Program-made: the position numbers and the translations under genes
Notes under the pieces: model-generated
Told to the model about the DNA's origin: nothing
Database searches by the model: none
What the model saw: the letters and a program-made list of their open reading frames with translations, nothing else
In this document: positions 1-64,000 of the stretch, one piece after another
Layout: each line of letters opens with the position of its first letter
Numbering within the stretch: position 1 is the stretch's first letter
From: a virus
Reading direction: 5' to 3' (one strand)
Virus record (IMG/VR): IMGVR_UViG_3300036785_000296
Coordinates: 1 to 64,000 of that record
Length of the DNA stretch: 64,000 bases

Positions 1-406
1 GCGCCCACCTGATCGTGTCCTTGATCCCGTTCCAGACGCCGTAGATCGCGAGCTGCTGGTCGATCAGCTCGTTGTCCTCCGGCGCGACGCCCTTCAGCTC
101 GACGCCCTTGCGGGTCATGTCCTCGGCCACCGCGTCGACCGCCCGCTGCACGATCCACGAGCCCCGGTACATCCACTCGCAGAGCGTCCGGTTCCTCGTG
201 ATCGGATTGAAGCCGTAGGTGCCGCCGCTCGGGTTGCCGACACCGCCGCCGCCGCCCCAGCCGAAGACGGTGCCTGGGCCGCTCGCGCCGCCGCCCAGCG
301 GCCCGATGCCGACCCTGGACGCGAAGTTCTGGAAGCTGTCCCAGGTGCGGGTCGAGCCCGCCTGCACGCGGATCACAGGCTTGGCGGGAACGGGCAACTC
401 AGCCAT
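1..406 (-). CDS. Phage portal protein, N-terminal part (cut by window edge)
   Basis: The first 135 residues of a leftward gene are visible. The ATG is at 406 and the frame is still open at base 1. After a Gly-rich stretch (about residues 45-60) the protein has FNPITRNRTLCEWMYR and a WIVQRAVDAVAEDMTR segment, the hallmark of the DUF1073/Phage_portal_3 portal family, in which an early helix precedes the clip and stem domains. The portal forms the dodecameric vertex ring through which DNA is packaged. It lies about 8 kb downstream of the large terminase, separated by many small genes, which is unusual because the two are normally adjacent. Confidence 0.85.
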   Translation of the reverse strand, partial: MAELPVPAKPVIRVQAGSTRTWDSFQNFASRVGIGPLGGGASGPGTVFGWGGGGGVGNPSGGTYGFNPITRNRTLCEWMYRGSWIVQRAVDAVAEDMTRKGVELKGVAPEDNELIDQQLAIYGVWNGIKDTIRWA

Positions 407-440
407 CGTGACGCCTCGAAGCTTCAGGCGGCCCTATACC

Positions 441-875
441 ATGCAGATCGAGCGCTTCACCCATGACGATCTCCACCGCGACGCCAAGGTCGACTGCGAG
501 GGCTGCACGATCTGCTGCCACCACCAGCGCGTCGCCGTCTTCCCCGGCCTCGACCCCATCGAGCGCTACGACGTCGAGGAGATCGGCGCCGGCAACATCC
601 AGAGCCCCAGCGGCAAGGACTTGGGTCCGATCCTGCTCCTGAAGCAGCGGCCGGACGGCTCGTGCATCCACCTGGGGCCGAAGGGCTGCGAGGTCTACGA
701 GTTTCGGCCGCGCATCTGCCGCTCGTTCGACTGCGGGGCGTGGTTCCGCAGCAAGCCCCGCCCCGAGCGCCAGCACTACATCCGCAAGGACCCCACCATG
801 CGCCCGCTGATCGAGCGCGGCCGGGTGATCTCGGCCCGGCAGATGGCCGCTCAGACGCCCCAGCGCATCGTGTAG
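441..875 (+). CDS. YkgJ-family cysteine-cluster protein
   Basis: This 144-residue protein has the YkgJ-type metal-binding cysteine pattern: CEGCTICCHH near residue 18, then CIHLGPKGCEVYEFRP and CRSFDC. The family is presumed to chelate Zn or Fe; its role is unknown. The ATG at 441 begins the conserved part, and an in-frame upstream extension overlaps the portal gene in antisense. The gene is read opposite to its neighbours and its last 25 bases overlap the next leftward gene, so it looks like an independently acquired moron gene. Only a weak Shine-Dalgarno (AGGCGG) is seen. Confidence 0.8.
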   Translation: MQIERFTHDDLHRDAKVDCEGCTICCHHQRVAVFPGLDPIERYDVEEIGAGNIQSPSGKDLGPILLLKQRPDGSCIHLGPKGCEVYEFRPRICRSFDCGAWFRSKPRPERQHYIRKDPTMRPLIERGRVISARQMAAQTPQRIV

Positions 876-1120
876 AGCCGCCCCCGCTCGGCGTAGGCCT
901 CCTTGAACGTCAGGCCCAGCAACGCGGCCGCCTCGCCGATCTCCTGCATCGTCACCGCCTTGATCAGGAGCTGCGCCGCCTCCTCGGGCGTATAGGTCGG
1001 CCGCTTTGGCCGCAGGCTCACCCGCAGGCGCGGGGCTGGCAGATCGGTGCGCGGCGGCCCAGGCATGCGACCGTTCAGCAAGCTGGCCTTGAAGCGCGCC
1101 ATCCGGAAGTCGTCAGCCAT
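851..1120 (-). CDS. Hypothetical protein, 89 aa
   Basis: Family not recognised. The protein is basic at its N-terminus and has a helical C-terminal half (about residues 42-80) containing YTPEEAAQLLIKAV. The stop of the preceding leftward membrane-peptide gene lies within this gene's first codons, so translation is probably coupled. It overlaps the convergent YkgJ-like gene by 25 bases. Confidence 0.6.
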   Translation of the reverse strand: MADDFRMARFKASLLNGRMPGPPRTDLPAPRLRVSLRPKRPTYTPEEAAQLLIKAVTMQEIGEAAALLGLTFKEAYAERGRLYTMRWGV

Positions 1121-1202
1121 AGTGCATCGGCATGCACCAACTGAGCACCAGGGCGGCGACGAGGATGCCAGCGCTGAAGATCAGCACCCAGAACCAACGC
1201 AT
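1113..1202 (-). CDS. Small single-pass membrane peptide, 29 aa
   Basis: This is a 29-residue gene consisting almost entirely of one hydrophobic helix (residues 2-22, including FWVLIFSAGILVAALVL) and a short polar tail. AGGAGGGA lies about 10 bases before the ATG and its stop overlaps the start of the next gene by 8 bases. Peptides this small in phages can be holin-like or superinfection factors; no function can be assigned. A longer in-frame upstream extension is Arg-rich and less credible. Confidence 0.45.
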   Translation of the reverse strand: MRWFWVLIFSAGILVAALVLSWCMPMHYG

Positions 1203-1218
1203 GATGGCGCGCTCCCTC

Positions 1219-1443
1219 CTACGGCGCCTTCTTCTTAGCCGGTTCAGGAGGCTTCTTAAGTCGTGATCCGGGCTTCGGGACGGTGGGGCCAAGCTGGACA
1301 TCCAGCCTGCCTATATCAACCTCGGCCTTGCGGTCGAAGCGGCGAAGCAGCGCATCCGGCCGCTTCGAGCCCTTACCCATTCCGAAACCCCGGCCGACGC
1401 CCGGCTGCTGCACGCTCTCCTTGCCCATCAGCTTCGCATCCAC
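1219..1443 (-). CDS. Hypothetical basic protein, 74 aa
   Basis: Unrecognised. The protein is Lys/Arg-rich with a Pro/Lys C-terminal tail (KKPPEPAKKKAP) and a Gly-rich N-terminal third, and is probably disordered. Its start overlaps the end of the upstream CxxC protein gene by 16 bases, within the leftward run of accessory genes between terminase and portal. Confidence 0.5.
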   Translation of the reverse strand: MDAKLMGKESVQQPGVGRGFGMGKGSKRPDALLRRFDRKAEVDIGRLDVQLGPTVPKPGSRLKKPPEPAKKKAP

Positions 1444-1619
1444 TGCTCCAGCGACGCCACGCAGGCCGGGCAGATCGTCTGATCCTCGGCCCAGCCGCCC
1501 TTGCGGTGCGGCAGCTCCAACATACGCCAGTTCGCGGGCCTGGGGTGCGGGTCGTCATCGCGCTGCGCGGTGTCCCTGATCCCGCAGCGGTCGCACGTCC
1601 AGAAGGCGCGGAACATCAC
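1428..1619 (-). CDS. Small zinc-ribbon-like protein, 63 aa
   Basis: Two CxxC pairs (C9/C12 and C50/C53) with about 37 residues between them make a plausible single zinc-ribbon knuckle. No enzymatic motif is seen. The gene overlaps the upstream gene by 4 bases (ATGA-type junction), the usual coupling in this operon. The role is unknown. Confidence 0.6.
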   Translation of the reverse strand: MMFRAFWTCDRCGIRDTAQRDDDPHPRPANWRMLELPHRKGGWAEDQTICPACVASLEQWMRS

Positions 1620-1834
1620 AGGCGCAACCCCCTGGCCTCCAGCGCGCGCGCAAGCTCAGCGCGATGCTCCAGCGTCGTCAGCTCGTAGTTCTCCTGGGGG
1701 AACGGCGCCACCTGTCGGCCCTCCACGCCGACCAGCACGTAGCTGGTGTGCCCGCCCGCGTCGTCGGTCGGAGCGTGGCTCACCTCGATCCACCACTCGT
1801 CCTCGCCAACGCGCCGGTCGCGCATCTCCATCAC
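1616..1834 (-). CDS. Hypothetical protein, 72 aa
   Basis: Unrecognised. The N-terminal half is mixed alpha/beta in character (EDEWWIEVSHAPTDDAG) and the C-terminal helix holds LTTLEHRAELARALEARGL. It overlaps both neighbours by 4 bases in the leftward accessory operon. Confidence 0.6.
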   Translation of the reverse strand: MMEMRDRRVGEDEWWIEVSHAPTDDAGGHTSYVLVGVEGRQVAPFPQENYELTTLEHRAELARALEARGLRL

Positions 1835-2142
1835 GGCTCGTCCGCGAAGCGCGCGTCCCGCTTCATCTCCTCGGTGAAGGCGTTCAGCTCGTCGGCGATC
1901 AGGTTGAAGCGCCGAAGGTCGTCGTCGGTCGGCTCGCGGCCCTCGTCTATGATGGCGTTGAGGCTGGCGAACAGGTGCTGCGCGCCCGCCATGAAGGCGA
2001 GGCGCATCTCCCTGATCTGCACCGGCGGCGCACTGGGCGGGACCGCCGCCGCCCGAAGGCCGACCCAGCCCGCCTCGATCAGCCTGCCCTCGTCGGAGAG
2101 CTGCTTGGTCAGCGCGATCAGTCGCTCACGGGTCTCGCTCAT
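1831..2142 (-). CDS. Hypothetical helical protein, 103 aa
   Basis: Unrecognised. It is mostly helical, with an internal amphipathic helix around residues 45-60 (AFMAGAQHLFASLNAIIDEG) and an acidic C-terminus. The general look resembles the 85-aa product at 2318 (both carry a central hydrophobic helix followed by a charged tail), but no homology is claimed. It overlaps each neighbour by 4 bases. Confidence 0.6.
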   Translation of the reverse strand: MSETRERLIALTKQLSDEGRLIEAGWVGLRAAAVPPSAPPVQIREMRLAFMAGAQHLFASLNAIIDEGREPTDDDLRRFNLIADELNAFTEEMKRDARFADEP

Positions 2143-2321
2143 CGGACGCCTTTCATCGCGGCGACGCGCACGTTCTCGCGCACCTGATCCCAGGTCGGCT
2201 TCCAGCCCCAGAGAGGATCGCGCCAGATCACCTGCGAGTACCGGAGGCCCTTCCAGATCGTCCAGACCTCGAAGCGCCCGATGTCCTCGTCGTAGCGCTC
2301 GTGCAGGACAAGCAGGCTCAT
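2139..2321 (-). CDS. Hypothetical Trp-rich protein, 60 aa
   Basis: The chosen ATG at 2321 overlaps the upstream stop by 4 bases, so I prefer it to the longer frame. The product holds six tryptophans in 60 residues (VWTIWKGLRYSQVIWRDPLW) and looks like a small beta-rich fold. The function is unknown. Confidence 0.6.
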   Translation of the reverse strand: MSLLVLHERYDEDIGRFEVWTIWKGLRYSQVIWRDPLWGWKPTWDQVRENVRVAAMKGVR

Positions 2322-2575
2322 TGCCGCTTGCCCCCGGCCGCCTCGCCGGACTGGACCGCCTCCTTGTTCAGCCGCTCCAGCGCCTCGTCCCATTGGTCCC
2401 TCGGCACCAGCATGTGCAGCGCAATGCCCACGATGTAGCTGAGCGACGCCATGATCATCGCCGCGTTCGCCTCGGTGTACGGGACGCCGCTCACAGTCTC
2501 GCTGATCGCCCTGTCCAAGCGGCTCACCAGCCTGACGCCCAGATCGACAGCCGTCTCCTCGGGCGAAGCGCTCAT
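2318..2575 (-). CDS. Hypothetical protein with central hydrophobic helix, 85 aa
   Basis: The ATG at 2575 overlaps the upstream stop. Residues 36-56 (ANAAMIMASLSYIVGIALHM) form a hydrophobic or amphipathic helix that could be membrane-associated. The C-terminus is charged. No family is recognised. Confidence 0.6.
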   Translation of the reverse strand: MSASPEETAVDLGVRLVSRLDRAISETVSGVPYTEANAAMIMASLSYIVGIALHMLVPRDQWDEALERLNKEAVQSGEAAGGKRQ

Positions 2576-2925
2576 CTCAGCCCCAGCCGCCGCAGGATGC
2601 CACCGCCGAGCTGCACGGGCGCGGGCTTCGGCTTCACGTACTCGGCGAAGAAGCCGACGTGATCGCTCTGCGATCCGCCGACCCGCTTCCACTCGCAGTG
2701 GCACCACGACAAGCCCTGGATCAGCGGATACTCCTCCAAGAGGATGCCCGGCCCCTCGACCCGGCCGCACATATCGCAGAGGTTCGGCTTCGGGTCGGCG
2801 AACCCAGCCACGATGGCTCTGTCGCCCGGCCGGATCAGGTAGGGCACGCGCCCAGGCGTCAGGCCCCAGCCAACGATCCGCCCACGCACCGACGCCACCA
2901 CGTCGCCCTTGCCGATGTCCGTCAT
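2572..2925 (-). CDS. Hypothetical Cys-containing protein, 117 aa
   Basis: Potential metal ligands C50xxC53 and C75-H76-C77 sit in the middle of a mainly beta-type sequence that begins with a KGDVVASVRGRIVGW segment, like a small KOW/SH3-type barrel. No catalytic motif is present. The gene overlaps its neighbours by 4 bases. Function unknown. Confidence 0.6.
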   Translation of the reverse strand: MTDIGKGDVVASVRGRIVGWGLTPGRVPYLIRPGDRAIVAGFADPKPNLCDMCGRVEGPGILLEEYPLIQGLSWCHCEWKRVGGSQSDHVGFFAEYVKPKPAPVQLGGGILRRLGLR

Positions 2926-3152
2926 GACCCGATCTCCACCCGCTTGACGCCCGCGTGCTTCAGCAGCAGCAGCGCGAAGCTGATCGCCAACTCCGGCGGC
3001 AGCGCGAGCCAGCCGACCGGCTTGGCGAAGTTGATGTGGACGAGACCGTCCAGCGGGTCTCTGGTGACGCCGAAGCGCAGCTCGCCCTCGTCGTCGGCGT
3101 TCAGTTGGCCCTGCGGGAACTTCCCGGTCGCGCCCAGCTTCGGCGTCTTCAT
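2922..3152 (-). CDS. Conserved phage protein MKTPKLGATGKFPQG family, 76 aa
   Basis: The opening MKTPKLGATGKFPQG and the following DDEGELRFGV block are, from memory, a recurrent small-protein signature in alphaproteobacterial phages and prophages; no function is known. The C-terminal helix is leucine-rich (ISFALLLLKHAGVKRVEI). The ATG at 3152 is chosen because the upstream stop overlaps it and it begins the conserved signature. Confidence 0.7.
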   Translation of the reverse strand: MKTPKLGATGKFPQGQLNADDEGELRFGVTRDPLDGLVHINFAKPVGWLALPPELAISFALLLLKHAGVKRVEIGS

Positions 3153-3280
3153 CGCCCTCTCCCCAGGATCACCATCGCCAGCAGCAGCAGCGCCGCACTG
3201 ACCACCGTCCAGAACGCCGCCGTCCCGCTCTCGCCCCGCCGGCGCTCGCGACGCTCCCGGCGCTCCCGGTTCCAACTCAT
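3149..3280 (-). CDS. Small single-pass membrane protein, 43 aa
   Basis: A 43-codon gene with an Arg/Glu-rich N-terminus (residues 5-17) and one hydrophobic segment (residues 21-40, TAAFWTVVSAALLLLAMVIL). Its TGA overlaps the ATG of the following gene by 4 bases, the junction type used throughout this operon, which supports it being real. Topology would be N-in with a short periplasmic end. The function is unknown; holin or superinfection-exclusion roles are possible but unsupported. Confidence 0.55.
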   Translation of the reverse strand: MSWNRERRERRERRRGESGTAAFWTVVSAALLLLAMVILGRGR

Positions 3281-3535
3281 ATCATTTGCCCGCTGAAGTC
3301 ACGCTTCGCCATATCAGACAAGCAAAGCCCCGGCCAGGGGGTCAACCCGACCGGGGCTCCGGTGACATTCAGCTACCGGCCAGGAACCGCGAGGCCCACC
3401 AGGGAGGAAAGCCGCGAGGCCCCTGGCCGGGTGTGTTTCGGAGACACCCCGCATCCTGGGGCTTCAGGGGGCGTTCAGGAGGGTCGTGCGTCACCTAGCA
3501 CACGGCCCATCCTAAGCCCGGCAGCGCTTGGCCGT
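3281..3535 (-). other. Structured non-coding interval
   Basis: No credible gene lies in these 255 bases between two leftward genes. They contain stacked inverted repeats: an 8-bp perfect stem (3326-3333 with 3351-3358, AGCCCCGG/CCGGGGCT), a 9-bp perfect stem (3376-3384 with 3422-3430, CCGGCCAGG/CCTGGCCGG) that encloses two copies of CCGCGAGGCCC, and a smaller hairpin near 3430-3458. No T-tract follows any of them on the minus strand. They may be terminators, a processed leader or an unknown RNA. Confidence 0.5.
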
Positions 3536-3967
3536 CTACTGGTCGGGCTTCAGCTCGGTGTCGATGATCACCCAGCGCCAGCCGATGCCCGGCACCCACG
3601 CCAGAACCAGCGCATCGCCCTGCACGGACGGCGGCAGCGGCGGCCACACCGTGCCCGGCGGCCCGGCGATGGGATGCTCCGGCGTCCCCGGAATGACCGG
3701 CACGCCCGGCCACACGCCCGGCGGCGGCTCGACGGGCCCACCGCCTACGGTCGGCGGCCAGACGCCTGGGAACTCAGGCGGCTGCGGCCACACTTGCGGC
3801 GGCGGCAGGATCGGGCCTCCACCCACTTCCGGCGGCTGACCCGGCAAGCCCTGGCCCGGATAGACGGGCGGCGGCCACACACTCGGCGGCTGGCCGCCTG
3901 GGGCAATCGGATGCGTCGGCGCGCCACCGCTGAGCGGCGTCACGAGCGCGAGAAACGGTTCGGCCAT
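3536..3967 (-). CDS. Proline/glycine-rich repeat protein, 143 aa
   Basis: The sequence is dominated by tandem Pro/Gly/Trp units such as PPSVWPPPVYPGQGLPGQPP and GVWPPTVGGGPVEPPPGVWP, with HPIAPG/HPIAGP boxes at both ends. Only the final 30 residues (LVLAWVPGIGWRWVIIDTEL) look like an ordered strand-rich segment. Extended Pro-rich proteins of this kind recur in alphaproteobacterial phages as linkers or stalks; no function is established. Confidence 0.6.
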   Translation of the reverse strand: MAEPFLALVTPLSGGAPTHPIAPGGQPPSVWPPPVYPGQGLPGQPPEVGGGPILPPPQVWPQPPEFPGVWPPTVGGGPVEPPPGVWPGVPVIPGTPEHPIAGPPGTVWPPLPPSVQGDALVLAWVPGIGWRWVIIDTELKPDQ

Positions 3968-4043
3968 CTGGCTCTCCCATGAGGTAAACTGCGCCCCCTC
4001 TGTAGCTCAGTTACGTGACGGGAGCATCCTCGGAGACCCGCAC

Positions 4044-4202
4044 ATGCCCATCATCATCTTCTACATCCTCGTCGTGGTCGGCTTCATCTTCTGGTTCGCC
4101 GCCACCTTCCAGGGAGCGCCGTCATGGTGCGAGCGCGTCGCCAGAGGCTTCTTCCTGGCCGCCTCCATCGTCCTGGCCTGGGGCGCGCTCACCACCAAGT
4201 GA
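4044..4202 (+). CDS. Two-helix membrane protein, 52 aa
   Basis: A rightward gene inside a leftward block. Two hydrophobic segments (residues 2-22, IIIFYILVVVGFIFWFAATF, and 33-48, RGFFLAASIVLAWGAL) flank a short charged loop, giving a hairpin membrane topology. CGGAGA lies about 7 bases before the ATG. Its last 81 bases overlap the 3' end of the leftward gene at 4122-4400. A class-II holin-like or small moron membrane protein is possible. The antisense overlap lowers confidence. Confidence 0.5.
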   Translation: MPIIIFYILVVVGFIFWFAATFQGAPSWCERVARGFFLAASIVLAWGALTTK

Positions 4203-4400
4203 GCCGCCCGGCCCCTCGAACTTCAGCTCCGGCGCCTTGAGCTGCTCGATGCTCAGCTCGGGCGTGCCCGTGATCCCGTGGGCCGCCTCCAGCGCCTTCA
4301 CGTCAGCGTCCGGATGCAGCTTGCGCCAGAGCACCCGCGAGCGCTCGTAGCGCTGCTGCTTGGCCGCGCACCACGCCAGCCACCGATCCCAGCGCATCAT
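4122..4400 (-). CDS. Hypothetical protein, 92 aa
   Basis: The N-terminal half is basic and Trp-rich (WDRWLAWCAAKQQRYERSRVL). The C-terminal third is Gly/Glu-rich and probably disordered, and it is exactly the part that overlaps the opposite-strand membrane-protein gene. The tail may therefore be tolerated run-on sequence. It overlaps the upstream gene by 4 bases. Confidence 0.5.
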   Translation of the reverse strand: MMRWDRWLAWCAAKQQRYERSRVLWRKLHPDADVKALEAAHGITGTPELSIEQLKAPELKFEGPGGSLGGERAPGQDDGGGQEEASGDALAP

Positions 4401-4546
4401 CGATCATCCGCCTCCCGCTCCAGGCTGGCCTTTTCCCGCTCAGCCAGCAGCCGCAGCCGCCAGCGCGCCCAGCGGCCGAGAGCCCAGACGACAAGGTAGA
4501 CGCCGCCGATGCAGCCCGCGAGGCCAGCCCAGTCCGCCGCGCTCAC
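4397..4546 (-). CDS. Small membrane protein with charged tail, 49 aa
   Basis: A GTG start at 4546 overlaps the upstream TGA (GTGA junction), which decides the start. One hydrophobic segment (residues 4-23, WAGLAGCIGGVYLVVWALG) is followed by a strongly charged helical tail (RLLAEREKASLEREADD). The organisation resembles small phage Rz/spanin-like or accessory membrane proteins, but no signal or lipobox is present. Function unknown. Confidence 0.5.
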   Translation of the reverse strand: MSAADWAGLAGCIGGVYLVVWALGRWARWRLRLLAEREKASLEREADDR

Positions 4547-5013
4547 CTCGGCGCTCCCAGCATCAGCGGACGCTTCGGGTCCTTGTAGTGCTCGATGAGC
4601 TGCGGCTGGATGATCTCGCTCACCGTCTCGCCGCTCGCCGTCATGGTCTGCGCCAGGAACTCGTCTTCGAGCGTGACGATCCCCACTTCGACGGCCTCCA
4701 GCTTCGCCTTGATCACCAGCAGCAGCGCCCGCCAGAGGCTTCGGCAGGCTTGGTCGTAGATGTTGGCGCGGCTCTGCGGCGACCGTGGCTGCATCCCGAT
4801 GGCCCCCTTGCTGACCATCGTGAAGCGCTCCTCGTTCGGGTCCGGCATGCTCAGCGTGAAGCGGAACTGCCGCGTCTTCATGCGGAAGGCGATACGGACC
4901 TTGCGCCCATCCTCGACGTAGCCGAACGCATCCGCGCCGTAGCGCTTCAGGGTCTTCTCGATGTCGACGCGGGACTGCTCGATGGAGATGGCGGTGGTGG
5001 TCGCGTAGGGCAT
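4543..5013 (-). CDS. Conserved phage hypothetical protein, 156 aa
   Basis: The start at 5013 gives MPYATTTAISIEQSRVDIEK, the beginning of a family I recall as widespread in phages and prophages, with an RYGADAFGYVEDGRKVRIAF block and a central WRALLLVIKAKLEAVEVGI helix followed by EEFLA-like residues. Members are uncharacterised. It is unlikely to be virion structural given its place among small accessory genes. Confidence 0.75.
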   Translation of the reverse strand: MPYATTTAISIEQSRVDIEKTLKRYGADAFGYVEDGRKVRIAFRMKTRQFRFTLSMPDPNEERFTMVSKGAIGMQPRSPQSRANIYDQACRSLWRALLLVIKAKLEAVEVGIVTLEDEFLAQTMTASGETVSEIIQPQLIEHYKDPKRPLMLGAPR

Positions 5014-5282
5014 CAGGCGCGCTGCTCCGCATCGTTGCCGTTCTCGGCCTCCCAGCGCACGCACTGCCAGCCACCCTGCGCGAAGGTGGCGACGATCTGA
5101 TCCTCGGTGATGTCGCGCTCGACGCTCCGCGCCGCCAGCGTCGCGCGCATGAAGATGTCCAGCGAGCCGTCCTCCCGCTTAAGCCAGCCGATGCCGTCAT
5201 TGGGCCCGACGTCCCAGGTCTCCACATCGCTCGTGAGGGTCAGGATCGTCAGCGTCCCCGCGCCCGTCTGTTCGATCAGCAT
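5013..5282 (-). CDS. Hypothetical protein, 89 aa
   Basis: Unrecognised. The N-terminal half is beta-rich with a TLTILTLTSDVETWDVGPND segment, and the second half is an acidic helix (RSVERDITEDQIVATFAQGG). The ATG at 5282 is the first start in frame after the upstream gene's end, and its stop is nearly contiguous with the next gene. Confidence 0.55.
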   Translation of the reverse strand: MLIEQTGAGTLTILTLTSDVETWDVGPNDGIGWLKREDGSLDIFMRATLAARSVERDITEDQIVATFAQGGWQCVRWEAENGNDAEQRA

Positions 5283-5284
5283 CT

Positions 5285-5611
5285 TCACGCCTTCCTGTAG
5301 ACCGCCGTCGAGCGCGCATGCGACTTGCGCGCCTTCATCTTCCGCCGCTTGCCGGTGTTCACGATGAGCCCCTTCTGGATCGCCTGCATGATCAGCGCGC
5401 CCCAGGCGCCGGGATCGGTCGGGTTGGGCAGGCCAGCCCAGCGCAGCCGCCGCCCGATGTCCTCGGCCGTGCCAAGCTCGCCCGCCGGCAAGCCACGCAT
5501 CATCCGAAGCGCGTCGCGCATCCACGTCCTGTTGTTGGTCGCGACCTTGTCCAGCGCCTCGTCGCGCGCGTCCTGGCCGCCCTCGAAGAGATCGCCCTCG
5601 TCGTCGCTCAC
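5285..5611 (-). CDS. Conserved phage helical protein, 108 aa
   Basis: The pattern ARDEALDKVATNN..WMRDALRMM followed by a winged-helix-like stretch (GTAEDIGRRLRWAGLPN...WGALIMQAIQKGLIVNTG) and a basic tail matches, from memory, a small prophage family predicted to bind DNA through a winged helix. Position and pattern suggest a DNA-associated accessory factor; no enzymatic residues are seen. Confidence 0.6.
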   Translation of the reverse strand: MSDDEGDLFEGGQDARDEALDKVATNNRTWMRDALRMMRGLPAGELGTAEDIGRRLRWAGLPNPTDPGAWGALIMQAIQKGLIVNTGKRRKMKARKSHARSTAVYRKA

Positions 5612-5847
5612 GGGACGCCCCAGCCATCGCCCTTGATGTCGGCGTTCGTCGGGCTGTCTGGTTCACGTCGTGGCCGCTCACGGGCGACCAACTCGGCGAG
5701 GGCTCTGACGTGCAGCAGCGCTTTCTCCAGCGTGTCCCAGTCCGGCCCCGAGAGCAGCACGGCGACCGCGTAGTCGGGCCGGTCGTACTTGGGCCGTCCC
5801 CGCTTCTCCCGAAGCTGGTCGCTCAGCCTGTCCAGCGCGTCGCTCAC
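5608..5847 (-). CDS. Hypothetical protein, 79 aa
   Basis: Unrecognised. Its N-terminus is basic, its central helix (DTLEKALLHVRALAELVARE) amphipathic and its tail polar. The gene is joined to both neighbours by 4-base overlaps. Confidence 0.55.
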   Translation of the reverse strand: MSDALDRLSDQLREKRGRPKYDRPDYAVAVLLSGPDWDTLEKALLHVRALAELVARERPRREPDSPTNADIKGDGWGVP

Positions 5848-6101
5848 GGCTCGTGCTCCAGCGGCAGCGGCGGCGGCTCCGGCAGCAAGTGGTCGCAGAG
5901 CGCGGCGTAGCTCAGCTCGATGCCCGCCAGCGAGTTGGCGATCCGGTTCAGCGAGATCAGCGCGAGCCGCATCATCTCCAGCCAGAGGCGCCCGTCCCGC
6001 GTCAGCACGCCGCTCGCACGCGCCGCCGTCATCAGCTCCTCGATCTCGCTGATCTGATCCACGAAGGCTTGGCCTTCATCGCCGTCGGATGTGGTCGCCA
6101 T
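5844..6101 (-). CDS. Hypothetical helical protein, 85 aa
   Basis: The ATG at 6101 begins an acidic N-terminus followed by two helices (ISEIEELMTAARASGVL and LWLEMMRLALISLNRIANSL) and a Pro-rich tail. A GATATC site sits 26 bases upstream of the start (6127-6132) in the 41-base gap. Function unknown. Confidence 0.55.
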   Translation of the reverse strand: MATTSDGDEGQAFVDQISEIEELMTAARASGVLTRDGRLWLEMMRLALISLNRIANSLAGIELSYAALCDHLLPEPPPLPLEHEP

Positions 6102-6142
6102 GCCCCTACAGTGGCCCGTGGAGCGCGATATCACAAGTGGCG

Positions 6143-6505
6143 CTAGGATAGCTCGTTTGGTTCGGTTGCAGGCTCTGGCGCCGCTCTTTCGACCCTCTGG
6201 CGCAGCCGCTCGGCGCGCGCCGCGCGCTTGGGCCCCACCGGCGCGCTCGCCGGAAGCGGCAGGCCCATCTGCTCGGCCACGTCGTTCGGGATCGAGAACG
6301 TCACCAGCGTGTTCAGCACCGGCGCAGGCTCGGGCGGCACCGGCGTCGTCGCCGGGTTCAGCTTCGGCAGCTTGTAGACCGGCCCGGCCGCATCGAGCGA
6401 GACGATCCAGAAGAACGGCTCGTCCGCCACGTAGAAGAGGTTCCAGCTCGAGATCGGGACGTGCGCCTCGCTGGCGTCGTTCGGGATGTAGCCGACCTCA
6501 GACAT
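6143..6505 (-). CDS. Hypothetical protein, 120 aa
   Basis: Unrecognised. Residues 1-50 are beta-rich (SSWNLFYVADEPFFWIVSLD), the middle is Pro-rich, and the C-terminus is a basic helix (GPKRAARAERLRQRVERAA) suited to nucleic-acid or protein binding. It overlaps the upstream gene by 8 bases. Confidence 0.55.
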   Translation of the reverse strand: MSEVGYIPNDASEAHVPISSWNLFYVADEPFFWIVSLDAAGPVYKLPKLNPATTPVPPEPAPVLNTLVTFSIPNDVAEQMGLPLPASAPVGPKRAARAERLRQRVERAAPEPATEPNELS

Positions 6506-6701
6506 CCGGCGTCAGCTCTTCTTCGGAGAACGGCACGAACACCACCGCCATCATCAGCGGCTCGTGCGACGTGCCGGACTTGGTGCGGGTCGAGCGCCAC
6601 AGGTGGCCGCCGTCGACGGCGACGCGCTCCAGCAAGTCGGTGTCGGTAGACCACATCTCCTCCCAGCCCTCATCGAGATGCTGCGTGTCAGCGGTGCTCA
6701 T
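6498..6701 (-). CDS. Hypothetical protein, 67 aa
   Basis: The ATG at 6701 is chosen over a longer frame because the upstream 74 bases look like a control region. The protein is acidic and strand-rich (LLERVAVDGGHLWRSTR, MMAVVFVPFSEEEL). No family is recognised. Confidence 0.5.
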   Translation of the reverse strand: MSTADTQHLDEGWEEMWSTDTDLLERVAVDGGHLWRSTRTKSGTSHEPLMMAVVFVPFSEEELTPDV

Positions 6702-6775
6702 GATCCGGTCTCCCTTCGTTCGACAGACGTTCGCCCAAAGTGGGGTATCATACCCACTCTTGTGGATAACTCCCC
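6702..6775 (-). promoter_or_regulatory. Intergenic control region with DnaA box and palindrome
   Basis: The 74 bases upstream of the 6498-6701 gene hold a perfect DnaA-box sequence TGTGGATAA (6761-6769) and a 13-base palindrome GGGTATCATACCC (6743-6755). The pair suggests a repressor operator or a DnaA-responsive promoter for the leftward genes below. This is sequence-level inference only. Confidence 0.4.
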
Positions 6776-6883
6776 TCAGAACCACCTCCGGCGGATCGGG
6801 ACGAGCCTGCCCAGGCGCGAGACCACCGCTTGCAGCTCGATGGCGACCGGCGTCTTCGGCCCCTGCGGCTGGCCGTACTTCAC
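6776..6883 (-). CDS. Possible small basic protein, 35 aa
   Basis: A GTG start at 6883 overlaps the TGA of the upstream Acb2-like gene (GTGA junction). The 35-residue product begins KYGQPQGPKTPVAIEL and ends in a basic RRRWF. Support is the coupling and coding-like third-position G+C; it could be chance. Confidence 0.4.
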   Translation of the reverse strand: MKYGQPQGPKTPVAIELQAVVSRLGRLVPIRRRWF

Positions 6884-7326
6884 GCCGTCAGGGCCTTCAC
6901 CGCCCACATCACCGCGCGCTCCAGATCGGTGACCGCCAGCGCCCTGTAGCGGTCCTCGGACGGCAGGCCCTCCTTCCGCCTGACGATCTCCACCTGATCG
7001 AACAGCGCCTCAAGCTCGGTCGCCTTCGTCTTGATCGCGTCGTGCAGATTGCGCTCGTCCACGCTCAGCGCCCGGTAGCGCGGACGGAAGCGGCTCGTCG
7101 GCAGCTTCGGATCGGCGCTCTGGCGCGCGTCGGGCTCGCCCTCGTAGACGTGCGTCGCCCGCTCGGGCGGGCCGGGATAGAGCTTGTCGTCCGACACCAT
7201 CGCCTCCTTCTCGTGAACCAGCCGGGTGATCACGCTGCGCGCCTGCTCCGGTGTCAAGCTGTCCAGGCGCTCTAGCATGCCATCGACGTGGACGTGGGTG
7301 ATGGGCAGATCGTCAGGCAGGCTCAT
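6880..7326 (-). CDS. Acb2/Tad1-type hairpin-domain protein (candidate anti-CBASS/anti-Thoeris sponge)
   Basis: The C-terminal 68 residues (81-148) carry the pattern I associate with the Acb2/Tad1 hairpin domain: RYRALSVDERNLHDAIKTKA, ELEALFD, then RYRALAVTDLERAVMWAVKA and a final LT. Acb2 forms helical-hairpin hexamers that sequester cyclic oligonucleotides and so block CBASS; some members also bind the Thoeris signal. Here the domain follows an N-terminal extension of 80 residues (acidic helix plus a linker with KLYPGPPERATHVYEG) not found in the smallest members. The ATG at 7326 starts the protein, overlapping the upstream gene by 14 bases. The family call is from pattern memory, so confidence is moderate. 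Confidence 0.6.
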   Translation of the reverse strand: MSLPDDLPITHVHVDGMLERLDSLTPEQARSVITRLVHEKEAMVSDDKLYPGPPERATHVYEGEPDARQSADPKLPTSRFRPRYRALSVDERNLHDAIKTKATELEALFDQVEIVRRKEGLPSEDRYRALAVTDLERAVMWAVKALTA

Positions 7327-7810
7327 GCGGCTGTGTCGCGTCAGCCTCGGGCGGTTGGTAACCGCGCAGCTTCTTCTCCAGATCGAGACGGGTTGGGCAG
7401 TCGGGGTTCGCCTTGAACTCCGCTGTGATCTGCCGGTCATGCTTGATCTGCCTCGCGTGGCGATCCCTCTCCATCTTCCATTCTCCTGCGCGCAGCCTGA
7501 CTGCCATTTCGTGGTCTCGGGGCGTCATTCGCCCCTCGCGGATGCGGATGTTCCTGCCTACGACGTGCAGGCGATCCTCCTCGAACATCTCAAGCTGCGT
7601 GCCCACCCCGCCTTGCAACTGCCTGCGGTCGTCGGCATCGACGCCGTCCGAAGCCTGCTGCGTGATGCCGACCACGAGCGTGCTGTCGGCTCTCATCTCC
7701 TCGGCGAGGCGCTCTTTGAGGATATTGTTGTCCGTCCGTCCGGTGGGGTTTTCCGCCTCAAGCTGGCGACGCAGCCTCTGGATGACGGCGGTCAGGCGCC
7801 GGTTCTTCAT
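7313..7810 (-). CDS. Hypothetical charged protein, 165 aa
   Basis: Unrecognised. It is highly charged and mainly helical, with a basic N-terminus (MKNRRLTAVIQRLRRQLE), a central RIREGRMTPRDHEMAVRLRA block and a C-terminal acidic tail. It follows the ParB-like gene with a 4-base overlap, suggesting joint expression with packaging and partition-like functions. Confidence 0.6.
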   Translation of the reverse strand: MKNRRLTAVIQRLRRQLEAENPTGRTDNNILKERLAEEMRADSTLVVGITQQASDGVDADDRRQLQGGVGTQLEMFEEDRLHVVGRNIRIREGRMTPRDHEMAVRLRAGEWKMERDRHARQIKHDRQITAEFKANPDCPTRLDLEKKLRGYQPPEADATQPHEPA

Positions 7811-8646
7811 CTCTCGTCCTCCAGCAAGTCAGCCAGCTTGGCCAGATACGACGACACCTTGCGGCAGGCCTCGACACTCAGCCCCTCGACCGGCTCGTCG
7901 CCGATGATGGCAAGGGTTGCCTTCGGATCGTCATCGATCTGGCCATACGCCAGGATCGTCTCCAGGCAAGTCGAAGCGCTCCGCGCCCGCCGCTCACGCT
8001 CTTCCTCGACGCGCTTCGCTTCCGCGAGCCGTCCCTGGTATGCGCCCTCGGCTTCCAGCAGCGACATCGTCTGTTCGCGCACCTGGGTGGCCAGGTCGAA
8101 CGCGCCTTCTGTCAGCCGCTGCAACCGACCTTCGACGCTCTCGTTCTGGTCGCGGACTTTCACAGCCTCGGCGTAGGCGTCGTTGAGCGTCCGCGTGCCT
8201 GCGAAGACGGCGGGGGCGACGGTCGGGGTCTCCTTGAGGACGAGGCGGGCCTTCGACAGTGTGACCTTGTTGACGCCCTCTTGGTTGTTTCCTGAGGAAA
8301 CATCAGCGCGCTTCAGCTTCTCCGGCTCCGGGTAGACCATCGCGACGGACATCGCGCACTGACCCCTGGTCAAGTGCCGCCTTCGGATATTGTCCGACAG
8401 GATGCGCCGGAGCACGGCAGCTTCGTCGCCCTCGAAGGTCTCGAACCTGGGCTCGACCTCGGCGCGACGGCAGGCCTCCAGGCGATTGCGGCCATCGATC
8501 AGCAGCCCGTCGCGGTCGATCAGCAGCGGATGGTTGAGCCCGTTCTCGGCGATGTCGGCCGCCAGTTCGTCCAGCGCCTCGTCGTCCAGCATCGGGAAGA
8601 GGGCGGCGAAGGGATGGACGCCGTTGATCTGCGAGCCGTCAGCCAT
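7807..8646 (-). CDS. ParB/Spo0J-like nuclease-domain protein
   Basis: Residues 11-95 match the ParB N-terminal (ParB/Srx) fold: HPFAALFP, LAADIAENGLNHPLLID and the signature box DGLLIDGRNRLEACR (GRNR at 52-55), followed by a helix bearing RRHLTRGQ. This fold binds CTP in true ParBs and occurs in phage DNA-binding or nuclease proteins. The C-terminal half (170-279) is a coiled coil with REQTMSLLEAEGAYQGRLAE. No ParA partner is nearby, so partition is unlikely; a role in DNA packaging, genome modification or regulation is more plausible. The ATG lies in a CATATC context just downstream of the large terminase. Confidence 0.8.
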   Translation of the reverse strand: MADGSQINGVHPFAALFPMLDDEALDELAADIAENGLNHPLLIDRDGLLIDGRNRLEACRRAEVEPRFETFEGDEAAVLRRILSDNIRRRHLTRGQCAMSVAMVYPEPEKLKRADVSSGNNQEGVNKVTLSKARLVLKETPTVAPAVFAGTRTLNDAYAEAVKVRDQNESVEGRLQRLTEGAFDLATQVREQTMSLLEAEGAYQGRLAEAKRVEEERERRARSASTCLETILAYGQIDDDPKATLAIIGDEPVEGLSVEACRKVSSYLAKLADLLEDER

Positions 8647-8661
8647 ATCAACGTCCTTACG

Positions 8662-10248
8662 TCAGGCCGCCAACTTATACCAGACGCCGAGATCAGTGCC
8701 GACGTGGCCGTTGGCCAGCACCAGCGCGTCCCAGTCGTCGGGGCTTTCCCGGCCGCGCTTCTTGAGATCGGCCTTCGCCTCGATCTGGATTTGGCCCCGG
8801 CTGGTGAAGAAGTACTTGATGTCGCCTGCCTCTGCGGCGAGGTCGTCGTCGCCTGGATCGATGTCGATGTCGCCGTCGATGAAGCGCTGGCGCATCCCCC
8901 AGTTCAGCTCGGCGCGCAGGTTCAGGTAGCGCTCGGTCTGCTGGAAGCGCGGATCGTCCGGATCGAGGATCACGGTCGGCTGCTCGCCCACGTTCACCGG
9001 CACGATCTCGACATGCCGCAGCAGCTTGTAGGCATCCTTGCCCGCCTCGCTGTCGTCCAGGCCGTTCTGCAACTCCTTCAGCCGGTCGGTGACGCCGCCG
9101 CCAATGCCGGTGTCATCGACCTTGACCTTCGTCGCGCCGGTCTCGCGGATCGCCACGATCACCCGGCCGGTGGTCTGCATGGTGTCTTCCTTGCCCGAGC
9201 GGAAGACCCTGCGGAACCACGCACCGCGCCGCACGTAGGCGACGCTGTGATCGTCGCCGAAGCGCGCCACGTCCACGCCAAGCTCGCACTCGGTCGGATG
9301 CGGCGTGATCTCGCGGAGCTGCGCGGCGCTGATCGCGCTCAGCGGCACCAAGCCGTCCGTCGCCTGCTCGGGGAACTGGCCCAGCACCTTCGAGCGATAG
9401 ATCGGGCTGTCCTCGCCCCACTTCTTCTTGCGCTCCTCGACCCAGATCGGCGAGACCAGCAGCGGACGCAGGAAGTCGGGCACCTCCTCGCCGGTGAAGT
9501 TCGGGCTCTCGAAGGCGTTCATCTTGATGACGTGCCAGCCCGAGCCCGGCTTGCAGACGTCGTGGAACTCGGTCGAGGGATCGTCCGGATTGCCGATGGC
9601 GAACATCCGCGAGTACTCGTTCGCCGCCATCGATGAGACCGCGTCCCACAGGCCTTTGGCAATGCCGCCCGCCTCGTCCAAGATCACCAGCACATACTTC
9701 TGGTGCAGCCCCTGGATCGAGGTCGGCGCGGTGTCTGAGGGCGAGCGGCCGAACGCCACAAGCTCTTGGTTCTCCAGCTTCCACTCGGTCTGGAGCATGC
9801 GCCCGATCAGGTTGCCCTGCCGATGGATGCGGTTCAGCTCGCGCCAGAGCAGCGCCCTCACCTGGGGCGCGGTCGGCGCCAGGGTCACCACGAAGGCCTC
9901 CCCAGGCTCGTGGCAGGCGATCCACCACGCCGTCAGGATCGCCGCCATGTAGGTCTTGCCCACGTCGTGGCAGCTCTGCACCGCCACCTGACGATTGTCG
10001 CGCACCGCCTCGGCCATCGTCTTCTGCGCCGACCAGAGGAAGCCGTAGAGGTGCTCGAACACGAAGCCGACCGGGTCGTGCTGATAGACCAGCAGCTTAG
10101 AGGTCTTCTCCCTCCGCCTCCGGTCCTGCTCCGCCCTCGCCGCCGCCAGCACTGCCTGCGCGCGCTGCAAAGTCAGCGAGCCGGTCGATGAAGTTGGATA
10201 GCTGAGCGTCACTGAGGCTCTCGAACCGAAGCGGGATGGCGCCGCCAT
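8662..10248 (-). CDS. terL: Terminase large subunit (ATPase-nuclease)
   Basis: The packaging motor. The ATPase domain has an adenine/P-loop region QVAVQSCHDVGKT (Walker A about 92-99) and Walker B LVILDEAGG (about 187-195). The RNase-H-like nuclease has GVDVARFGDD (Asp 326), VDDTGIGGGV (377-386) and SPDDWDALVLA (502-512). Total length of 528 residues is typical. The Walker A box lacks the usual Gly before the Gly-Lys-Thr (SCHDVGKT instead of GHGVGKT). The ATG at 10248 gives a 152-base overlap with terS, so the true start is probably downstream, near 10150 (GTG) or around 10096 after the GGAGG cluster. The start is therefore uncertain. Confidence 0.9.
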   Translation of the reverse strand: MAAPSRFGSRASVTLSYPTSSTGSLTLQRAQAVLAAARAEQDRRRREKTSKLLVYQHDPVGFVFEHLYGFLWSAQKTMAEAVRDNRQVAVQSCHDVGKTYMAAILTAWWIACHEPGEAFVVTLAPTAPQVRALLWRELNRIHRQGNLIGRMLQTEWKLENQELVAFGRSPSDTAPTSIQGLHQKYVLVILDEAGGIAKGLWDAVSSMAANEYSRMFAIGNPDDPSTEFHDVCKPGSGWHVIKMNAFESPNFTGEEVPDFLRPLLVSPIWVEERKKKWGEDSPIYRSKVLGQFPEQATDGLVPLSAISAAQLREITPHPTECELGVDVARFGDDHSVAYVRRGAWFRRVFRSGKEDTMQTTGRVIVAIRETGATKVKVDDTGIGGGVTDRLKELQNGLDDSEAGKDAYKLLRHVEIVPVNVGEQPTVILDPDDPRFQQTERYLNLRAELNWGMRQRFIDGDIDIDPGDDDLAAEAGDIKYFFTSRGQIQIEAKADLKKRGRESPDDWDALVLANGHVGTDLGVWYKLAA

Positions 10249-10642
10249 CTTCGCCCGTGTGCCGCTGCGTTGTCACCCTCCCGAAGCGCTTCGGCTGCTT
10301 GTGCGCCGTCGTCCACTTGATCGCGTCGATGGCCACCCGCGCCGCGTTGGCGTCGATCTTCCCCTGCGAGGTCAGGTAGGTGATGCGCTCGGCTTTCTCG
10401 GCATCGCTGAGCGCGCTGTACTCCTTCGCGCGCAGGTACATGTCCGCGAACTCAGGGTGCGCGTCCATCCACTGGTAGACGGTGGACCGCCCCGGCATGT
10501 CGTCGTCATCGTTGCAGATCGTCCAGAGGTCTCTGCCCTGACGCAGGCGGCTGCACAGCTCTTCGGCTAGCTCTGGGGTGTAGGTGGTGGGCGCCCCTGG
10601 CCTACGCTTCTCGGCGAACGGATCGAACGGCTTCTTGGCCAT
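10097..10642 (-). CDS. terS: Terminase small subunit
   Basis: The 181-residue protein has an N-terminal helix-turn-helix (TYTPELAEELCSRLRQGRDL, MPGRSTVYQWMDAHPEFADM) followed by a helical oligomerisation region and AIKWTTAHKQPKRFGRVTTQ, the standard layout of small terminases that select the packaging site. It lies directly upstream of terL. The Gly/Glu-rich tail (residues 163-181) overlaps the terL frame. Confidence 0.85.
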   Translation of the reverse strand: MAKKPFDPFAEKRRPGAPTTYTPELAEELCSRLRQGRDLWTICNDDDDMPGRSTVYQWMDAHPEFADMYLRAKEYSALSDAEKAERITYLTSQGKIDANAARVAIDAIKWTTAHKQPKRFGRVTTQRHTGEDGGAIPLRFESLSDAQLSNFIDRLADFAARAGSAGGGEGGAGPEAEGEDL

Positions 10643-10717
10643 GTGGGGCGAAAGAGCGGGGCGACGCCGGGAATGGAGCGCCGCCCCCAGTTTATCGCAG
10701 CACGCGGGGGTGCGCTG

Positions 10718-10846
10718 CTAGTCCTTGTCGGCGGCCTGGGCCTCTTCGGCCTCTTCGTGTTCGTCCGCCTCGTCGGCCTGGGCCTCGACCTTCTCGTCTT
10801 CGACCTTCGGCTCTTCGTGATGCTCGGCGTCGTGGGTGTCGCTCAT
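10718..10846 (-). CDS. Small acidic protein, 42 aa
   Basis: The product is almost wholly Glu/Asp/Ala/Lys (HHEEPKVEDEKVEAQADEAD) and would be disordered or coiled. AGGAAGG lies 6 bases before the ATG at 10846. The open frame continues upstream to possible starts at 10960 (ATG) and 11083 (GTG), which would add a basic Arg/Lys/Gln segment. I prefer the short form on Shine-Dalgarno grounds. The remaining bases to 11100 show no better gene and include a GATATC site at 11091-11096. Confidence 0.5.
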   Translation of the reverse strand: MSDTHDAEHHEEPKVEDEKVEAQADEADEHEEAEEAQAADKD

Positions 10847-11100
10847 GGTCGTCCTTCCTGCGTCACGGGTGCTGATCCGGCGCGCCTTGTCCTGCCTCAA
10901 GCGACGCTTGAGCGCGGCGTCCTCCAGCCTTCGCTGGTCTGGCGAGCGCCGATCCCCCATAGCCCAGGCCCCAAAGAGCCCCCGGCCGGTTGCGATGGGC
11001 CGGGAGCCAAGTTGGTCGATCAAGTCGTAGTCGGAACCTCCGACCGCCCCATGAAGACCGGCCGAAGGTCCAGCCACGCTCACGCTTTCTGATATCGTTG

Positions 11101-12036
11101 TCAAGCGCGCCGCCGCTGATGGACATCGTTCCAGTCGCCCTTGTCCTCGTCGGGCAGACGCACGATCACCCTGACCTTCTGGCCGCGCGCGACACGCCGC
11201 GCCAGATCGTAGGTCGCGCCCTCGCCGGTGTAGTAGGGCGGCCCGTCGCGGTCGCCGTAGATATGCAGCAGCCTGCACTCGGGCGGCGGCTCCCAGTTCG
11301 CCAGATGATGCGCGTCGAGCGCCGCCCAGGTCGGGATGCCAAACATCTTCGTGCAGCTCAGCGCGGTCTCGACGCCCTCGCTGACGCCCATCTCTTCGGC
11401 CACTGGAGCGAGGCGCACCGCCCCGCCCACCGGGAAGTCGCCCTTCGTGGTGATCTTGGCCTCCTCCAACGGCGCCTTGCGACCTTCGGGGGTCAGCAGC
11501 ACTGTCTGGAGCTGTAGCGCTCGCAAGCCATCCGCGCTCAGCACGCGCGCGATCAGCGCGGACCATCGCGCCCCTGCCCACTCATATGTCCCCGCCCGCA
11601 ACTCTCTCGGGTACGAGCCCTTCGTGTCGCAGCGGTAGTCGAGATATTGACCAGCAACAGACCCCGGCTCAATCGGCACCGTGTTCTTCCACATCCTGGC
11701 GCGGGCCAGTCGCCAGACCTCCGCATCTGTGGGCGTGCGTAGCGTCGGTGCTGTCATCGGTGCGATCCCTGCTGCCTTGATGATCTCCTCGACGGCGGTC
11801 CAGTAGTCACAGCCAAGCCTGTCCATCACCAGCTTGAGCGGCTTCCCGGCGCCGCAGTGCGTGCATATCCACGTCCCGGTGCCGTCCTTGTCATCGAAGC
11901 GGAACGAGGTCTTGGCGTCGCAGAGCGGGCAGGGGCCGTGCTTGTTTCGCAGCAGCGCGCCGTCGAAGCCTGCGGCGATGGGCAGGATGTCGCGCCAGCG
12001 CCCGTTCAGGGTGTCGAGATCAATGTGCTGCCTCAC
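11101..12036 (-). CDS. DNA primase (zinc ribbon plus Toprim-like domain)
   Basis: Residues 36-61 form a primase zinc ribbon (CPLCD, C36/C39; WICTHCGAG, C58/C61). Downstream lie the Toprim-type signatures VAEEMGVSEGVETALS (Glu about 220) and LLHIYGDRDG (about 257-265). The layout resembles P4-alpha/T7-type primases without a helicase domain; the helicase is the adjacent upstream gene. The GTG at 12036 has GAAGGAG 4 bases upstream and overlaps the helicase gene end by 17 bases, so the Arg-rich upstream frame was left out. Role: primer synthesis at phage replication forks. Confidence 0.85.
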   Translation of the reverse strand: MRQHIDLDTLNGRWRDILPIAAGFDGALLRNKHGPCPLCDAKTSFRFDDKDGTGTWICTHCGAGKPLKLVMDRLGCDYWTAVEEIIKAAGIAPMTAPTLRTPTDAEVWRLARARMWKNTVPIEPGSVAGQYLDYRCDTKGSYPRELRAGTYEWAGARWSALIARVLSADGLRALQLQTVLLTPEGRKAPLEEAKITTKGDFPVGGAVRLAPVAEEMGVSEGVETALSCTKMFGIPTWAALDAHHLANWEPPPECRLLHIYGDRDGPPYYTGEGATYDLARRVARGQKVRVIVRLPDEDKGDWNDVHQRRRA

Positions 12037-13528
12037 GGCGCTCCTTCTCCTTCGCCCGGCGGATGTTGCGGCTCTTGACCCACGAGCGCACGAAGGGCTC
12101 GATTTCGGTGGCTGGCGCGACCTCCCGAACGCGACTGTCGTTCGGCCAGACGCCGTACTTCTCCCTGTAGCTGTGCGCCCACCATCCCGGCTTGTAGCCA
12201 AGCTCGATCTCGAAGGCCTTGAGCCCGGCGGCCCAGGCGGCCTTCTCGGTCCACGGCGCCTCCTTGTTCGTCTTCTTGCGCGTCAGCTCGCTCAGCTCGC
12301 CGTCCTGCACCTCCACGTCGCGCGCCTGCGGCGTGGGCTCGAACCCGCACTCCAGGCAGCGCTTGGCGAACTTCGGCAGCAGCGCCGTGCAGTTCGGGTT
12401 GCTGCACTCGCGCGGCAGCGAGGGCTTCTTCTCGACCTCCTCCTTCCGGGGCGTGCCGTCGTGCAGGCGCGTGTGGTGGATTTCGTCGGGGAAGCCGAGC
12501 CGCAGGATCGAGTCCGAGTGGTCGAGGATCAGCAGCTCGTCCTTCGACGGATGCGTGCGAAGGCCCCGGCCCATGATCTGCACCAGCAGCATCTCGCTCT
12601 TCGTCGGCCGCGCCAGCACGATGCAGGCGATGGTCGGCCAGTCGATGCCCACCGTCAGCGTGGCGATGTTGCAGACCACCTCGACCTCGCCGCTGGCGAA
12701 GCCCTTCCTGATCTCCTCGCGCCGCCACTTCGGCGTGCCGCCGTCCTGATAGGCGACCCTGACGCCCGCGCCCGAGAACTGGCGGTGCAGCGAGAGGGCG
12801 TGCGCCCGGTCCACGCCGAACACCAGGGTCGGCATCCCCTTGCCACGCTGGAGCCACGTCGAGACCACGTCCGCCGTGATCGAGCCGCGCTGCATCGCCT
12901 CACTGAGCTGACCCTCCACGTAGTCCGGACCATGCGTGGTCGATGCCGTCTTGACGCCGCTGAGATCGGGATGGCTGGGCGCGAACACCCTGAACTTGCA
13001 TAGGCGGCCGACACGGATCAGGTCCGCCGTCGTCGCCGAGACGATCAGGGCGTTGAACCAGCGGCCCAGTCCGTTCGACCAGGGCGTTGCCGAGAGCCCG
13101 ATCACCGGCGTCTCCAGCCAGTCCTCGATGATCCGCTTGATCACGAGAAACTGCTCGTGGCACTCGTCCACCAGGATCAGGTCCGGCCGCCGCAGCTTGT
13201 CGAGCTTCAGGCCCATCAGCGTCTTCACGCTGACCACCTGAACCGGCTGGGCGTAGTCGGTCATCTGGTGAGACGCCTGCATGACACCGACGCAGCCCCG
13301 AACGCCCTCCTCCCAGAGCATCCGCACCGTCTGGTCGATCAGGTCGATGCGCGGGACCGTGATCCAGACCCGCCGACCCCTCTCCAGCGCGCTCTCCACG
13401 ATCTTCGCCGCCAGGACGCCCTTGCCGTAGCCCGTGGGCGCCATCAGCACCGGCCGCGTCCGCTTCTCGCTCAAGGCGAGCCGAAGCTTGTCCATCGCCA
13501 CCTGCTGGTAACCGTAGAGGGCCCGCAT
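12020..13528 (-). CDS. Superfamily 2 DEAD/DEAH-type helicase
   Basis: All main SF2 motifs are seen: Walker A APTGYGKG (30-37), Walker B DECH (121-124), motif III SATPW (146-150) and motif VI QIMGRGLR (317-324). A C-terminal zinc ribbon follows (C375, C380, C391, C394), then a basic tail. At 502 residues it is typical of phage SF2 replicative or repair helicases related to type-III-R/RAD25-like proteins. It is the first gene of the leftward operon, just left of the divergent non-coding region, and overlaps the primase gene, so the two are likely partners. Confidence 0.9.
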   Translation of the reverse strand: MRALYGYQQVAMDKLRLALSEKRTRPVLMAPTGYGKGVLAAKIVESALERGRRVWITVPRIDLIDQTVRMLWEEGVRGCVGVMQASHQMTDYAQPVQVVSVKTLMGLKLDKLRRPDLILVDECHEQFLVIKRIIEDWLETPVIGLSATPWSNGLGRWFNALIVSATTADLIRVGRLCKFRVFAPSHPDLSGVKTASTTHGPDYVEGQLSEAMQRGSITADVVSTWLQRGKGMPTLVFGVDRAHALSLHRQFSGAGVRVAYQDGGTPKWRREEIRKGFASGEVEVVCNIATLTVGIDWPTIACIVLARPTKSEMLLVQIMGRGLRTHPSKDELLILDHSDSILRLGFPDEIHHTRLHDGTPRKEEVEKKPSLPRECSNPNCTALLPKFAKRCLECGFEPTPQARDVEVQDGELSELTRKKTNKEAPWTEKAAWAAGLKAFEIELGYKPGWWAHSYREKYGVWPNDSRVREVAPATEIEPFVRSWVKSRNIRRAKEKERREAAH

Positions 13529-14142
13529 GGCTCAGCTTGCCTCGCCCCTAGCACTCTTCCTGAGAGACCCAGACAAACCGCTGGCCAATGGACAGACATC
13601 CTGGCCTTGAGAGGTTGTCCTCCACGCATGTCGGGCATGAGGGTTCGTTCGAGCGCCCATCCTGGGTCCCTCGCTGTCTGTCGCTTTTTCAGGGGAAGCT
13701 GGCGATGTACCCAGCGCGGCCTAGGCCTCGGCGCGCGCCTCGAAATGCGAGCAGCCGACTACGGCGGCCGGGGCTCTCCGGACGATGCGTCGGCGGACAA
13801 TCTGTGGATAGCCTGTGCGAAAAGTGAGGAGAGGCCCTCTTGACCCGGTCCCGTTTCGCTGTCTAGGCTTGGTGTCACGTTGGTCTCGTCGCTGTCACAG
13901 GCGATATCAACTAGGCGGTGCCGGGGTCGGTTCAGGACCCCGCCCGCCGCTCAACTTCCCCCCGAAACAGCAGCTCGCGCAAGCCCCCTTGCGATCACGA
14001 TTTGCGACAACAGGCTGAGCCGCCGTGCGCGCGCCAGGAGCCTTGCTGCGCAGCACGGGTACGAGGACACCAGCGCCCCGCCCCTCGTAGATTGGTCTAA
14101 TACCTACTTGATATCAAACCGTGTCGCTGCCATATGTGATTT
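13529..14142. promoter_or_regulatory. Divergent intergenic region; candidate origin/control region
   Basis: 614 bases with no credible gene separate the leftward replication/packaging operon from the rightward early genes. Contents: a DnaA-like TGTGGATA (13803-13810), two TGTCAC repeats about 25 bases apart near 13872-13898, GATATC (13903-13908), a 7-bp perfect hairpin CGGGGTC/GACCCCG (13922-13928 with 13936-13942), GGTCTAATACC (14094-14104) and a perfect TTGATATCAA palindrome (14108-14117). The arrangement fits a replication origin or master control region; this is inference. Confidence 0.45.
14108..14136 (+). promoter_or_regulatory. Sigma-70-like promoter giving a leaderless transcript
   Basis: TTGATA (14108-14113) and CATATG (14131-14136) are separated by 17 bases. 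A start point 6-7 bases after the -10 would fall on or next to the ATG at 14143, and there is no Shine-Dalgarno, so the mRNA may be leaderless. The -35 lies inside the TTGATATCAA palindrome, a plausible operator. Confidence 0.45.
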
Positions 14143-14562
14143 ATGTCAGACGAACACACCTACGAACACAATCGCGTGTGCGCCCAGTGCGGCAAGCCGA
14201 TCCCCGACGAGCGCGCCAAGCGCGTCCTCTACTGCGACAAGGTCTGCAAGCGGGCCTTCCACAACGTCAGCCAGTGTCGCGGCCAGGAGATCATGGCGTT
14301 CCTCGAAGCGCAGCGCAGGCACTGCCGCGCCAAGTCGGGCAAGAACTCGGAGCACTACGAAATCCAGAAGTTCGCGCGCCAGCAAGTTGCCGAGCTTCTC
14401 GCCGACTACCTGCGGGCGGACAAGCTCAGCGGCCGGGACGCCAGCCTGATCGTGAGGGCGCGGATGGAAGAGGGCGTGCTGGTCATGGACAAGCGCCGCC
14501 GCCAGGATCGGCCGCAGCTCAGCTCGAAGCCCTGGTTCATGGAGAAGGAGCAGAGCGCATGA
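14143..14562 (+). CDS. Zinc-finger hypothetical protein, 139 aa
   Basis: First rightward gene after the control region. The N-terminus has a CAQCGKPIPDERAKRVLYC zinc-knuckle followed by a CKRAFHN stretch, reminiscent of small treble-clef fingers; the rest is a charged helical domain (RQQVAELLADYLRADKLSG). An in-frame TGA at 14137 fixes the ATG at 14143 or later. No ribosome-binding site is present, which agrees with leaderless translation. Confidence 0.7.
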   Translation: MSDEHTYEHNRVCAQCGKPIPDERAKRVLYCDKVCKRAFHNVSQCRGQEIMAFLEAQRRHCRAKSGKNSEHYEIQKFARQQVAELLADYLRADKLSGRDASLIVRARMEEGVLVMDKRRRQDRPQLSSKPWFMEKEQSA

Positions 14563-14756
14563 GCAGGGAGAAGCCCATCGCGTGGCTGATCCGCGAGGAC
14601 TTCGGCGTCAACCGCCCGCGCGTGATGGCGGGCAAGATGTACGTCAGCGAGGACGCGGCCAGGGCGGCGGCGGTGCGGCTGACCAACCGGCACCGGCTCT
14701 GCACCGCGTTCCCGGTGTTCAACCCGACGCCCAAGCAGTTGGGGTGGGTCACATGA
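14559..14756 (+). CDS. Hypothetical protein, 65 aa
   Basis: Unrecognised. It has a short alpha/beta pattern (IAWLIREDFGVNRPRVMAG, SEDAARAAAVRLTN) ending in a hydrophobic segment. It starts within the upstream stop (ATGA). Confidence 0.6.
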   Translation: MSREKPIAWLIREDFGVNRPRVMAGKMYVSEDAARAAAVRLTNRHRLCTAFPVFNPTPKQLGWVT

Positions 14757-14977
14757 AGGGCTGGGCCGTCGCCGAGGCCCAGCACGGGATCGTCGTCAAC
14801 TCGGTGGCCGACAGCCGGCGCAGCGCCATCGTCAACTGGTTCGCCGTCAGCGGGCCGCGCGTGGTGACGCTCGACTCGGCGACCGACGAACAGATCGAGG
14901 GGGTGTGGCGCAGGCTCGCGCCGCGCTATGGGGCAGAGGTCATCGAGGTCGAGGTCACCCCATGCCACCTGAACTGA
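14753..14977 (+). CDS. Hypothetical protein, 74 aa
   Basis: Unrecognised small alpha/beta protein. The sequence GIVVNSVADSRRSAIVNWF followed by a helix (TDEQIEGVWRRLAPRYG) resembles small phage proteins that begin with a WAVAE motif. The ATG at 14753 overlaps the upstream stop; the 3' end overlaps the next gene by 16 bases. Confidence 0.6.
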   Translation: MKGWAVAEAQHGIVVNSVADSRRSAIVNWFAVSGPRVVTLDSATDEQIEGVWRRLAPRYGAEVIEVEVTPCHLN

Positions 14978-15621
14978 ACGCGGCGATCCGTGGCATCCCG
15001 ATGCCGGAGCTGATGCAGAAGCTGCCCGTCGATGAGCGCGGCTTCCCGGTCCCGTGGTTCGTGGCGTGGTTCGGGGACAAGCCCGACTTCCGGGTCGCGG
15101 ACGAGCGCAAGTGGTTCGTGGCGATCAAGAAGGACCGCTGCTGGCTCTGCGGTGGGCCGCTGGGCAGGCTCAAGGTCTCGGTGATCGGGCCGATGTGTAC
15201 GATCAGCCGCTCGACCGCCGAGCCGCCGTGCCACCCAGGCTGCGCCCGCTACGCGGTGATGACCTGTCCGTTCATGACCAAGCCCCGGATGCGCCGCAAC
15301 GAGAAGGACTTGCCCGAGGAGCGCCAGCCGCCGGGCGGCGTGATGATCGAGCGGAACCCCGGCGTGATCGCGCTCTGGGCCTCGCTGCGGATGAGCAAGA
15401 TGTTCGACGCGGGCGACAAACGCCTGCTGCTGGAGGTCGGCTCGCCCCACTACGTCGAGTGGTACAGCCAGGGCAGGCTCGCGACGCGCAAGGAGTGCAT
15501 GGAGGCGATCCAGTCAGGCCTGCCGCTGCTGCGCGCCGAGGCCGAGCGCGATGGCGACGAAGGGATCGCGGCGCTCGGGCGGATGACGCTTGAGACGATC
15601 TCAATGCTGCCGGGAACCTGA
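14962..15621 (+). CDS. Conserved phage zinc-binding protein, 219 aa
   Basis: The ATG at 14962 opens a family I recall from many phages and prophages. It has ERGFPVPWFVAWF..KPDFRV, a CWLCGGPLGR knuckle, then IGPMCTISRSTAEPPCHPGC and CPFMTKPRMRRNE. Four to six Cys/His residues suggest two zinc sites. Function is unknown; it usually accompanies early, non-structural phage genes. Confidence 0.75.
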   Translation: MPPELNAAIRGIPMPELMQKLPVDERGFPVPWFVAWFGDKPDFRVADERKWFVAIKKDRCWLCGGPLGRLKVSVIGPMCTISRSTAEPPCHPGCARYAVMTCPFMTKPRMRRNEKDLPEERQPPGGVMIERNPGVIALWASLRMSKMFDAGDKRLLLEVGSPHYVEWYSQGRLATRKECMEAIQSGLPLLRAEAERDGDEGIAALGRMTLETISMLPGT

Positions 15622-15622
15622 G

Positions 15623-15808
15623 ATGGCGTTCACCACCCCCGAGCTGATCCGCGAGATCAGGCGCGAGCTGAAGCAGCGCGAGCGGGTTTACCCCAGGCTG
15701 GTCGCCCAGCACACGCTGAGCCAACAGCTCGCCGACGAGCAGATCGCCAAGATGCAAGCGGTGCTGGCGATCCTGCTCAAGCTGGACGAGGCCGAGCGGC
15801 TGATATGA
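15623..15808 (+). CDS. Hypothetical helical protein, 61 aa
   Basis: The product is almost entirely helical and charged (TPELIREIRRELKQRERVYP, EQIAKMQAVLAILLKLDEAE) and probably forms a coiled coil. It starts one base after the upstream stop. Confidence 0.6.
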   Translation: MAFTTPELIREIRRELKQRERVYPRLVAQHTLSQQLADEQIAKMQAVLAILLKLDEAERLI

Positions 15809-16035
15809 AGCTGGTCTGGGTCTACCGCGCGCCGGGCGGCTGGAGCATCCGGCGTCAGTCCGATGGCGCGTATCTGCTGAGACGGGATAGCCGCTACGGC
15901 GCGCTCACCACCGAGCTGAAGAGCCTGCCGGCCGCTAAGCTGGAGGCGCAGCGCATCGCCGATCAGGAAGACCCCGAGGATGCGCGGAAGCGGCGTCGGG
16001 CTCGGGCTTGGCGCCCCCGCAAAGCGAGGCCGTGA
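15805..16035 (+). CDS. Hypothetical basic protein, 76 aa
   Basis: An N-terminal strand-rich half (KLVWVYRAPGGWSIRRQSDG) is followed by a strongly basic C-terminus (ARKRRRARAWRPRKARP), suggesting nucleic-acid contact. The gene is coupled by 4-base overlap to the upstream gene and by TGATG to the next. Confidence 0.6.
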   Translation: MKLVWVYRAPGGWSIRRQSDGAYLLRRDSRYGALTTELKSLPAAKLEAQRIADQEDPEDARKRRRARAWRPRKARP

Positions 16036-16199
16036 TGGGACGCAAGGTGCATCGGGGCGTGATGATCGAGCATGAGCCGCCGCTGATGCGGCGCGAGGAC
16101 AAGAAGCCGCCGCCGCCCGGCGACCGCGTGCTGAAGGGCAAGGACGGCTCGAAGTACTTCATCGACGGCGCGTCGGGGCGCGTGACGAAACTGAGCTAG
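16035..16199 (+). CDS. Hypothetical basic protein, 54 aa
   Basis: The ATG at 16035 shares a base with the upstream TGA. The protein is Lys/Arg/Pro-rich (RREDKKPPPPGDRVLKGKDG) with a terminal DGSKYFIDGASGRVTKL strand segment. It ends in a 4-base convergent overlap with the leftward cassette. No terminator is visible at the junction. Confidence 0.55.
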   Translation: MGRKVHRGVMIEHEPPLMRREDKKPPPPGDRVLKGKDGSKYFIDGASGRVTKLS

Positions 16200-16432
16200 A
16201 GCCAGCTATCCTTGATCGACTTGCCGCTCACCATGATCACCGGCGCTCGGTAGGCCCGGCCCATGTGAAAGGCGCAGTAGTTGGCGATGCCGCAGGGTCG
16301 GCCGCAGAAGCCGAAGCCCGGCATGCTCGGCGTGCCGATGGGCCACTTGCAGACGCCGCGCCGCAAGCTCTCGACGCTGGCGATGGTGGGCGTCAGCTCC
16401 GGCGCCAGCGGCTGGAGGAGCTTGCCGGACAA
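16196..16432 (-). CDS. GcrA-type C-terminal (sigma-70-interacting) domain protein, 78 aa
   Basis: The protein carries the signature of the C-terminal domain of the alphaproteobacterial cell-cycle regulator GcrA: C28, then KWPIG at 29-33, a FCG box (42-44) and NYCAFHMGRAY (51-61). In Caulobacter this domain binds domain 2 of sigma-70, while a separate N-terminal helix-turn-helix binds DNA; that helix-turn-helix is absent here. The start is inferred to be TTG at 16432, just after the RuvC-like gene's stop, with AGG 5 bases upstream. As a stand-alone sigma-binding domain it could redirect host transcription (inference). It is the last gene of a four-gene leftward cassette. Confidence 0.65.
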   Translation of the reverse strand: MSGKLLQPLAPELTPTIASVESLRRGVCKWPIGTPSMPGFGFCGRPCGIANYCAFHMGRAYRAPVIMVSGKSIKDSWL

Positions 16433-16433
16433 C

Positions 16434-16940
16434 TCAGCCTCGCAACTTGAACGCTGGCCGGAACTGCATCGCCGCCTCCGGGGCCAACAATCGAAGAGTG
16501 GAGAGCCATACGCCGAAAGCATCGGCCTCGTCGTGGTAAGAGATGGTGAGCCCGTACTGCTGCGCCGCCGCCACCATCTCGGGCTTCGAGGCACGCCCGC
16601 CGCCGGTCAGCGCGATCTTCACCTGTTGGGGCGACACGCGGCGGCAGGGCATCTTCTGCTCGCGGCAGACGAGGCCGGTGATCGCCTGGAGGCCGAAGGT
16701 GATCTCCACCGACGCATGGCTGGTGAAGCGCGCCAGGACCGGGCGCTCCCAGACGATGAGGGTCGGGTGGAAGTCGCGGACGACGCCGGTCAGCCAGTGG
16801 TGGTGCGCCTCGAAGAACGGCTCAAGCTCGGCGCCGCCGCCGCGATGCGGGTTCTGCCGCGAACCCACGGCTGGGAGGCGGCTTCCGTCGCCGACACACC
16901 AACCTGTTCGAGTACCATGATCCAATGCGAGCAGTCTCAA
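16434..16940 (-). CDS. RuvC-like Holliday-junction resolvase
   Basis: A 168-residue RNase-H-fold nuclease. Catalytic acids are in place: D7 in LLALDHGTRTGW, E65 in LIVWERPVL, and the DEAD/DEADAF cluster at 137-142. KIALTGGGRASKPEMVAAA is the usual substrate-loop segment. It would resolve branched replication or recombination intermediates before packaging. ATG at 16940 overlaps the stop of the HNH gene upstream by 4 bases. Confidence 0.85.
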   Translation of the reverse strand: MRLLALDHGTRTGWCVGDGSRLPAVGSRQNPHRGGGAELEPFFEAHHHWLTGVVRDFHPTLIVWERPVLARFTSHASVEITFGLQAITGLVCREQKMPCRRVSPQQVKIALTGGGRASKPEMVAAAQQYGLTISYHDEADAFGVWLSTLRLLAPEAAMQFRPAFKLRG

Positions 16941-17440
16941 GCGACCCTCGCGAACTCCCGGTGATGCTCCTGCGCGGCGGCGACATAGGCCGCGTGCGCC
17001 GCTTCAGCGGTCTTGAAGTAGCCGAGCCAGAGACGCTTGCCGGGAGCGATCCGTATCTGGGCCTGATAGACGCCGCGCCACGCGACGAAGGTCACGCCCT
17101 TGAAGCCCGACGTATTGCCGGGCATGCGGCCCTTGTTCTGACCGTTCTGCGACTTGGTCGCCTCGCGCAGGTTGGCCCAGCGGTTGTTGAGCGTGTCGGC
17201 GTCGTCGTGATCGGCCTCCGGGTCCGGCCACCGTCCCGTCATGTAGAAGAACGCCAGCCGGTGGGCACGATACTGGCGCCCATCGATACCGATCACCCAG
17301 TAGGTCTGGTTGTGGCCGCGCCAGAGGCCGCCTGCCTCGCAGCCACGCAGGCCCGGCTGCCCCCGCAGCCATGTGAACACGCCCGTCTCCGGGTCGTAGT
17401 GCAGCAGCCGCTTCAGCCGAACCTGCGTGAGGCCCGTCAC
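16937..17440 (-). CDS. HNH homing endonuclease with AP2-like domain
   Basis: N-terminal HNH_3 nuclease: RAHRLAFFYMTGRWP (H60), then EADHDDADTLNNRWANLREA (H78, N85/N86). The C-terminal AP2-type DNA-binding domain runs from about 110 to 165 (TSGFKGVTFVAWRGVYQAQI, KRLWLGYFKTAEAAHAAY). This pairing is the standard free-standing phage homing endonuclease. It is inserted between the RMF-like gene and the RuvC-like gene with 4-base overlaps on both sides. Confidence 0.9.
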   Translation of the reverse strand: MTGLTQVRLKRLLHYDPETGVFTWLRGQPGLRGCEAGGLWRGHNQTYWVIGIDGRQYRAHRLAFFYMTGRWPDPEADHDDADTLNNRWANLREATKSQNGQNKGRMPGNTSGFKGVTFVAWRGVYQAQIRIAPGKRLWLGYFKTAEAAHAAYVAAAQEHHREFARVA

Positions 17441-17946
17441 GACACCGGACGGAGCTTGGTGGCGTTCGCTTCCTGGCTACGGTTCCATCCTGACATCCAG
17501 TCGGTCATGCGCTCGGGCGGGCAATCGGATGGCGGCTTGCCGACCGCGCCCTTGCCGGTGGTGCCTGCCAGGAACCCACGCAGCTCCCAGTCGGCTCTGG
17601 CGCGCTCGGTCGGTTCCATCTCGGGGAACAGCTCGATCTGCGCCTCTTCGGGCCGCTTCGGCAGCAGCTCGGCCAAGTCCATGTAGCGCAGCAAGGTCTC
17701 GATGAAGTCCCTGATCTCCTGCGGCTCCCAGGTCAGCATCTCCATGATCTGGTCGGCGTGCTGCAACTCGATGCCCGCCGCCTTGGCCTCCTTGCGGATT
17801 TTCTTGCGGTCGGCGAGCGAGAGGTCGCGCTTGCCGTCCGCCTCGATCATCCGCTTCAGGTGACGGCGGAAGACGTCCTGCGTGATCCCGTTGGTGTCGT
17901 CGCCCATCGGCAGCTCGCGGTCGTCTTCGCTCAGCTCTCTGGCCAT
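17437..17946 (-). CDS. Phage protein with ribosome-modulation-factor-like C-terminus, 169 aa
   Basis: First gene of the leftward cassette; GGAGAG lies 4 bases before the ATG at 17946. The N-terminal half is helical (DVFRRHLKRMIEADGKRDLS, ADRKKIRKEAKAAGIELQHA). The C-terminus (119-160) has ADWELRGFLAGTTGKGA, a Pro/Cys spacer and ERMTDWMSGWNRSQ, which resembles the Rmf motif (GxxAGxxG... W..GW...Q) seen at the end of several alphaproteobacterial phage proteins. True Rmf dimerises ribosomes; a ribosome-targeting role is plausible but unproven. Confidence 0.55.
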   Translation of the reverse strand: MARELSEDDRELPMGDDTNGITQDVFRRHLKRMIEADGKRDLSLADRKKIRKEAKAAGIELQHADQIMEMLTWEPQEIRDFIETLLRYMDLAELLPKRPEEAQIELFPEMEPTERARADWELRGFLAGTTGKGAVGKPPSDCPPERMTDWMSGWNRSQEANATKLRPVS

Positions 17947-18101
17947 GTCGCTCTCCGGGTTTGGCCCCCGCGCAATGTCGCGCCGCAGCCGGGCGCCGTC
18001 CACGCATCAAGGGCACGGCTCCACAGTTTATTTTGATATCGTCATTGACAGAAGTGATGTCACAAACCTATGTGATCGCACATGAGCAGCGGAGCACCGA
18101 T
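17947..18101. promoter_or_regulatory. Divergent promoter region
   Basis: Between the leftward cassette and the rightward gene at 18102. A perfect -35 TTGACA (18045-18050) is followed after 18 bases by TATGTG (18069-18074), fitting a rightward promoter. TTGATATC (18033-18040) is a likely operator half or partner. No clear leftward promoter is seen, though one must serve the cassette. Confidence 0.45.
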
Positions 18102-18767
18102 GTGAGCGACGAGAGCGAGCCGACCTTCAAGGACACGCCCGAACAGGTGGACCCGATCCGCCACGCGGGCCGCACCATCATCATCACGAAGACGGGCGAG
18201 CGCGCCCTGCTGATCGGCGGCACCGGCAGGCCCGGCTGGGTGGCGGCCTCGACCGAGTTCAGCAGACACATCATGCGCCACTACGCGGTGGAGGACGTGA
18301 CGCTGGCGCCGGCCCGCGAGTACGGGCGCAAGGGCTACGATCTGAGGGAAGACCTCACCCCGATCATGACCGGCCTGACGGCGGTGCCGAACTTCAAGCC
18401 CCACGAGGGCGACCCACTGGACTTCCTGAACGGCCTGACGCTGGGCGGCCAGTGGACGGCGCCCAACGCGGGCTACGCCAAGGTCTACCACGAGGGCCAG
18501 GAGCACAGCGGCTGGGCGAAGTACTTCCTCCGCACGACGCAGGGCGGCCAGTTCGACGGCACCGGCGACGTGATCATCTACGCCTCGCCGCGCTGGTCGA
18601 AGGACGCGGCGGGCAAGCAGATCAAGAGCGGCGGCGCGATCATCGGCCACTTCGCGATCTGCAAGCACGAGAAGGTCGAACACGCGGGTGCGAACCATCG
18701 GCGCGGCTGGCATCCTGGCCATTGTTCCAAGTGCGGTCTCGACCTGACCGTGGACAGCGGAGACTGA
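18102..18767 (+). CDS. Conserved phage hypothetical protein, 221 aa
   Basis: GTG at 18102 is chosen because it follows AGCGGAG by 7 bases and lies just downstream of the promoter; the frame is also open further upstream (ATG 18057). The body is globular alpha/beta with GRTIIITKTGERALLIGG and a conserved-looking FDGTGDVIIYASPRW. The C-terminus has a HRRGWHPGHCSKCG zinc-like knuckle. No enzyme motif is recognised. Confidence 0.7.
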   Translation: MSDESEPTFKDTPEQVDPIRHAGRTIIITKTGERALLIGGTGRPGWVAASTEFSRHIMRHYAVEDVTLAPAREYGRKGYDLREDLTPIMTGLTAVPNFKPHEGDPLDFLNGLTLGGQWTAPNAGYAKVYHEGQEHSGWAKYFLRTTQGGQFDGTGDVIIYASPRWSKDAAGKQIKSGGAIIGHFAICKHEKVEHAGANHRRGWHPGHCSKCGLDLTVDSGD

Positions 18768-18768
18768 A

Positions 18769-19095
18769 ATGCCCAGACCGACTGCCGCCGAGCGCGACAA
18801 GCACCTCACCCGCGAGGAGCGCGAGTTCCGCAAGAAGCGGGCCGAGCTGGAGGCCTACCAAGACCTCCGCGACGACGTGATCACCCTGGTCGCCAACTCG
18901 AACTTCACCTTCGAGGCGATCCACGCCGCCTGCGGGCCGCACCCCTCGACGCTGAAGAAGTGGGACGCCAAGGATGTCGACAAGCCGCAGCTCGGCAAGA
19001 TGCGCTCGACGCTGCGGATCATCGGCTACGACATCGGCATCATCGAGCGCGGCGCGTCGAACGTCGTGGCGCTGCGGAGGGAGAGCGCAGCGTGA
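18769..19095 (+). CDS. Helix-turn-helix-like hypothetical protein, 108 aa
   Basis: The charged N-terminal helix (REEREFRKKRAELEAYQDLR) is followed by a putative HTH (FTFEAIHAACGPHPSTLKKW) and a second basic helical segment (GKMRSTLRIIGYDIGI), which together resemble phage transcriptional regulators. It precedes an Arc-like gene, so this pair may regulate the early operon. Confidence 0.6.
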   Translation: MPRPTAAERDKHLTREEREFRKKRAELEAYQDLRDDVITLVANSNFTFEAIHAACGPHPSTLKKWDAKDVDKPQLGKMRSTLRIIGYDIGIIERGASNVVALRRESAA

Positions 19096-19247
19096 AGGTC
19101 CGCGAGATGCGCCAGTTCACGCTGCGGATGCCGCCCGACATCCGCATCTGGCTGGAGCTTCAGCGGCAGAAGCTCGGCAAGCGCTCGCTCAACGCCACCG
19201 TCGTCACGCTGCTTGAAACAGTCAGGAAGCAGGAGAAAGCAGCGTGA
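19092..19247 (+). CDS. Arc-type ribbon-helix-helix DNA-binding protein, 51 aa
   Basis: GTG at 19092 overlaps the upstream stop by 4 bases. The whole protein matches the Arc/MetJ RHH fold: a beta strand (RQFTLRMP), helix A (DIRIWLELQRQKLG), then RSLNATVVTLLETVRKQ as helix B. RHH dimers bind palindromic operators with the strand pair in the major groove. The intergenic TGATATCA palindromes are candidate sites (inference). Confidence 0.75.
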   Translation: MKVREMRQFTLRMPPDIRIWLELQRQKLGKRSLNATVVTLLETVRKQEKAA

Positions 19248-19615
19248 CGCGGAAGGCGACCCTGGCCGAGCGACGCCGGACGTGTCCGGCCTGCGGCGGG
19301 ACCTTCTACGCGGCGAAGCCGTCGAGCAAGCAGTGCTACTGCGGCCACAAGTGCGCGTTCATCGTCATCGGCGAGACCGTGCGCGCGGCGGCGAACGCGC
19401 CCGAGGTGCGGGCGAGGATGGCTGACGCCCGGCGCGGCCGAGGCAGCTACGCCTACGTCAAGCGTGGCGGTCGGCACGAACACCGCGTCGAGGCTGAGCA
19501 GAGCCTTCGGCGGCCACTCCTGGCCAACGAGATCGTGACCATCAACCGAACTGTCTATCCGAACCGGAGGGCCTACGTGCGCGCCGAAGGGTTCGTCCGA
19601 AGGGAAAATCAATGA
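19244..19615 (+). CDS. Degenerate HNH-type protein with zinc knuckle, 123 aa
   Basis: An N-terminal CPACGGTFYAAKPSSKQCYC finger and GHKC are followed by GRHEHRVEAEQSLRRPLLA, the opening of a common phage HNH domain. In intact members this leads to a His-His-x-Asn catalytic core; here it passes into IVTINRTVYPNRRAYVRAEG with no second His pair. It is probably a nuclease remnant or a binding-only derivative. Confidence 0.6.
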   Translation: MTRKATLAERRRTCPACGGTFYAAKPSSKQCYCGHKCAFIVIGETVRAAANAPEVRARMADARRGRGSYAYVKRGGRHEHRVEAEQSLRRPLLANEIVTINRTVYPNRRAYVRAEGFVRRENQ

Positions 19616-20994
19616 AAATCATACATTTAGTTGCGGAGAACGTGAAGCGGCTCGTCGCCGTGGACATCACGCCCGAGGGCCATGTGATTGAGATCACAGG
19701 CGAAAATGGAAGTGGGAAGACCAGCGTCCTCGACGCGATCTTCTGGGCCATCGCGGGCGAGCGGCCAATCCAGAGCCACCCGATCCACGATGGCGAAGAG
19801 AAGGCGCGCATCCGGCTCGACCTGGGCGAGTTCATCGTGACGCGCCGCTTCGACGCCGTGGCGGGCGGCGGCTTCACCACCAGCGTGAAGGTCGAGAACG
19901 CGGACGGCGCCAGGGTCGCCAAGCCGCAGACCATGTTGGACAGCCTGATCGGCGCCCTGGCGTTCGACCCGCTCGCCTTCGCGCGCTCGAAGCCGGCGGA
20001 TCAGTTCGAGGAGCTGAAGCGGCTGACCGGGCTCGACTTCAACGCGCTGGAGGCGGCGAACAAGGCCGACTTCGAGACCCGCACCGGCGTGAGTCGGTTG
20101 ATCCGCGAGTATCAGGCGCTGCTGAGCAGCATGCCGCCGGTCGAGGCGCCCGGCGCGCCGGTGGACGAGGAAGCCCTGGTCACCGCGCTGCGCGATGCAG
20201 GGCCGCACAATACCGACATCCAGGCGCGCAAGCAGCGCCGTGACACCGCCGAGGCGCGCATCGTGGCCATCGATCAGGAGATGACCAAGCTGCTTCAGGA
20301 GAAGACCGACCTAAGACAGCGCCTCGACAACGCCGGGCCGCTGGCCGCGCTGATCGACACCAACGCCATCGTGGAGAAGCTGAGCGCAGCGAGGGAGGGC
20401 AACCGGCTGATCGCCAAGGCCAAGGAGCGCGCCGACATGGTCGCCAAGATCGCCAGCGTCGAGCAGCAGGCCCAGGCGCTGACGGCGGGGATCGAGGAGC
20501 GCGAGCGCGAGAAGCGCAGGATGATCGCGGGCGCCGAGATGCCCATCGAGGGCCTCTCCTTCGGCGACGGGATCGTGACGCTCGGCGGCCAGCCGTTCGA
20601 TCAGGCCAGCGATGCCGAGCAGCTCCAGGCGTCGGTCGCCATCGCGGCGGCGATGAACCCGAAGCTGCGGGTGATCCGGGTGCGCGACGGCTCGCTCTTG
20701 GACGACACCTCGATGAGCGCCCTGGCCGATTTCGCCGCCCAGCGCGACTATCAGGTCTGGATCGAGGTGGTCGATAGCGACCGGCCCGGCGCCATCATCA
20801 TCGAGGCGGGCAAGGTCGCGGGCGTGGTCGGAGACGACGGCGGCCCCCAGCGTGTCCCGCCTGCGGAGCGCGGCAGGGCTTCGTCGGCATCTGCGAACGG
20901 TGCGCCCGAGGCTTCGCAGGCGAGCGCGGGCTCTACCCAGCCGACGTCCGCGCCGCCGTCGAGCGCTGGCGATCCCGATGAACTGGATTTCTGA
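19612..20994 (+). CDS. SMC/RecF-like ATPase (AAA_23 type)
   Basis: The Walker A ITGENGSGKTSVLDAIFWAI (about 30-48) sits in the characteristic N-terminal lobe that also holds FIVTRRFD. Coiled-coil segments occupy about 170-310, and a short C-terminal lobe (LSFGDGIVTLGGQPFDQASD) replaces a full ABC signature region. At 460 residues it matches phage RecF/SbcC-like ATPases found with recombination nucleases. It heads the recombination set with the nuclease at 21501 and the Sak4-like ATPase at 22703. The first codons (AAA ATC ATA CAT TTA) are unusually AT-rich, which favours initiation. Confidence 0.8.
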   Translation: MKIIHLVAENVKRLVAVDITPEGHVIEITGENGSGKTSVLDAIFWAIAGERPIQSHPIHDGEEKARIRLDLGEFIVTRRFDAVAGGGFTTSVKVENADGARVAKPQTMLDSLIGALAFDPLAFARSKPADQFEELKRLTGLDFNALEAANKADFETRTGVSRLIREYQALLSSMPPVEAPGAPVDEEALVTALRDAGPHNTDIQARKQRRDTAEARIVAIDQEMTKLLQEKTDLRQRLDNAGPLAALIDTNAIVEKLSAAREGNRLIAKAKERADMVAKIASVEQQAQALTAGIEEREREKRRMIAGAEMPIEGLSFGDGIVTLGGQPFDQASDAEQLQASVAIAAAMNPKLRVIRVRDGSLLDDTSMSALADFAAQRDYQVWIEVVDSDRPGAIIIEAGKVAGVVGDDGGPQRVPPAERGRASSASANGAPEASQASAGSTQPTSAPPSSAGDPDELDF

Positions 20995-20995
20995 A

Positions 20996-21265
20996 ATGAC
21001 CGAGCTTTCGGATGACGACGCCAAGGCGCTGCTGGTCGCGGCCAACTCGATCACCGGCGCGCTGATGGACGTGGCGCAGTGGCTCCAGCCGGAGGCGGTG
21101 GCCGCCACCTCCATGACGCTGGCGGAGACGGTTCTCGCCAAGGTCATCGCGGGCGCAGCCACCATGTCGGATCACTCGCTGGACGAGATCATCGAGCGCT
21201 GCCACGAGCACATGACGGTGCTGGCGAAGTACTACTACCTCAAGCTGAGCGAGGAGCGGGTATGA
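20996..21265 (+). CDS. Hypothetical helical protein, 89 aa
   Basis: Unrecognised all-helical acidic protein with a central hydrophobic stretch (TSMTLAETVLAKVIAGAATM) and a His-rich segment (ERCHEHMTVLAKYYYLKL). It lies between the SMC-like ATPase and the nuclease genes, so it may be an accessory recombination factor. Confidence 0.6.
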   Translation: MTELSDDDAKALLVAANSITGALMDVAQWLQPEAVAATSMTLAETVLAKVIAGAATMSDHSLDEIIERCHEHMTVLAKYYYLKLSEERV

Positions 21266-21504
21266 CCGCTGACGAGATCGACATGGCCGCCGTGCGCGAG
21301 TGCCAAGCGGTCGCCAGCATGGCCGCCGAGCACACCAGTCCCGAGAACCCCGGCGCGACCGCGCTGGCGATCATGATCAGCGCCTATTCGCTCGCCCTCG
21401 CCGAGTACATGAAGGCTGGCGTGATGACCCTGGAGCAGGCGCTGAGCGGCGTGCGGAGGGACTTCGACATCATCGAGAGCGAGCTGCGGAAGGTGACGCC
21501 ATGA
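21262..21504 (+). CDS. Hypothetical helical protein, 80 aa
   Basis: Unrecognised. It is helical, with ATALAIMISAYSLALAEYMK forming a hydrophobic or amphipathic core helix. It overlaps both neighbours by 4 bases. It looks similar in size and helix layout to the preceding gene product, but the sequences do not obviously align. Confidence 0.6.
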   Translation: MTADEIDMAAVRECQAVASMAAEHTSPENPGATALAIMISAYSLALAEYMKAGVMTLEQALSGVRRDFDIIESELRKVTP

Positions 21505-22436
21505 GCTTCCTAGTCGCGAAGTGGGAGGGCGTGGTGCCCGAGCCGGGCCTCTACCTGGGCACGCCCGAAGAGCGCTACCACGACGACCCGACGCCCGAGC
21601 CCTCGCTGAGCGCATCTGTCGCCAAGATCGCCTTCGAGAAGGCGCTGTCGAAGGCCCAGGCGGCTCACCCCCGGCTGCGCCTGCCGGACTATCCGGAGGA
21701 CGAGACCGGCGAGGAGGAGCGCTCGCCGATGTGGTATCAGGACGTCGGCTCGGCGGTTCACTCGCTGTCGCTGCGCGCTGGCCAGCAAGTCGAGTGCGCG
21801 CCCTACCAGAACTGGCGCTCCAAGGACGCCCAGCAGTACCGCGCCGAGTGCCGCAACGCCCGCCGCATCACGCTGATCCCACGCTACTACGACATGGCCA
21901 TGCGGATGGCGGCCAAGCTCCAGCCCAGGCTGATCGACCTGATGGGCTCGGACTTCGCCGCCGAGGCGATGGCCGCCTCGCGCGACACGAAATACGGCTA
22001 CTGGGTCCGCTCCCTGCTCGACGGGACCTCGGTCGATCTGCGGCAGATCGTGGAGCTGAAGACCACCGCCCAGGACGCCAGCCCGGCCGCTGCCGGCCGC
22101 ACCGTCAACCGCAACGGCAACGTCTTCCAGAGCCAGTTCTATTTGAGAAACCTCGACAACCTTGATCCCGGCGGCATGGGCAAGCGCCGCTTCAACTGGA
22201 TTTTTCAGGAGTTCTCGTACCCCCACGAGATCGCCATCCTCCACCCCGATCCGGCGCTGTCGAGCGCGGGCGACACCAAGGTCGAGGCGGCGATGTTCCT
22301 GTGGTCGAAGGCGCTGAAGAGTGGCCAGTGGCCCGGCTATCCGAAGGAGAGCCAGTCGGTCGGGCCCGAGCCCTGGATGCTCCGCGATCTGGAGGAGCGG
22401 ATGATGATGGACGAGGAGCTTCAGGATGCCTTCTGA
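21501..22436 (+). CDS. PD-(D/E)XK nuclease-like exonuclease
   Basis: The ATG at 21501 gives 311 residues typical of phage RecB/RecE-like PD-(D/E)XK nucleases (DUF3799 type): DVGSAVHSLSL near 95, YWVRSLLDGTSVDLRQIVEL and the catalytic E-x-K in VELKTTAQDASP, then a helical segment with QSQFYLRN. Together with the adjacent Sak4-like ATPase it would process DNA ends for annealing or recombination. Confidence 0.8.
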   Translation: MSFLVAKWEGVVPEPGLYLGTPEERYHDDPTPEPSLSASVAKIAFEKALSKAQAAHPRLRLPDYPEDETGEEERSPMWYQDVGSAVHSLSLRAGQQVECAPYQNWRSKDAQQYRAECRNARRITLIPRYYDMAMRMAAKLQPRLIDLMGSDFAAEAMAASRDTKYGYWVRSLLDGTSVDLRQIVELKTTAQDASPAAAGRTVNRNGNVFQSQFYLRNLDNLDPGGMGKRRFNWIFQEFSYPHEIAILHPDPALSSAGDTKVEAAMFLWSKALKSGQWPGYPKESQSVGPEPWMLRDLEERMMMDEELQDAF

Positions 22437-22701
22437 GATCAACTGGTACGACCCGCAGAAGCAGCTCCCGCACGACGGCGAGGAATGTCTGATCATGCCG
22501 CACAGCCGTGGCGGCCTCATCACGGCCGGCGTCTTCGGCCCGATCAGATGGAAAGCCAACATGAACGGCACGGGCCTATGGCTCGATATCTTCCGCGATC
22601 CCGAGGCTGGGACGATGATCTCGCCGATGGACGTGGGCTGCTGGACGCTGTGGGACCCCATCGCCCCGCCCGAGGGCCTGCCGACGCCGAGGGAGCTGTA
22701 A
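22426..22701 (+). CDS. Hypothetical protein, 91 aa (DUF551-like pattern)
   Basis: The opening INWYDPQKQLPHDGEECLIM resembles the W...k.LP.dge.vli motif of DUF551-type phage proteins. The rest is Trp- and Gly-rich (WKANMNGTGLWLDIF, GCWTLWDP). The overlap with the nuclease gene is 11 bases. Function unknown. Confidence 0.6.
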   Translation: MPSEINWYDPQKQLPHDGEECLIMPHSRGGLITAGVFGPIRWKANMNGTGLWLDIFRDPEAGTMISPMDVGCWTLWDPIAPPEGLPTPREL

Positions 22702-22702
22702 G

Positions 22703-23848
22703 ATGTCTGACTGGGAAGCGACGCCCGCCAAGCGCGAGCATGTGCCGCTGCTGGTCGGCATCTTCGGACCCTCGGGTGGCGGCAAGACTTACAGCGCGTT
22801 GCGTCTCGCCAAGGGCATCCAGAGCGTGGTCGGCGGCGAGGTCTACGGCGTCGACACCGAGAGCCGCCGGATGCTGCACTATGCCGACGATCCCGACCTG
22901 ACCCGCGACGGCTGGTCGTTCAAGCACGTCGAGTTCAAGGCGCCGTTCGGCAGCTTGCGCTACCTCGAAGTGCTGCGCTGGTGCGTCGACCAGGGCGCCA
23001 AGACCGTCATCATCGACAGCATGTCTCACGAGCACGGCGGCGAGGGCGGCTACCTCGATGAGCACGACAAGGACTTGGACAGGTTCGGCGGCGCCGACGA
23101 GCGCAAGCGCGAGCGCAACAACATGCGCGCCTGGATCAGGCCCGCGACCGAGCGCAAGAAGCTGATCCGGGGCCTCTTGCAGCTCGACGCGAACTTCATC
23201 TTCACCTTCAGGGCCAAGGAGACCGTCAAGCCGGACGGCGGCGGCGGCGTCACCGAGATGGGTTTTGTCCCCGAGGCCGGGGACGCATTTTTGTACGAAA
23301 TGACCGTCTGCTGTCTCTTGATGCCGGTCGCGGGCGGCGTGCCGACTTGGACATCGAAGATGCCCGGCGAGGCGCAGATGATCAAACCGGCCAAGCAGTT
23401 CATCGATCTCTTCGCCGGTGTTCGCCGCCCGCTCGATGAGAAGCACGGCGCCGGGCTCGCGCTCTGGGCCAGGGGCACGTCACCGAGCCCCCAGCCCGCA
23501 ACGCCTGCACCGGACGCTACGCCCCCTGCCGCAGGCCCAGCCCCCACCGCTCCTGTGGAGACTGTCTCCGAGCCTGGAACGGAAGCTGGTACGCCGCCTA
23601 CTGGCGCCGCAACTTCGGAGCAGCCCGCTGACTGGGACCACGAGGCCTGGGCGAAGGCGTTCAACGAGTTCCTGCGTGCGGTGACGACCGTCGCCGACTT
23701 CGACGCGCTCTGGCAGGACCCGTCCAATCAGGCCCTGCGCGCTCAGCTCAAGACCCGCGATGCGTCACTGGCCAAGAGCCTGCACGCGGCCAGTACGTCG
23801 ATCCGCAAGGCGCTGCGCTCGAAGGAGACGGCGAGGGAAGAGTTCTGA
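22703..23848 (+). CDS. Sak4-like RecA-fold ATPase
   Basis: The N-terminal half is a RecA-type P-loop ATPase: Walker A FGPSGGGKTYSALRLA (about 20-36) and Walker B KTVIIDSMSHEHGG (about 99-112), matching the Sak4/AAA_24 phage single-strand-annealing ATPases. The C-terminal third starts with a Pro/Ala/Thr-rich linker (about 250-300) followed by a short helical domain (DHEAWAKAFNEFLRAVTTVA). It forms the recombination pair with the nuclease gene upstream. Confidence 0.8.
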   Translation: MSDWEATPAKREHVPLLVGIFGPSGGGKTYSALRLAKGIQSVVGGEVYGVDTESRRMLHYADDPDLTRDGWSFKHVEFKAPFGSLRYLEVLRWCVDQGAKTVIIDSMSHEHGGEGGYLDEHDKDLDRFGGADERKRERNNMRAWIRPATERKKLIRGLLQLDANFIFTFRAKETVKPDGGGGVTEMGFVPEAGDAFLYEMTVCCLLMPVAGGVPTWTSKMPGEAQMIKPAKQFIDLFAGVRRPLDEKHGAGLALWARGTSPSPQPATPAPDATPPAAGPAPTAPVETVSEPGTEAGTPPTGAATSEQPADWDHEAWAKAFNEFLRAVTTVADFDALWQDPSNQALRAQLKTRDASLAKSLHAASTSIRKALRSKETAREEF

Positions 23849-24066
23849 TGCCGAGCGCCGACACCCCAGGCGTCCCGCCGAAGGACGTGCCGCGTCCCGA
23901 CGAAGACCTCCATACGTGCGCCATCATGCTCGACCCAGGCTCGCCGCATCAGGACGACCCACCCGTCACCATCGTCATCTACCCGCTCGACTACGCCGCC
24001 GGTGGCCGCATCTTCAAATGGCTCCAGGGCCAGATGGCGCTCGCCAGGGAGGCACACGGTGGCTAG
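23848..24066 (+). CDS. Hypothetical protein, 72 aa
   Basis: Unrecognised. Its disordered Pro/Asp N-terminus is followed by a strand (VTIVIYPLDY) and a helix (GRIFKWLQGQMALAREA). Its start overlaps the upstream stop (TGATG). Confidence 0.55.
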   Translation: MPSADTPGVPPKDVPRPDEDLHTCAIMLDPGSPHQDDPPVTIVIYPLDYAAGGRIFKWLQGQMALAREAHGG

Positions 24067-24307
24067 CTCGACCTTCTACCGGCATGACATCCCCGAGCGG
24101 GCGACGCATCTGGTGCGCGGCTACATCGGGCGGGCGCTCCTGGCCGAGGTCTGGGCGCAGGGCTGGGGCACGGTCGAGACCGAGATCGAGGTGTTCAAGA
24201 GCCAGGAACACTGCGACCGGATCGAGGTGCAGTGGCTGGGCAACCCCTACGCCAGCGGGCCGCTGCGTGCGCGCGGTCACGTCGAGACGGTGTGGACCCG
24301 TGGCTGA
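24059..24307 (+). CDS. Hypothetical protein, 82 aa
   Basis: GTG at 24059 is supported by GGGAGG 6 bases upstream. The product looks like a compact alpha/beta domain (ATHLVRGYIGRALLAEVWAQ, ETEIEVFKS, IEVQWLGNPYASGPLRARG). No family recognised. Confidence 0.55.
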   Translation: MASSTFYRHDIPERATHLVRGYIGRALLAEVWAQGWGTVETEIEVFKSQEHCDRIEVQWLGNPYASGPLRARGHVETVWTRG

Positions 24308-24521
24308 GCCGCCCACCCCCCAGGAAGTCCGCAGCGCGGTGGAGCAACGCTACTACGTGCAGCCCAGCGGCATTGGCTGGCAGGTACGGGACAACGAGAC
24401 TCAGCGGGTTGTCGAGCGCGACGGCTCGCTGTTGATCTTCAAGACGCAGAGCGCAGCCAACCGCGCGCGTCGTGCGATGCTCCACCCGGATGCCTTGCGT
24501 CAGCGGGAGCCCAAGCCGTGA
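24300..24521 (+). CDS. Hypothetical protein, 73 aa
   Basis: GTG start at 24300 overlaps the previous gene by 8 bases. The N-terminal PPTPQEVRSAV is repeated almost exactly at the start of the next gene product (TPTPEEVRSAV), indicating a partial 5' duplication. The rest is a strand-helix domain (GIGWQVRDNETQRVVERDGS). Confidence 0.55.
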   Translation: MAEPPTPQEVRSAVEQRYYVQPSGIGWQVRDNETQRVVERDGSLLIFKTQSAANRARRAMLHPDALRQREPKP

Positions 24522-24793
24522 CCCCCACCCCCGAGGAGGTCCGCAGCGCGGTGATCGGCTTGCAGGCGTTCTGCGATGACCCCATCAACTCGAACCTGAT
24601 GTTCGCCGTCGCTCGGGCAAAAGCCGTCCTCGCCGCCCACGCCCAGCAGCAGGCCATGCTGAAGGAGCTTCTCGGAACCGCCGAAGCCATCAACGGATCG
24701 CTCGACCACTGTGAGGAACAGCAGCGCCCTTGGGAAGACAAGCAGCCGGAGCCGCTCATCTTTGCGAAGGTGCGCGAGATGCTGAAGCCATGA
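24518..24793 (+). CDS. Hypothetical helical protein, 91 aa
   Basis: Shares its opening TPTPEEVRSAV with the preceding gene. The remainder is helical and Gln/Ala-rich (ARAKAVLAAHAQQQAMLKEL). The duplicated beginnings may reflect recombination between neighbouring small genes. Confidence 0.55.
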   Translation: MTPTPEEVRSAVIGLQAFCDDPINSNLMFAVARAKAVLAAHAQQQAMLKELLGTAEAINGSLDHCEEQQRPWEDKQPEPLIFAKVREMLKP

Positions 24794-24981
24794 TCCTGCG
24801 GACGTGCGGCGACTGCCGCCACCTCGACCCGGCCACGGTCCCCACCCAGTCGGCCCGCAAGGTTCGGTACTGCACCAAGCGCTGCACCTGGGAGTACGAG
24901 GCGACGCCGCGCGGCGAGTTCGAGAGCGAGTGGTGGTGCTCCTTCTGGGAAGCCATTGCGCCCGGCCGCGTGAGTGCATAG
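24790..24981 (+). CDS. Small Cys-rich protein, 63 aa
   Basis: Three cysteine clusters (CGDCRH near the start, YCTKRC centrally, WWCSF later) suggest one zinc-binding fold. The gene's 3' end contains the -35 and part of the -10 of the promoter for the next gene. Confidence 0.6.
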   Translation: MILRTCGDCRHLDPATVPTQSARKVRYCTKRCTWEYEATPRGEFESEWWCSFWEAIAPGRVSA

Positions 24982-25007
24982 ATATCTTGTGAAGGTCCGG
25001 ATGGACC
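24956..25007 (+). promoter_or_regulatory. Promoter with 5'-terminal mRNA hairpin (unit 1)
   Basis: TTGCGC (24956-24961), 17-base spacer, TAGATA (24979-24984). The predicted transcript begins a few bases before a 5-bp stem GGTCC (24994-24998)/GGACC (25003-25007) with a GGAT loop. GATATC occurs twice, within the -10 (24981-24986) and just before the start codon (25013-25018). The same design recurs at 58303, 60800 and 62575. Confidence 0.6.
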
Positions 25008-25022
25008 GCAGAGATATCCAAC

Positions 25023-26297
25023 ATGATGAAGCAAGTTGACGGCAACGCCCTGCGGGACTGGGTGCAAGTCGCCCCGGAGCAGGAAGGCGACGAGCCCCAC
25101 TACGTCCGCGCCGAGCGCGATGAGCCGGTCGAGGCCCACCTTCAGGTGCGGCCCCAGTTCGTCGGCGACCTCCTGAAGCGGGTCGCGAAGTTCCAGAAGA
25201 TCGCCGCCCGGCACGGCCAGGAGGTCAGCGCCAGGAAGATCGGCGAGGTCATGGCGCCTCACCCGGTCTTCGGCAAGAAGCGCCCCCAGCGGCGCGAGGT
25301 CTGGGCGGTGGTGGTCCCCCCGATGGTCGGGGTGAAGGGCCGGATCGTGGGCCACTTCGAGCAGGCCGAGGACCGCAAGAGCCAGTACGTCCACGTCTTC
25401 CACGAGGCCGAGCGGGCCGCCTGCGAGGCGCTCCTGCCCCGCGCTGGCCAGTGCGACCACTGCCACAAGCAGCGGGCGCGGGTGAAGTCCTTCGTGGTCG
25501 AGCATGAGGGCGAGGTCAAGCTGGTCGGCTCGAACTGCCTGATGGACTTCCTGGGCGTCGATCCCGGCTGGGCCCTGGCGGCGGCCGAGTGGTTCGAGGC
25601 GGCCGAGCGCAGCGAGAGCGAGGGCGGCTGGGGCGGCGGCGGCCACTACCGTGACCTGATGTCCCTAGTGGACGGCGCCTACAAGGTTGCCAAGAAGCAC
25701 GGCGGCTACCCCCAAGGCGACGACCGCTACTGGTTCCGGAACCACGCCCAGATCGTGGCCTTCGGCCCCAAGAGCGCCTCCGACCGGGAGGTCGCCAAGG
25801 AGTACGCCGGGTTCAAGCCCGAGCCCATCGACCTCCAGGCCCTCGCCGACTACGTCGAGCAGGCCTCCGGCGACTTCGGCGCCAACCTGCGGATCGCGAT
25901 GGAGCAGGACATGATCCACGCCAAGCGCTCGGCGCTGGTGATCGCCGGGGTGGCCATGTGGGTCGGCCGCTCCCTGAAGCGGAAGGACGAAGAGGTCAAG
26001 GCCGCCAAGCTACCCGCGCCCAAGGCCTTCGCCGAGAAGGTCGGGAGCCGGATCGACTTCGAGGCCGAGGTGGTCCGCGCGATCCCCCGGCAGGGCGACT
26101 TCGGGATGAGCCTGATCATCGCCCTGCGCTGCGCGGACGGTCGGCAGGCGGTGAACTTCCACTCCGGCTCGTTCCGCCCCGAGGCTGGCAAGCGCTACAA
26201 GGTGCGGGCGAGCATCAAGCGGCACCAGCCCGCCTTCAAGGGCTTCGGCGAGGAGAGCGTGCTGAGCCGGGCGGTCTACGAGGAGATCAAGGCATGA
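25023..26297 (+). CDS. Zinc-knuckle hypothetical protein, 424 aa
   Basis: First gene downstream of hairpin promoter 1. It has a CDHCHKQRARVKSFVV knuckle (about 140-155) and VKLVGSNCLMDFLGVDPGWA, a signature I recall in large uncharacterised phage proteins (knuckle, strand, then VG..C..DFLG). The C-terminal 80 residues look like a small beta domain (GMSLIIALRCADGRQAVNFH). Possible nucleic-acid binding; function unknown. Confidence 0.7.
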   Translation: MMKQVDGNALRDWVQVAPEQEGDEPHYVRAERDEPVEAHLQVRPQFVGDLLKRVAKFQKIAARHGQEVSARKIGEVMAPHPVFGKKRPQRREVWAVVVPPMVGVKGRIVGHFEQAEDRKSQYVHVFHEAERAACEALLPRAGQCDHCHKQRARVKSFVVEHEGEVKLVGSNCLMDFLGVDPGWALAAAEWFEAAERSESEGGWGGGGHYRDLMSLVDGAYKVAKKHGGYPQGDDRYWFRNHAQIVAFGPKSASDREVAKEYAGFKPEPIDLQALADYVEQASGDFGANLRIAMEQDMIHAKRSALVIAGVAMWVGRSLKRKDEEVKAAKLPAPKAFAEKVGSRIDFEAEVVRAIPRQGDFGMSLIIALRCADGRQAVNFHSGSFRPEAGKRYKVRASIKRHQPAFKGFGEESVLSRAVYEEIKA

Positions 26298-26455
26298 GCG
26301 ACTACCGGGACGACTACGACGACGAGCCCGCCTGCTCGAACCCGAAGGGCCACGAGTGGGCCTACACCGGGGCCGAGTACGGCGGGGACGACGAGCGGTG
26401 GCACGGCGAGGGTCGCTGCTACTGCATCCACTGCGGCGCTGACGGCGACGCCTGA
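26294..26455 (+). CDS. Small Cys/His protein, 53 aa
   Basis: Acidic N-terminus, then C13...H20 (CSNPKGHEW) and CYCIHCG near the end, four metal ligands that could hold one zinc. The ATG overlaps the upstream stop by 4 bases. Confidence 0.55.
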   Translation: MSDYRDDYDDEPACSNPKGHEWAYTGAEYGGDDERWHGEGRCYCIHCGADGDA

Positions 26456-26481
26456 AACCAGAGAGAGAAGGGAACCACAAC

Positions 26482-26922
26482 TTGGGCTACACACACTATC
26501 ACCCGCAGGGACGGGACTTCACCGCCGCCGAGTGGCAGCGCCTCACCGACGCGGCCACGAAGATCGTCGCCGAGTTCGGCCAGGGCGTGACCGCCGCCCC
26601 GCTGGCCTGGGAGTACGACGAGCCGACCAAGCCGCCGCAGATCGACGGCGACGTGATCCGCTTCAACGGCGTCGGCGAAGATGGCCACGAGACCTTCCTG
26701 CTGACCCGCATCCGCGAGCCGTACTTCACCTTCTGCAAGACGGCCAGGAAGCCCTACGACGTGGTCGTGGTCGCGATCCTGATCGCCGCCGACGCCATCG
26801 CCCCAGGCGCCCTCGCCATCGGCTCGGACGGCGACGCCGACGACTGGCAGGCCGGGCTCACGCTCGCCAGCCGGGCGATCCCGACGCTCGCCGCCGAGGT
26901 GCCTGCGGAAGTCCGCGAGTGA
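26482..26922 (+). CDS. MGYTHY-family phage protein, 146 aa
   Basis: The TTG at 26482 yields the conserved opening MGYTHYHPQ of a widespread phage family; AAGGGA lies 9 bases upstream. The rest matches the family pattern with DGDVIRFNGVGEDGHETFLL and PYFTFCKTARKPYDVVVVAI. Members are uncharacterised. TTG starts are rare in this window, so the conserved opening decides this one. Confidence 0.75.
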   Translation: MGYTHYHPQGRDFTAAEWQRLTDAATKIVAEFGQGVTAAPLAWEYDEPTKPPQIDGDVIRFNGVGEDGHETFLLTRIREPYFTFCKTARKPYDVVVVAILIAADAIAPGALAIGSDGDADDWQAGLTLASRAIPTLAAEVPAEVRE

Positions 26923-27146
26923 CGCCCGACAACCTCTTTGCCTGGGTGACGACCCTCCCGAACGGCGAGGTCAACGTGATCGGCGCGTGGGTGCCGAACG
27001 TCGGCGCTTTCACGCCGCTGGTGGTCGCCACCGAGCGCACCGCCCGGCAGCTCCAGCGGTTCGCGGAGGCGCACCGCGCCTCGACCGGCCAGCCCTGCCG
27101 CTTGGTGCGGTTCACGGCGGCCGAGACGCTGGTGGAGGTGCCGTGA
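26919..27146 (+). CDS. Hypothetical protein, 75 aa
   Basis: GTG at 26919 overlaps the upstream TGA. The product is strand-rich (AWVTTLPNGEVNVIGAWVP) with a helical C-terminal segment (ATERTARQLQRFAEAHRAST). Unrecognised. Confidence 0.6.
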   Translation: MTPDNLFAWVTTLPNGEVNVIGAWVPNVGAFTPLVVATERTARQLQRFAEAHRASTGQPCRLVRFTAAETLVEVP

Positions 27147-27496
27147 ACGAGCCCGTCAAGATCGAGAAGCGGCGGCGCTTCCGGCAGGCCGACGTGGTCG
27201 AGCGCTACCGGCTGCAAGACGGCGTCTGCGACCTCTGCCCGGCCGAGCTGACGACGTTCATCTGCGACCATCGGGTCCCGAGGGCGATGGGCGGCAAGAC
27301 CAACCTCGCCAACCTGTCGCTTGTCTGTGAGGCCTGCGCTGCGAAGAAGGACCCGGCCGACATCAGCCGGATCGCCAAGGCCAAGCGCCAGGGCGCGCCC
27401 CGCAAGGTCGCCAAGCGCCCGATGAAGGGCCGGGGCTTCGACAAGCGCGTCCACCACCACATGGACGGCACGAAGAGCCCCAGGAGCGGGCGCTAG
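27143..27496 (+). CDS. HNH endonuclease, 117 aa
   Basis: GTG at 27143, coupled to the gene before. The HNH core is clear: GVCDLCPAE, then TFICDHRVPRAMGGKTN with the catalytic His, NLANLSLVCEACAAKKD closing the zinc site. A basic tail (KRQGAPRKVAKRPMKGRGFD) follows. It may be a packaging-associated or homing nuclease; phage HNH proteins near terminase assist cos cleavage, but this one is remote from terL. Confidence 0.85.
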   Translation: MNEPVKIEKRRRFRQADVVERYRLQDGVCDLCPAELTTFICDHRVPRAMGGKTNLANLSLVCEACAAKKDPADISRIAKAKRQGAPRKVAKRPMKGRGFDKRVHHHMDGTKSPRSGR

Positions 27497-27608
27497 CCGT
27501 GCGCCAACAGCCGCGCCGGGATGGGCTGGTAGGATGGGACCCCGCAGGGCAAACGCCTCTGTACGGGCCCTTCCTGGGGCCTCCAGGGGCATCCCGGCGG
27601 AGGGAGCC

Positions 27609-28034
27609 ATGAGCGAGTTCGTTGAGACCCGCTGCGCCCGCTGCAAGGAGCGCTTCTGCCTGACCGCTGAGACCGACGCGCTGCTGCGGCGCAGCGGGCA
27701 GAGCTTCCACTGCCCGTGGGGTCACCCGCTGCACTTCAGCCTGGGACCGAGCGAGGCGGACAAGCTGCGGCTCGACCGCGACCGCCTGAAGCAGCAAGTC
27801 GCCCAGCGCGACGACGAGATCAAGCAGGAGCGCGGCTGGCGCCAGGAGGCCGAGGCGGCGGCCAAAGGCGCCGAGCGCCGGGTCTCCGCCGCCAGGGGCC
27901 AGATCACCAAGCTGAAGAAGCGCGCGTCGGCGGGCATCTGCCCTTGCTGCAACCGGCACTTTCAGGAGCTGCAAGCCCACATGGCGACCGAGCACCCGAC
28001 GTTCGAGGCCGAGCCCATCGTGCTGGAGCCCTGA
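27609..28034 (+). CDS. Multi-zinc-finger hypothetical protein, 141 aa
   Basis: GGAGGGAGCC precedes the ATG. Knuckles: CARCKERFCL, HCPWGHPLH, and a C-terminal CPCCNRHFQELQAHMATEH classical C2H2-like finger, separated by a coiled-coil (RDRLKQQVAQRDDEIKQERG). Such proteins are seen in alphaproteobacterial phages; function unknown but nucleic-acid binding is likely. Confidence 0.65.
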   Translation: MSEFVETRCARCKERFCLTAETDALLRRSGQSFHCPWGHPLHFSLGPSEADKLRLDRDRLKQQVAQRDDEIKQERGWRQEAEAAAKGAERRVSAARGQITKLKKRASAGICPCCNRHFQELQAHMATEHPTFEAEPIVLEP

Positions 28035-28195
28035 CGCTTGTCCACAATCCGGCGCTCTCCTGTGGAAAAAGGCGACATTTTGTCCGAAGGGGGATGACAG
28101 CCGTCACAGATCACTGGTACGTGTCCATAGCCAAGTTCGCTTGGTGGGGGACGGCGCGACCCAACTTCGCGTCTCATTTCAGGATACCTGACAAC

Positions 28196-28537
28196 ATGAA
28201 GCATCTTCTTCTGGCGGGCGTCGCCGCCATCGCGATGTCGTTCGCCGGCATCGCCGCTGCGGCCACCGCCACCACGGCCACCGCAACCAGCGGCGCGGCC
28301 AGCGGCACCTTCAGCGTCCAGGCCGGGCCGGGCACGACCATCGCGGCGTCGACGTCCACGAACACCTCGAACGGCAACGCCCAGGCGCTGTCGCTCCAGC
28401 CGGTGTTCTCGGCGACCAACGCCAACTCGACCACGAAGGGCTCGGCGTCCAACGCCTCGACTTCGAACGCGGCTTCGCTCTCGGGCGGCTTCTCGTTCCA
28501 AGACGGCACGGCGACTTCTTCGGCGCTGGCTCACTGA
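28196..28537 (+). CDS. Secreted Ser/Thr/Asn-rich protein, 113 aa
   Basis: The first 24 residues are a clear signal peptide (KHLLLAGVAAIAMSFAGIAA, then AAAT). The mature part is low-complexity Ser/Thr/Ala/Asn with NSTTKGSASNASTSNAASLS and no charged core, suggesting an exported surface or periplasmic protein. A rho-independent terminator follows it, separating it from the next secreted protein. Confidence 0.65.
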   Translation: MKHLLLAGVAAIAMSFAGIAAAATATTATATSGAASGTFSVQAGPGTTIAASTSTNTSNGNAQALSLQPVFSATNANSTTKGSASNASTSNAASLSGGFSFQDGTATSSALAH

Positions 28538-28610
28538 GCCTCGCGAGCCGGTCTCTGCCCGCGCCCCCCAGCACCCGCTAGGGCTTCGCGGAACGAGCCG
28601 GCAACGAAGG

Positions 28611-28649
28611 GAGGCGGGGGGAGAACAGGCCCCTCGCCTCTTTCTCTTT
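28611..28649 (+). terminator. Rho-independent terminator
   Basis: GAGGCGGGGG (28611-28620) pairs with CCCCTCGCCTC (28630-28640, one bulged T), followed by TTTCTCTTT (28641-28649). The stem plus U-rich tract fits a rightward intrinsic terminator after the first secreted protein gene. Confidence 0.7.
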
Positions 28650-28671
28650 CAAACCCAAGGTGGGGCTCCAG

Positions 28672-29658
28672 ATGAACAAACTCCTCGCGACCACTGCGGT
28701 CGCGCTCCTCCTGGGCGGCCCGGTGCTCGCCCAGCAGACCTCGACCTCCGACGCGACGTCGACCGCCCAGCAGAAGCAGGGCGAAGTTCAGACCCAGAAC
28801 CAGTCGAACGGCGCGAACACCAACGGCCCGCAGACGACCACGGTGGGTCCGCAGACCTCGACCTCCAACTCGGACAGCAAGGCCAACTCGGGCTCGCTCT
28901 CCAACGCCAACAACGGCGGCCAGCAGACCACGGTCGCGCCGGTCTCCACGTCGGCCAACGACACCTCGAACTCGAACGCCCGCTCGAACGCCGAGACCAC
29001 CTCGATCTCGGTGGCCAAGGGCGGCACGGGCGGCTCGGCGACCGGCGGGGCGGGCGGCTCTTCGACCTCGACGTCCGGTGGCGGCAGCGCCACCTCGAAC
29101 GCGGCGGGCGGCAACGCGACCGGCGGCAACTCCGCAGCGACGGCCAACCCCAACGCCAACAACGCCGGCAACGCCCAGAACATCACGTTCAACAGCCCGG
29201 CGACGCCCACGCACACCTCGGCCGACATCAAGAGCGCGCCGACCGTCTACGCGCCCGCCCTGGCGACCACCCTCACGGAAACGTGCATGGGATCGTCCAG
29301 CGCGGCGGGCAGCGGCATGGGCTGGGGCCTCTCGTTCGGGTCGACCTGGGAGGACAAGGCTTGTGAGCGCAGGCTCAACGCCGACCGGGTCGCAGGCCTC
29401 TTCGGGGACCGGGAGGCGGCCAGGGCGATCATGTGCGGCGACAGGACCGTGTACGAGGCCTTCGAGCGCGTCGGCCGCCCGTGCCCTGGTAGCCCGAACT
29501 ACCATCCGGAGCAGAAGGAGTTCTATCCGGCGTCGCCCGCCGACGTGCCGCCGCCTCCGCCTCCGCCTCCGCCGCCCCAGGCAGCGCCGCCGCCGCCGCC
29601 CGAAACGATGGCGCCGATCCCGAATAACTACGAGGCGCCGAGGACGCCCCGGAACTGA
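28672..29658 (+). CDS. Secreted low-complexity protein with Cys-rich domain, 328 aa
   Basis: The ATG at 28672 follows an AAGGTGGGG box; an upstream GTG at 28660 is also in frame. A signal peptide (NKLLATTAVALLLGGPVLA) is followed by about 170 residues of Ser/Asn/Thr/Gly repeats (GGTGGSATGGAGGSSTSTSG). Then comes a conserved Cys-containing domain (PTVYAPALATTLTETCMGSS, WEDKACERRLNADRVAGLFG), and the protein ends in a ten-Pro tract. I recall this domain in many alphaproteobacterial phages and prophages. Role unknown; an envelope-facing function is plausible. Confidence 0.65.
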   Translation: MNKLLATTAVALLLGGPVLAQQTSTSDATSTAQQKQGEVQTQNQSNGANTNGPQTTTVGPQTSTSNSDSKANSGSLSNANNGGQQTTVAPVSTSANDTSNSNARSNAETTSISVAKGGTGGSATGGAGGSSTSTSGGGSATSNAAGGNATGGNSAATANPNANNAGNAQNITFNSPATPTHTSADIKSAPTVYAPALATTLTETCMGSSSAAGSGMGWGLSFGSTWEDKACERRLNADRVAGLFGDREAARAIMCGDRTVYEAFERVGRPCPGSPNYHPEQKEFYPASPADVPPPPPPPPPPQAAPPPPPETMAPIPNNYEAPRTPRN

Positions 29659-29783
29659 TCCCGCCGAAGACCATCCCGCCCCCCACCTATAGGATGGTCG
29701 ACCCCCGCGCGGGCTCTGGTCGGCACGGTCCCTCCCCCCTCACAATCCCCAGGAGGGGCCGTGTCGATTAGCCAGGAGACACC

Positions 29784-29993
29784 ATGACCGATCCCGTCAT
29801 CATCGCCGCCGCCGCCGTGCTGCTGATCCCGCAACTCGCGCCGGGCATCGATCCCATCGACTGCCAGCAGCCGCCAGCCCACCCGACCACCGTCCAGCAC
29901 GCCAACCCGCGCGCCCTGGCCGCCGCCCGGCCCAAGGGCAACCACATCAGCGTCCGCTGGAAGGGCTCGCACCATCATCATCATCATCGATGA
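29784..29993 (+). CDS. Small protein with natural His6 C-terminus, 69 aa
   Basis: AGGAG lies 5 bases upstream. A hydrophobic N-terminal segment (VIIAAAAVLLIPQLAPGI) precedes a Pro/Ala/Arg-rich body and ends GSHHHHHHR; the six His codons are CAC then five CAT (29970-29987). The run looks like an affinity tag but sits in a continuous native operon, sharing its stop codon region with the next gene. It could bind Ni/Zn. Confidence 0.6.
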   Translation: MTDPVIIAAAAVLLIPQLAPGIDPIDCQQPPAHPTTVQHANPRALAAARPKGNHISVRWKGSHHHHHHR

Positions 29994-30196
29994 GCGATGA
30001 CCGCGACGCGCTGCGCTGGATCGCGGCGCTGCCGCTGGTCAGCGAGTTCAAGCCCCCGCAGATCAAGAGCATGCACCAGTTCATGGCGGGCTGGCACGCC
30101 TACGAGCTAGCGGTGAAGGTGGCGCGCGCGGCGCTGGAGGAAGACCAAGCCGACGCCGATCAGGCCCAGGCTACATCGGACCCTGGATCGCGGTGA
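29990..30196 (+). CDS. Hypothetical protein, 68 aa
   Basis: The ATG overlaps the upstream stop by 4 bases. It is helical and acidic (MAGWHAYELAVKVARAALEE). The last 26 bases run into the 3' end of the convergent tail-fibre gene, a tight tail-to-tail junction with no separate terminator. Confidence 0.6.
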   Translation: MSDDRDALRWIAALPLVSEFKPPQIKSMHQFMAGWHAYELAVKVARAALEEDQADADQAQATSDPGSR

Positions 30197-33100
30197 CCAA
30201 CCAGACGCCCGCCGTCCCGGTCTTGGAGCCCAGCCACTTCATCCGCACGCTGGTGATCTGGTTCTGGCTCCCGAGCGTCAGCGTCGGAGTCGGCGCTCTG
30301 ATCGGCGCGTTGCCGCCGGTCGCGGACACGCCCCAGGTGATCGTGTAGGGCGTCGCCGTCCACTGCTCGAAGACGATGTCGAGGTCTAGCTCCAGATTGG
30401 CGGGGAGCTGCGGCAGGTTCAGCGTCGCGCTGACCGTCACGTAGAAGTAGAGCGACTTCGTCCCGCCGATCCCTGAGTAGCTGTTGCCCACCGACACCGT
30501 GAACGGGTTGGCGTTCAGGTTCTGGGCAGTGGGCGCGATGGAGGGCCCCGGCCCGGTCGGCAGCAGCCGCCGATGCGCCACCGGCTGGCTGTCGCGCGAG
30601 AAGACGCTGGTCGGCGTGAGCAGCGTGCTCGGCTGATCCTCGCTGTCCATCGGCCCCATGCGCGAGGCTCGACCCAAAGGTATCTGGCCGCCCTGGAACT
30701 GCTTGACGCCCAACATCGCGTCGAAGTCGATGGGTATCCAGGCGACGCCGCCGCCCGCGCCCCCAGGCCCGCCGTCCCAGATCGGCTGGCCCCAGTAGCC
30801 GGTGAGGTCGCTCGCGGTGGTCCCCGAGGCGACCGGCTTGCCGTCGTAGGGATGCACGAGGCTGAAGGCGTTCGTGGACGACATCAGCACCGCGCCGGTG
30901 TTCGGGCCGGTGAACATCCAGTCGTAGCCACTGTTCGGCGCGTCGTTGAGCTGCCACGTCGAGCCGGTCTGCCCGGCCGTGCCCGAGAGCAGCGCGACGA
31001 GCTGCGTGCCCGCAGGCACCGTGCCGTTCTGGCCGATCAGGTAGTCGCCAGGGTGCGGCGCGGCGCCCTGGTTGCCATTGGTGACGGTCAGCACGTTGCC
31101 GGTGATCGAGCCGCCGAACTGCGCCGACTGCGGATAAACCTGCGGCGCATCCACCGTGTAGCCGCCCGCGCCACCGGCCGGGCCGCTGGTCTGCCCGCTG
31201 ACCCTGGTGCTGACGCCCGGCGCGGCGCTGATCGCCTGTCCCACCCGGAGCGGCTGCGTCGGCGTCGTGGTGACCGTCAGCGTCGTGCCGAGGATCGAGC
31301 CGTTGAAGTTGCCGCCGAGGCTGACCGCACCGATCTTGCCGATCAGCGCGCCGATGTCGCCCTGCGGCTTCTGGACCCTGAACCGCTGCGCGCCGCAGAC
31401 GACCGCGTAGGCGCCGACCGGGGGGAGCGTGTTCCCGGCGATCCAGTTGCTGCCCTGCTTGACGCTCCAGCCGTAGCCGGGGCTCCCCCTCAGAGTGGAC
31501 GAGGTGCGGCCGAAGTTGGCCAGCGGCACGCCAATCCAGTTGATCGGCGCGGTCCCCGTCTGGCTCTGGATTTTGAACGCGGTCGCATAGGTCGGCCAAC
31601 TGGCGGCCTTTGCCACCAGGGTGACTGTGTTCGTGGTGCTCGACGCGATGCCGTTCCACTGCGTGTAGCCGTTGGAGCCGTAGCGCATCGCGATGGCCCA
31701 GCCCGCCCAGGCGTTCGCGGGCCAGTTGGGCTGCGCCGTCAGCGCCGCGCCGTCCGCCACGACGACGCCCGCTGCGCCCGCCAGGGTGTAGCTGCCCGCT
31801 TGGCCGCCGGTCCCGTAGGCGAAGCCGCTGACGGTCACGCCGCCCGGCACGCCCGCCCCGCCGATCACGTCGCCGATGTTGAGCTGCCCGCCGTTGGCCC
31901 CCATCGCATCCACGGTCAGCACCCCGCCCGAGATGGCGCCCGTGAACGGCGTCGAGAAGGTGATCACCGTCTGGGTGGCGGCGTCGAGCTGTCCGAGGGT
32001 CCAGTCGGGTCCGCTGTCGTCCACAGCCATGACGAGGGCGAAGTTGTTGCCCCCCGCCAGGAGGCTGTAGCCCAGGTTCTGGTGCTGCGCGTTGGCGTTG
32101 CCAGCGACCGGATAGCTCCCGAAGCCCGCGTTCTGCGCCATCGTGTAGGCGTGCAGCTCCGTCGCGGAGTTGATGTCGATGGCCGCGACGATGCTCTCCG
32201 AGCGCGTGCCGACCGAGTAGCTGTTCTCGGTGCCGACCTCGGTCGAGTAGATGTCGGCCCCGTCCATCGTGATCTGGTTGACCTGGGGATAGGCGTAGAA
32301 GTTGTAGGGGTTCGCCTCGAAGAGCGTATTGACGGTTGAGAAGCAGCCCGCCCCGCCGTTGTAGATGCTCCGGCCAGGGCAAGCGGTGAAGTTGCCGCCG
32401 ATGAACAGGTTGGCGATGGCGTTGGGCCCGCCGTTCCAGACCCCGTGCAGCGTCGAGGCGACGAAGAGGTTGATGAAGACCTGGGTGTCGGTCTGCGCCG
32501 CGCCGCCAGCCTTCGCGAGCGCCACGCCGCCGTAGCTGCTCGGCCCGATCCCGCCGATGAACCAGTCGCGGAAGCTGTTCGCCTGGGGCGCAAGGCCGGT
32601 CACGAACGGCTTCTGGTTCGGATTGTAATCGACGCTGACGAGCCAGTCGGTGCAGCCGGTGCTGGCGTCGCTGATGGAGAGGTTGTCGACGCTGCTGTAG
32701 GAGATCGCGTTGAGGAGGACCGCCTGCCCGGCGGTGTTCCACAGCGAGGACGCGATCTGCTGGGCGCCCATGTTGCCGTGCCAGCGGATGACGCTCGACA
32801 GCCGATGCTCGAAGACGAGGTCGAGCCCGACCCCGACGCAGGCGAGCTGCTGGTTGGTGTCCATGTAGCCGTTCGGACACCAGCCCGCCCGGTTCAGCGA
32901 ATACTGGCCACCCTGCTTGTTCCAGAACGCGCCGCCGACCACGTTCATCTGCTCGCTGGGCACATCCTGCGCGCAGACGCCGACGATCCAGTTGCCGACA
33001 GCGCCGGGGCCGGTCGAGGCCGCCAGGATGTAGCACCCCGGCAGGATCACGCCGAAGGGCGCCACGCCGCCGGGGGGCGCAGCGATCAGATCGCCGATCT

Positions 33101-34166
33101 GCAAGGCGCCCGAGTAGACTTGGTTCACCACCAAGAGCGCGCCGTTGGGGTTGGTGATGTAGCAGTGGAACTGACAGCCGGACGGCGTTGCGGTGCAGGG
33201 CTGGCCCCCCGTCCCCGGATCGGTGCCCAGCGAGCCGGTGCCCTGCGGAATGCCGACGCCGTAGTGGACGCCGTCGCCGTAGTCGTAGCAGACGATGGTC
33301 CCCGCCGCGATGTTGTTGCCCGCGATCTGCTGGCCGACCACGAGGCTGTGCGGCCCGCTGATCCAGGCCGAGACAGTCAGGATCGCCGAGGCGATGGCGC
33401 CCTGGAAGACGGCCGGCGGCGAGGAGCGCGCGGCGGCGCAGGCGTAAATCCACTCCTGAAGGCAGACGTAGTCCCAGTAGGTGCCGGGCGGGTACATGCC
33501 GCTGCCGTCCGGCAGGCCGACCCACTGCGGGTTGTTGATCACGTCGGTCGCGGTGATCGCCGCCGCCGAGCCGTCGCCCAGGAAGCCGCTGGGCCTTGAG
33601 TAGAACCACTGGGCGTTCACGCGGCTCTCGACCAGCCTCGACCAGGGCTTGCCGCTGGCGTCGTGGATGCAAGTTCCGCCGTCGTCGCGCTGACCTGTCG
33701 AGCCGGGCGCGAACGTGCCGCCCAGCAGCGGGTGGCTCAGCGTGATGAGGTTCGCGGTCGGCCCGAACGTGGTCCCCCGGATCGCCGCGTAGCTGGTCAC
33801 CGTCGCCGCGCTGCCGGACGCACCCCCGGCGCCGGCGCCGCCCGAGCTGACCCGCCACGTCGCCGCCGTGCCGGTGGGGTTGCTCACGACCAAGCAGCTC
33901 AGCGCGGCGTACTGGACAGGCGTCGTGAACGCGCCCTGCGGGCTGACCATGTTGGCGCCCTGCGCGGTGATCTGCCCGGTCCCCATCTGGAGCAGCTCGA
34001 CCTCGAAGCCCGGCGGCAGGTTCGGCGGCAGCGTGACGACGACCGGCGCGTTCGCGGTGAAGCCGAGGACGGCGTGGTTGTCCTTCGGCTGGACCGTGTA
34101 GCTGGTCGCGGCGATCTGCTGGATCAGCGTGACAGGCTGGTTGGCCTTCAGCGTCAGGCGGTCCAT
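30171..34166 (-). CDS. Tail fibre / tailspike-like protein, 1331 aa
   Basis: The largest gene of the virion operon and last to be transcribed. The N-terminal 110 residues are beta-rich (NHAVLGFTANAPVVVTLPPN), then Gly-rich linkers. A long central region contains many Gly/Ser/Asn-rich turns with repeating strand segments (VDNLSISDASTGCTDWLVSV, GGPNAIANLFIGGNFTACPG), typical of parallel beta-helix tailspikes or fibres. The C-terminal 120 residues (LNANPFTVSVGNSYSGIGGT) look like a distinct globular tip. It would mediate host recognition, possibly with polysaccharide-degrading activity. A 1232-residue frame in the overlapping register is a shadow. Confidence 0.75.
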   Translation of the reverse strand: MDRLTLKANQPVTLIQQIAATSYTVQPKDNHAVLGFTANAPVVVTLPPNLPPGFEVELLQMGTGQITAQGANMVSPQGAFTTPVQYAALSCLVVSNPTGTAATWRVSSGGAGAGGASGSAATVTSYAAIRGTTFGPTANLITLSHPLLGGTFAPGSTGQRDDGGTCIHDASGKPWSRLVESRVNAQWFYSRPSGFLGDGSAAAITATDVINNPQWVGLPDGSGMYPPGTYWDYVCLQEWIYACAAARSSPPAVFQGAIASAILTVSAWISGPHSLVVGQQIAGNNIAAGTIVCYDYGDGVHYGVGIPQGTGSLGTDPGTGGQPCTATPSGCQFHCYITNPNGALLVVNQVYSGALQIGDLIAAPPGGVAPFGVILPGCYILAASTGPGAVGNWIVGVCAQDVPSEQMNVVGGAFWNKQGGQYSLNRAGWCPNGYMDTNQQLACVGVGLDLVFEHRLSSVIRWHGNMGAQQIASSLWNTAGQAVLLNAISYSSVDNLSISDASTGCTDWLVSVDYNPNQKPFVTGLAPQANSFRDWFIGGIGPSSYGGVALAKAGGAAQTDTQVFINLFVASTLHGVWNGGPNAIANLFIGGNFTACPGRSIYNGGAGCFSTVNTLFEANPYNFYAYPQVNQITMDGADIYSTEVGTENSYSVGTRSESIVAAIDINSATELHAYTMAQNAGFGSYPVAGNANAQHQNLGYSLLAGGNNFALVMAVDDSGPDWTLGQLDAATQTVITFSTPFTGAISGGVLTVDAMGANGGQLNIGDVIGGAGVPGGVTVSGFAYGTGGQAGSYTLAGAAGVVVADGAALTAQPNWPANAWAGWAIAMRYGSNGYTQWNGIASSTTNTVTLVAKAASWPTYATAFKIQSQTGTAPINWIGVPLANFGRTSSTLRGSPGYGWSVKQGSNWIAGNTLPPVGAYAVVCGAQRFRVQKPQGDIGALIGKIGAVSLGGNFNGSILGTTLTVTTTPTQPLRVGQAISAAPGVSTRVSGQTSGPAGGAGGYTVDAPQVYPQSAQFGGSITGNVLTVTNGNQGAAPHPGDYLIGQNGTVPAGTQLVALLSGTAGQTGSTWQLNDAPNSGYDWMFTGPNTGAVLMSSTNAFSLVHPYDGKPVASGTTASDLTGYWGQPIWDGGPGGAGGGVAWIPIDFDAMLGVKQFQGGQIPLGRASRMGPMDSEDQPSTLLTPTSVFSRDSQPVAHRRLLPTGPGPSIAPTAQNLNANPFTVSVGNSYSGIGGTKSLYFYVTVSATLNLPQLPANLELDLDIVFEQWTATPYTITWGVSATGGNAPIRAPTPTLTLGSQNQITSVRMKWLGSKTGTAGVWLVTAIQGPM

Positions 34167-34176
34167 GACGGGCTCC

Positions 34177-34623
34177 TCAGACGATGTTCCACTGGCCTTC
34201 GGCGCGGACGATCCTGAAGCGGTCGAGCGCCACGTTGCAGAGCAGCGTGGTGTCGGTCAGGACGCCGCCGACCATCGGCTCGCCGTTCTGGGTGACGATG
34301 CTCGCCGCGTTGGTGGGCGGCACGGTGTCGGTGTGGATTTCCACCGCGTCGCCGTCGTTCACGCTGTCCAGCAGCGGCAGCGTCAGCACGTAGCCGCCGC
34401 CGTGGACGTTCAGGAAGTAGGCCGAGCCGACCTCAAGCGCCTGGGCGGCGCTGATCACCACAAAGCCGAGGATGTCCGCCATCGTGTAGCGGGTCGCCGG
34501 GTAGCCGGGCCGCGTGGCCAGCAGCCCGGTCGGCTGGCCCATCGAGCGCGGGACCAGGGCGTAGTCGCTCAGCTCGCGGCCGACGACCGTGCGGGGCGCG
34601 GGAAGCGCGGCTCTACCTGCCAT
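34177..34623 (-). CDS. Hypothetical tail-associated protein, 148 aa
   Basis: Its beta-rich sequence (GGYVLTLPLLDSVNDGDAVE, NTVPP-like stretches) and position between two fibre genes suggest a small fibre-chaperone or tip protein. It shares the flavour of GHAVLGFTANAP in the large fibre's N-terminus (both describe a two-sheet scaffold), but no alignment is claimed. Unrecognised. Confidence 0.5.
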   Translation of the reverse strand: MAGRAALPAPRTVVGRELSDYALVPRSMGQPTGLLATRPGYPATRYTMADILGFVVISAAQALEVGSAYFLNVHGGGYVLTLPLLDSVNDGDAVEIHTDTVPPTNAASIVTQNGEPMVGGVLTDTTLLCNVALDRFRIVRAEGQWNIV

Positions 34624-34624
34624 C

Positions 34625-35539
34625 TCAGCCCACCTTCTCGAAGAGCACGTCCACGTAGACCTCCGGCTCGCCCGAGCCCATCGACACGTTGGTGCCGGGG
34701 ACCGACCCGGTGGCGTTCGTCACGTAGCTGTCGACCTCGACCGACGAGGTGGCGGCCAGCACGAAGACGCCCTGCGCGAACGCCTGTAGCACGCACTCGT
34801 TGGTGCCGCCGACCGACCAAGCGTTGTTCAGGCCGACCGCCACCGTCGCGCCAGCGGTCATGTTCCGCACCCTGATCTTGTGCGACCACGCGACCGTGCC
34901 CGCCGCGCACTGGAGGACCGCCATCGCGCTCACCTTGTAGCGGCCCGCCGGCAGCGAGACTTGGTTCCCGGCGACCGACGCGCCCGCGATGTTGTTGGCC
35001 GCGTCGGCGTAGTTGAGCACGCGGGTGCCCCAGGCGGCCGGCGCGATGCTCTCGGCGCCGCCCTGGTTCTGGAAGTGCGCCTGGGTCGGGATGACGACGC
35101 CCATCGCCGCCAGCAACTGGGCGTAGGTCGCGTCGACAGGCGGCCCCGCCACGAGCGCGGACTTGACCGTGCCCGCCGGCATGTTGGCCAGCCTGGAGTT
35201 GGGGATGCTGGTCGCGCCCCCGGCGATGGCGTTGGTCAGGTCGGTGACGAAGGTCGCCAGCGACATGGAGCCGTCGTCCATCACGTTGACGCCGCTGTTG
35301 GCGACGAACTGCGCGAGGCCCGCAGCGATGAACGCGCCCTGGTGGACAGCGCGGTTGTAGATCAGCGGATCGGCGACACCGGCGACCACGCCGTTGGCGG
35401 TGCGCGCGTCGCCCAGGTAGGTGGCGATTGCCGTCATGTTGGTCTGGAGCGACGGCACCCACGGGACGAACTGGTTGGCGCCGGCGGCCAGCGCCTCGAC
35501 GTCGCCCTCTTGGAGCACCGGAGCTTCTGCGTCGGCCAT
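34625..35539 (-). CDS. Tail fibre protein, 304 aa
   Basis: Helical N-terminal half (TNMTAIATYLGDARTANGVV, TFVTDLTNAIAGG) followed by a beta-sandwich-like C-terminal domain from about 165 (AWGTRVLNYADAANNIAGAS, VSLPAGRYKVSAMAVLQCAA, EPEVYVDVLFEKV), resembling the C1q/TNF-like receptor-binding heads of phage fibres. It would form a trimeric adhesin. Confidence 0.65.
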   Translation of the reverse strand: MADAEAPVLQEGDVEALAAGANQFVPWVPSLQTNMTAIATYLGDARTANGVVAGVADPLIYNRAVHQGAFIAAGLAQFVANSGVNVMDDGSMSLATFVTDLTNAIAGGATSIPNSRLANMPAGTVKSALVAGPPVDATYAQLLAAMGVVIPTQAHFQNQGGAESIAPAAWGTRVLNYADAANNIAGASVAGNQVSLPAGRYKVSAMAVLQCAAGTVAWSHKIRVRNMTAGATVAVGLNNAWSVGGTNECVLQAFAQGVFVLAATSSVEVDSYVTNATGSVPGTNVSMGSGEPEVYVDVLFEKVG

Positions 35540-35550
35540 TGGATGCTCCT

Positions 35551-36225
35551 TCAGTAGCTCGCGAGCGGCTCAGTCCAGTTGCCCGTGCCCCAGCCGCCGA
35601 ACTGGGCCGCTGGCGTCGGACTGTCCCAGGCGAAGATCACCGGCGGCGCCTGATTGTAGATGTTCAGCCTGACGCCCGCTGGCTTGATGTTCACGTAGTT
35701 CTCGGTGATCAGCGACTTCTGCACCGGCGTCAGGCTGGGCGGGATGTAGAGGCTCATCGACATATCGCCGCCGTCCGAGATGTAGAACGTGGCCCCAGGC
35801 GCGAGCGCGGCCAGGATCGCATAGGCGCCGCTGATCGAGCCGTCCCAGTGGTTCGCCAGGATCGTCGCCTTCAGGTAGGCCCGGTAGTCGGCGTCGGAGA
35901 GCGCGTTGAGCGTCGAGCCCGACTCGTAGGGTCCGAACCAGTAGCCGTGGCCCCAGCCGTGCGCCGCATCGCCGCCCCAGGTGAACCAGTCCACGGCGGC
36001 TGGGACCTTCAGGTAGCGGCTCGCGCCGACCCACTGCCCGACGATGTCGAGCTGCTGGCCGACCGCCACGTCGAGGTCGAACAGGCCGGGCATGTCGCAC
36101 TGCTCTTCGATGATCTCGGCGATGGGCTCGATGATCGCCAGGAGCGACGCCATGAAGTTGGGCTTGTCGCTATGTTCTGAAGTGACAAGTCCGGTGTAGG
36201 CGTCGGTGGGCGGCACGTCGGTCAT
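35551..36225 (-). CDS. DUF2612-type tail protein, 224 aa
   Basis: Shows the pattern of the phage DUF2612 family: an N-terminal helix bearing LIAIIEPIAEIIEEQ-like sequence, FDLDVAVGQQLDIVGQWVGA, a repeating WGGDAAHGWGHGYWFGPYES region and ALSDADYRAYLKATILANHW. In other myophages this lies directly after the J-like protein and joins the baseplate to fibres. Confidence 0.75.
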   Translation of the reverse strand: MTDVPPTDAYTGLVTSEHSDKPNFMASLLAIIEPIAEIIEEQCDMPGLFDLDVAVGQQLDIVGQWVGASRYLKVPAAVDWFTWGGDAAHGWGHGYWFGPYESGSTLNALSDADYRAYLKATILANHWDGSISGAYAILAALAPGATFYISDGGDMSMSLYIPPSLTPVQKSLITENYVNIKPAGVRLNIYNQAPPVIFAWDSPTPAAQFGGWGTGNWTEPLASY

Positions 36226-37421
36226 GTGACCAGCGTCAGCGTGATGTTCGCCACCGGCAGGGCGGCCTGCTGGTTCCAGGCGATGGGCACGTCGGCCGTC
36301 GCCAGCGGCTGGCCAGCGAGCGCGATGGTGAGCTGATCGGCCTCGATGGTGTAGGTCCCGCCGCCCTGCGCGTTGGGAAGCCGCGCGGCGGCGAGGAGGT
36401 CGAGCAGGTAGACGTCGCCGCCGACCGGCAGGCCCGCCACCCAGGCCGACATCGCGTTCTGCACCGCTGTCCCGGTCGAGTTCAGGTAGCCCGCGAGCGG
36501 CTTGACGTTGACGGCGGCGATCAGCGTCGCGCCCGGCTGCGCCCGGCTGAAGTTGATCGTATCAGAGACGCCGTTCTGATCGGTCACCACCACCTGGGTG
36601 GTCCCGAAGGTGCCGGTCCCCAGCTTGTTCGTCGCGATGGCGTTGGCGATGTCGGTGTCGAGCCCGCCCGCCACCACGAACGCCACGCTGTGGCCGGGGA
36701 TGCCGTTCGCGTCCGGCCCCGAGGTGTCGTTCTCGTAGCCCTGGACTTCGGTGACGCCCGAGACGTTGGCGACCGCCGCCCACATCGCCTCGAACGGCGT
36801 CTGCGCCGCCAGCGAGGTCGAGACCGCCTGCCGCTGCCGGAGCTGCGCGTCGCTCTCCACGGGGGCGCCGACCGTCGCGGCGGCGGCGTTGGTCACCGAC
36901 GCCCAGCCCTGCGTCGGCGTGACGATCCCTGTGACGGTGCCCGGCCCGGCGATGATCGGCCCAGGCTGGAGCGCCGTCGCGGTGACCGTGATCGAGCCGC
37001 CGACCGGGATATTGACCGTCGCGGGCAGCGCCCACTGGTCGCCCTGCGGCACGCTCTGCACGACGCCGTTGACGATGGTCGTCGGGTTGCCGAACAGCGT
37101 CACGTCCACGGTCGAGTGCGAGGACCCCTGCCGCGTCAGGCCGTTGATCTTGACGTTCGAGCTTAAGCCCGCACCCACCCCCGTGGCCGGGCTGAAGCTG
37201 TTGTAGACCGCGATGGCCGAGCTGTTGGCGTCGTTGATCGCGGCGGCGAACACCGCCAGGAGCTGCCCGTCCTGGCTGTCCGGTTGGAGGTAGGCGTCCG
37301 GCCCGTAGATGTTCTGGTAGCTCGCCACCAGCGAGGCAAGCACGTCGTCGTAGGTCGGGGCGCTGATCCCGGTCGGGGTGACCTGGGCGGCCAGCGTCGG
37401 GAGCGGGTAGGGACCCGGCAT
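36222..37421 (-). CDS. Baseplate J-like protein, 399 aa
   Basis: Contains the Baseplate_J pattern: an N-terminal helix with a YLQPDSQDGQLLAVFAAAIN box, conserved DVTLFGNPTT and repeated strand-turn units, plus a Gln/Arg-rich RQRQAVSTSLAAQTPFEAMW segment. It ends with a strand-rich C-terminus. This wedge component couples tube and fibres in contractile tails. Confidence 0.85.
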   Translation of the reverse strand: MPGPYPLPTLAAQVTPTGISAPTYDDVLASLVASYQNIYGPDAYLQPDSQDGQLLAVFAAAINDANSSAIAVYNSFSPATGVGAGLSSNVKINGLTRQGSSHSTVDVTLFGNPTTIVNGVVQSVPQGDQWALPATVNIPVGGSITVTATALQPGPIIAGPGTVTGIVTPTQGWASVTNAAAATVGAPVESDAQLRQRQAVSTSLAAQTPFEAMWAAVANVSGVTEVQGYENDTSGPDANGIPGHSVAFVVAGGLDTDIANAIATNKLGTGTFGTTQVVVTDQNGVSDTINFSRAQPGATLIAAVNVKPLAGYLNSTGTAVQNAMSAWVAGLPVGGDVYLLDLLAAARLPNAQGGGTYTIEADQLTIALAGQPLATADVPIAWNQQAALPVANITLTLVT

Positions 37422-37771
37422 CAGAAGACCGTCGCCACGGTGGTCTGCCCGTAGACGGTGTTCACCAGCGCCGCCGCCAGCCAGTTGCGCGCCGAGGTGA
37501 ACTGCGAGGCGTAGGCGACGAGGTCGGTGACCCCCTGCGTGCCCAGGATCACGGCCTGCGCCGCCCGATCAGCGGTGAACCGTCCGCCCTCAGTGAAGAC
37601 CTGGGTCGCGTAGGTCATCCCCACCGTCTTATCGAGAAACCACTCCCCCTGCATCAGCTTGAGCCGGGTCAGGATCGCCTGCCCGACAGCGGCGGGCGAG
37701 TTGACGAGGAAGTTCGCGTCGCCCTGGCCGAAGCTGTAGTCGCCGTTGGCGTCCAGTGCCCGGTATCTCAT
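37421..37771 (-). CDS. Baseplate wedge protein (gp25/W-like), 116 aa
   Basis: ALDANGDYSFGQGDANFLVN followed by an internal RLKLMQGEWFLDKTVGMTYA and an acidic tail matches the small wedge proteins that flank J-like genes in KPP10-type phages. It shares one base with the J-like gene start and is upstream of it, as expected. Confidence 0.7.
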   Translation of the reverse strand: MRYRALDANGDYSFGQGDANFLVNSPAAVGQAILTRLKLMQGEWFLDKTVGMTYATQVFTEGGRFTADRAAQAVILGTQGVTDLVAYASQFTSARNWLAAALVNTVYGQTTVATVF

Positions 37772-38262
37772 GCCGCCTCCCTCATCGAGCCGGGCGGGGT
37801 CCCGAGGTTGCAGAACGGGTCCGTGCCGGGGATGTTGATCGACCAGCCGTTGGCCGAGGCGAGGCTCTCAATCGCCGCCGTGGTCGCGGCAAGCTGGCCT
37901 TCGAGCGCCATGAGCTGCGCGTTGAACTTGGCGATGGGCGCGACCATCGGCAGCAGCGCCGCGTTGATGTAGTCGCTGATCCAGGTGACGATCTTGGCCA
38001 GATCGGCCGCAGGCGCGGCCAGCAGCGCCTGGAGCGGCCCCAGGAACGCGAGCTGCGAGGTGATGGTGCTCTTCAGGAGCGCGATGTCGCCGTAGGCCGC
38101 GTCGATCAGCTTCTGAAGCTCGGGCGGGACCTGGGCGTTGGTCGAGCCGTGATAGGCGTTGATCTGCGCCTGGAGGTCGGTGAACCACTGCGTGTTCAGC
38201 GTCGGGAAGCACAGCGGCATCGAGAGCGGATCGATCTCAGGAGAGGTTGGTGATGATCCCAT
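37768..38262 (-). CDS. Hypothetical tail protein, 164 aa
   Basis: A long helical, Ala/Leu-rich protein (LKSTITSQLAFLGPLQALLA, IAKFNAQLMALEGQLAATTA) with a Cys-containing C-terminus (DPFCNLG), placed between spike and wedge genes. I see no family match. ATG at 38262 overlaps the spike gene by 26 bases; ATG at 38220 (MPLCFP) is an alternative that avoids the overlap. Confidence 0.6.
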   Translation of the reverse strand: MGSSPTSPEIDPLSMPLCFPTLNTQWFTDLQAQINAYHGSTNAQVPPELQKLIDAAYGDIALLKSTITSQLAFLGPLQALLAAPAADLAKIVTWISDYINAALLPMVAPIAKFNAQLMALEGQLAATTAAIESLASANGWSINIPGTDPFCNLGTPPGSMREAA

Positions 38263-38920
38263 TCTGCACCGTCACGGTCTGGCCTGTCGGCGTGGTGAAC
38301 GAGCCCGACGCCCCGTTGCCGATCATCGCGCTGGCGCCGACGCTCAGCGATCCGGTGATCGAGACCGCACCGGACTTCGGGTTGAAGGCAAGGCTCTGAG
38401 AGCCATCCACGGAGCGCAGCTCTACTACGTCCGGGGAGGGTAGCCGACCCCCGTGGGTATTAGACGGAACGCGCGGTTGGCTGAACGGGCCAGGGATCAC
38501 GAAGCCGTCCGAGAGATCGTGCATGCGGCACTCGGCAGGCGGCTGCACGCCGCCTTGCTGCCACCACCAATCGATGCCGCGCGAGGCGAAGATGACCAGC
38601 ACCTCGTCGCCCGGCGTCAGCGGGAAGCTCAGTACCGCGCCGCCGCCCTGCGGGAAGACCACCGGGCAATCCATCAGCTTCGGGAAGTTGATGAAGTTGG
38701 TGATGAAGCTGCTGACGCCCTTCTGCTTGTTGTGGAGCTTCGGGTCGTCCACCGGCTGGGTGAAGCGCGCCTGGATCGCAACCTGCACCTCACACGTCAT
38801 GGCGGTCGGGTTGTAGGTGAGGATGAGCCCCGGCATGGCGGTCCACATCCGCGCCTGGAGCCCGGCCAGCGCAAGCCGGAGGTTCTCCTGGGGTTCGTTG
38901 GCGACCTCGCGCAAGTCCAT
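38237..38920 (-). CDS. Baseplate spike / Gp138-like protein, 227 aa
   Basis: Starts at ATG 38920 with MDLREVANEPQENL. The body has LILTYNPTAMTCEVQVAIQA, FPLTPGDEVLVIFASRGID and DWWWQQGG, matching the Gp138 N-terminal/OB-fold spike family; the C-terminus is a repeating beta segment (SGAVSITGSLSVGASAMIGN). It forms the membrane-puncturing tip. Confidence 0.75.
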   Translation of the reverse strand: MDLREVANEPQENLRLALAGLQARMWTAMPGLILTYNPTAMTCEVQVAIQARFTQPVDDPKLHNKQKGVSSFITNFINFPKLMDCPVVFPQGGGAVLSFPLTPGDEVLVIFASRGIDWWWQQGGVQPPAECRMHDLSDGFVIPGPFSQPRVPSNTHGGRLPSPDVVELRSVDGSQSLAFNPKSGAVSITGSLSVGASAMIGNGASGSFTTPTGQTVTVQNGIITNLS

Positions 38921-39894
38921 CAGGAGAGCCCGGTGTGGCCGGTCGAGACGACATACGGCGTAGTCTGTGCCTGCTGGGGGTCGGTCGAGAGGCAGAGAAG
39001 GTCGGAGTACCAGTCGTTGCCGCGCGTGTCGCCTGAGTGGGTGATCTCGATGATCCGGTACATGCCGTCCGCGCTGATGATCGTCCGACTGCCTTCGGCG
39101 GCGAGGCCAGCTTGGTTTGCAACCGCACCCTCTCCGAAGACTAGATTGAGCTGCTGCTGGAGCGTGTCCCCATTGTTGATGCGGACGCGCTGATGACACT
39201 CCAGCCGCCCGTTGAGCAGGACTTGGACGCGGACGCCTTCGTCGGTCTGCTCGGGCCAGTTGACCATGCCGGTGGCGCCGTTGATCTCGACCGGGTCCAG
39301 CGAGGAGTAGCCGTTGTAGGGGACGATGACGATCTTGCCCCTCTGGATCGACCACGTACACATCATGTGCATCGCCTGATCGCGGGCGGCGTCGTCGCCG
39401 TTGGTGAAGAGGGTCCTGCCGCGCGGGCTTTGGTTTCGCAGCTCCTGCGGAAGCTGGTCTTCACTCGGCATCTGGCCGATGGGCAGCTTCAGCGCCTTGG
39501 CGATGGCCTCCCAGCGCTGCTGATAGGTCGAGCCGTTGCCTATGGCGGCGTAGACCATCTGGTAGGCGAGCGCCCGGTCGCCATCAATCGCCGTGATATC
39601 GATGTAGCGCTCGGCCTTGTCGCCGTCCCAGCCGCGCCGGACCTGAACGATGGTGCCCTCGAAGATGGTCGGCGGGTTCTCCTCGTAGCCCGCGTTCAGG
39701 ATCAGGTCGGTGAACTCACCCTGTACGCGCCCCACGTTCCGCTCATCGAGATTGTAGAGCCGGACGTTGCAGATGTTGCCGGTCTGCATGACCCACGAGG
39801 TGGTCGAGAAGGTGAAGTGCATATCCGAGACGTCGAGCCCGGCTTGGTTGCTGGTGAGGGCGAGCTGAACGTGCCGGAGATATTGCTGCGTCAT
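38920..39894 (-). CDS. Baseplate hub protein, 324 aa
   Basis: Matches the phage hub pattern found just before the spike gene in Pam3/KPP10-type clusters: LDVSDMHFTFSTTSWVMQTG, ICNVRLYNLDERNVGR, IFEGTIVQVRRGWDGDKAER and a conserved YQQRWEAIAKALKLPIG helix. The hub holds the spike at the tail tip. It shares one base with the spike gene start. Confidence 0.75.
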   Translation of the reverse strand: MTQQYLRHVQLALTSNQAGLDVSDMHFTFSTTSWVMQTGNICNVRLYNLDERNVGRVQGEFTDLILNAGYEENPPTIFEGTIVQVRRGWDGDKAERYIDITAIDGDRALAYQMVYAAIGNGSTYQQRWEAIAKALKLPIGQMPSEDQLPQELRNQSPRGRTLFTNGDDAARDQAMHMMCTWSIQRGKIVIVPYNGYSSLDPVEINGATGMVNWPEQTDEGVRVQVLLNGRLECHQRVRINNGDTLQQQLNLVFGEGAVANQAGLAAEGSRTIISADGMYRIIEITHSGDTRGNDWYSDLLCLSTDPQQAQTTPYVVSTGHTGLS

Positions 39895-40205
39895 GGCGTC
39901 ACCCAGTACATCGGACAGTCCGTCCCCAGGTTGTCGAAGGTCGGGTCAGCGGTCGGGTCCTGCGCCGTCTGCATCCACAGCTCGCCGATGAAGCCCAGGT
40001 AGCCGTACTGTTCAAGCAAATCGTGGCCCGCGACCATCGGGACGCCCTGCACCAGCGGATTGCCGCCGCCGTCGCCGATATCCAAGAACCAGCCGCCCAT
40101 GCCGCAGGGGTCGTCGCGCCAGACGATCTGGAAGGTGTAGGGCAGGCCGAGCGAGATCGTGAAGCGCTCGTTGACGCCAATCAGGGGGATGACGGCGACC
40201 GCCAC
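39891..40205 (-). CDS. Baseplate plug protein (DUF6983-like), 104 aa
   Basis: GTG at 40205 overlaps the upstream TAG (TAGTG). The product (RFTISLGLPYTFQIVWRDDP, GGGNPLVQGVPMVAGHDLLE, GFIGELWMQT) matches the small plug family that fills the tube end in Pam3-type baseplates. Position between Dit-like and hub genes fits. Confidence 0.7.
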   Translation of the reverse strand: MAVAVIPLIGVNERFTISLGLPYTFQIVWRDDPCGMGGWFLDIGDGGGNPLVQGVPMVAGHDLLEQYGYLGFIGELWMQTAQDPTADPTFDNLGTDCPMYWVTP

Positions 40206-40891
40206 TAGATGACCGCTGGGACGGTGGCGCCGCTCGCCTGCGCCTGCTTGGGGCCGCCCTGAGAGACGCCGGAGGTCTTCTGCGGGTCGGCCTGCTTCCC
40301 CGCCGATGGCGGCCCCGGCGTGAAGGGGTTCAGTTCCCCGGTTTTCACGATGATGACCTCCTGGCAAGAAATCTGGAGCATGAGCGCATGCTCGGTCGAC
40401 TGGTCGTTCGTCATGCTGATGCTCGCCATCAGCATGTTCTCGTAGAGCCGCTTGCCGGTCTGGATCGGGAAGGTGAGGCGCGACTTCTGGAGATCGCGGA
40501 GCTGATCGTAGACGTGCTGGACGTAGCCCTCGCCCCACGACTGCGACTGAGCGTTCGTCGTCATCATGGTGAGATCGAGCCGCGCAGGCTCCATGAAGGA
40601 GTGGTCGGTGATCTGCGCGCCAGCCGCCACCGGGTGCTGGGTGATCTGAAGCGTGTCGGTGCCGCTCTCCCTGATCGTCATCAGGGCGGTGACCGGCCCC
40701 AGGTAGCGGAACTTGTCGCCCCAGACCCCGCCGTTGCCCGCGTTGCCCGCCAGGAGCGCACCCAGCAGACCGGGCAGGGCGAGGTTGACATTGAGCGGCC
40801 CGATGGTGACCGGCTGCACCACGCCGGGCGCCGGCGTCGGCTGAAGCCGAAGCGCCCGACCGCCCACAAGCACGAGGGGCTGCTGGTTCAC
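40205..40891 (-). CDS. Dit-like distal tail protein, 228 aa
   Basis: Contains the N-terminal Dit-like features DHSFMEPARLDLTMMTTNAQ and a QHPVAAGAQITDHS strand-turn box plus a helical middle (YVQHVYDQLRDLQKSRLTF). The C-terminal 45 residues are Pro/Gly/Lys-rich. Dit proteins form the ring joining tube and baseplate. Preceded directly by the tape measure gene. Confidence 0.7.
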   Translation of the reverse strand: MNQQPLVLVGGRALRLQPTPAPGVVQPVTIGPLNVNLALPGLLGALLAGNAGNGGVWGDKFRYLGPVTALMTIRESGTDTLQITQHPVAAGAQITDHSFMEPARLDLTMMTTNAQSQSWGEGYVQHVYDQLRDLQKSRLTFPIQTGKRLYENMLMASISMTNDQSTEHALMLQISCQEVIIVKTGELNPFTPGPPSAGKQADPQKTSGVSQGGPKQAQASGATVPAVI

Positions 40892-42564
40892 GCTACCGCC
40901 CTTGGCCGCGTGTGCCGCGCATTGAGGTGGCGATTAATCTCGCGCATGGTGCCGGGCGGGTCGGTGGCGCGGATGTTGAAGTTGTTGGTCTGGGAGCCGA
41001 TGGTCGGGCCGCCCCCAAGCGAACTCAGGTAGACGAGGCCTCGCCGGATGTCGCCCTCCGCCTGAACATGGCCCTCACCCTTCTTGTCCGGCCGCATGAC
41101 GTTGTAGACGTAGGCATGCTGCGCCTGCGCGGCGGTCACGGCGGCACGCACCGAGGCCCAGCCTGGGTCGGTCTGGTCGAGGGTGTTCAGGTACTCGATC
41201 ATGTGGCCAAACTTCTCTTCGGTGGTGCCGCCTGCCCCGTACTTTTTGAGGTAGCCAGCCTTGCGCGTCCCGAGGAGCTGCTCGATCCCGAGCGCGCCGT
41301 ATCCTTTGGGACCGATGGCGGTTGGCGTGCCACCTTCGCCGAGGACGCCCATCGCAATGCCGCGCGCCTGCTGAGCCGTCCACTTGCCGGACGCGATCAG
41401 CGCCGCCTCGACGCGGTGCGCCCAATAGAGCTTGTAGGCCGCCGTCTCGCCCTTGCCCCGCCCGAGGCGCGGCGGCGCGGCGCCTGACGGCGGCGGTTGC
41501 GGCGGCGGCGCAGCGTGCGTCGGGGCGTCGTGAGGATGGGTCGGCGGCGGCGGCGGCGTCGGCGAGCCAGCGCCAGCGCCGTGATGGGTCGGCGCCGGAG
41601 GCTTGGCCCCGCCGCCAGCACCGGCAGCGCCTCCGAAGCCTGCGAAGCCTCCCCAGCCCGCAAAGCTCGCGGCGGCTTGGCTGATCCCGGTCCCAATCGC
41701 GCTGGGGAGGATCAGGTTCTGCGGGACGCCCTTGGCGGTCGCGTCGGCCCAAGACCTAGCGATGCCTTCGATCCCGCGCGCGACGCCGGAAAGAGAGTTG
41801 GCGAACTGGACCCCGACCTGCACGCCCTGCGTCATCAGGCCCAGGAAGGGGTCGAGCGCGCCGATCTTGAGGTTGCGGACGTCCTCACCCAGTTCGCGCA
41901 TCGCGGTCGAGGTGGCGTTGGCGTCCTTGGTCGTCTGGTCGAGGTTGGCGCCGAAGTCCTTCTGGCTCTTGATGCTTTGGTCCCAGAACTGCTTGCTCTT
42001 CGAGGGGTCCCATTGGCTGACATCGCCGAAAGTGATCGGGAGACCGGACGCCTGTAGCAGCGCTGCCGTGCGCGACTGTTCGGCTGGGGTGCCGTGCGCG
42101 CCCCTGGCGAGCGCGTCCATCATCTTGCGGCTGGCGACCTCCGGCTTATCGGAGGGCAGCACGCCGGCGCCCGGCGCGACCGAGTTGGCCCACTGCGCGA
42201 AGGCCACCGGCTGCATCAAGGCCTTTTTCTGCTCTAGGTACTCGCCGAACGCCTGTCCCTTTTCCGGCGCGAGACCCATCTGCTTGTAGACGTAGGACAG
42301 CGCCGAGATGTTCTGGGCGGTGTCCTGCAAGCGGCGGCCAGCGAAGTAGAGCTGATCGAGCTGCGAGGTCAGCGCCAGCACGCCCTTCACCATCTTGGCC
42401 GCGTCCTTGCCGACGCTTTCGGCCACGTCGGACCAGATGTTGCCGAAGGCGACCGCCTGGGTGGCGTTGCTCTTCAGGGCCTTGGTGAAGTCGCCGAGGG
42501 TCTTCTGATCGACCTTGAAGCCAAGCTCCGCGAGGAACTCCTGAATGACCGTGGAGTCAGGCAT
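40888..42564 (-). CDS. Tape measure protein with tail-lysozyme domain, 558 aa
   Basis: Helical N-terminal half (1-300: SQLDQLYFAGRRLQDTAQNI, NSLSGVARGIEGIARSWADA), a Pro/Gly/His-rich linker (about 305-366), then a phage tail-lysozyme domain (about 372-490) with the catalytic Glu near 410 in IAMGVLGEGGTPTAIGPKGY and YGALGIEQLLG. This is short for a tape measure, implying a short contractile tail. The enzyme domain probably cuts peptidoglycan during injection. The start overlaps the -1 frame product's end (ATGCCTGA). Confidence 0.75.
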   Translation of the reverse strand: MPDSTVIQEFLAELGFKVDQKTLGDFTKALKSNATQAVAFGNIWSDVAESVGKDAAKMVKGVLALTSQLDQLYFAGRRLQDTAQNISALSYVYKQMGLAPEKGQAFGEYLEQKKALMQPVAFAQWANSVAPGAGVLPSDKPEVASRKMMDALARGAHGTPAEQSRTAALLQASGLPITFGDVSQWDPSKSKQFWDQSIKSQKDFGANLDQTTKDANATSTAMRELGEDVRNLKIGALDPFLGLMTQGVQVGVQFANSLSGVARGIEGIARSWADATAKGVPQNLILPSAIGTGISQAAASFAGWGGFAGFGGAAGAGGGAKPPAPTHHGAGAGSPTPPPPPTHPHDAPTHAAPPPQPPPSGAAPPRLGRGKGETAAYKLYWAHRVEAALIASGKWTAQQARGIAMGVLGEGGTPTAIGPKGYGALGIEQLLGTRKAGYLKKYGAGGTTEEKFGHMIEYLNTLDQTDPGWASVRAAVTAAQAQHAYVYNVMRPDKKGEGHVQAEGDIRRGLVYLSSLGGGPTIGSQTNNFNIRATDPPGTMREINRHLNARHTRPRAVA

Positions 42565-42796
42565 CGTCCTTCGTGGCCTCGTTCAGGCGGAAGTCGTTCT
42601 CGTCCTGCGCGTCCAGGGCGTTGTTGCAGTCCCAAATGAACTCCAGCTTGACGCTCGGGTCCAGCAGGCTCTCGGCCTTCAGCATACCCCGAAGCACGGG
42701 CCGCCATAGCCAGTCCTCGTCGTCCGGCATCGAGACCGGCTCGAAGCCGGCGGGCGTCTTTCGCCGACTTACGAAGCTAGGGCTCCGGCGGGAATA
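42557..42796 (-). CDS. -1 frameshift extension of tail assembly chaperone (gpGT-like)
   Basis: If ribosomes slip -1 at GGGTTTT (42802-42796), reading continues 79 codons to a TGA at 42559-42557 with no stop, giving a fused chaperone of about 210 residues. The extension reads YSRRSPSFVSRRKTPAGFEP, MPDDEDWLWRPVLRGMLKAE and LEFIWDCNNALDAQDENDFR. An internal ATG at 42730 could also start it alone. In lambda-like and P2-like phages a slipped chaperone is made in the same position, just before the tape measure gene. Confidence 0.7.
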   Translation of the reverse strand, partial: YSRRSPSFVSRRKTPAGFEPVSMPDDEDWLWRPVLRGMLKAESLLDPSVKLEFIWDCNNALDAQDENDFRLNEATKDDA

Positions 42797-43188
42797 AAAC
42801 CCCCGGCGTTCTCCAGCACCGCCTGGATCACCAGCCTCACCATCAGCGGCATCGTGATCCAGTCGAACATGAAGCTCGTGCCAAGCGTGATCGGCGCGAG
42901 CGCGTTGCCCTGCTCTGGGAGCCTCACCTGAACGACCGACAGCGAGGTGAAGATCACGTAGTTGGCGTCGGCTTCCGGCATCTCGGCGAGCGCCTTGGCG
43001 ACGGGCTCAACGAGCTGCGCCACCATCTCCAGATCGTTCTCATCGAAGATCACTGCGCCGGTGATGAACGGGATGAAGTCCTTCAGCGAGCCGACCAGCG
43101 GCGCGATCTTGCGGACGATGTGGAAAGCCCGGAGCGGGTCGAGGGTGCCGATGACGAACTGGCGTCCGTCCGATGGGTATTCGCGCAA
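42769..43188 (-). CDS. Tail assembly chaperone, zero-frame product, 139 aa
   Basis: TTG start at 43188 with GGGTGACAC upstream. The sequence (SDGRQFVIGTLDPLRAFHIV, RKIAPLVGSLKDFIPFITGA, SLSVVQVRLPEQGNALAPIT) matches chaperones found between tube and tape measure genes. The final codons GGT-TTT (Gly-Phe, residues 130-131) form the slippery site; the zero frame ends eight codons later. This arrangement is the classic gpG/gpGT programmed frameshift locus. Confidence 0.8.
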   Translation of the reverse strand: MREYPSDGRQFVIGTLDPLRAFHIVRKIAPLVGSLKDFIPFITGAVIFDENDLEMVAQLVEPVAKALAEMPEADANYVIFTSLSVVQVRLPEQGNALAPITLGTSFMFDWITMPLMVRLVIQAVLENAGGFIPAGALAS

Positions 43189-43196
43189 GTGTCACC

Positions 43197-43727
43197 CTAT
43201 CCAGGGAGCGGGATGCTTATCCCTGTGCCGCCGAGGCCAGGGATTGCAACCCCCAGCGTGATGGCGCCGAGCTGCGGCGAGCCCGAGCCGATCAGGTCGT
43301 CGCGGCTGATGGCGTCGAACACCCACTCCATGATCCCGCCGTCCTTCGAGTAGGCGACCGGCGCCTGCTTGGCGAAGGCGCAGTTGCGGAGCGTGATCTG
43401 GTCGCCGCGCGCGAAGTCCTGCACCGTGATCAGGTTCTGGCCCCACATCGCGCTCGACTGTTGCTGGAAGTTGTAGACCGCCGAGAGCTGCGCGTTGGCC
43501 GGGCTGGTCTTCAGCAGCCGGACGGTCGCCCTGGCCGCCTTCGAGGCGTGCAGCGAGTGCATCCCGCTGCCGTCCGCCCCGATGGTCATGGTGTTCTTGT
43601 CCTCCATCATGTCCACGGTGATGCCTTCGTCAGCGTTGCCGACGCCGGAGCCCAGCGAGAACGAGCCGCCGGGCCCGCTGAACGACACCTTCACGTCCGT
43701 GAAACTATAAGTTTGTGACGCAGCCAT
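43197..43727 (-). CDS. Tail tube protein (DUF3277-like), 176 aa
   Basis: Beginning SQTYSFTDVKVSFSGPGGSF and containing GNADEGITVDMMEDKNTMTI, SLHASKAARATVRLLKTSPA and a MWGQNLITVQDFARGD block, it matches the DUF3277/KPP10-type tube protein closely. It would form hexameric rings inside the sheath. Followed by the chaperone gene, as in related phages. Confidence 0.85.
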   Translation of the reverse strand: MAASQTYSFTDVKVSFSGPGGSFSLGSGVGNADEGITVDMMEDKNTMTIGADGSGMHSLHASKAARATVRLLKTSPANAQLSAVYNFQQQSSAMWGQNLITVQDFARGDQITLRNCAFAKQAPVAYSKDGGIMEWVFDAISRDDLIGSGSPQLGAITLGVAIPGLGGTGISIPLPG

Positions 43728-43737
43728 CGCTCAGCTC

Positions 43738-45321
43738 CTACGGGTTGACAGTGACTGCTATGTTCGCCGTGTGGACCGCCCCGGCCGTCTTCGCCGCCAC
43801 CTGATAGGGCACGCTCTTTCGCGCCGCCCGGTCGGCCTGCGCTTGGCTGATGATCGGCGGCGTGTAGACGTAGTAGCCCTTCGACAGGTAGCTGCCGTTG
43901 GTGATCTGGCCGAACCCGCCAGCGTTCCACTGCCCAGGCCCGATGTAGCCGTTGGTCACGTACTGCGCGCAGGCCGCCTCGATGGCGTTGGCGCCCTGGT
44001 GGTTGCCGCCGTCCGTCTGCGGCAGCTTCGGCACGCCCGCCAGGAGGTTGAAGTAGTCCACCTGAATGGAGTTGCAGAGCCCGTCCGCGCCGAAAATCTC
44101 GTCAACGAAGATTTCGTTCGCGCCGCTGCCGGGCGTGATCGAGGTGCAGATCATGCAGCCGTTCACCACCACCGGCACGCCGTTGTTGAACACCGCGTAG
44201 TAGTTGTAGCCCGAGGCATCGAGCGCGTTCGCCTGGGTCGCGGTGAGCTGCTCGGGCGTGATCCCCGGCTCCTGCTTGTAGGCCGCCGTGATCATCGTGT
44301 TCGCGCCGCGCAGGTTCACCGTCGCGAAGAGCGCGATCAGCGAGCACGCCGCGAAGCTGCACGCCGCCCAGGCGCTGCCGAAGGTGCTGGAGAAGTTCGG
44401 CGGGTTGCTCGACCACTGCACGAAGGTGCGCTGGTAGCCCGAGTTGTGCAGCACGGTCCCCACGTCGGTGCCGACCGCCGCGTTGAGCGCGTTCGGGTCG
44501 TTCGTGGTCAGGCCGTAGATGTGCGGCGCGGCGGTCTGGGTGGCCGCCTCGATGTACGCCGCGATGGCCTCGACGTCGGCGACCGCGAGGTGCGGGCAGG
44601 CGTCGGTGTTCAGCGCGTACCAGTAGGTCGCCTGCTGGTCGCAGGCCTGCACCGCCTGGAGCGCCGTCTCGGCCGCGATGCCGCTGATCGACTGGCCGCC
44701 GCTCGCGGCATTGGTATTCAGCAACGGGCCGAGGTCCGTGCCAGCGGTCGGCGCCGTGGTGACCGACATCGAGGAGGCGGGCCCGCTGGTGCCCGACTTC
44801 AGCACGAACTGCTGGCCGTTCCACGTACACGTCGAGCCCGCGAGCCCGCTCTGCATCGCGGCCTGGATCAGGGCGGCGACCGCATTGAGGTTCGCCGCCG
44901 TCGCGAGGTTGACCCCGGTCACGTTGACCGCCGCGCCGCCGTTCATGGCGACGTGGAAGCCGCCGTTCACGACGCCGGTGAAGTTGCTCATCGCCTGCTC
45001 GGCGCTCGTCAGCGGGGCGCCGAGGCAGCGCCCGGCGCTCGCCTGCTGGGCCCAGCGGCCGATGTAGAGCAGGTTCGGCTGCGGCAACTGGGAGAAGAAC
45101 GCCTGCGCGGCGAGGTACTCGGGCGGCCATGCGCCGCCGACCTGGGGGAACGCCTGGGCGACCGCGCTCAGCGAGTTGAACGACATGATCCGGCTGACGG
45201 GATCGATCACGGTGCTTTCGCCAAGGATCAGCGTCGAGTTGAGGTTGGCGAAGCCCGCCAGGGCGGCGGAAAGGCTCAGACTGACGTTGATCAGCCGGGA
45301 GGTGGACAGACCCTGCGGCAT
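43738..45321 (-). CDS. Tail sheath protein (DUF3383-like), 527 aa
   Basis: The N-terminus (LINVSLSLSAALAGFANLNS, LILGESTVIDPVSR) and the interior (SNFTGVVNGGFHVAMNGGAA) match the DUF3383 sheath family. C-terminal features include NGYIGPGQWNAGGFGQITNG and YLSKGYYVYTPP. Contractile sheath in this myovirus class; the gene precedes the tube gene directly. Confidence 0.85.
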   Translation of the reverse strand: MPQGLSTSRLINVSLSLSAALAGFANLNSTLILGESTVIDPVSRIMSFNSLSAVAQAFPQVGGAWPPEYLAAQAFFSQLPQPNLLYIGRWAQQASAGRCLGAPLTSAEQAMSNFTGVVNGGFHVAMNGGAAVNVTGVNLATAANLNAVAALIQAAMQSGLAGSTCTWNGQQFVLKSGTSGPASSMSVTTAPTAGTDLGPLLNTNAASGGQSISGIAAETALQAVQACDQQATYWYALNTDACPHLAVADVEAIAAYIEAATQTAAPHIYGLTTNDPNALNAAVGTDVGTVLHNSGYQRTFVQWSSNPPNFSSTFGSAWAACSFAACSLIALFATVNLRGANTMITAAYKQEPGITPEQLTATQANALDASGYNYYAVFNNGVPVVVNGCMICTSITPGSGANEIFVDEIFGADGLCNSIQVDYFNLLAGVPKLPQTDGGNHQGANAIEAACAQYVTNGYIGPGQWNAGGFGQITNGSYLSKGYYVYTPPIISQAQADRAARKSVPYQVAAKTAGAVHTANIAVTVNP

Positions 45322-45324
45322 CGA

Positions 45325-45546
45325 TCAGCTCCTCTTCGACCGCGTCGGGTGCTGCGGCTCGTCGTCAGGATGGTCGGCAAGACCCTCCATCGGATGATCC
45401 TCGCCGCTTGGGCCGCGCGCCTCGACCACGTACTGCGGCATCGCGCCTGCGACCTCGTCCGTGTAGTAGCGCTTGCCGGCTGGGACGCTCAGCGTGCGGT
45501 AGCCGAGATCGAGTGGGAAGGCGACCGGAACATCGCACTCTTTCAT
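45325..45546 (-). CDS. Hypothetical protein, 73 aa
   Basis: Unrecognised. Begins MKECDVPVAFPLDLGYRTLS and ends with an acidic then basic tail (DHPDDEPQHPTRSKRS). It lies just before the sheath gene and overlaps the neck gene by 4 bases; it may be a small sheath or neck-associated protein. Confidence 0.55.
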   Translation of the reverse strand: MKECDVPVAFPLDLGYRTLSVPAGKRYYTDEVAGAMPQYVVEARGPSGEDHPMEGLADHPDDEPQHPTRSKRS

Positions 45547-46133
45547 GGCGCGGCTCCTCTCGGGGGACCATCGTAGCTCACGCTCACGGCCTCTGTCTTC
45601 ACCGTCACGTCGAGGGCGACGATGTCGCGGATCGGGTAGGTGCGGTTGATGATCCGCCGGATCGAGAACGGCAGCTCGCTGGTCTGCATCCAGCGGTTCT
45701 TGACCAGATCGCCGCCGCGCTGGAGCTGCCCGACGCTGACGAGCCCCATGCCGTTGGCGAAGAGGGGCTCGCGGTTCTGGGCGAGGCCCAGGCCGTCGCG
45801 CATCAGCGAGGCGTTCGCCTGACAGTGCGGCCCATAGAACGTCGTGGTGATGTCGAGCGTCTCATGCCGGGTGACGATGCTGACGCCGTCTTCCTCGTGC
45901 TCCTCGACCGCGTAGGTGTCGCCCTCGCGCATGCTGACGCCGACCGCCGCCCAGTCCACGCCCCACTCGGGGATGTTCGGCGGCTCCGGTTGCCAGCGCG
46001 GGTAGACGAGGTGGCCGGGCATTCCGGTGATCCCGACGACGAACGCCTGGAGGAAATCATCGAGCGCGTCGTCTTCCAGCGGGTCGCCCGCCAGGGGAAG
46101 CAACGGCCCGCCGGTGGATGAGTCAGCAGTCAT
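45543..46133 (-). CDS. Neck terminator-like protein (LIC_12616 type), 196 aa
   Basis: Contains LEDDALDDFLQAFVVGITGM, a conserved PRWQPEPPNIPEWGVDWAAV box and strand-rich DITTTFYGPHCQANASLMRD, matching the phage neck terminator/LIC_12616 family that caps the tail tube. It overlaps the neighbour upstream by 11 bases. Confidence 0.75.
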   Translation of the reverse strand: MTADSSTGGPLLPLAGDPLEDDALDDFLQAFVVGITGMPGHLVYPRWQPEPPNIPEWGVDWAAVGVSMREGDTYAVEEHEEDGVSIVTRHETLDITTTFYGPHCQANASLMRDGLGLAQNREPLFANGMGLVSVGQLQRGGDLVKNRWMQTSELPFSIRRIINRTYPIRDIVALDVTVKTEAVSVSYDGPPRGAAP

Positions 46134-46554
46134 CGGCCGACCCGGAGCCGCTCGCCCACTGGTCCCAGCCGGTGCCGTCCGGCGGCTGGTCGAGGTGATC
46201 CATCGAGCTGCACTCGGCCTTCACGAAGCCCGCGCCGTAGTGGCTCCAGTTGTAGACCTTGTTCACCACGAACTGGGTGCCGTTCCAGAGGACGATGTCG
46301 GGCTGGAAGCCGGGGCTGATCCCGCGCACGCGGAACTTGGTGATGATCGCGATGAGCTGCGGCAGGTTCTGCTGGTCGGGCCCCCGGATCATCGGCTGGT
46401 CGGTCTGCGGCTGCACCGAGGCGATGATGGTGTGGACGGTGTTCGACGTGGTCATGCGACCGTTCTCGCCGATCACCTCCGCGCGGCGCAGCAGTTGGAT
46501 CGTCTCCACGAAGTCCGGATCGAGCAGAAGTTCGCTGACATCCACGTCAGGCAC
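46123..46554 (-). CDS. Neck/tail-completion protein, 143 aa
   Basis: GTG at 46554 begins VPDVDVSELLLDPDFVETIQ; the body (MTTSNTVHTIIASVQPQTDQ, ITKFRVRGISPGFQPDIVLW) is beta-rich, typical of neck or tail-completion proteins that precede the terminator-like gene in KPP10-type clusters. The precise family is uncertain. It overlaps the homing-nuclease remnant by 8 bases. Confidence 0.6.
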   Translation of the reverse strand: MPDVDVSELLLDPDFVETIQLLRRAEVIGENGRMTTSNTVHTIIASVQPQTDQPMIRGPDQQNLPQLIAIITKFRVRGISPGFQPDIVLWNGTQFVVNKVYNWSHYGAGFVKAECSSMDHLDQPPDGTGWDQWASGSGSADDC

Positions 46555-46852
46555 GGTCGGCGCTCCTCCAGTACGCGCGCATGGCCCTCGCCTTCTTCGC
46601 AAGGGCGTCAGGACTGTGCGTCTTGCCCCGGTGGGCCTGCCGCATCCGCTGCCTGTACTCCGGGTCCTGCCACTTCAGCTTCATGGCGGCCGACTGCGCC
46701 GGGTTGCCATGCAGCCGACGGTGTTCGGCCGATCTCGCCAGGGTGACGGGGCTCGGCACCCTGCCCGCCGTCACCCGCTTCAGGCCAGCGATCCGAGCGG
46801 CCCTGATCTCAGGGTCTTTCCAGCTTCGGCGAGTGCCTTCAGAGTGACCCAT
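46547..46852 (-). CDS. Homing-endonuclease remnant / NUMOD3-like repeat protein, 101 aa
   Basis: The sequence consists of DNA-binding helix repeats seen in the C-terminal halves of phage homing endonucleases: RRSWKDPEIRAARIAGLKR, MKLKWQDPEYRQRMRQAHRG, SPDALAKKARAMRAYW. The nuclease domain (GIY-YIG or HNH) is missing, so this is probably a decayed or separated fragment. It sits between connector and neck genes. Confidence 0.65.
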   Translation of the reverse strand: MGHSEGTRRSWKDPEIRAARIAGLKRVTAGRVPSPVTLARSAEHRRLHGNPAQSAAMKLKWQDPEYRQRMRQAHRGKTHSPDALAKKARAMRAYWRSADRA

Positions 46853-47674
46853 TCAGGACGCCAGCATCTCGCCGGAGGATTTAGCACCTTTCTGTCGGAC
46901 GGCGTAGGTGACCGAGTTCAGGAAGGTCCCGGTATTGATCAGGGGCTGGATGCCGTAGAGCCCCTGCGCCGCGCTCGGCGCCATGCCGCCTGCGACCGCC
47001 GCCATGTACTGGGTCTCGGACTTGCGCCGACGCCGAGCCTTGCGCTGCCGGAAGCGCGCGGCGACCGTCGAGGCCGCCAGCGGCGTGAAGGCGGCGGTCT
47101 TGATGTACTTCTTCACCGCGTCCCGAGCGATGGCGCCGACCCGCGCGTGCGCGCCGTGGATCGGCTGCGGATTGAAGGTGCGGAGCGAGCGCCGGGTCGC
47201 CTCAAGGTAGACGTTCAGCACCTCCTTGCGGGCGCTCATGATCCCAGGCGCCAGCCACGGGCGGGCCGGGATGTTCGCTGCCGGCGATCCCTTCTCCATG
47301 ATGAGGCCGATGGTGGCGTTGTTGATCGGGCCGCCGTCCTGGCGCTGCGCGGTGTCGGCGGCGACCCCGACCAGCACCTGCTCCCTGGTGAACTCCTTCA
47401 GCGCCTTCAGGAGGTCGTTCAGCCTGTCAGCCGTCTTGGTGACGGTGACGTGCGGGGTCTTGCTCTGTTGCTCACCCTGGCCCTTGCGCCGCTGCGCCCG
47501 CTTGCTGACCTCCTCGTCGGCCTCGCCTTCGGCGGCGCCCTCGTCCATCCCTTCGGCGGCGCCAGCGGCTCCTTCCGCAGCAGCCTCACCGCCAGCAGCA
47601 GCAGCCTCGCCGCCTGCCGCCGCAGCCTCGCCAACGCCCGCAAACAGCTCGGGGATCGCCGCGAGGAACGCCAT
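46853..47674 (-). CDS. Tail/neck protein with Ala-Gly repeats, 273 aa
   Basis: N-terminal Ala/Gly/Glu repeats (EAAAAGGEAAAAGGEAAAEG), then a basic segment (SKRAQRRKGQGEQQSKTPHV) and a helical C-terminal domain (LNDLLKALKEFTREQVLVGV, NNATIGLIMEKGSPAANIPA, LINTGTFLNSVTYAVRQKGA). The last part resembles HK97 gp10/tail-completion proteins. It follows the DUF4054 connector as expected for a head-tail joining role. A start beyond the repeat region cannot be excluded. Confidence 0.65.
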   Translation of the reverse strand: MAFLAAIPELFAGVGEAAAAGGEAAAAGGEAAAEGAAGAAEGMDEGAAEGEADEEVSKRAQRRKGQGEQQSKTPHVTVTKTADRLNDLLKALKEFTREQVLVGVAADTAQRQDGGPINNATIGLIMEKGSPAANIPARPWLAPGIMSARKEVLNVYLEATRRSLRTFNPQPIHGAHARVGAIARDAVKKYIKTAAFTPLAASTVAARFRQRKARRRRKSETQYMAAVAGGMAPSAAQGLYGIQPLINTGTFLNSVTYAVRQKGAKSSGEMLAS

Positions 47675-48111
47675 CAGAGTTGGATCGCGCCAGCCCCGAA
47701 GAGCTGCGCGAAGTGATACCAGCGCCGCCCGTAGATCGTGCCGTTGAGCGCGCCCGCGCCCTCCTCAATCGCCGACTGCACCGCGTAGCTGATCGAGACC
47801 TCGCTCACCGACTTGGACTGCACCGGGCCGCCGATCTGGCCAGGATTGCCGCCCGCCACGCCGTGCTTCAGCGACTGCGCCTCTTCGGTGATGAAGTGCG
47901 CGGCCAGCAGCTCGATGCCGAGCGGCAGCAAGTCCTTCCAGACGCACGGGTTGTTCAGCCGCTGCGACACCGCCAGCCAGTAGTTGAGCGTGCCGTTGGT
48001 GTAGACCGAGGTGTCGGCGAACTCGGGGAAGTCCTTGCGGAACTGCTTGGGCGTCACCGGCGCGTAGAGGACCGTCGTGTCGAACGGGACCGGGAAGTAG
48101 ACTTGGCTCAA
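47674..48111 (-). CDS. DUF4054 head-tail connector, 145 aa
   Basis: [40 protein letters not shown], and [20 protein letters not shown] with a C-terminal [19 protein letters not shown] match DUF4054, the connector family of KPP10/Pam3-type phages. It would bind the portal and stop DNA leakage. It overlaps the upstream gene by 4 bases. Confidence 0.85.
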
Positions 48112-48395
48112 GGCACGCGCCCCCGGCCCACGCGCTTCAGCGCATCGAGCGAGGCCACCTCCTTGTAGGGCTTCTGCGTGGGCCGCTCAGGGCCGGTCGG
48201 GCTCGGATCGGCCTTCGGCTCGTTGCCGCCGAGGATCGTGTCCAGCGACTGCGGGTCGGTGAGGATCACATCGCCGGTCTCGCGCGCGTTCGAGAGCGCG
48301 GCGGCGACCGCTTGCTTCTGCGGATGACCGCTCTTCACCATCTCGCTGATGTTCGAGGACACTGTCTCCTTGGAGGAGCCGGGCTCTAGCGGCAT
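48108..48395 (-). CDS. Conserved small phage protein, 95 aa
   Basis: [20 protein letters not shown] then [20 protein letters not shown] matches a short recurring phage/prophage motif near capsid genes. The C-terminal part is Pro/Lys-rich. Likely a head-associated or minor virion component; no function is known. It precedes the connector gene. Confidence 0.7.
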
Positions 48396-48907
48396 GGCAG
48401 CGCCTCTTCTTCCCTGACGCGCCGCACATGATAGCGGACCTCGTCAGCGAACCGCCAGGGGGCGATGCCTCGCTGGTTCAGGTTCCGAAGGTGGAAGTAG
48501 AGCGCCTCGCGGAAGTGCCAGAGCCACGCCGGGACAGGGTTGCCGTGCCCGAACGCCTTGCGGCCGGTCAGAGCGACGGCTGCGCGGTTCTCGGCCGCGA
48601 GCGCCAGGACGGCGTCGCACTGCGCCTGCTTGAGGACGAGGTGATCACGGACTGTTTCAAGCAGTGAGATCGCTTGGTTGCTCGCCACGGTCCAGTGCTC
48701 GACATCCTTGCAGTCGCGATGCAGGCGGGAGTGATACTGGACGTGGCCTACCCCAGTCACATCTGACAGCCAGCGGCTGAGCGCAGGGTTGGTGTTCGCC
48801 ACCTTCACGACTGGGAAGACGTAGCCCCCCGTCCGCTGGAGCATGATCGAGCCTTCACCGTCGATGATCCCGGCCAGATAGCCCTTCTGGCTCTGGGTGA
48901 GGGGCAT
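48386..48907 (-). CDS. LAGLIDADG-type homing endonuclease, 173 aa
   Basis: The single motif [14 protein letters not shown] (10-23) is a LAGLIDADG active-site helix. One motif implies a homodimer. The downstream fold ([40 protein letters not shown]) is typical of phage LAGLIDADG endonucleases. ATG at 48907 overlaps the upstream TGA. It occupies the gap between two virion genes. Confidence 0.85.
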
Positions 48908-49374
48908 CAGGTGTGGCGACGGCTCGTCCTGGCCGTCTTGTCGGCGTCGGACTCGGGCTCGTGCGGCCCAGGCGCAGCGCCGTGCGGCGGCGGCGTGACC
49001 TTCGTGGCGGGATCGGGGTTCGGCGGCTCCTTGCCGCTCGCTTTGGCCTCCTCCTCGGCCTCGTCCGCCTGCACCTCCATCGCGTCGGCGAGCGCCGCAG
49101 CTTCGTCCGCCCTGGTCCGCTGGGCGTCGGCGGCAGCGCGGAGCTGCTCGGCGTAGGCCTTCGGGTCGAGCTGACCCTGGACCGAGTTGGCCTTGGTGAA
49201 CCAGTGCGCCGCGACCTCGTCGGGGAGCTGCTGGATGCCAGCCTCGACGGCTACGACGCGCGGCCCGGCGGCCTGGGCGCGGTTGGCGTAGTCCGTGTCG
49301 TTCTCGCCTTCGTTGCGCGGCACTTGGCCGAGGTTCAGCGTGAACGGCCGAACGATGTTGACGGTCTTCGTCAT
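48907..49374 (-). CDS. Head-associated protein, 155 aa
   Basis: Begins with TKTVNIVRPFTLNLGQVPRN and contains VEAGIQQLPDEVAAHWFTKA, a recurrent minor head-protein pattern. The C-terminal half is an acidic helical/Pro-rich region (EVQADEAEEEAKASGKEPPN). It lies between the LAGLIDADG and GIY-YIG insertions. Confidence 0.65.
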   Translation of the reverse strand: MTKTVNIVRPFTLNLGQVPRNEGENDTDYANRAQAAGPRVVAVEAGIQQLPDEVAAHWFTKANSVQGQLDPKAYAEQLRAAADAQRTRADEAAALADAMEVQADEAEEEAKASGKEPPNPDPATKVTPPPHGAAPGPHEPESDADKTARTSRRHT

Positions 49375-49994
49375 GCTTCAATCTCCGTGCCCCAACGCTT
49401 GGCGTTCAGCGCGGCGGCGTTCCTCTTGGCCGCCGCCCGCACCCTCGCTTTCCATTCTGGCGTCCAAGGGCGGGGCTTGCCCTTTTTCGCCCGGCTGAGC
49501 TTCGCACGCGCTTCTGGCGTCGGCGAACGTCCTGGCAGGCCGCGCCTCGCCGTCATCCCCAGCCGGTACGCGGCCGAGGCGCGGACGCCTGCGGCGATCT
49601 TCGCTTTGGTCTCCACGCTATGCGGGACGCCCAGGCGGCGCTGGTTCCCTTTCAGGCCCGCCGAGACCTTGGCGCTGATCCGGCCACGCACCTCCAGCGA
49701 TGGATCGATCAGGCCTTCGCCGCCCGCCGTCCCGTTCACCAAGCCGTCGAACGACGCGATCCAGAACCGCTCACGCTCGTGCCAGTCGTCGCCCTCGCTC
49801 AACGTCTCCAGCACCACGAGCCCCGGCCTGCGCCCTTCAACGGCCAGCTTCGCGATCCACTTGTGACGGTGGCACTTCAGCTTGCGCGCCTCGCACACAT
49901 GCTCTCTGAGCCGCCGCTCTGCGTCTTTGGTCGTATAGCCCACGTAGCGGACCACGTCGGGCTCGGCAGGGTCAAAGAGGCCGTAGATGAACAT
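49371..49994 (-). CDS. GIY-YIG homing endonuclease with NUMOD3 repeats, 207 aa
   Basis: FIYGLFDPAEPDVVRYVGYT gives the GIY-YIG-type motif pair (GLF/YVGYT); the Glu near 88 (WHERERFWIASFDGLVNG) and NUMOD3-type repeats (VETKAKIAAGVRASAAYRL, PTPEARAKLSRAKKGKPRPW) follow. Free-standing homing endonuclease, placed between the capsid gene and the head-associated protein gene. Confidence 0.88.
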   Translation of the reverse strand: MFIYGLFDPAEPDVVRYVGYTTKDAERRLREHVCEARKLKCHRHKWIAKLAVEGRRPGLVVLETLSEGDDWHERERFWIASFDGLVNGTAGGEGLIDPSLEVRGRISAKVSAGLKGNQRRLGVPHSVETKAKIAAGVRASAAYRLGMTARRGLPGRSPTPEARAKLSRAKKGKPRPWTPEWKARVRAAAKRNAAALNAKRWGTEIEA

Positions 49995-50017
49995 GAACTT
50001 ATCGCGCTAAGTCCTTG

Positions 50018-51112
50018 TTACAGACCGTCAAAATATTGGGCTGTCTCGGGATAGACGAACTCGACCACCCCCAGGCGGCCGAAATACGTGGTCGTCTGGA
50101 AGATGGCCCGGTACTCCAGCGGGGTGCGCTGGAGCGGGGTCATCGGGTAGCGGACCCGCAGCGGGTCCTTCGTGTAGACCACCATCCGGTCCACGGTCCC
50201 CAGCACGCCAGGGGTGCCGCCAGCGCCGCGCCCGATCAGCCACTTCAGCGGGCTGATCCGCAGCTTGCCGCCCGACTGCGTGGTGATGTTGTTTTCGAGC
50301 ACGTACTTCAGCGTGCTGATGTTGCCCGCCGTCGACACCTTCTGGCTGACGATGAAGCCGAACTGAGCGGGCGGGATCAGCACATCGGCGGGCGGCACGG
50401 CCCACGCGCTGTTCTGCCAGACCGTGGTCAGCGCCGTATTGAAGTCCGCCAGGATGTCGTCCGGCGTCTTGGTCGACCAGTGCGGCGAGCCGCTCGACGC
50501 ACCGTTCGCGAGGTTGTTGGCGCCGATGACGTTCGAGTTGCAGAGGCCGAAGTACCCGAGGTCGGTGTCGCCCGTGTACACCATCTCGTCGGTGTCCATC
50601 TGGTGCTTGAGCTTCAGGCCCTCGTACTTCTGGGCGTCGACCGGGCGGCCGAGCTTCTGCGCGCTCTCCAGCTCGGGGATCGTGTAGCTGACCTGTTCGC
50701 CCCAGAGGGTCAGCGGGTAGGCGGTCTTCGAGATATCGAGCTGCATGGCCGCGATGGCGTTCGCGTCCTTGCCGATCCACGACTTGCCTGCGGGCTTGAC
50801 GCCGCCGGTCGAGGCGAAGGTCGAGTTCGTGAACGAGCTGACCTCGTCGGCGATGGTCACGTCCTCGCGAAGGTCGATGTCACGGGACCATGACACCGAC
50901 ACCAGGGGCTCGTGCAGCGTCTGGTCGAGGCGCTCAAGCTCGCCGACGAGGAACGCGCCCGTCGAGTCGATGGTGCGCGCATCGAACGTCATCAGGTTGT
51001 CGCGCGTGCGCGCCCGGATGATCGCGGGCTTCTTCGGGACCCAGAGACCGCCGCCGAGACCCGGCAACAGGGGGCTCGCTGCCTCGAAGTGGCTGGCCGG
51101 TTCGTGAAGCAT
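50018..51112 (-). CDS. Major capsid protein (DUF2184-like), 364 aa
   Basis: ATG at 51112 follows AGGAGG by 5 bases (a GTG at 51115 also fits). LMTFDARTIDSTGAFLVGEL, ERLDQTLHEPLVSVSWSRDI and YTGDTDLGYFGLCNSNVIGA are the DUF2184 capsid signatures; the C-terminus ends FVYPETAQYF. It is the expected HK97-fold shell protein for this myovirus class. Confidence 0.9.
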   Translation of the reverse strand: MLHEPASHFEAASPLLPGLGGGLWVPKKPAIIRARTRDNLMTFDARTIDSTGAFLVGELERLDQTLHEPLVSVSWSRDIDLREDVTIADEVSSFTNSTFASTGGVKPAGKSWIGKDANAIAAMQLDISKTAYPLTLWGEQVSYTIPELESAQKLGRPVDAQKYEGLKLKHQMDTDEMVYTGDTDLGYFGLCNSNVIGANNLANGASSGSPHWSTKTPDDILADFNTALTTVWQNSAWAVPPADVLIPPAQFGFIVSQKVSTAGNISTLKYVLENNITTQSGGKLRISPLKWLIGRGAGGTPGVLGTVDRMVVYTKDPLRVRYPMTPLQRTPLEYRAIFQTTTYFGRLGVVEFVYPETAQYFDGL

Positions 51113-51121
51113 CACGCCCTC

Positions 51122-51661
51122 CTAGATGTTGTACATGATCTCGACTTGACCCTGGATCGTGGGCGGGCCAGCCGAGGAGTTGGTGGCGTCCGCCGGGCCG
51201 GTGAAGTAGCAGCCGGGGATCGCCGCGCCGTTCGCCGCGATGGACGCATCGCCCAGGTCGCCGACCGCCGAGCCAGCGGTCGCGGTCAGGCAGACCCAGA
51301 CGGGAGCGTCCTTGACCGCAGAGCCGAAGCCCATCTGGACCGTGAAGTAGCCGCGCCGGGCCCGGTCGCCGATGGTCCCGAACTGGGTCATGGGCGCGCC
51401 GGTCAGGAACGCCGCCCCCGGCCAGGAACTCGACTGGATCGGGAACGGGCGGACCAGCAGGCCGGTGATCAGCGAGACGGTGTCGGCAGCGGCCAGCGGC
51501 ACGAACAGGCCCGCCACGGTCTTGCCGAACCTGCCGTAGGCCGTGAACGGGTTGGCCGGGTTGAGCGCGACCGGCTCGATGGTCGCTTGGTCCGGGCGGT
51601 TGATCGCGCCGGGGATGCCTGCCGGCATCCGGTACATGTAGGCGTTGCCGAGAGCGGCCAT
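51122..51661 (-). CDS. Head decoration-like structural protein, 179 aa
   Basis: Directly upstream of the capsid gene. Sequence (NRPDQATIEPVALNPANPFT, SLITGLLVRPFPIQSSSWPG, YFTVQMGFGSAVKDAPVWVC) is beta-rich with Gly/Pro turns, matching the cement/decoration or structural proteins that precede capsid genes in KPP10-type phages. Confidence 0.7.
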   Translation of the reverse strand: MAALGNAYMYRMPAGIPGAINRPDQATIEPVALNPANPFTAYGRFGKTVAGLFVPLAAADTVSLITGLLVRPFPIQSSSWPGAAFLTGAPMTQFGTIGDRARRGYFTVQMGFGSAVKDAPVWVCLTATAGSAVGDLGDASIAANGAAIPGCYFTGPADATNSSAGPPTIQGQVEIMYNI

Positions 51662-51670
51662 GTTGGTCTC

Positions 51671-53254
51671 CTAAACCCGGTCCTTCCAGAACTCGCGATT
51701 TCGCTTGTTCAGCTCCGCGTTGCTCGGCGGCCCCCTGTCGCCCGGCCGGGGCAGGCGATCATAGGTGGCGGCGCCGGAGATCACGCCATTGTTCCGCATG
51801 GCCGACATCGCCGCGACGGCGTTGAAGGCGGTCGTGATGGCGTCGCACGTCAGGCCGACGAGGTTCGGGCTCTCGCCCAGCACCCGGCGGACGATCTCCG
51901 ACTTGACGTCGTCGGTGCGGAGCGCCTTGGCCAGCACGCGGCGCCGCAGCAGGCACGTCCCGTTCACCGCGTCGGCCGCGTCGTAGGTCGGCATCCGCGT
52001 GCCGGGGCAGATAATCTCGGCCTTGGCGACGGTGTCGCGGAAGTCAGCCAGCAGCTCGGCCGAGTCCATCACCTTGCCGCCGAACGGCCCCTTGCCCAGG
52101 CCCTTGTCCTTCTCGTCCTTCTGGGCCTTCGCGCCGAACGGCCCCTTGCCGAGCGCGTCGGTGGTGTCCTTGGGCTCCTTGCGGCCTTCCTCGCCCTCCT
52201 GATCCACCTTGGTCAGCTCGGCCTCGTTGGGCTCGCTGTCCTTCGCGGGCGTCCCGTCCGGCTCCTTCTCAAGCTCGGCCGGATCGAGCTGCTGCACCGC
52301 GCCTCCCTCGTCGTGCTCGCCGTTGCCCTCGCCCGCGCCCGCGCCGCCGCCGAGCTTGGCGAGCGCCGCCTCGACCTTGTCGAAGCGCGCGTTGTTCTGC
52401 GCGACGTGCTGCTGGAACCACGGGGGCGTGTCTTCGTGGGCCTCGCCCGTGGGCTGATCCTTGCTCTCGACCGGCCCGGCCGCGCCCTCCGGCCCAGCGC
52501 CCGCGCCGTTGGGCTTCTCGGCGCCGCCAGGGAGATGGATGTGGATGTGCTGGTCGCTGTCTTCCCGCTCTTCAGGCGGGGTCTCGCTGGTCGGGTCCAG
52601 CGTCCGCAGCGCGCTCTCCACACCCGCCTCGTCGCGGGCCCGCACCATCCGCATGATCCGGTCGGTGAGGCTGTCGCCATGCCCTCGTGCCATGTCAGCG
52701 TCTCCTATGGCGCACCGGGGACCACAGCGCCCGTGATCCACCAGCGCGACGTGATTGTAGATGATGTTCCGCTGACGCGCCTGCCCCGGTTCGGTCTGCT
52801 CGTAGCTCGCGTCGTAGCCGCAGCTCACTTCCTTCTTGCCGCGCCGGACAGCGTCGATCCCTGCCTGCTTGGTGACCAAGAAATCGGCGAGGAGCATCTG
52901 ATCCATCGGCCCCTCGCCCCGGCGAGGGTTTAGGACCACCCCGACCGTGTGGTCGCTCCAGTTGCCGGGATGCACATCCTCTTCAGGGTGATCGTCCACG
53001 ATGGACTTGCCGTTCAGGCTGGCGATGGTCTCCGGCCGGAAGACCTCGTCGGCGTCGCGGTAGGCGGTGATGATCCCGTCCGGCCCAGGCGTGAGGTAGT
53101 TGCCCTCGTCGTCCTGAAGCTCGCCCGGCGCGTAGAACATCGAGCCGGTCCTGGCGACGGGCACGCCCTCGCAATAGAGGAAGCCCTCCGGGGTCATCGA
53201 CTGGGTCAGACCGACCGTGTCCGTCGTGTAGACCTCGCGGTCGAACGATCTCAC
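51671..53254 (-). CDS. DUF2213 prohead protease-scaffold fusion, 527 aa
   Basis: Residues 1-185 form the DUF2213 protease domain (LTQSMTPEGFLYCEGVPVA, GKSIVDDHPEEDVHPGNW with the candidate His 89, KKEVSCGYDASYE, YNHVALVDHGRCG). A charged, disordered middle follows with HIHIHLPGG, then a repeat pair LGKGPFGAK (368-376) and LGKGPFGGK (386-394). The C-terminus resembles a capsid-assembly scaffold that is cleaved away. It is directly upstream of the decoration gene. Confidence 0.85.
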   Translation of the reverse strand: MRSFDREVYTTDTVGLTQSMTPEGFLYCEGVPVARTGSMFYAPGELQDDEGNYLTPGPDGIITAYRDADEVFRPETIASLNGKSIVDDHPEEDVHPGNWSDHTVGVVLNPRRGEGPMDQMLLADFLVTKQAGIDAVRRGKKEVSCGYDASYEQTEPGQARQRNIIYNHVALVDHGRCGPRCAIGDADMARGHGDSLTDRIMRMVRARDEAGVESALRTLDPTSETPPEEREDSDQHIHIHLPGGAEKPNGAGAGPEGAAGPVESKDQPTGEAHEDTPPWFQQHVAQNNARFDKVEAALAKLGGGAGAGEGNGEHDEGGAVQQLDPAELEKEPDGTPAKDSEPNEAELTKVDQEGEEGRKEPKDTTDALGKGPFGAKAQKDEKDKGLGKGPFGGKVMDSAELLADFRDTVAKAEIICPGTRMPTYDAADAVNGTCLLRRRVLAKALRTDDVKSEIVRRVLGESPNLVGLTCDAITTAFNAVAAMSAMRNNGVISGAATYDRLPRPGDRGPPSNAELNKRNREFWKDRV

Positions 53255-53847
53255 GGCGCCGCCCTTTCCCGCGCTCGGCGCAGAAGCTGCACCTCCGACA
53301 TCCGCGCCAGCGTCTCAGCCGTGTGCTGCTTCGGCCCCCTATGCGGGTAGCGCTTGATCGCCAGTCCCAGCTTCCTCCGGTGTTCGTCGCTGCGGGCAGG
53401 CAGTTTCTGGCCCCGCTTCGACGCGCTGATCCTCGCTCGGGTCTCGGCCGAGACGAACCGCCCGGTCTGGGCCGCGCGCACGCGCTCCTTGCCCTCTGGC
53501 GACATCGGGTTGGCCTGCTTGCCTGCTCTGATCCTGGCCCGCCCGGCCTCATCGAACTTGTAGCCTGCCGCTCCCCCGCCACCGTCTGTGAGGTTGTAGC
53601 CCGCTGGCTCTCGGCACCCGTGGTAGGCGATCCAGAAGCGCTCGCGCTCATCGAGCTGTGCCTGCGTGTCGCATCGCTCGATCTCGGCTACCGAGAAGGC
53701 ATCGGCGCCGTGCTTGCGGATGGCGCGGCCGATCATCCACTTCGACTTCGCGTGGCGCGCGAACCGGGGCGCGAGCCCCTCGCGGGTCTGGCCGACATAC
53801 TTCCGCCCGTCGATCAGGTTCGTGATCAGGTAGACGACAGCGACCAT
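53251..53847 (-). CDS. GIY-YIG homing endonuclease with NUMOD3 repeats, 198 aa
   Basis: VYLITNLIDGRKYVGQTREG is the GIY-YIG core; RFARHAKSKWMIGRAIRKHG and the Glu in DERERFWIAYHG complete the active region. NUMOD3-like repeats (EGKERVRAAQTGRFVSAETR, RARISASKRGQKLPARSDEH) follow. It lies between the MuF-like gene and the protease-scaffold gene, the second GIY-YIG unit in this operon. Confidence 0.88.
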   Translation of the reverse strand: MVAVVYLITNLIDGRKYVGQTREGLAPRFARHAKSKWMIGRAIRKHGADAFSVAEIERCDTQAQLDERERFWIAYHGCREPAGYNLTDGGGGAAGYKFDEAGRARIRAGKQANPMSPEGKERVRAAQTGRFVSAETRARISASKRGQKLPARSDEHRRKLGLAIKRYPHRGPKQHTAETLARMSEVQLLRRARERAAP

Positions 53848-53859
53848 GATCGCGCGCCT

Positions 53860-54627
53860 CTATCCGAAGACCGCGCGCGAGCCAAGCCGGGGCCACACGG
53901 GGCGGGGGTGGCAGCGGCAGTTGGCGAACCGGCCCGCGTGCGCCGTGTAGCCCTGGATCGTCGGCGGATCGTCCCAGCGCACGAACTTGCCCTGCATCGC
54001 CCGATGCTCCGGCCGCACCGCCCCGTCCTCCATGGTTTCCCAGTAATATCCCTCCGAGCCGGCGCTCCTGGCGCGCACCTCCACCATGCTCGACGCCGTA
54101 CTGCTGACCATCGTCCTGGCCAGCATCGTGGCGTGCGAGCGGCTGACCTCGCCCGAGCGCATGATCTCATCGATGTAGACGGTCGAGCGTTGCGGGTCCG
54201 ACAGGCCCTGTTGCACGATGAAGCTGATCCGTTGCGCCGCCTCCTGTGGGATGGACCTGATCTGCCGGGCGTTCTCCTCAACCAGCCGCGTCAGCCACTC
54301 GCCGACCGGCACGTTCCGCAGCTCGCGCTTGATCTCGTCGCTGATCTCGCCCGCCTGCTGCATCCAGGCCCGCGCCTCCTTGCCCTTGACCTCCGCCGCC
54401 ATCCGCGTCGCGGTGCTATCCGCCCACGGGCCCACCGCCTCCTCCAGCCGCGCCAGCGCTTCGGTGATCTGCGGGACGTTGGCCGGGTTCAGCGGATCGT
54501 CAGGATGCGCGCGGACCCAGGCCTTGATCAGCTCGCCAGAGATGTTGCTGAGCTTGCGGAGCTGCGCGCCGACGAAGGCCTCATGGCGCCGGACCTTCAC
54601 CAGATAGTCAGGCCGCTTGCGCGCCAC
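53860..54627 (-). CDS. MuF/SPP1 gp7-like head morphogenesis protein, 255 aa
   Basis: Helical N-terminal half (LEEAVGPWADSTATRMAAEV) and the C-terminal Phage_Mu_F hallmark: SRSHATMLARTMVSSTASSM, YYWETMEDGAVRPEHRAMQG, then FANCRCHPRPVW with the terminal Cys/His motif. Minor capsid protein bound to the portal and injected with DNA. Confidence 0.85.
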   Translation of the reverse strand: MARKRPDYLVKVRRHEAFVGAQLRKLSNISGELIKAWVRAHPDDPLNPANVPQITEALARLEEAVGPWADSTATRMAAEVKGKEARAWMQQAGEISDEIKRELRNVPVGEWLTRLVEENARQIRSIPQEAAQRISFIVQQGLSDPQRSTVYIDEIMRSGEVSRSHATMLARTMVSSTASSMVEVRARSAGSEGYYWETMEDGAVRPEHRAMQGKFVRWDDPPTIQGYTAHAGRFANCRCHPRPVWPRLGSRAVFG

Positions 54628-54629
54628 CT

Positions 54630-56204
54630 TTACGTGTCCTCGAAGACCGGCACCCCGTCGTCGTCCAGCAGCGGGATCGCCTCGTCATCGAGGATGCCGC
54701 CGACCACGGCGTGGCGATGCACGACGCGCGCCGTCATGCCCAGCACCTGGGCGTAGGCCAGCGAGCCCATCACGATCTGCGCGTCGCGCGCCGCGCCCTG
54801 CTCGATGACCGTCTCAGCGACGAGGCCGAAGGCGGCCGTGACGTCCTGCGCCGCGCCCTGCTCGGCGACGCTCTCTCCCCTGCTGACGCCGCCCGAGGGC
54901 GTGTCGAACGCCCTGCCCGCCTCGTAGATCGCAGGCCGGGTGACCGAGGAGACGACGCTCGGAGTGTCGAGGGCCGCGCCGCTCTCGGCGACGGCGAGCG
55001 GCAAGAGCCCGGCGCTGGTCACCACGTCGGCCGCCGCCCCAGCCTCGCTCACCAGCGTCAGGGAGGTCTCGACCACGCCGACGTGGGCGATGGTCAGCGG
55101 GTTGCCTGGGCCGGGCCCCGTGAGCACCCGGTAGTTGGCGGTGTCGGTCGACGTCAGCACGTCTTGGTTCGTCGCATCGGCGAACCAGCCGGTGAGCCCC
55201 GCGCCGATGGTGGCGCTCTGGTTGCCCGCCACGCCATTCTTGCGCGTCGTCAGCGTCCCCGGCCCCGTCATGGCGTTGGCGGTGACGTTGACCTTCAGGC
55301 CCGACATCGCGACGGGAAAGCCGTGCGGCGTGGCCGCCGCCGCGTCGCTCCCCAGGCCCACGCCGAGGGTGCCGCCCACCAGCGGGTAGTAGGCGGTGAA
55401 GTTCGCGCCCATCCCGCTGGCCGGGTAGCAGAAGAGGTCGTTGACCGGGGCGCTCGGGTTGACGAAGCCGATGGCGGCGCAACTTTGGCTGACCACGCCG
55501 CCGCCGGCTAGCATCGTCGCGCAGAAGAGGTCGCCGACGTTGACCGTCGTCTGGGTGGTGGTGTCTTGGAAGACGCCCGTGAGCCCAGGCCCGATGGTCG
55601 GTCCTTGGGCGCCGAGCGCCCCGTTCAGATAGAGGGTGAACTTCTGGGCCGAGGTCATCGCGTTGGCGGTGATGTTGACGCTCAGACCCTGAAGCAGCCC
55701 GGCCACGCCAACTTGCTGCTGCACGGTGGCGGTCACCGTGTTCAGCACCTGTCCGAGGCTACCGACGGGGTTGAAGTACTGACGGTTGTTGGCGCTGATC
55801 GTGTTCGTGGTGCTGCCGGTCGGGCTGGCTGCGTAGATCGCCGCGTGCGGGCTTGAGCCCAGGCGCATCTGTAGACGCGAGACGGTCGCGGCAGCGGCTG
55901 CGGTCCAGGCCAGATCGATCAGGTCGCCCTGCGCCACCACGTCGCCCGCGCCCGACGTCAGCGCCGTGTCGCTGATGCTCTGGTTGGCGTTGGCGCCGTT
56001 CTGGCGGAGCTGCCCGGTGAACGTCCCGGCCACCGTCAGCGCCGTCAGCCCCAGGAGCGTGCCCGCGACCGGCATCCTAAGCTGCGCCGCCGCCTCGGTG
56101 GCCTGCTTCGTGTAGGTCGTATTGCCGCCCAGGACGCCACTGAAGGTCCCGGCGGCCTGCGCCACAGCGCCTAGAGAGGCGGTCCCGAAGAGGGAATAGC
56201 CCAT
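54630..56204 (-). CDS. Repeat-containing structural protein, 524 aa
   Basis: Two internal repeats 129 residues apart (VNITANAMT at 176-184; VNVTANAMT at 305-313), each followed by a strand-rich unit ending PGLTGVFQDTT or AGLTGWFADAT. A five-copy approximately 20-residue repeat with E-x-G-x-A-x-D cores follows at 387, 407, 428, 448 and 468. The C-terminus has DDEAIPLLDDDGVPVFED. I do not recognise the family; a head fibre or decoration protein is plausible. Confidence 0.55.
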   Translation of the reverse strand: MGYSLFGTASLGAVAQAAGTFSGVLGGNTTYTKQATEAAAQLRMPVAGTLLGLTALTVAGTFTGQLRQNGANANQSISDTALTSGAGDVVAQGDLIDLAWTAAAAATVSRLQMRLGSSPHAAIYAASPTGSTTNTISANNRQYFNPVGSLGQVLNTVTATVQQQVGVAGLLQGLSVNITANAMTSAQKFTLYLNGALGAQGPTIGPGLTGVFQDTTTQTTVNVGDLFCATMLAGGGVVSQSCAAIGFVNPSAPVNDLFCYPASGMGANFTAYYPLVGGTLGVGLGSDAAAATPHGFPVAMSGLKVNVTANAMTGPGTLTTRKNGVAGNQSATIGAGLTGWFADATNQDVLTSTDTANYRVLTGPGPGNPLTIAHVGVVETSLTLVSEAGAAADVVTSAGLLPLAVAESGAALDTPSVVSSVTRPAIYEAGRAFDTPSGGVSRGESVAEQGAAQDVTAAFGLVAETVIEQGAARDAQIVMGSLAYAQVLGMTARVVHRHAVVGGILDDEAIPLLDDDGVPVFEDT

Positions 56205-56207
56205 CGG

Positions 56208-56537
56208 CTACCCCTTCCTGGCGTAGCTGGCCGCCCCTTCGTGCTGCGCGAGGTAGTCATCCAGGCTCAGCTTCGGGACTTCGGCGATCTCGCCGTTCGG
56301 CCCATGCGCTCGCCCGTGGCGATCATCGCCGACGACTTCGGTGATGATGTCGTCCCGAGCCACGCCGGTGTCCTCCAGCGCCTTCCTGGCGAGGCTCATC
56401 GCCCGGTTCTCGCCCGCCACATCCTCGTGGCTCGCGCCCGCGCCCGCATGGTAGGCACAGGGGCGCAGCAGCTCGGTGGGCTCGCCGTCCGGCTCGCGGA
56501 TCGCCAGCACGCAGCCGCAGTGCGCTGTCCACTCCAT
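56208..56537 (-). CDS. Hypothetical protein, 109 aa
   Basis: ATG at 56537 shares its last base with the upstream gene's stop region. Cysteines at the start (HCGCVLA, RPCAYH) suggest a metal site or disulphide; the rest is acidic and helical (AMSLARKALEDTGVARDDII) with an EVPKLSLDDYLAQHEG tail. Unrecognised; among head-region genes. Confidence 0.55.
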   Translation of the reverse strand: MEWTAHCGCVLAIREPDGEPTELLRPCAYHAGAGASHEDVAGENRAMSLARKALEDTGVARDDIITEVVGDDRHGRAHGPNGEIAEVPKLSLDDYLAQHEGAASYARKG

Positions 56538-57121
56538 CAGAGACCCACCGAGTAGCCGACCGTCACGGTGTCGTTGGCCAGGACCGAGCGGTCGCCGCCC
56601 TGGAAGAGCCCGGCGCTGATCAAGACGCCGCCAGCGTTCATGACGCCGTTCGTCGCGCCCGCGCCACCGACGAGGAAGCAGCCCTTGATGATCCCGGTCC
56701 CGGTGATCGCGAAGCCAGGGTTCGCGCTGAGCGACTTGACGCCCGCCGAAGCCGCCGCCCAGGCGCACGCGCCACGGGTGCTGCTCATGGTCGGCGCGTT
56801 GGTGGTGCCCGCCTCGGTCCAGCCCGCGTGGCTGGCCATCGTGTCGGCCGCCGAGATCGCCGAGTAGCCGACCGACGAGATCAGCCCCATGAACTCGACC
56901 GCCGTGTAGGCCGCGCCCGCCAGCGCCTGATCGAGCATCAGGTTCTTGCCGACCGTGACCACCGTATTCGCGAAGCGCTCGCGCCAGCGCAGCCGTCCCT
57001 CGGCGTCGTGGCACCATGCCTCGAACTGACCCCTGGCCGACAGTTGGTCTAATACCAAACCAGACCGGGAGATGGCGGGGTAGATATCATCATGCGCCGC
57101 GAGAATGTCGCGCTGATCCAT
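56537..57121 (-). CDS. Conserved phage structural protein, 194 aa
   Basis: RGQFEAWCHDAEGRLRWRER, NTVVTVGKNLMLDQALAGAA, FMGLISSVGYSAISAADTMA and GCFLVGGAGATNGVMNAGGV match, from memory, a structural family near head or fibre genes. A rare TTA codon occurs in the GGTATTAGACC sequence near the gene start (57046-57056). Confidence 0.65.
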   Translation of the reverse strand: MDQRDILAAHDDIYPAISRSGLVLDQLSARGQFEAWCHDAEGRLRWRERFANTVVTVGKNLMLDQALAGAAYTAVEFMGLISSVGYSAISAADTMASHAGWTEAGTTNAPTMSSTRGACAWAAASAGVKSLSANPGFAITGTGIIKGCFLVGGAGATNGVMNAGGVLISAGLFQGGDRSVLANDTVTVGYSVGL

Positions 57122-57122
57122 C

Positions 57123-57389
57123 TCAGTCCTCCCGCGCGTCGATCACGGCCTGGGCCGCCTGATCGATGTCCTGCTGCGTGACGGCGCCGTCCTGCACCGC
57201 CTTCGCCGCCTTCGCGACGCGCTGCTCGGCCGCCGCCAGATCGCGCTGCATGACCGCCTTCGCGCCCTCGTGCGGCGTGGTCTCGATCAGCGTCTTCAGC
57301 GTCGCCAGATCGGCCGCCGCGTTCTGCGCCTCCTGCTGCGGGCCCTCCAGCTTGGCGAGATCGGCTTCGAGGCTCTTCAGGTCGGCCAT
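57123..57389 (-). CDS. Coiled-coil protein, 88 aa
   Basis: Heptad-like Leu/Ala spacing throughout (LADLKSLEADLAKLEGPQQE, QRDLAAAEQRVAKAAKAVQD) indicates an alpha-helical coiled coil, typical of small scaffolds or connectors. No catalytic residues. Separated by one base from each neighbour. Confidence 0.6.
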   Translation of the reverse strand: MADLKSLEADLAKLEGPQQEAQNAAADLATLKTLIETTPHEGAKAVMQRDLAAAEQRVAKAAKAVQDGAVTQQDIDQAAQAVIDARED

Positions 57390-57390
57390 G

Positions 57391-57813
57391 TCAGCCCTCC
57401 AGCGCCATGATGATCAGGGTGTCGGCGATGTTGCCGACCGCCAGCAGCGGCGCCGCCACCTTCAGGTCTTCGTCCGCGACGTAGGCTACCTGCGAGAGCG
57501 TCAGCACGCCATCGATCTGGCCAGCAGGCACCAGCCACTGGCCGATGGCGACGCCGCCGGAGCTGACCGGGCAGACGTAGTCGCTGGCGGGCGCGACGCC
57601 GACCCGCATCCGGCAGTTGGCGAGCACGACGGTCTGGGCGTCGATGAACTCGTACCAGAAGAGGATCGCGCCCGGCGGCGGCTGGCCCTCGCGCACGCCG
57701 ATGATCTCCTGCGCCGCGTCCTGGCCGGTCAGCCCCTGCTCCCCGGTCATCGAGATGATCAGGGTCGGGGGCGGCGCCGGCGGCGAGCCGGGGACGATGT
57801 CAGCGGCCGACAA
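57391..57813 (-). CDS. Hypothetical structural protein, 140 aa
   Basis: Unrecognised. Disordered Pro-rich N-terminus, then strand-rich segments (PPGAILFWYEFIDAQTVVLA, RMRVGVAPASDYVCPVSSGG) and a hydrophobic end (AVGNIADTLIIMALEG). It is the second gene of the virion operon, overlapping the first by 14 bases. Confidence 0.55.
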   Translation of the reverse strand: MSAADIVPGSPPAPPPTLIISMTGEQGLTGQDAAQEIIGVREGQPPPGAILFWYEFIDAQTVVLANCRMRVGVAPASDYVCPVSSGGVAIGQWLVPAGQIDGVLTLSQVAYVADEDLKVAAPLLAVGNIADTLIIMALEG

Positions 57814-58234
57814 CGGCGAACCTCCTGACGGGCACGGGCATCACCTGGGTCGGCTCATCGGTGTAGGCGCGCACGATGAACATCCCCTCCCAGCGCACGA
57901 CGCCGTTGTCATCGCCGGTGGTGATGTCGCGCAAGCTGAAGTAGGGGCCGACCTTCGGGTTGCCGCTCATGTCGACCAGCGCCACGTCGCTCTGGGTGAG
58001 CGTCAGCATCTGCTGGTCGGGGTGACCGAGGATCGGCTTCAGCAGCGTCTGGAAGGCGCCGTCGACCTCGAACTCGTAGACGCTCTGGCTGACGTCGAGC
58101 GGGTTGCCCGCGCCGTCCTGAAAGGCGATGGCGAGCGGCGCCGCCGTCCGACCGTGGAGGCGCAGATTGCCGCAGCCGTCGATCCAGGCGGGCTGATAGA
58201 CGACGACCTGGGCCGGAGGAGGGGTCGTGGCCAT
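57800..58234 (-). CDS. Hypothetical structural protein, 144 aa
   Basis: First gene of the leftward virion operon; GAGGAG lies 7 bases upstream. Beta-rich (NLRLHGRTAAPLAIAFQDGA, YEFEVDGAFQTLLKPILGHP, YFSLRDITTGDDNGVVRWEG). It looks like a phage head or fibre beta-domain; no family recognised. Confidence 0.55.
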   Translation of the reverse strand: MATTPPPAQVVVYQPAWIDGCGNLRLHGRTAAPLAIAFQDGAGNPLDVSQSVYEFEVDGAFQTLLKPILGHPDQQMLTLTQSDVALVDMSGNPKVGPYFSLRDITTGDDNGVVRWEGMFIVRAYTDEPTQVMPVPVRRFAVVGR

Positions 58235-58286
58235 GCCCGGCTCCTCTACCCTAAGAGCGCCTCCCGCGCGAGGGTCCGCCGCGAGC

Positions 58287-58362
58287 TGATATCAGTGGGC
58301 CCTTGAAATGTCTGGTCGCGATACCTATATGTGGTAGGTGAGGCGCGGCCGGAGTGGTCGCG
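58287..58362 (+). promoter_or_regulatory. Promoter with 5'-terminal mRNA hairpin (unit 2)
   Basis: TTGAAA (58303-58308), 17-base spacer, TATATG (58326-58331). The stem CGCGGCC (58344-58350)/GGTCGCG (58356-58362) with a GGAGT loop begins 12 bases after the -10. TGATATCA (58287-58294) precedes the -35, and ACCTA-n7-TAGGT overlaps the -10. Drives the C39-like gene; the leftward virion promoter must also lie in this 148-base gap but is not evident. Confidence 0.65.
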
Positions 58363-58382
58363 ACGAAGGCCCCGGAGGAGCC

Positions 58383-59255
58383 ATGAACATAGGTCCCGTC
58401 ATCCGCCCGAAGACCGGGCACAACCGCTACTGCGGGCCGGCGGCGCTCAGCGCCATCTGCCGCATCGACACCGCCAAGGCGGCGGAGGTGCTGCGCGAGG
58501 TCACCGGCAAGAAGTCGATCAAGGGCGTCTGGGAGGCCCAGATGGTCCGCGCCCTGATGAAGCTCGGATACCGGGCGCTTCAGATGCCGACCCCCAAGGA
58601 GCAGTCCCTGGCGGCGTGGCTGAAGACCAGCAACCTGAAGGTCCGTGGAGCCAAGGTCTACCTCGTCGCCGCCGGCAACCACTTCGTCACCATCCAAGGG
58701 CGACGCGGCGTCTGCACGCTCTCCGATGGCGAGGTGGTGGCGCTCAGCAAGCTCAAGAGGCGCCGGGCCAACGTTCGGTCGGTCTTCGTGATCAGCAAGA
58801 AGACAGCGCCGCCGCCCGTGCAGCGGGTGCCCGGCGTCAAGCCGAAGGTCCCCGCCAAGCTCCTGCCGCTGAAGACCGTGGCTGCGGCCGAAGCGTCCCT
58901 GGCCAAGGCCAAGATCGCCGCCGACGCCGCCCTGGCGAAGCTGCGCGCGGAGGAGCTGCGGCTCGCCGCCACCAAGCGGTGGGTCGCCGAGCAGAAGGTC
59001 CGCGACGAGAAGAACGCGGAGGCGCGAGCCCGGCGGAAGGCCAAGCTGCTGGCCGCCGAGCACGGCATCGAGATCGAGATCGACCAGATCGAGCCGGGCT
59101 ACCGCCACTACTGGGTCACCGGGCCGGAGGCGATCTACCCCGGCGACGAGGGCGATCCCTGGAAGGGCGACCATATCGGCCACGGCTGGGAGGAGGTGCT
59201 CGACCGGGTCGAGGTCTACGTCGAGGACATCAAGAAGCGGAAGGAGGTGGCGTGA
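58383..59255 (+). CDS. Papain-fold (C39-like) cysteine peptidase-like protein, 290 aa
   Basis: The N-terminal domain fits a C39/papain-like fold: NRYCGPAALSAI with the candidate nucleophile C17, and AAGNHFVTIQG with H100. A Lys/Ala-rich coiled coil follows (about 165-230: AAEASLAKAKIAADAALAKL) and an acidic C-terminus (GPEAIYPGDEGDPWKGDHIG). ATG at 58383 follows GGAGGAGCC. Comparable phage proteins are uncharacterised; a host-directed protease or an inactive binding fold are both possible. Confidence 0.65.
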   Translation: MNIGPVIRPKTGHNRYCGPAALSAICRIDTAKAAEVLREVTGKKSIKGVWEAQMVRALMKLGYRALQMPTPKEQSLAAWLKTSNLKVRGAKVYLVAAGNHFVTIQGRRGVCTLSDGEVVALSKLKRRRANVRSVFVISKKTAPPPVQRVPGVKPKVPAKLLPLKTVAAAEASLAKAKIAADAALAKLRAEELRLAATKRWVAEQKVRDEKNAEARARRKAKLLAAEHGIEIEIDQIEPGYRHYWVTGPEAIYPGDEGDPWKGDHIGHGWEEVLDRVEVYVEDIKKRKEVA

Positions 59256-60412
59256 TGTCCGAGACCTACGTCAAGACCTTCAAGCCGAGCCCGCGCGGCC
59301 CCAAGCTCCGCTTCGCCGACGAGACCCTGGCCGAGCGCTTCCGCGACCCGAAGAAGGACGGTGAGGTCTGGCTGGCCCGCGAGCTTGGCCAGCACGCCCC
59401 CGACAACTCGGTGGTGCGCCGCATCCTGCTCGACGCCAAGCGCTACGTCATGGACGACGACGCGCTGAAGCTGGCAGTCGATCTCTCGGAGAGCTGGCCG
59501 CGCCAAGTCCTGCATCAGCTCGACGCCATCGAGATGCCAGCAAAGGAAGGGGTGTGGATCGAGTTCAGCTCGCAGACCCTGACACGGCAGCGGCTGAAGT
59601 ATGGGACCCTGGAAGACGCGCCCGCTGATCGCCCGCCCACGGCGCGCTGCGGGATGCTGATCAAGGACCGGGGCGACGGGCTGATCCAGACGTGGTGCAT
59701 CGAGGACGGCGACCCCGACGAGTTCGGCCAGCGCGAGGGCCTGATCGTCGCGTGGCCGATGAGCTACTGCATCAGCCTCAACGGCCCGCGCGAGGCCCAT
59801 CGCGGCCAACGCGGGCAACCGGGGTGGACCGCGCTCTGCTGGGGCTACGGCTCACAGGTGGAAGACCTCGCACTGCTCGACGGGCGCGCGTGGCCGACGA
59901 TGGACCCGAGCTTCATGAAGCTCTTCGCGCAGCAGCAGGGCGTGGGCAAGCTCATGCACGAGCTGCGCGGCTGGACCCGGCTCACCGTCGCGATGCTGGC
60001 GCTGCTCTCGACCGTCGCCTCCATCGTGGAGGTGCCGCGCCCTGCCGGCCACGCGCGGATCGGCGGCCTGATGCGGCCCCGGCTGAAGAGCGACCGGCTG
60101 GTGATCTACGTCCCCCGCACGATCCGCAAGCCGGTCCCGTGGGCGCGGAAGATCATCCACCAGAGCGCCCAGCACCGGCGCCGCCTGCACGAGGTCTCCA
60201 AGCACTGGCGCCACCTCGACCATCTGCCGAAGGCCCCAGGCTGGGAGCCGGTCCTCATCGGCAACAAGTGGATGTGGCGCAAGGAGATCGCGTTCCACCT
60301 CCGGGGCGACCCGGACCTGGGGGTGGTCGAGCACCGCGAGACGTTCGTCAAACTGAACAAGCGATACCGTCAGATCACGGAGGAGACCCATCATGGCGAC
60401 AACGACACGTAA
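59255..60412 (+). CDS. Hypothetical protein, 385 aa
   Basis: Starts at ATG 59255 overlapping the upstream TGA (GTG 59252 alternative). It has a compact N-terminal helical part (WLARELGQHAPDNSVVRRIL) and a middle with EVPRPAGHARIGGLMRPRLK, then LVIYVPRTIRKPVPWARKII and a His/Arg-rich RRLHEVSKHWRHLDHLP segment. No family recognised. Confidence 0.65.
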   Translation: MSETYVKTFKPSPRGPKLRFADETLAERFRDPKKDGEVWLARELGQHAPDNSVVRRILLDAKRYVMDDDALKLAVDLSESWPRQVLHQLDAIEMPAKEGVWIEFSSQTLTRQRLKYGTLEDAPADRPPTARCGMLIKDRGDGLIQTWCIEDGDPDEFGQREGLIVAWPMSYCISLNGPREAHRGQRGQPGWTALCWGYGSQVEDLALLDGRAWPTMDPSFMKLFAQQQGVGKLMHELRGWTRLTVAMLALLSTVASIVEVPRPAGHARIGGLMRPRLKSDRLVIYVPRTIRKPVPWARKIIHQSAQHRRRLHEVSKHWRHLDHLPKAPGWEPVLIGNKWMWRKEIAFHLRGDPDLGVVEHRETFVKLNKRYRQITEETHHGDNDT

Positions 60413-60635
60413 GCGATACTGGATGAGCGCGGTGGACGAGTTCGACTCGTTCGGGCGGCTGATCGTCGGCGAGTTCATCGACGGGCGGATCGGCCCGCAG
60501 TGCGGGAACACGCTGGCCTGGGCGATCTTCACGCCCGACTCGTGGAAGCACTTCGGCTTTGGCAGGCTGGGCACTGGCTACGGCCAGCGCTACGTGAAGC
60601 AGCCGGACGGCCGGTGGCTGAAAGTCGACGGATAG
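60393..60635 (+). CDS. Hypothetical protein, 80 aa
   Basis: Overlaps the previous gene's end by 20 bases. Aromatic and strand-rich (TTTRKRYWMSAVDEFDSFGR, WKHFGFGRLGTGYGQRYVKQ); could be a small DNA-binding or virion-associated domain. Unrecognised. Confidence 0.55.
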   Translation: MATTTRKRYWMSAVDEFDSFGRLIVGEFIDGRIGPQCGNTLAWAIFTPDSWKHFGFGRLGTGYGQRYVKQPDGRWLKVDG

Positions 60636-60639
60636 GATC

Positions 60640-60807
60640 ATGACCGACGCACAGCTCGCAGCAGCGGCGACGATCCAGGCGATTGCCGAGGAGTTCAGCG
60701 AGACCGAGAAGCGCTGGAGCCCAACCGATCTGCGCCGCCAGGGCAGGCGGCTGCTCGAAGCGCTCGAAGCCATCGTGCCGAAGGAAACGATATCTCCCCT
60801 TGAATAG
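60640..60807 (+). CDS. Hypothetical helical protein, 55 aa
   Basis: A short gene (ATG 60640, AGGATC upstream) giving an acidic helical peptide (IQAIAEEFSETEKRW, RQGRRLLEALEAIVP). The TAG lies inside the -35/spacer region of the next hairpin promoter, so transcription units overlap. Confidence 0.5.
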   Translation: MTDAQLAAAATIQAIAEEFSETEKRWSPTDLRRQGRRLLEALEAIVPKETISPLE

Positions 60808-60851
60808 GAAGGGTAGAATAGATATCTAAGACGTGCGGCCGGAGAGGTCGC
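60800..60851 (+). promoter_or_regulatory. Promoter with 5'-terminal mRNA hairpin (unit 3)
   Basis: TTGAAT (60800-60805), 17-base spacer, TATCTA (60823-60828). Stem GCGGCC (60835-60840)/GGTCGC (60846-60851) with a GGAGA loop starts 6 bases after the -10. GATATC occurs at 60789-60794 and within the -10 (60821-60826). Confidence 0.65.
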
Positions 60852-60879
60852 GCGAGAGAGGTCTGGAGGACCGAACAGC

Positions 60880-61239
60880 ATGAAGAACCTGAACGCCTAC
60901 AAGGCGATCCTCGCCGAAGCCGAAGCCGCCGCCGTCGAGGCGATCAAGGCCAACGCCGGACGCGAGAACCGCTTCGCCTTCGACTGCGGCTTCGCCTGGG
61001 CCGTGATCGAGGACGGTAGGTCCGATCTCTACAAGGCGGCCAAGCAGGCCAAGTCCGGCGAGCCCGGCTACGGCCACAAGAACTACGGCGCGCCCGGCTG
61101 GCAAGTCTGGATGCCCGGCCGCCACGGCTCCGGCTTCAACGGCCAGAGCGTCGGCATCTTCGAGGCGGGGGCCCGCGCCTTCGCGGAGGTGCTGAAGAAG
61201 CACGGCTTCGCCGCCCACTGGTCGAGCCGTCTGGACTGA
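60880..61239 (+). CDS. Conserved phage hypothetical protein, 119 aa
   Basis: First gene of hairpin promoter 3; GGAGGA lies 9 bases upstream. Sequence has FDCGFAWAVIEDGRSDLYKA, Gly-rich KNYGAPGWQVWMPGRHGSGF and a C-terminal helix, a pattern I recall from a small phage family. Function unknown. Confidence 0.65.
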   Translation: MKNLNAYKAILAEAEAAAVEAIKANAGRENRFAFDCGFAWAVIEDGRSDLYKAAKQAKSGEPGYGHKNYGAPGWQVWMPGRHGSGFNGQSVGIFEAGARAFAEVLKKHGFAAHWSSRLD

Positions 61240-61253
61240 CCCCGGAGAGAACC

Positions 61254-61589
61254 ATGATCATCGTCCAAGTCCACCACAACCAGACCGGCAGCGCGCTCTA
61301 CGAGCACGTCGCCAACGTCAGCTACCAGGGCGAGGATGTCGAGCACGCGCTCGACTACGCCTGGGAGCGCACCCAAAACATCGACGGCTCTTGGTCGCGC
61401 GGGATCACCTACCCGGACGGTCAGCGCAACGCGGACTACTCCGCGCACATCGAGCGCCTCGCTCCGCTGCCGGTCTACGACGGCAAGACCTTCGGCCTGC
61501 GCTCCTCGATGGTCGGCGACCGCTTCGTGATCGAGGGCGTCGGCGCCTGGAAGGTCGCCGGCTGCGGCTTCGAGAAGGAGGCCGCATGA
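61254..61589 (+). CDS. Hypothetical protein, 111 aa
   Basis: Unrecognised alpha/beta protein (VQVHHNQTGSALYEHVANV, QGEDVEHALDYAWERTQNID, FGLRSSMVGDRFVIEGVGAW). Preceded by GGAGAG; its end overlaps the next gene start by 4 bases. Confidence 0.6.
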   Translation: MIIVQVHHNQTGSALYEHVANVSYQGEDVEHALDYAWERTQNIDGSWSRGITYPDGQRNADYSAHIERLAPLPVYDGKTFGLRSSMVGDRFVIEGVGAWKVAGCGFEKEAA

Positions 61590-61792
61590 GCGCGAGCAAG
61601 ACCGAGCAGCGCGTGCTGCGGAACGTGATCCGCAAGCTCGGGCCAGACGCCCAGGTCAGCGGCGAGGGGCGCGAGCACCTGAAGGCGCTCCGCATCTACC
61701 TCGACACCTGGGTGATCGCGCCGCTCGAACTGCTGGCCAAGGAGGATCGGACTTCCTGGGACCTCCGCCACGCCGACGATCTCGCCCGATGA
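61586..61792 (+). CDS. Hypothetical helical protein, 68 aa
   Basis: Basic N-terminus (KTEQRVLRNVIRKLGPD) and amphipathic helix (REHLKALRIYLDTWVIAPLE). Coupled to the neighbours by ATGA overlaps. Confidence 0.55.
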   Translation: MSASKTEQRVLRNVIRKLGPDAQVSGEGREHLKALRIYLDTWVIAPLELLAKEDRTSWDLRHADDLAR

Positions 61793-61992
61793 GCCGCGAG
61801 ATCGACCGCCTGAAGTGCAAGGCCAGGAAGCTGTACCGCCGGATGATGCGCGAACTCGACACCGTGGACTGCGGCATCTCGATGCTCAGCTTCATCCGCC
61901 CCAGCTTCGGCCGCCTCGTCGCCGAGTACGACGCCACCATCGCCCGCCTGCGCGAGATCGATCCCAGCTTCCCCAAGGAGAAATCCCGATGA
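61789..61992 (+). CDS. Hypothetical basic helical protein, 67 aa
   Basis: Cationic helix at the start (RLKCKARKLYRRMMREL) and an amphipathic second half (FGRLVAEYDATIARLREID). Could bind nucleic acid. Function unknown. Confidence 0.55.
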   Translation: MSREIDRLKCKARKLYRRMMRELDTVDCGISMLSFIRPSFGRLVAEYDATIARLREIDPSFPKEKSR

Positions 61993-62141
61993 TCACCCAA
62001 GCCCAGCGCGACCGGGCCTACCACGTCCTGATGGCAGCTCTCGCCGAGGAGGCCGCAGTCCGCGAGCTGCCCGACGCCGAGCTGACCGAGAAGTCCAACG
62101 CCATCTGGGACGACTGCTACGGCGACAAGGAGACCCCATGA
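61989..62141 (+). CDS. Hypothetical small acidic protein, 50 aa
   Basis: Start shares bases with the upstream stop. Acidic helical peptide (AYHVLMAALAEEAAVRELPD) ending in DDCYGDKETP. Unrecognised. Confidence 0.5.
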   Translation: MITQAQRDRAYHVLMAALAEEAAVRELPDAELTEKSNAIWDDCYGDKETP

Positions 62142-62359
62142 CCGCACCGACCCACGTCCAGGGCCACGCGGTGACCGCCGCCGAGCCCGCCCTGCGCGGC
62201 GGCTACATCCTGCTGGTTGACCAGGGACCGGGGCGTCAGCTCCGCTGGGTCACCGGCTGGCTGGCCACCGGCGAGACCGTCCCGGCCTACCGCAACTACT
62301 TCCACGCCGAGGGCGCAGCCCGGCTGGATTTCACGCAGCGCTGCGAGAGAGGATGCTGA
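62138..62359 (+). CDS. Hypothetical protein, 73 aa
   Basis: Strand-rich (GGYILLVDQGPGRQLRWVTG) with C-terminal cysteines (RCERGC). Coupled to both neighbours; function unknown. Confidence 0.5.
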   Translation: MTAPTHVQGHAVTAAEPALRGGYILLVDQGPGRQLRWVTGWLATGETVPAYRNYFHAEGAARLDFTQRCERGC

Positions 62360-62363
62360 CCCC

Positions 62364-62564
62364 ATGAACGACACCTTCGACCTTCACTTCTCGACCGAGA
62401 ACGCGGCCTTCGAGGACGCGCCGCTGACCGAAGTGGCGCGCATCCTGCGGAACCTCGCCGACCGCGTCGAGCGCATCACCGGCGGCTATCCGGCCGGCAC
62501 GGTTGTCGATGTGAACGGCAATACCATCGGCCACTGGTCCCACAACGCCAGCGGCAGGGCCTGA
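62364..62564 (+). CDS. Hypothetical protein, 66 aa
   Basis: Helical N-terminal half (TEVARILRNLADRVERI) and a Gly/Asn-rich strand part (PAGTVVDVNGNTIGHWSHN). The last of the unit-3 genes; promoter unit 4 follows immediately. Unrecognised. Confidence 0.55.
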   Translation: MNDTFDLHFSTENAAFEDAPLTEVARILRNLADRVERITGGYPAGTVVDVNGNTIGHWSHNASGRA

Positions 62565-62626
62565 TATCAAACCCTTGCATTTTGGCCAGGGAATACATAT
62601 CTAAGTGATGCGGCCGGAAGCGCCGC
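62562..62626 (+). promoter_or_regulatory. Promoter with 5'-terminal mRNA hairpin (unit 4)
   Basis: TTGCAT (62575-62580), 17-base spacer, TATCTA (62598-62603). Stem GCGGC (62610-62614)/GCCGC (62622-62626) starts 6 bases after the -10; the G-U pair of units 2 and 3 is a G-C here, so the stem is supported by compensatory change. TGATATCAA (62562-62570) precedes the -35. Confidence 0.7.
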
Positions 62627-62654
62627 GAGAGATGAGCCTGGAGGGCTCAAGACC

Positions 62655-62849
62655 ATGACACTCTCGGAAGCCGTCGAACTGCGGGACTTCATCGCGGCCC
62701 TAGGCGGCTGCGAGCACGCCGCCGTCAAGCGACACCGCGCCGGCTACAAGCTGGTCGTCCGCTTGGTCGGCGAGCCGCCCCGCAGCTACGTCAACCACGA
62801 CCGCGCCTTCAACCACTACTGCGCCTCGCTGGACGAGGAAGACGCATGA
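62655..62849 (+). CDS. Hypothetical protein, 64 aa
   Basis: First gene of promoter unit 4, GGAGGG 11 bases upstream. Small alpha/beta (LSEAVELRDFIAALGGCEHA, YKLVVRLVGEPPRSYVNHDR). No family match. Confidence 0.6.
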   Translation: MTLSEAVELRDFIAALGGCEHAAVKRHRAGYKLVVRLVGEPPRSYVNHDRAFNHYCASLDEEDA

Positions 62850-63043
62850 GCCACCTCCCCTTCCACTACGTGAGCCCGGCGGGCAACGAGGTCTGGAGCC
62901 GCGAGCCGATGAGCCCGGCCGACCTGATCGAGCATGACGCGATGATCGCGGCGATGCCCGACGAGCCCGAGCCCGACTACGACGAAGACCCCGACGCTGA
63001 CGGCTACGGCTGGGAGCGCAAAGCCCTGAGAGGGATCGAATGA
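62846..63043 (+). CDS. Hypothetical acidic protein, 65 aa
   Basis: Acidic (PDEPEPDYDEDPDADGYG) with Pro-rich and Trp-containing segments; probably disordered. 4-base overlaps on both ends. Confidence 0.55.
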   Translation: MSHLPFHYVSPAGNEVWSREPMSPADLIEHDAMIAAMPDEPEPDYDEDPDADGYGWERKALRGIE

Positions 63044-63246
63044 CCGTGTCTTGGAAGCCCGAAGTGATCGCCGATAGCACCGGCAAGTGGGCGGGCAACG
63101 CCCTGCGCTTCGCCACCAAGGAGGAGGCCGAGCAGAACGTCCTCGCCCTCTCCCTGCGCTGGCTCGCCGTCCGCGAGACCCGCGTGGTCGAGTGCGACGA
63201 TCCCGTCAACTACGCATGGCGCGATGGCGCGCTCGTGCAGGTCTGA
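63040..63246 (+). CDS. Hypothetical protein, 68 aa
   Basis: Compact alpha/beta (KPEVIADSTGKWAGNALRFA, ALSLRWLAVRETRVVECDDP). No signal peptide or catalytic motif. Coupled to the upstream gene. Confidence 0.55.
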   Translation: MTVSWKPEVIADSTGKWAGNALRFATKEEAEQNVLALSLRWLAVRETRVVECDDPVNYAWRDGALVQV

Positions 63247-63263
63247 GAAAGGACCCCCCGATC

Positions 63264-63803
63264 ATGGCCCGTAGAGCAGCAGGCTCCCGCAACCACCCCG
63301 TCCAGGCCGACCTCGCAGGCGCGCTCGGCGACGGCACCTCCGAAGTCGAGGAGCTGAAGAACGAGATGGAGGAGTGGGCCGAGAGCCTGGAGAGCAACAG
63401 CATGGAGCATCTCCCGAAGTACGACGAGGTGACCGAGGCCAAGGACGCGCTCGAAGCCGGGCTCGACACCCTCCAGGGCATCGAGGTCCCCGAGTTCTTG
63501 GAGAGCATCGACGCCAGCTACACCCAGGACACCCGGCGCAAGGCCCAGTCCCGCTCCTACCGCCTGGGCAACGCCACCAACGCCATCGAGGCCGCCAAGG
63601 ACGCGGCCAACTCCTGGCTGGAGGAGAACGACGAGCTTGAGCTGATGTCCGACGCCGACGCCATCGAGGATGGGGCCGAAGAGGTGACCCAGGAGATGGT
63701 GGACGAGCGCCGCTCGCAGCGCGACGACGCCGAGCAGTTCGCCAGCGAGGTCGAGAACGCGCTCGGCGAACTGGAGAACGTCAGCTTCCCGAGCATGTAC
63801 TGA
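63264..63803 (+). CDS. Acidic helical protein, 179 aa
   Basis: Starts at ATG 63264 with a weak AAAGGA 11 bases upstream. Strongly acidic, with long heptad-like helices (EELKNEMEEWAESLESNSME, NAIEAAKDAANSWLEENDEL, AEQFASEVENALGELENVSF). Could be a DNA mimic or coiled-coil scaffold. Function unknown. Confidence 0.65.
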   Translation: MARRAAGSRNHPVQADLAGALGDGTSEVEELKNEMEEWAESLESNSMEHLPKYDEVTEAKDALEAGLDTLQGIEVPEFLESIDASYTQDTRRKAQSRSYRLGNATNAIEAAKDAANSWLEENDELELMSDADAIEDGAEEVTQEMVDERRSQRDDAEQFASEVENALGELENVSFPSMY

Positions 63804-64000
63804 TGAACGAGCAAGCCATCGCCTCGATCCGCGAGTACCTCGAAGCCCTGGAGTCGCTGGCGGCCAAGTACCTGCGCTCCGGCGCCCAGTCGCCGCACCG
63901 CTTCCTGCTGGATCAGGGGCGCGCCTTCCGGGTTGGGTCTAATACCTACAAGGGTCGGCGCGACGCCCCGAAGGAGTGCTACAGCAACGCTGGCAGGCGC
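63803..64000 (+). CDS. Partial gene at right edge (at least 66 aa)
   Basis: ATG at 63803 overlaps the upstream TGA. Visible residues (NEQAIASIREYLEALESLAA, FLLDQGRAFRVGSN) form a helical start and a short strand segment; the frame is open at 64000. The GGTCTAATACC sequence at 63936-63946 is coding here (GSNT). Confidence 0.55.
   Translation, partial: MNEQAIASIREYLEALESLAAKYLRSGAQSPHRFLLDQGRAFRVGSNTYKGRRDAPKECYSNAGRR

What the first reader, a model, noticed from the sequence alone, without database searches (positions are those of the whole stretch)
16196..16432. Stand-alone phage copy of the sigma-70-binding domain of GcrA
The 78-residue product carries the C-terminal GcrA signature (C28, KWPIG, FCG, YCAFH) but lacks the N-terminal helix-turn-helix. 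In Caulobacter GcrA this C-terminal domain contacts sigma-70 domain 2 and the N-terminal part binds methylated GANTC DNA. A free sigma-binding domain would be able to bind holoenzyme without promoter choice, either blocking host GcrA or steering RNA polymerase to phage promoters. I know of no described phage system built on this domain alone.
Basis: partly seen in the sequence, partly recalled or inferred. Interest (0 to 1): 0.8.

Follow-up and report, generated by a model that had tools for sequence, protein, structure and literature searches.

The report
Phage gene encoding free GcrA sigma-binding domain
A phage of alphaproteobacterial type carries a small gene that keeps only the half of the bacterial cell-cycle activator GcrA known to grip RNA polymerase's sigma factor, without the DNA-reading half; the same stripped-down form turns up in several unrelated phages, so it is probably a tool for interfering with host transcription, but nobody has tested it.

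Summary
Window 16196-16432 (-) is a 78-codon gene (TTG start, GAGG five bases upstream, third-codon-position G+C 0.95, last gene of a minus-strand operon behind a RuvC-like resolvase). Its product matches Pfam GcrA only over profile positions 100-147 of 155 (E 4.5e-10). It matches by sequence (E 1.8e-9) and by predicted fold (TM 0.83 to the target, 1.3 A) the Caulobacter GcrA sigma-interacting domain (SID) solved on sigma-70 domain 2. No GcrA helix-turn-helix exists anywhere in the 74-kb record. Nearly all phage and bacterial relatives examined carry that N-terminal domain.

The domain-only form is not unique. I found it in two viral contigs next to methyltransferase genes, a viral contig with a lysine-rich tail, a prophage-like stretch beside tRNA-Lys, and a Hyphomicrobiaceae genome; two similarly short viral proteins appear in the BFVD library. 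No paper in the searched library describes it. Best reading: a free SID that binds host sigma-70 domain 2, most likely competing with host GcrA. Binding and effect are inferred, not shown. This is a new variant of a known kind. Separately, the phage genome lacks many six-base palindromes almost completely and is poor in GANTC.

The parts
16196..16432 (-). Stand-alone GcrA sigma-interacting-domain gene, 78 aa, TTG start
16244..16393 (-). Stretch matching Pfam PF07750 GcrA profile positions 97-147 of 155 (C28, KWPIG, FCG, YCAFH)
16438..16441 (-). GAGG, Shine-Dalgarno-like, five bases before the TTG start
   Evidence: sequence
16433..16594 (-). In-frame upstream extension (GTG at 16594), judged not coding in this frame: it overlaps the resolvase gene and encodes no helix-turn-helix
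16434..16940 (-). RuvC-like Holliday junction resolvase gene directly upstream; one base separates its TGA stop from the SID start codon
   Evidence: phrog_159 E 1.8e-22
16937..17440 (-). HNH endonuclease gene with a sub-threshold AP2 match, same operon, four-base overlap with the RuvC-like gene
   Evidence: PF13392 E 1.3e-13, PF00847 E 1.9e-5
17437..18003 (-). 188-aa ORF of unknown function, probable first gene of the minus-strand operon

Best explanation
The gene makes a free GcrA-type sigma-interacting domain. It folds as the GcrA SID (model), is expected to dock on domain 2 of the host's primary sigma factor within RNA polymerase holoenzyme (inferred from homology), and, having no DNA-binding domain, most likely fills the docking site so that host GcrA cannot arm the polymerase. 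That would lower transcription of host genes that depend on GcrA and CcrM methylation during infection (inferred). Docking may also change open-complex formation generally (speculative).
For: Sequence match to 5yix_B and 7ye1_G, E 1.8e-9 and 5.1e-9. AlphaFold model with residues 21-60 at mean pLDDT 90-94; Foldseek best PDB hits are GcrA SID on sigma-70 domain 2 (5yix_B, E 6.4e-4, TMt 0.83, rmsd 1.3) and the two GcrA transcription complexes. All invariant family residues kept. A review states that GcrA residues 108-173 bind sigma domain 2 and residues 1-45 bind methylated DNA, with an unstructured linker between (PMC7403470), so the SID is an independent module. No helix-turn-helix elsewhere in the record. 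No sigma-70 region 2 match in the record (the control rang in 10 genomes). Stand-alone SIDs recur in unrelated neighbourhoods, and one pair is under purifying selection (dN 0.13, dS 0.41). GANTC is scarce in the phage (19 observed, 79 expected), so losing GcrA activity should cost it little.
Against: No binding or expression data exist. The conserved D of the WPIGDP motif is T here (also T in L025 and in the second SID of L021). The window protein sits on a long branch (1.15) and no close homologue was found, so selection on this copy itself could not be measured. GANTC scarcity may only reflect the general palindrome avoidance. The interface with sigma could not be modelled. The host is unknown; Caulobacterales are only suggested by the best SID matches.
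Confidence: 0.45

Rival explanations
1. The free SID is a general sigma-domain-2 cofactor of the Crl or RbpA type: it strengthens sigma-core binding or open-complex formation without reading DNA, helping phage promoters as well as or instead of blocking GcrA.
For: Crl, RbpA and GcrA all contact overlapping parts of sigma around domain 2 and promote open complexes (PMC7403470); Crl activates without touching DNA (PMC6917491). L268 joins a SID to a lysine-rich tail that could give non-specific DNA contact.
Against: The same eLife paper notes that GcrA, RbpA and GrgA, unlike Crl, need their DNA-contacting domains to activate. The window protein has no such tail.
Confidence: 0.25
2. It is a decaying remnant of a full-length phage gcrA whose N-terminal half was lost, for example by rearrangement next to the HNH and RuvC genes; it is no longer functional.
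For: Most viral relatives are full length; the window copy is on a long branch; its start is a TTG; an HNH endonuclease lies two genes upstream.
Against: Third-position GC 0.95 with a clean frame, a Shine-Dalgarno-like GAGG, tight operon spacing, every invariant residue kept, and similar domain-only genes recur elsewhere.
Confidence: 0.15
3. It is one half of a split regulator: another phage protein supplies DNA binding and recruits sigma through the SID in trans.
For: In L289 and L290 the stand-alone SID gene overlaps an upstream gene that is, or looks like, a DNA methyltransferase, echoing the GcrA-CcrM pair. The window operon holds a possible AP2 (DNA-binding) domain.
Against: No partner gene is shared between the stand-alone cases, and the record has no PF01555 methyltransferase. 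HNH-AP2 genes are common selfish elements.
Confidence: 0.1

Closest known systems
Caulobacter crescentus GcrA, sigma-interacting domain (PF07750 C-terminal part; PDB 5yix, 7ye1, 7ye2)
   Same: Same domain by sequence and predicted fold; all invariant residues kept
   Different: No N-terminal DNA-binding domain, no linker; encoded by a phage as a 78-aa gene
Full-length phage GcrA homologues (phiCbK gp222 and relatives, Agrobacterium phage Atu_ph08 gp5, Rhizobium, Brevundimonas and Synechococcus phages)
   Same: Phage-encoded SID, proposed to redirect host transcription (PMC3556154, PMC6630229)
   Different: All of those keep an N-terminal helix-turn-helix-like part
Phage sigma-appropriation proteins AsiA (T4), Gp39 and P7
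   Same: Small phage proteins that act on the host polymerase; AsiA and Gp39 bind the sigma subunit
   Different: They act at sigma domain 4 and the beta flap (PMC7403470); this one would target domain 2 and shares no family with them
Stand-alone SIDs found here: L290:3001-3285, L289:2968-3252, L268:2941-3339, L214:14973-15143, L167:1504-1755; and two short BFVD proteins, A0A6J5LHS5 (77 aa) and A0A7S5QV09 (71 aa)
   Same: SID without GcrA helix-turn-helix (for the two BFVD entries only length and fold match were seen)
   Different: Different neighbours (methyltransferases, tail genes at tRNA-Lys, chromosomal genes) and different tails

Membership tests
GcrA (PF07750) | Profile match over the curated cut-off | tested here: met
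   40.6 bits against 26.9, but only profile positions 100-147 of 155
GcrA (PF07750) | C-terminal sigma-interacting domain fold with the conserved C-WP-G, FCG and YC..H residues | tested here: met
GcrA (PF07750) | N-terminal helix-turn-helix DNA-binding domain | tested here: not met
   absent from the gene and from the whole record
GcrA (PF07750) | Binding to sigma-70 domain 2 | not testable with these tools
   needs a binding assay or complex model
GcrA (PF07750) | Recognition of m6A-methylated GANTC promoters | not testable with these tools
   the domain responsible is missing, so not expected
GcrA-CcrM regulatory pair | CcrM-type methyltransferase (PF01555) in the same genome | tested here: not met
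   no match in the 74-kb record; one lies directly upstream of the stand-alone SID in L289
Phage sigma-appropriation factors (AsiA, Gp39) | Binding to sigma domain 4 or the beta flap | not tested
   no sequence or fold relation to these families was reported

The most novel reading that the evidence does not exclude
Phages of alphaproteobacteria have repeatedly cut GcrA down to its sigma-binding domain and use it as an anti-activator against the host's methylation-dependent cell-cycle transcription: a class of small phage proteins acting through sigma domain 2 rather than domain 4. In one lineage it is paired with a methyltransferase gene.
Probability: 0.35. Interest if true: 0.75.

Novelty: new variant of a known kind. 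Interest (0 to 1): 0.5.

Why it matters
The phage sigma-repressors listed in the review read here act at sigma domain 4. A recurrent phage protein reduced to a domain that docks on sigma domain 2 would be a different point of attack, aimed at a transcription step that links DNA methylation, the cell cycle and replication in alphaproteobacteria. It would also offer a ready-made natural tool for separating what GcrA does by docking on the polymerase from what it does by reading methylated DNA.

Tried and rejected
Close relatives of the window protein, the RuvC-like gene or the AAA_24 gene in viral contigs: none found. Terminase relatives at 91 and 89% (L029, L030) are short contigs that do not reach this gene, so no synteny or dN/dS for this copy. 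Hidden or frameshifted helix-turn-helix near the gene or elsewhere in the record: none. L078 looked stand-alone but is a frameshifted full-length gene, with the helix-turn-helix in another frame; L110, L151, L152, L154, L221, L278 and G473 are cut by contig ends; L121 is masked; L257 is frameshifted; L220 and L286 do have N-terminal helix-turn-helix-like parts. A stand-alone SID in an annotated isolated phage: none found by tblastn in INPHARED; RHph_Y1_10, Pam5, Mwe-JY13 and ct2G2228 have longer proteins. A tree to count origins: too few columns; it needs about four changes among the five labelled rows (the window was not among the labelled rows), with two forced by well-supported branches. 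The primary GcrA structure papers are not in the library, so sigma contact residues could not be checked. The PF00940 search for a phage RNA polymerase was uninformative because its control rang nowhere.

Full report
Observation. The gene at 16196-16432 (-) is real. The 78-aa reading starts at a TTG with GAGG five bases upstream, one base after the stop codon of a RuvC-like resolvase gene (16434-16940). That gene overlaps an HNH endonuclease gene (16937-17440) by four bases, which in turn overlaps a 188-aa unknown ORF (17437-18003) by four bases. GC by codon position is 0.53/0.56/0.95 in the 78-aa part; neighbouring genes have 0.83-0.93 at the third position. The possible upstream extension (0.50/0.80/0.63) is just the resolvase gene read in another frame. 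Pfam gives GcrA, E 4.5e-10, positions 100-147 of 155. The best PHROG matches are phrog_12262 and phrog_16311, unknown function, also only over their C-terminal parts.

Identity of the domain. phmmer against the PDB finds only GcrA chains (5yix_B E 1.8e-9; 7ye1_G E 5.1e-9). Foldseek ranks first the Caulobacter GcrA SID in complex with domain 2 of sigma-70 (E 6.4e-4, TMt 0.83, 1.3 A over 45 columns), then the two GcrA transcription complexes. C28, W30, P31, G33, C43, G44, Y52, C53 and H56, invariant in the alignment, are all present. The C/C/C/H set suggests a metal site; that is inference. The usual D of WPIGDP is T here, as in L025 and in the second SID of L021.

What is missing. In Caulobacter GcrA, residues 1-45 bind methylated DNA, 46-107 are an unstructured linker and 108-173 bind sigma domain 2 (PMC7403470). 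The window gene corresponds to the last part only. A helix-turn-helix profile from 112 relatives finds nothing in the 74,004-base record (best E 0.26), although it finds the domain in 182 of 205 SID-bearing frames of relatives. The record also has no PF01555 (CcrM-type) methyltransferase match and no sigma-70 region 2 match.

How unusual is it? Among phage records, phiCbK-like Caulobacter phages, Brevundimonas phage Bajun, Synechococcus phages Ssp-JY42 and Yong-M4-211, Rhizobium phage RHph_X2_24 and Agrobacterium phage Atu_ph08 carry full-length proteins of 169-235 aa. Of 80 viral contig loci, classified by helix-turn-helix profile and by eye, three are clear stand-alone SIDs: L290 (94 aa), L289 (94 aa) and L268 (132 aa from its inner ATG, with a lysine-rich tail). 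All are over the Pfam cut-off and only in its C-terminal part. In a sample of 81 Hyphomicrobiales genomes, one held a clean 83-aa stand-alone gene (L167) and one a roughly 56-aa SID between phage tail genes (including a tape-measure-like protein) and tRNA-Lys (L214), which I read as a prophage edge. In 80 Caulobacteraceae genomes the short cases looked into were contig ends or a full-length gene. BFVD lists viral proteins of 71 and 77 aa with the same fold. The form is therefore rare but recurrent, and it predates this report in databases, though no paper describing it was found.

Neighbourhoods differ: RuvC and HNH (window); methyltransferase genes (L289: PF01555, E 9.7e-28, overlapping the SID start by four bases; L290: an upstream gene with an NPPF motif but no Pfam match, and a C5 cytosine methylase downstream); phage end (L214); chromosomal (L212). 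The L289/L290 pair has dN 0.13 and dS 0.41, so at least that domain-only gene is kept by selection. A tree of 119 SIDs has too few columns to fix the number of origins but does not group the five stand-alone rows that were labelled; the window copy, not labelled in that count, falls in an unresolved cluster with Caulobacteraceae accessory copies and phage copies.

Mechanism. Shown here: domain identity, absence of the DNA-binding domain, coding character, recurrence. From established knowledge: the GcrA SID docks on sigma domain 2, and GcrA joins RNA polymerase through it. Inferred: the free domain docks likewise and, lacking DNA binding, displaces GcrA from holoenzyme. The phage has little stake in GcrA-dependent promoters: GANTC occurs 19 times where 79 are expected from a maximal-order Markov model. 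This is weakened by a wider pattern: many six-base palindromes are nearly absent (14 of the 33 with expectation above 15 are at 10% or less of expectation, against 2 of 1594 non-palindromic six-mers), as expected of anti-restriction avoidance (PMC6286503, listed; abstract only).

Verdict. The protein is not a GcrA in the full sense, because a defining domain is missing; it is a stand-alone member of the GcrA SID domain family and a new variant of the known theme of phage GcrA homologues.

Noticed in passing
whole 74-kb record, window 1-64000 and L028: Extreme avoidance of particular six-base palindromes: CGATCG 0 of 76 expected, CCGCGG 0 of 57, CAGCTG 0 of 53, CCCGGG 0 of 40, GAGCTC 0 of 39, CTCGAG 1 of 68, while GCGCGC, GGCGCC, CGGCCG and GATATC are near expectation. 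Near relatives L029 and L030 show a similar overall deficit (0.43 and 0.47).
   Followed up: partly
L289:1994-3252 and L290:2423-3285: Gene pair: a methyltransferase gene (PF01555 in L289; NPPF-motif ORF without Pfam match in L290) overlapping a stand-alone SID gene, reminiscent of a minimal CcrM-GcrA pair.
   Followed up: partly
L268:2941-3339: SID followed by a lysine- and alanine-rich, histone-H1-like tail in a viral contig.
   Followed up: partly
L021:3685-5634: A phage with a full-length GcrA gene and, just downstream, a second SID at the C-terminus of a much longer protein with a different N-terminal part.
   Followed up: partly
BFVD entry A0A6J5R6V5: A 290-aa phage protein named DnaA C-terminal that matches the SID fold, a possible DnaA-SID fusion; sequence not examined.
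   Followed up: no
control list: The GcrA family search also rings above cut-off in the archaeon Sulfolobus acidocaldarius, unexpected for an alphaproteobacterial family.
   Followed up: no
L078:2200-3400: Phenylobacterium sp. J426 accessory gcrA is split by a frameshift in a long-read assembly; probably a sequencing error.
   Followed up: partly
window 16937-17440: HNH endonuclease with a weak AP2 domain inside the same operon, possibly a homing element.
   Followed up: no
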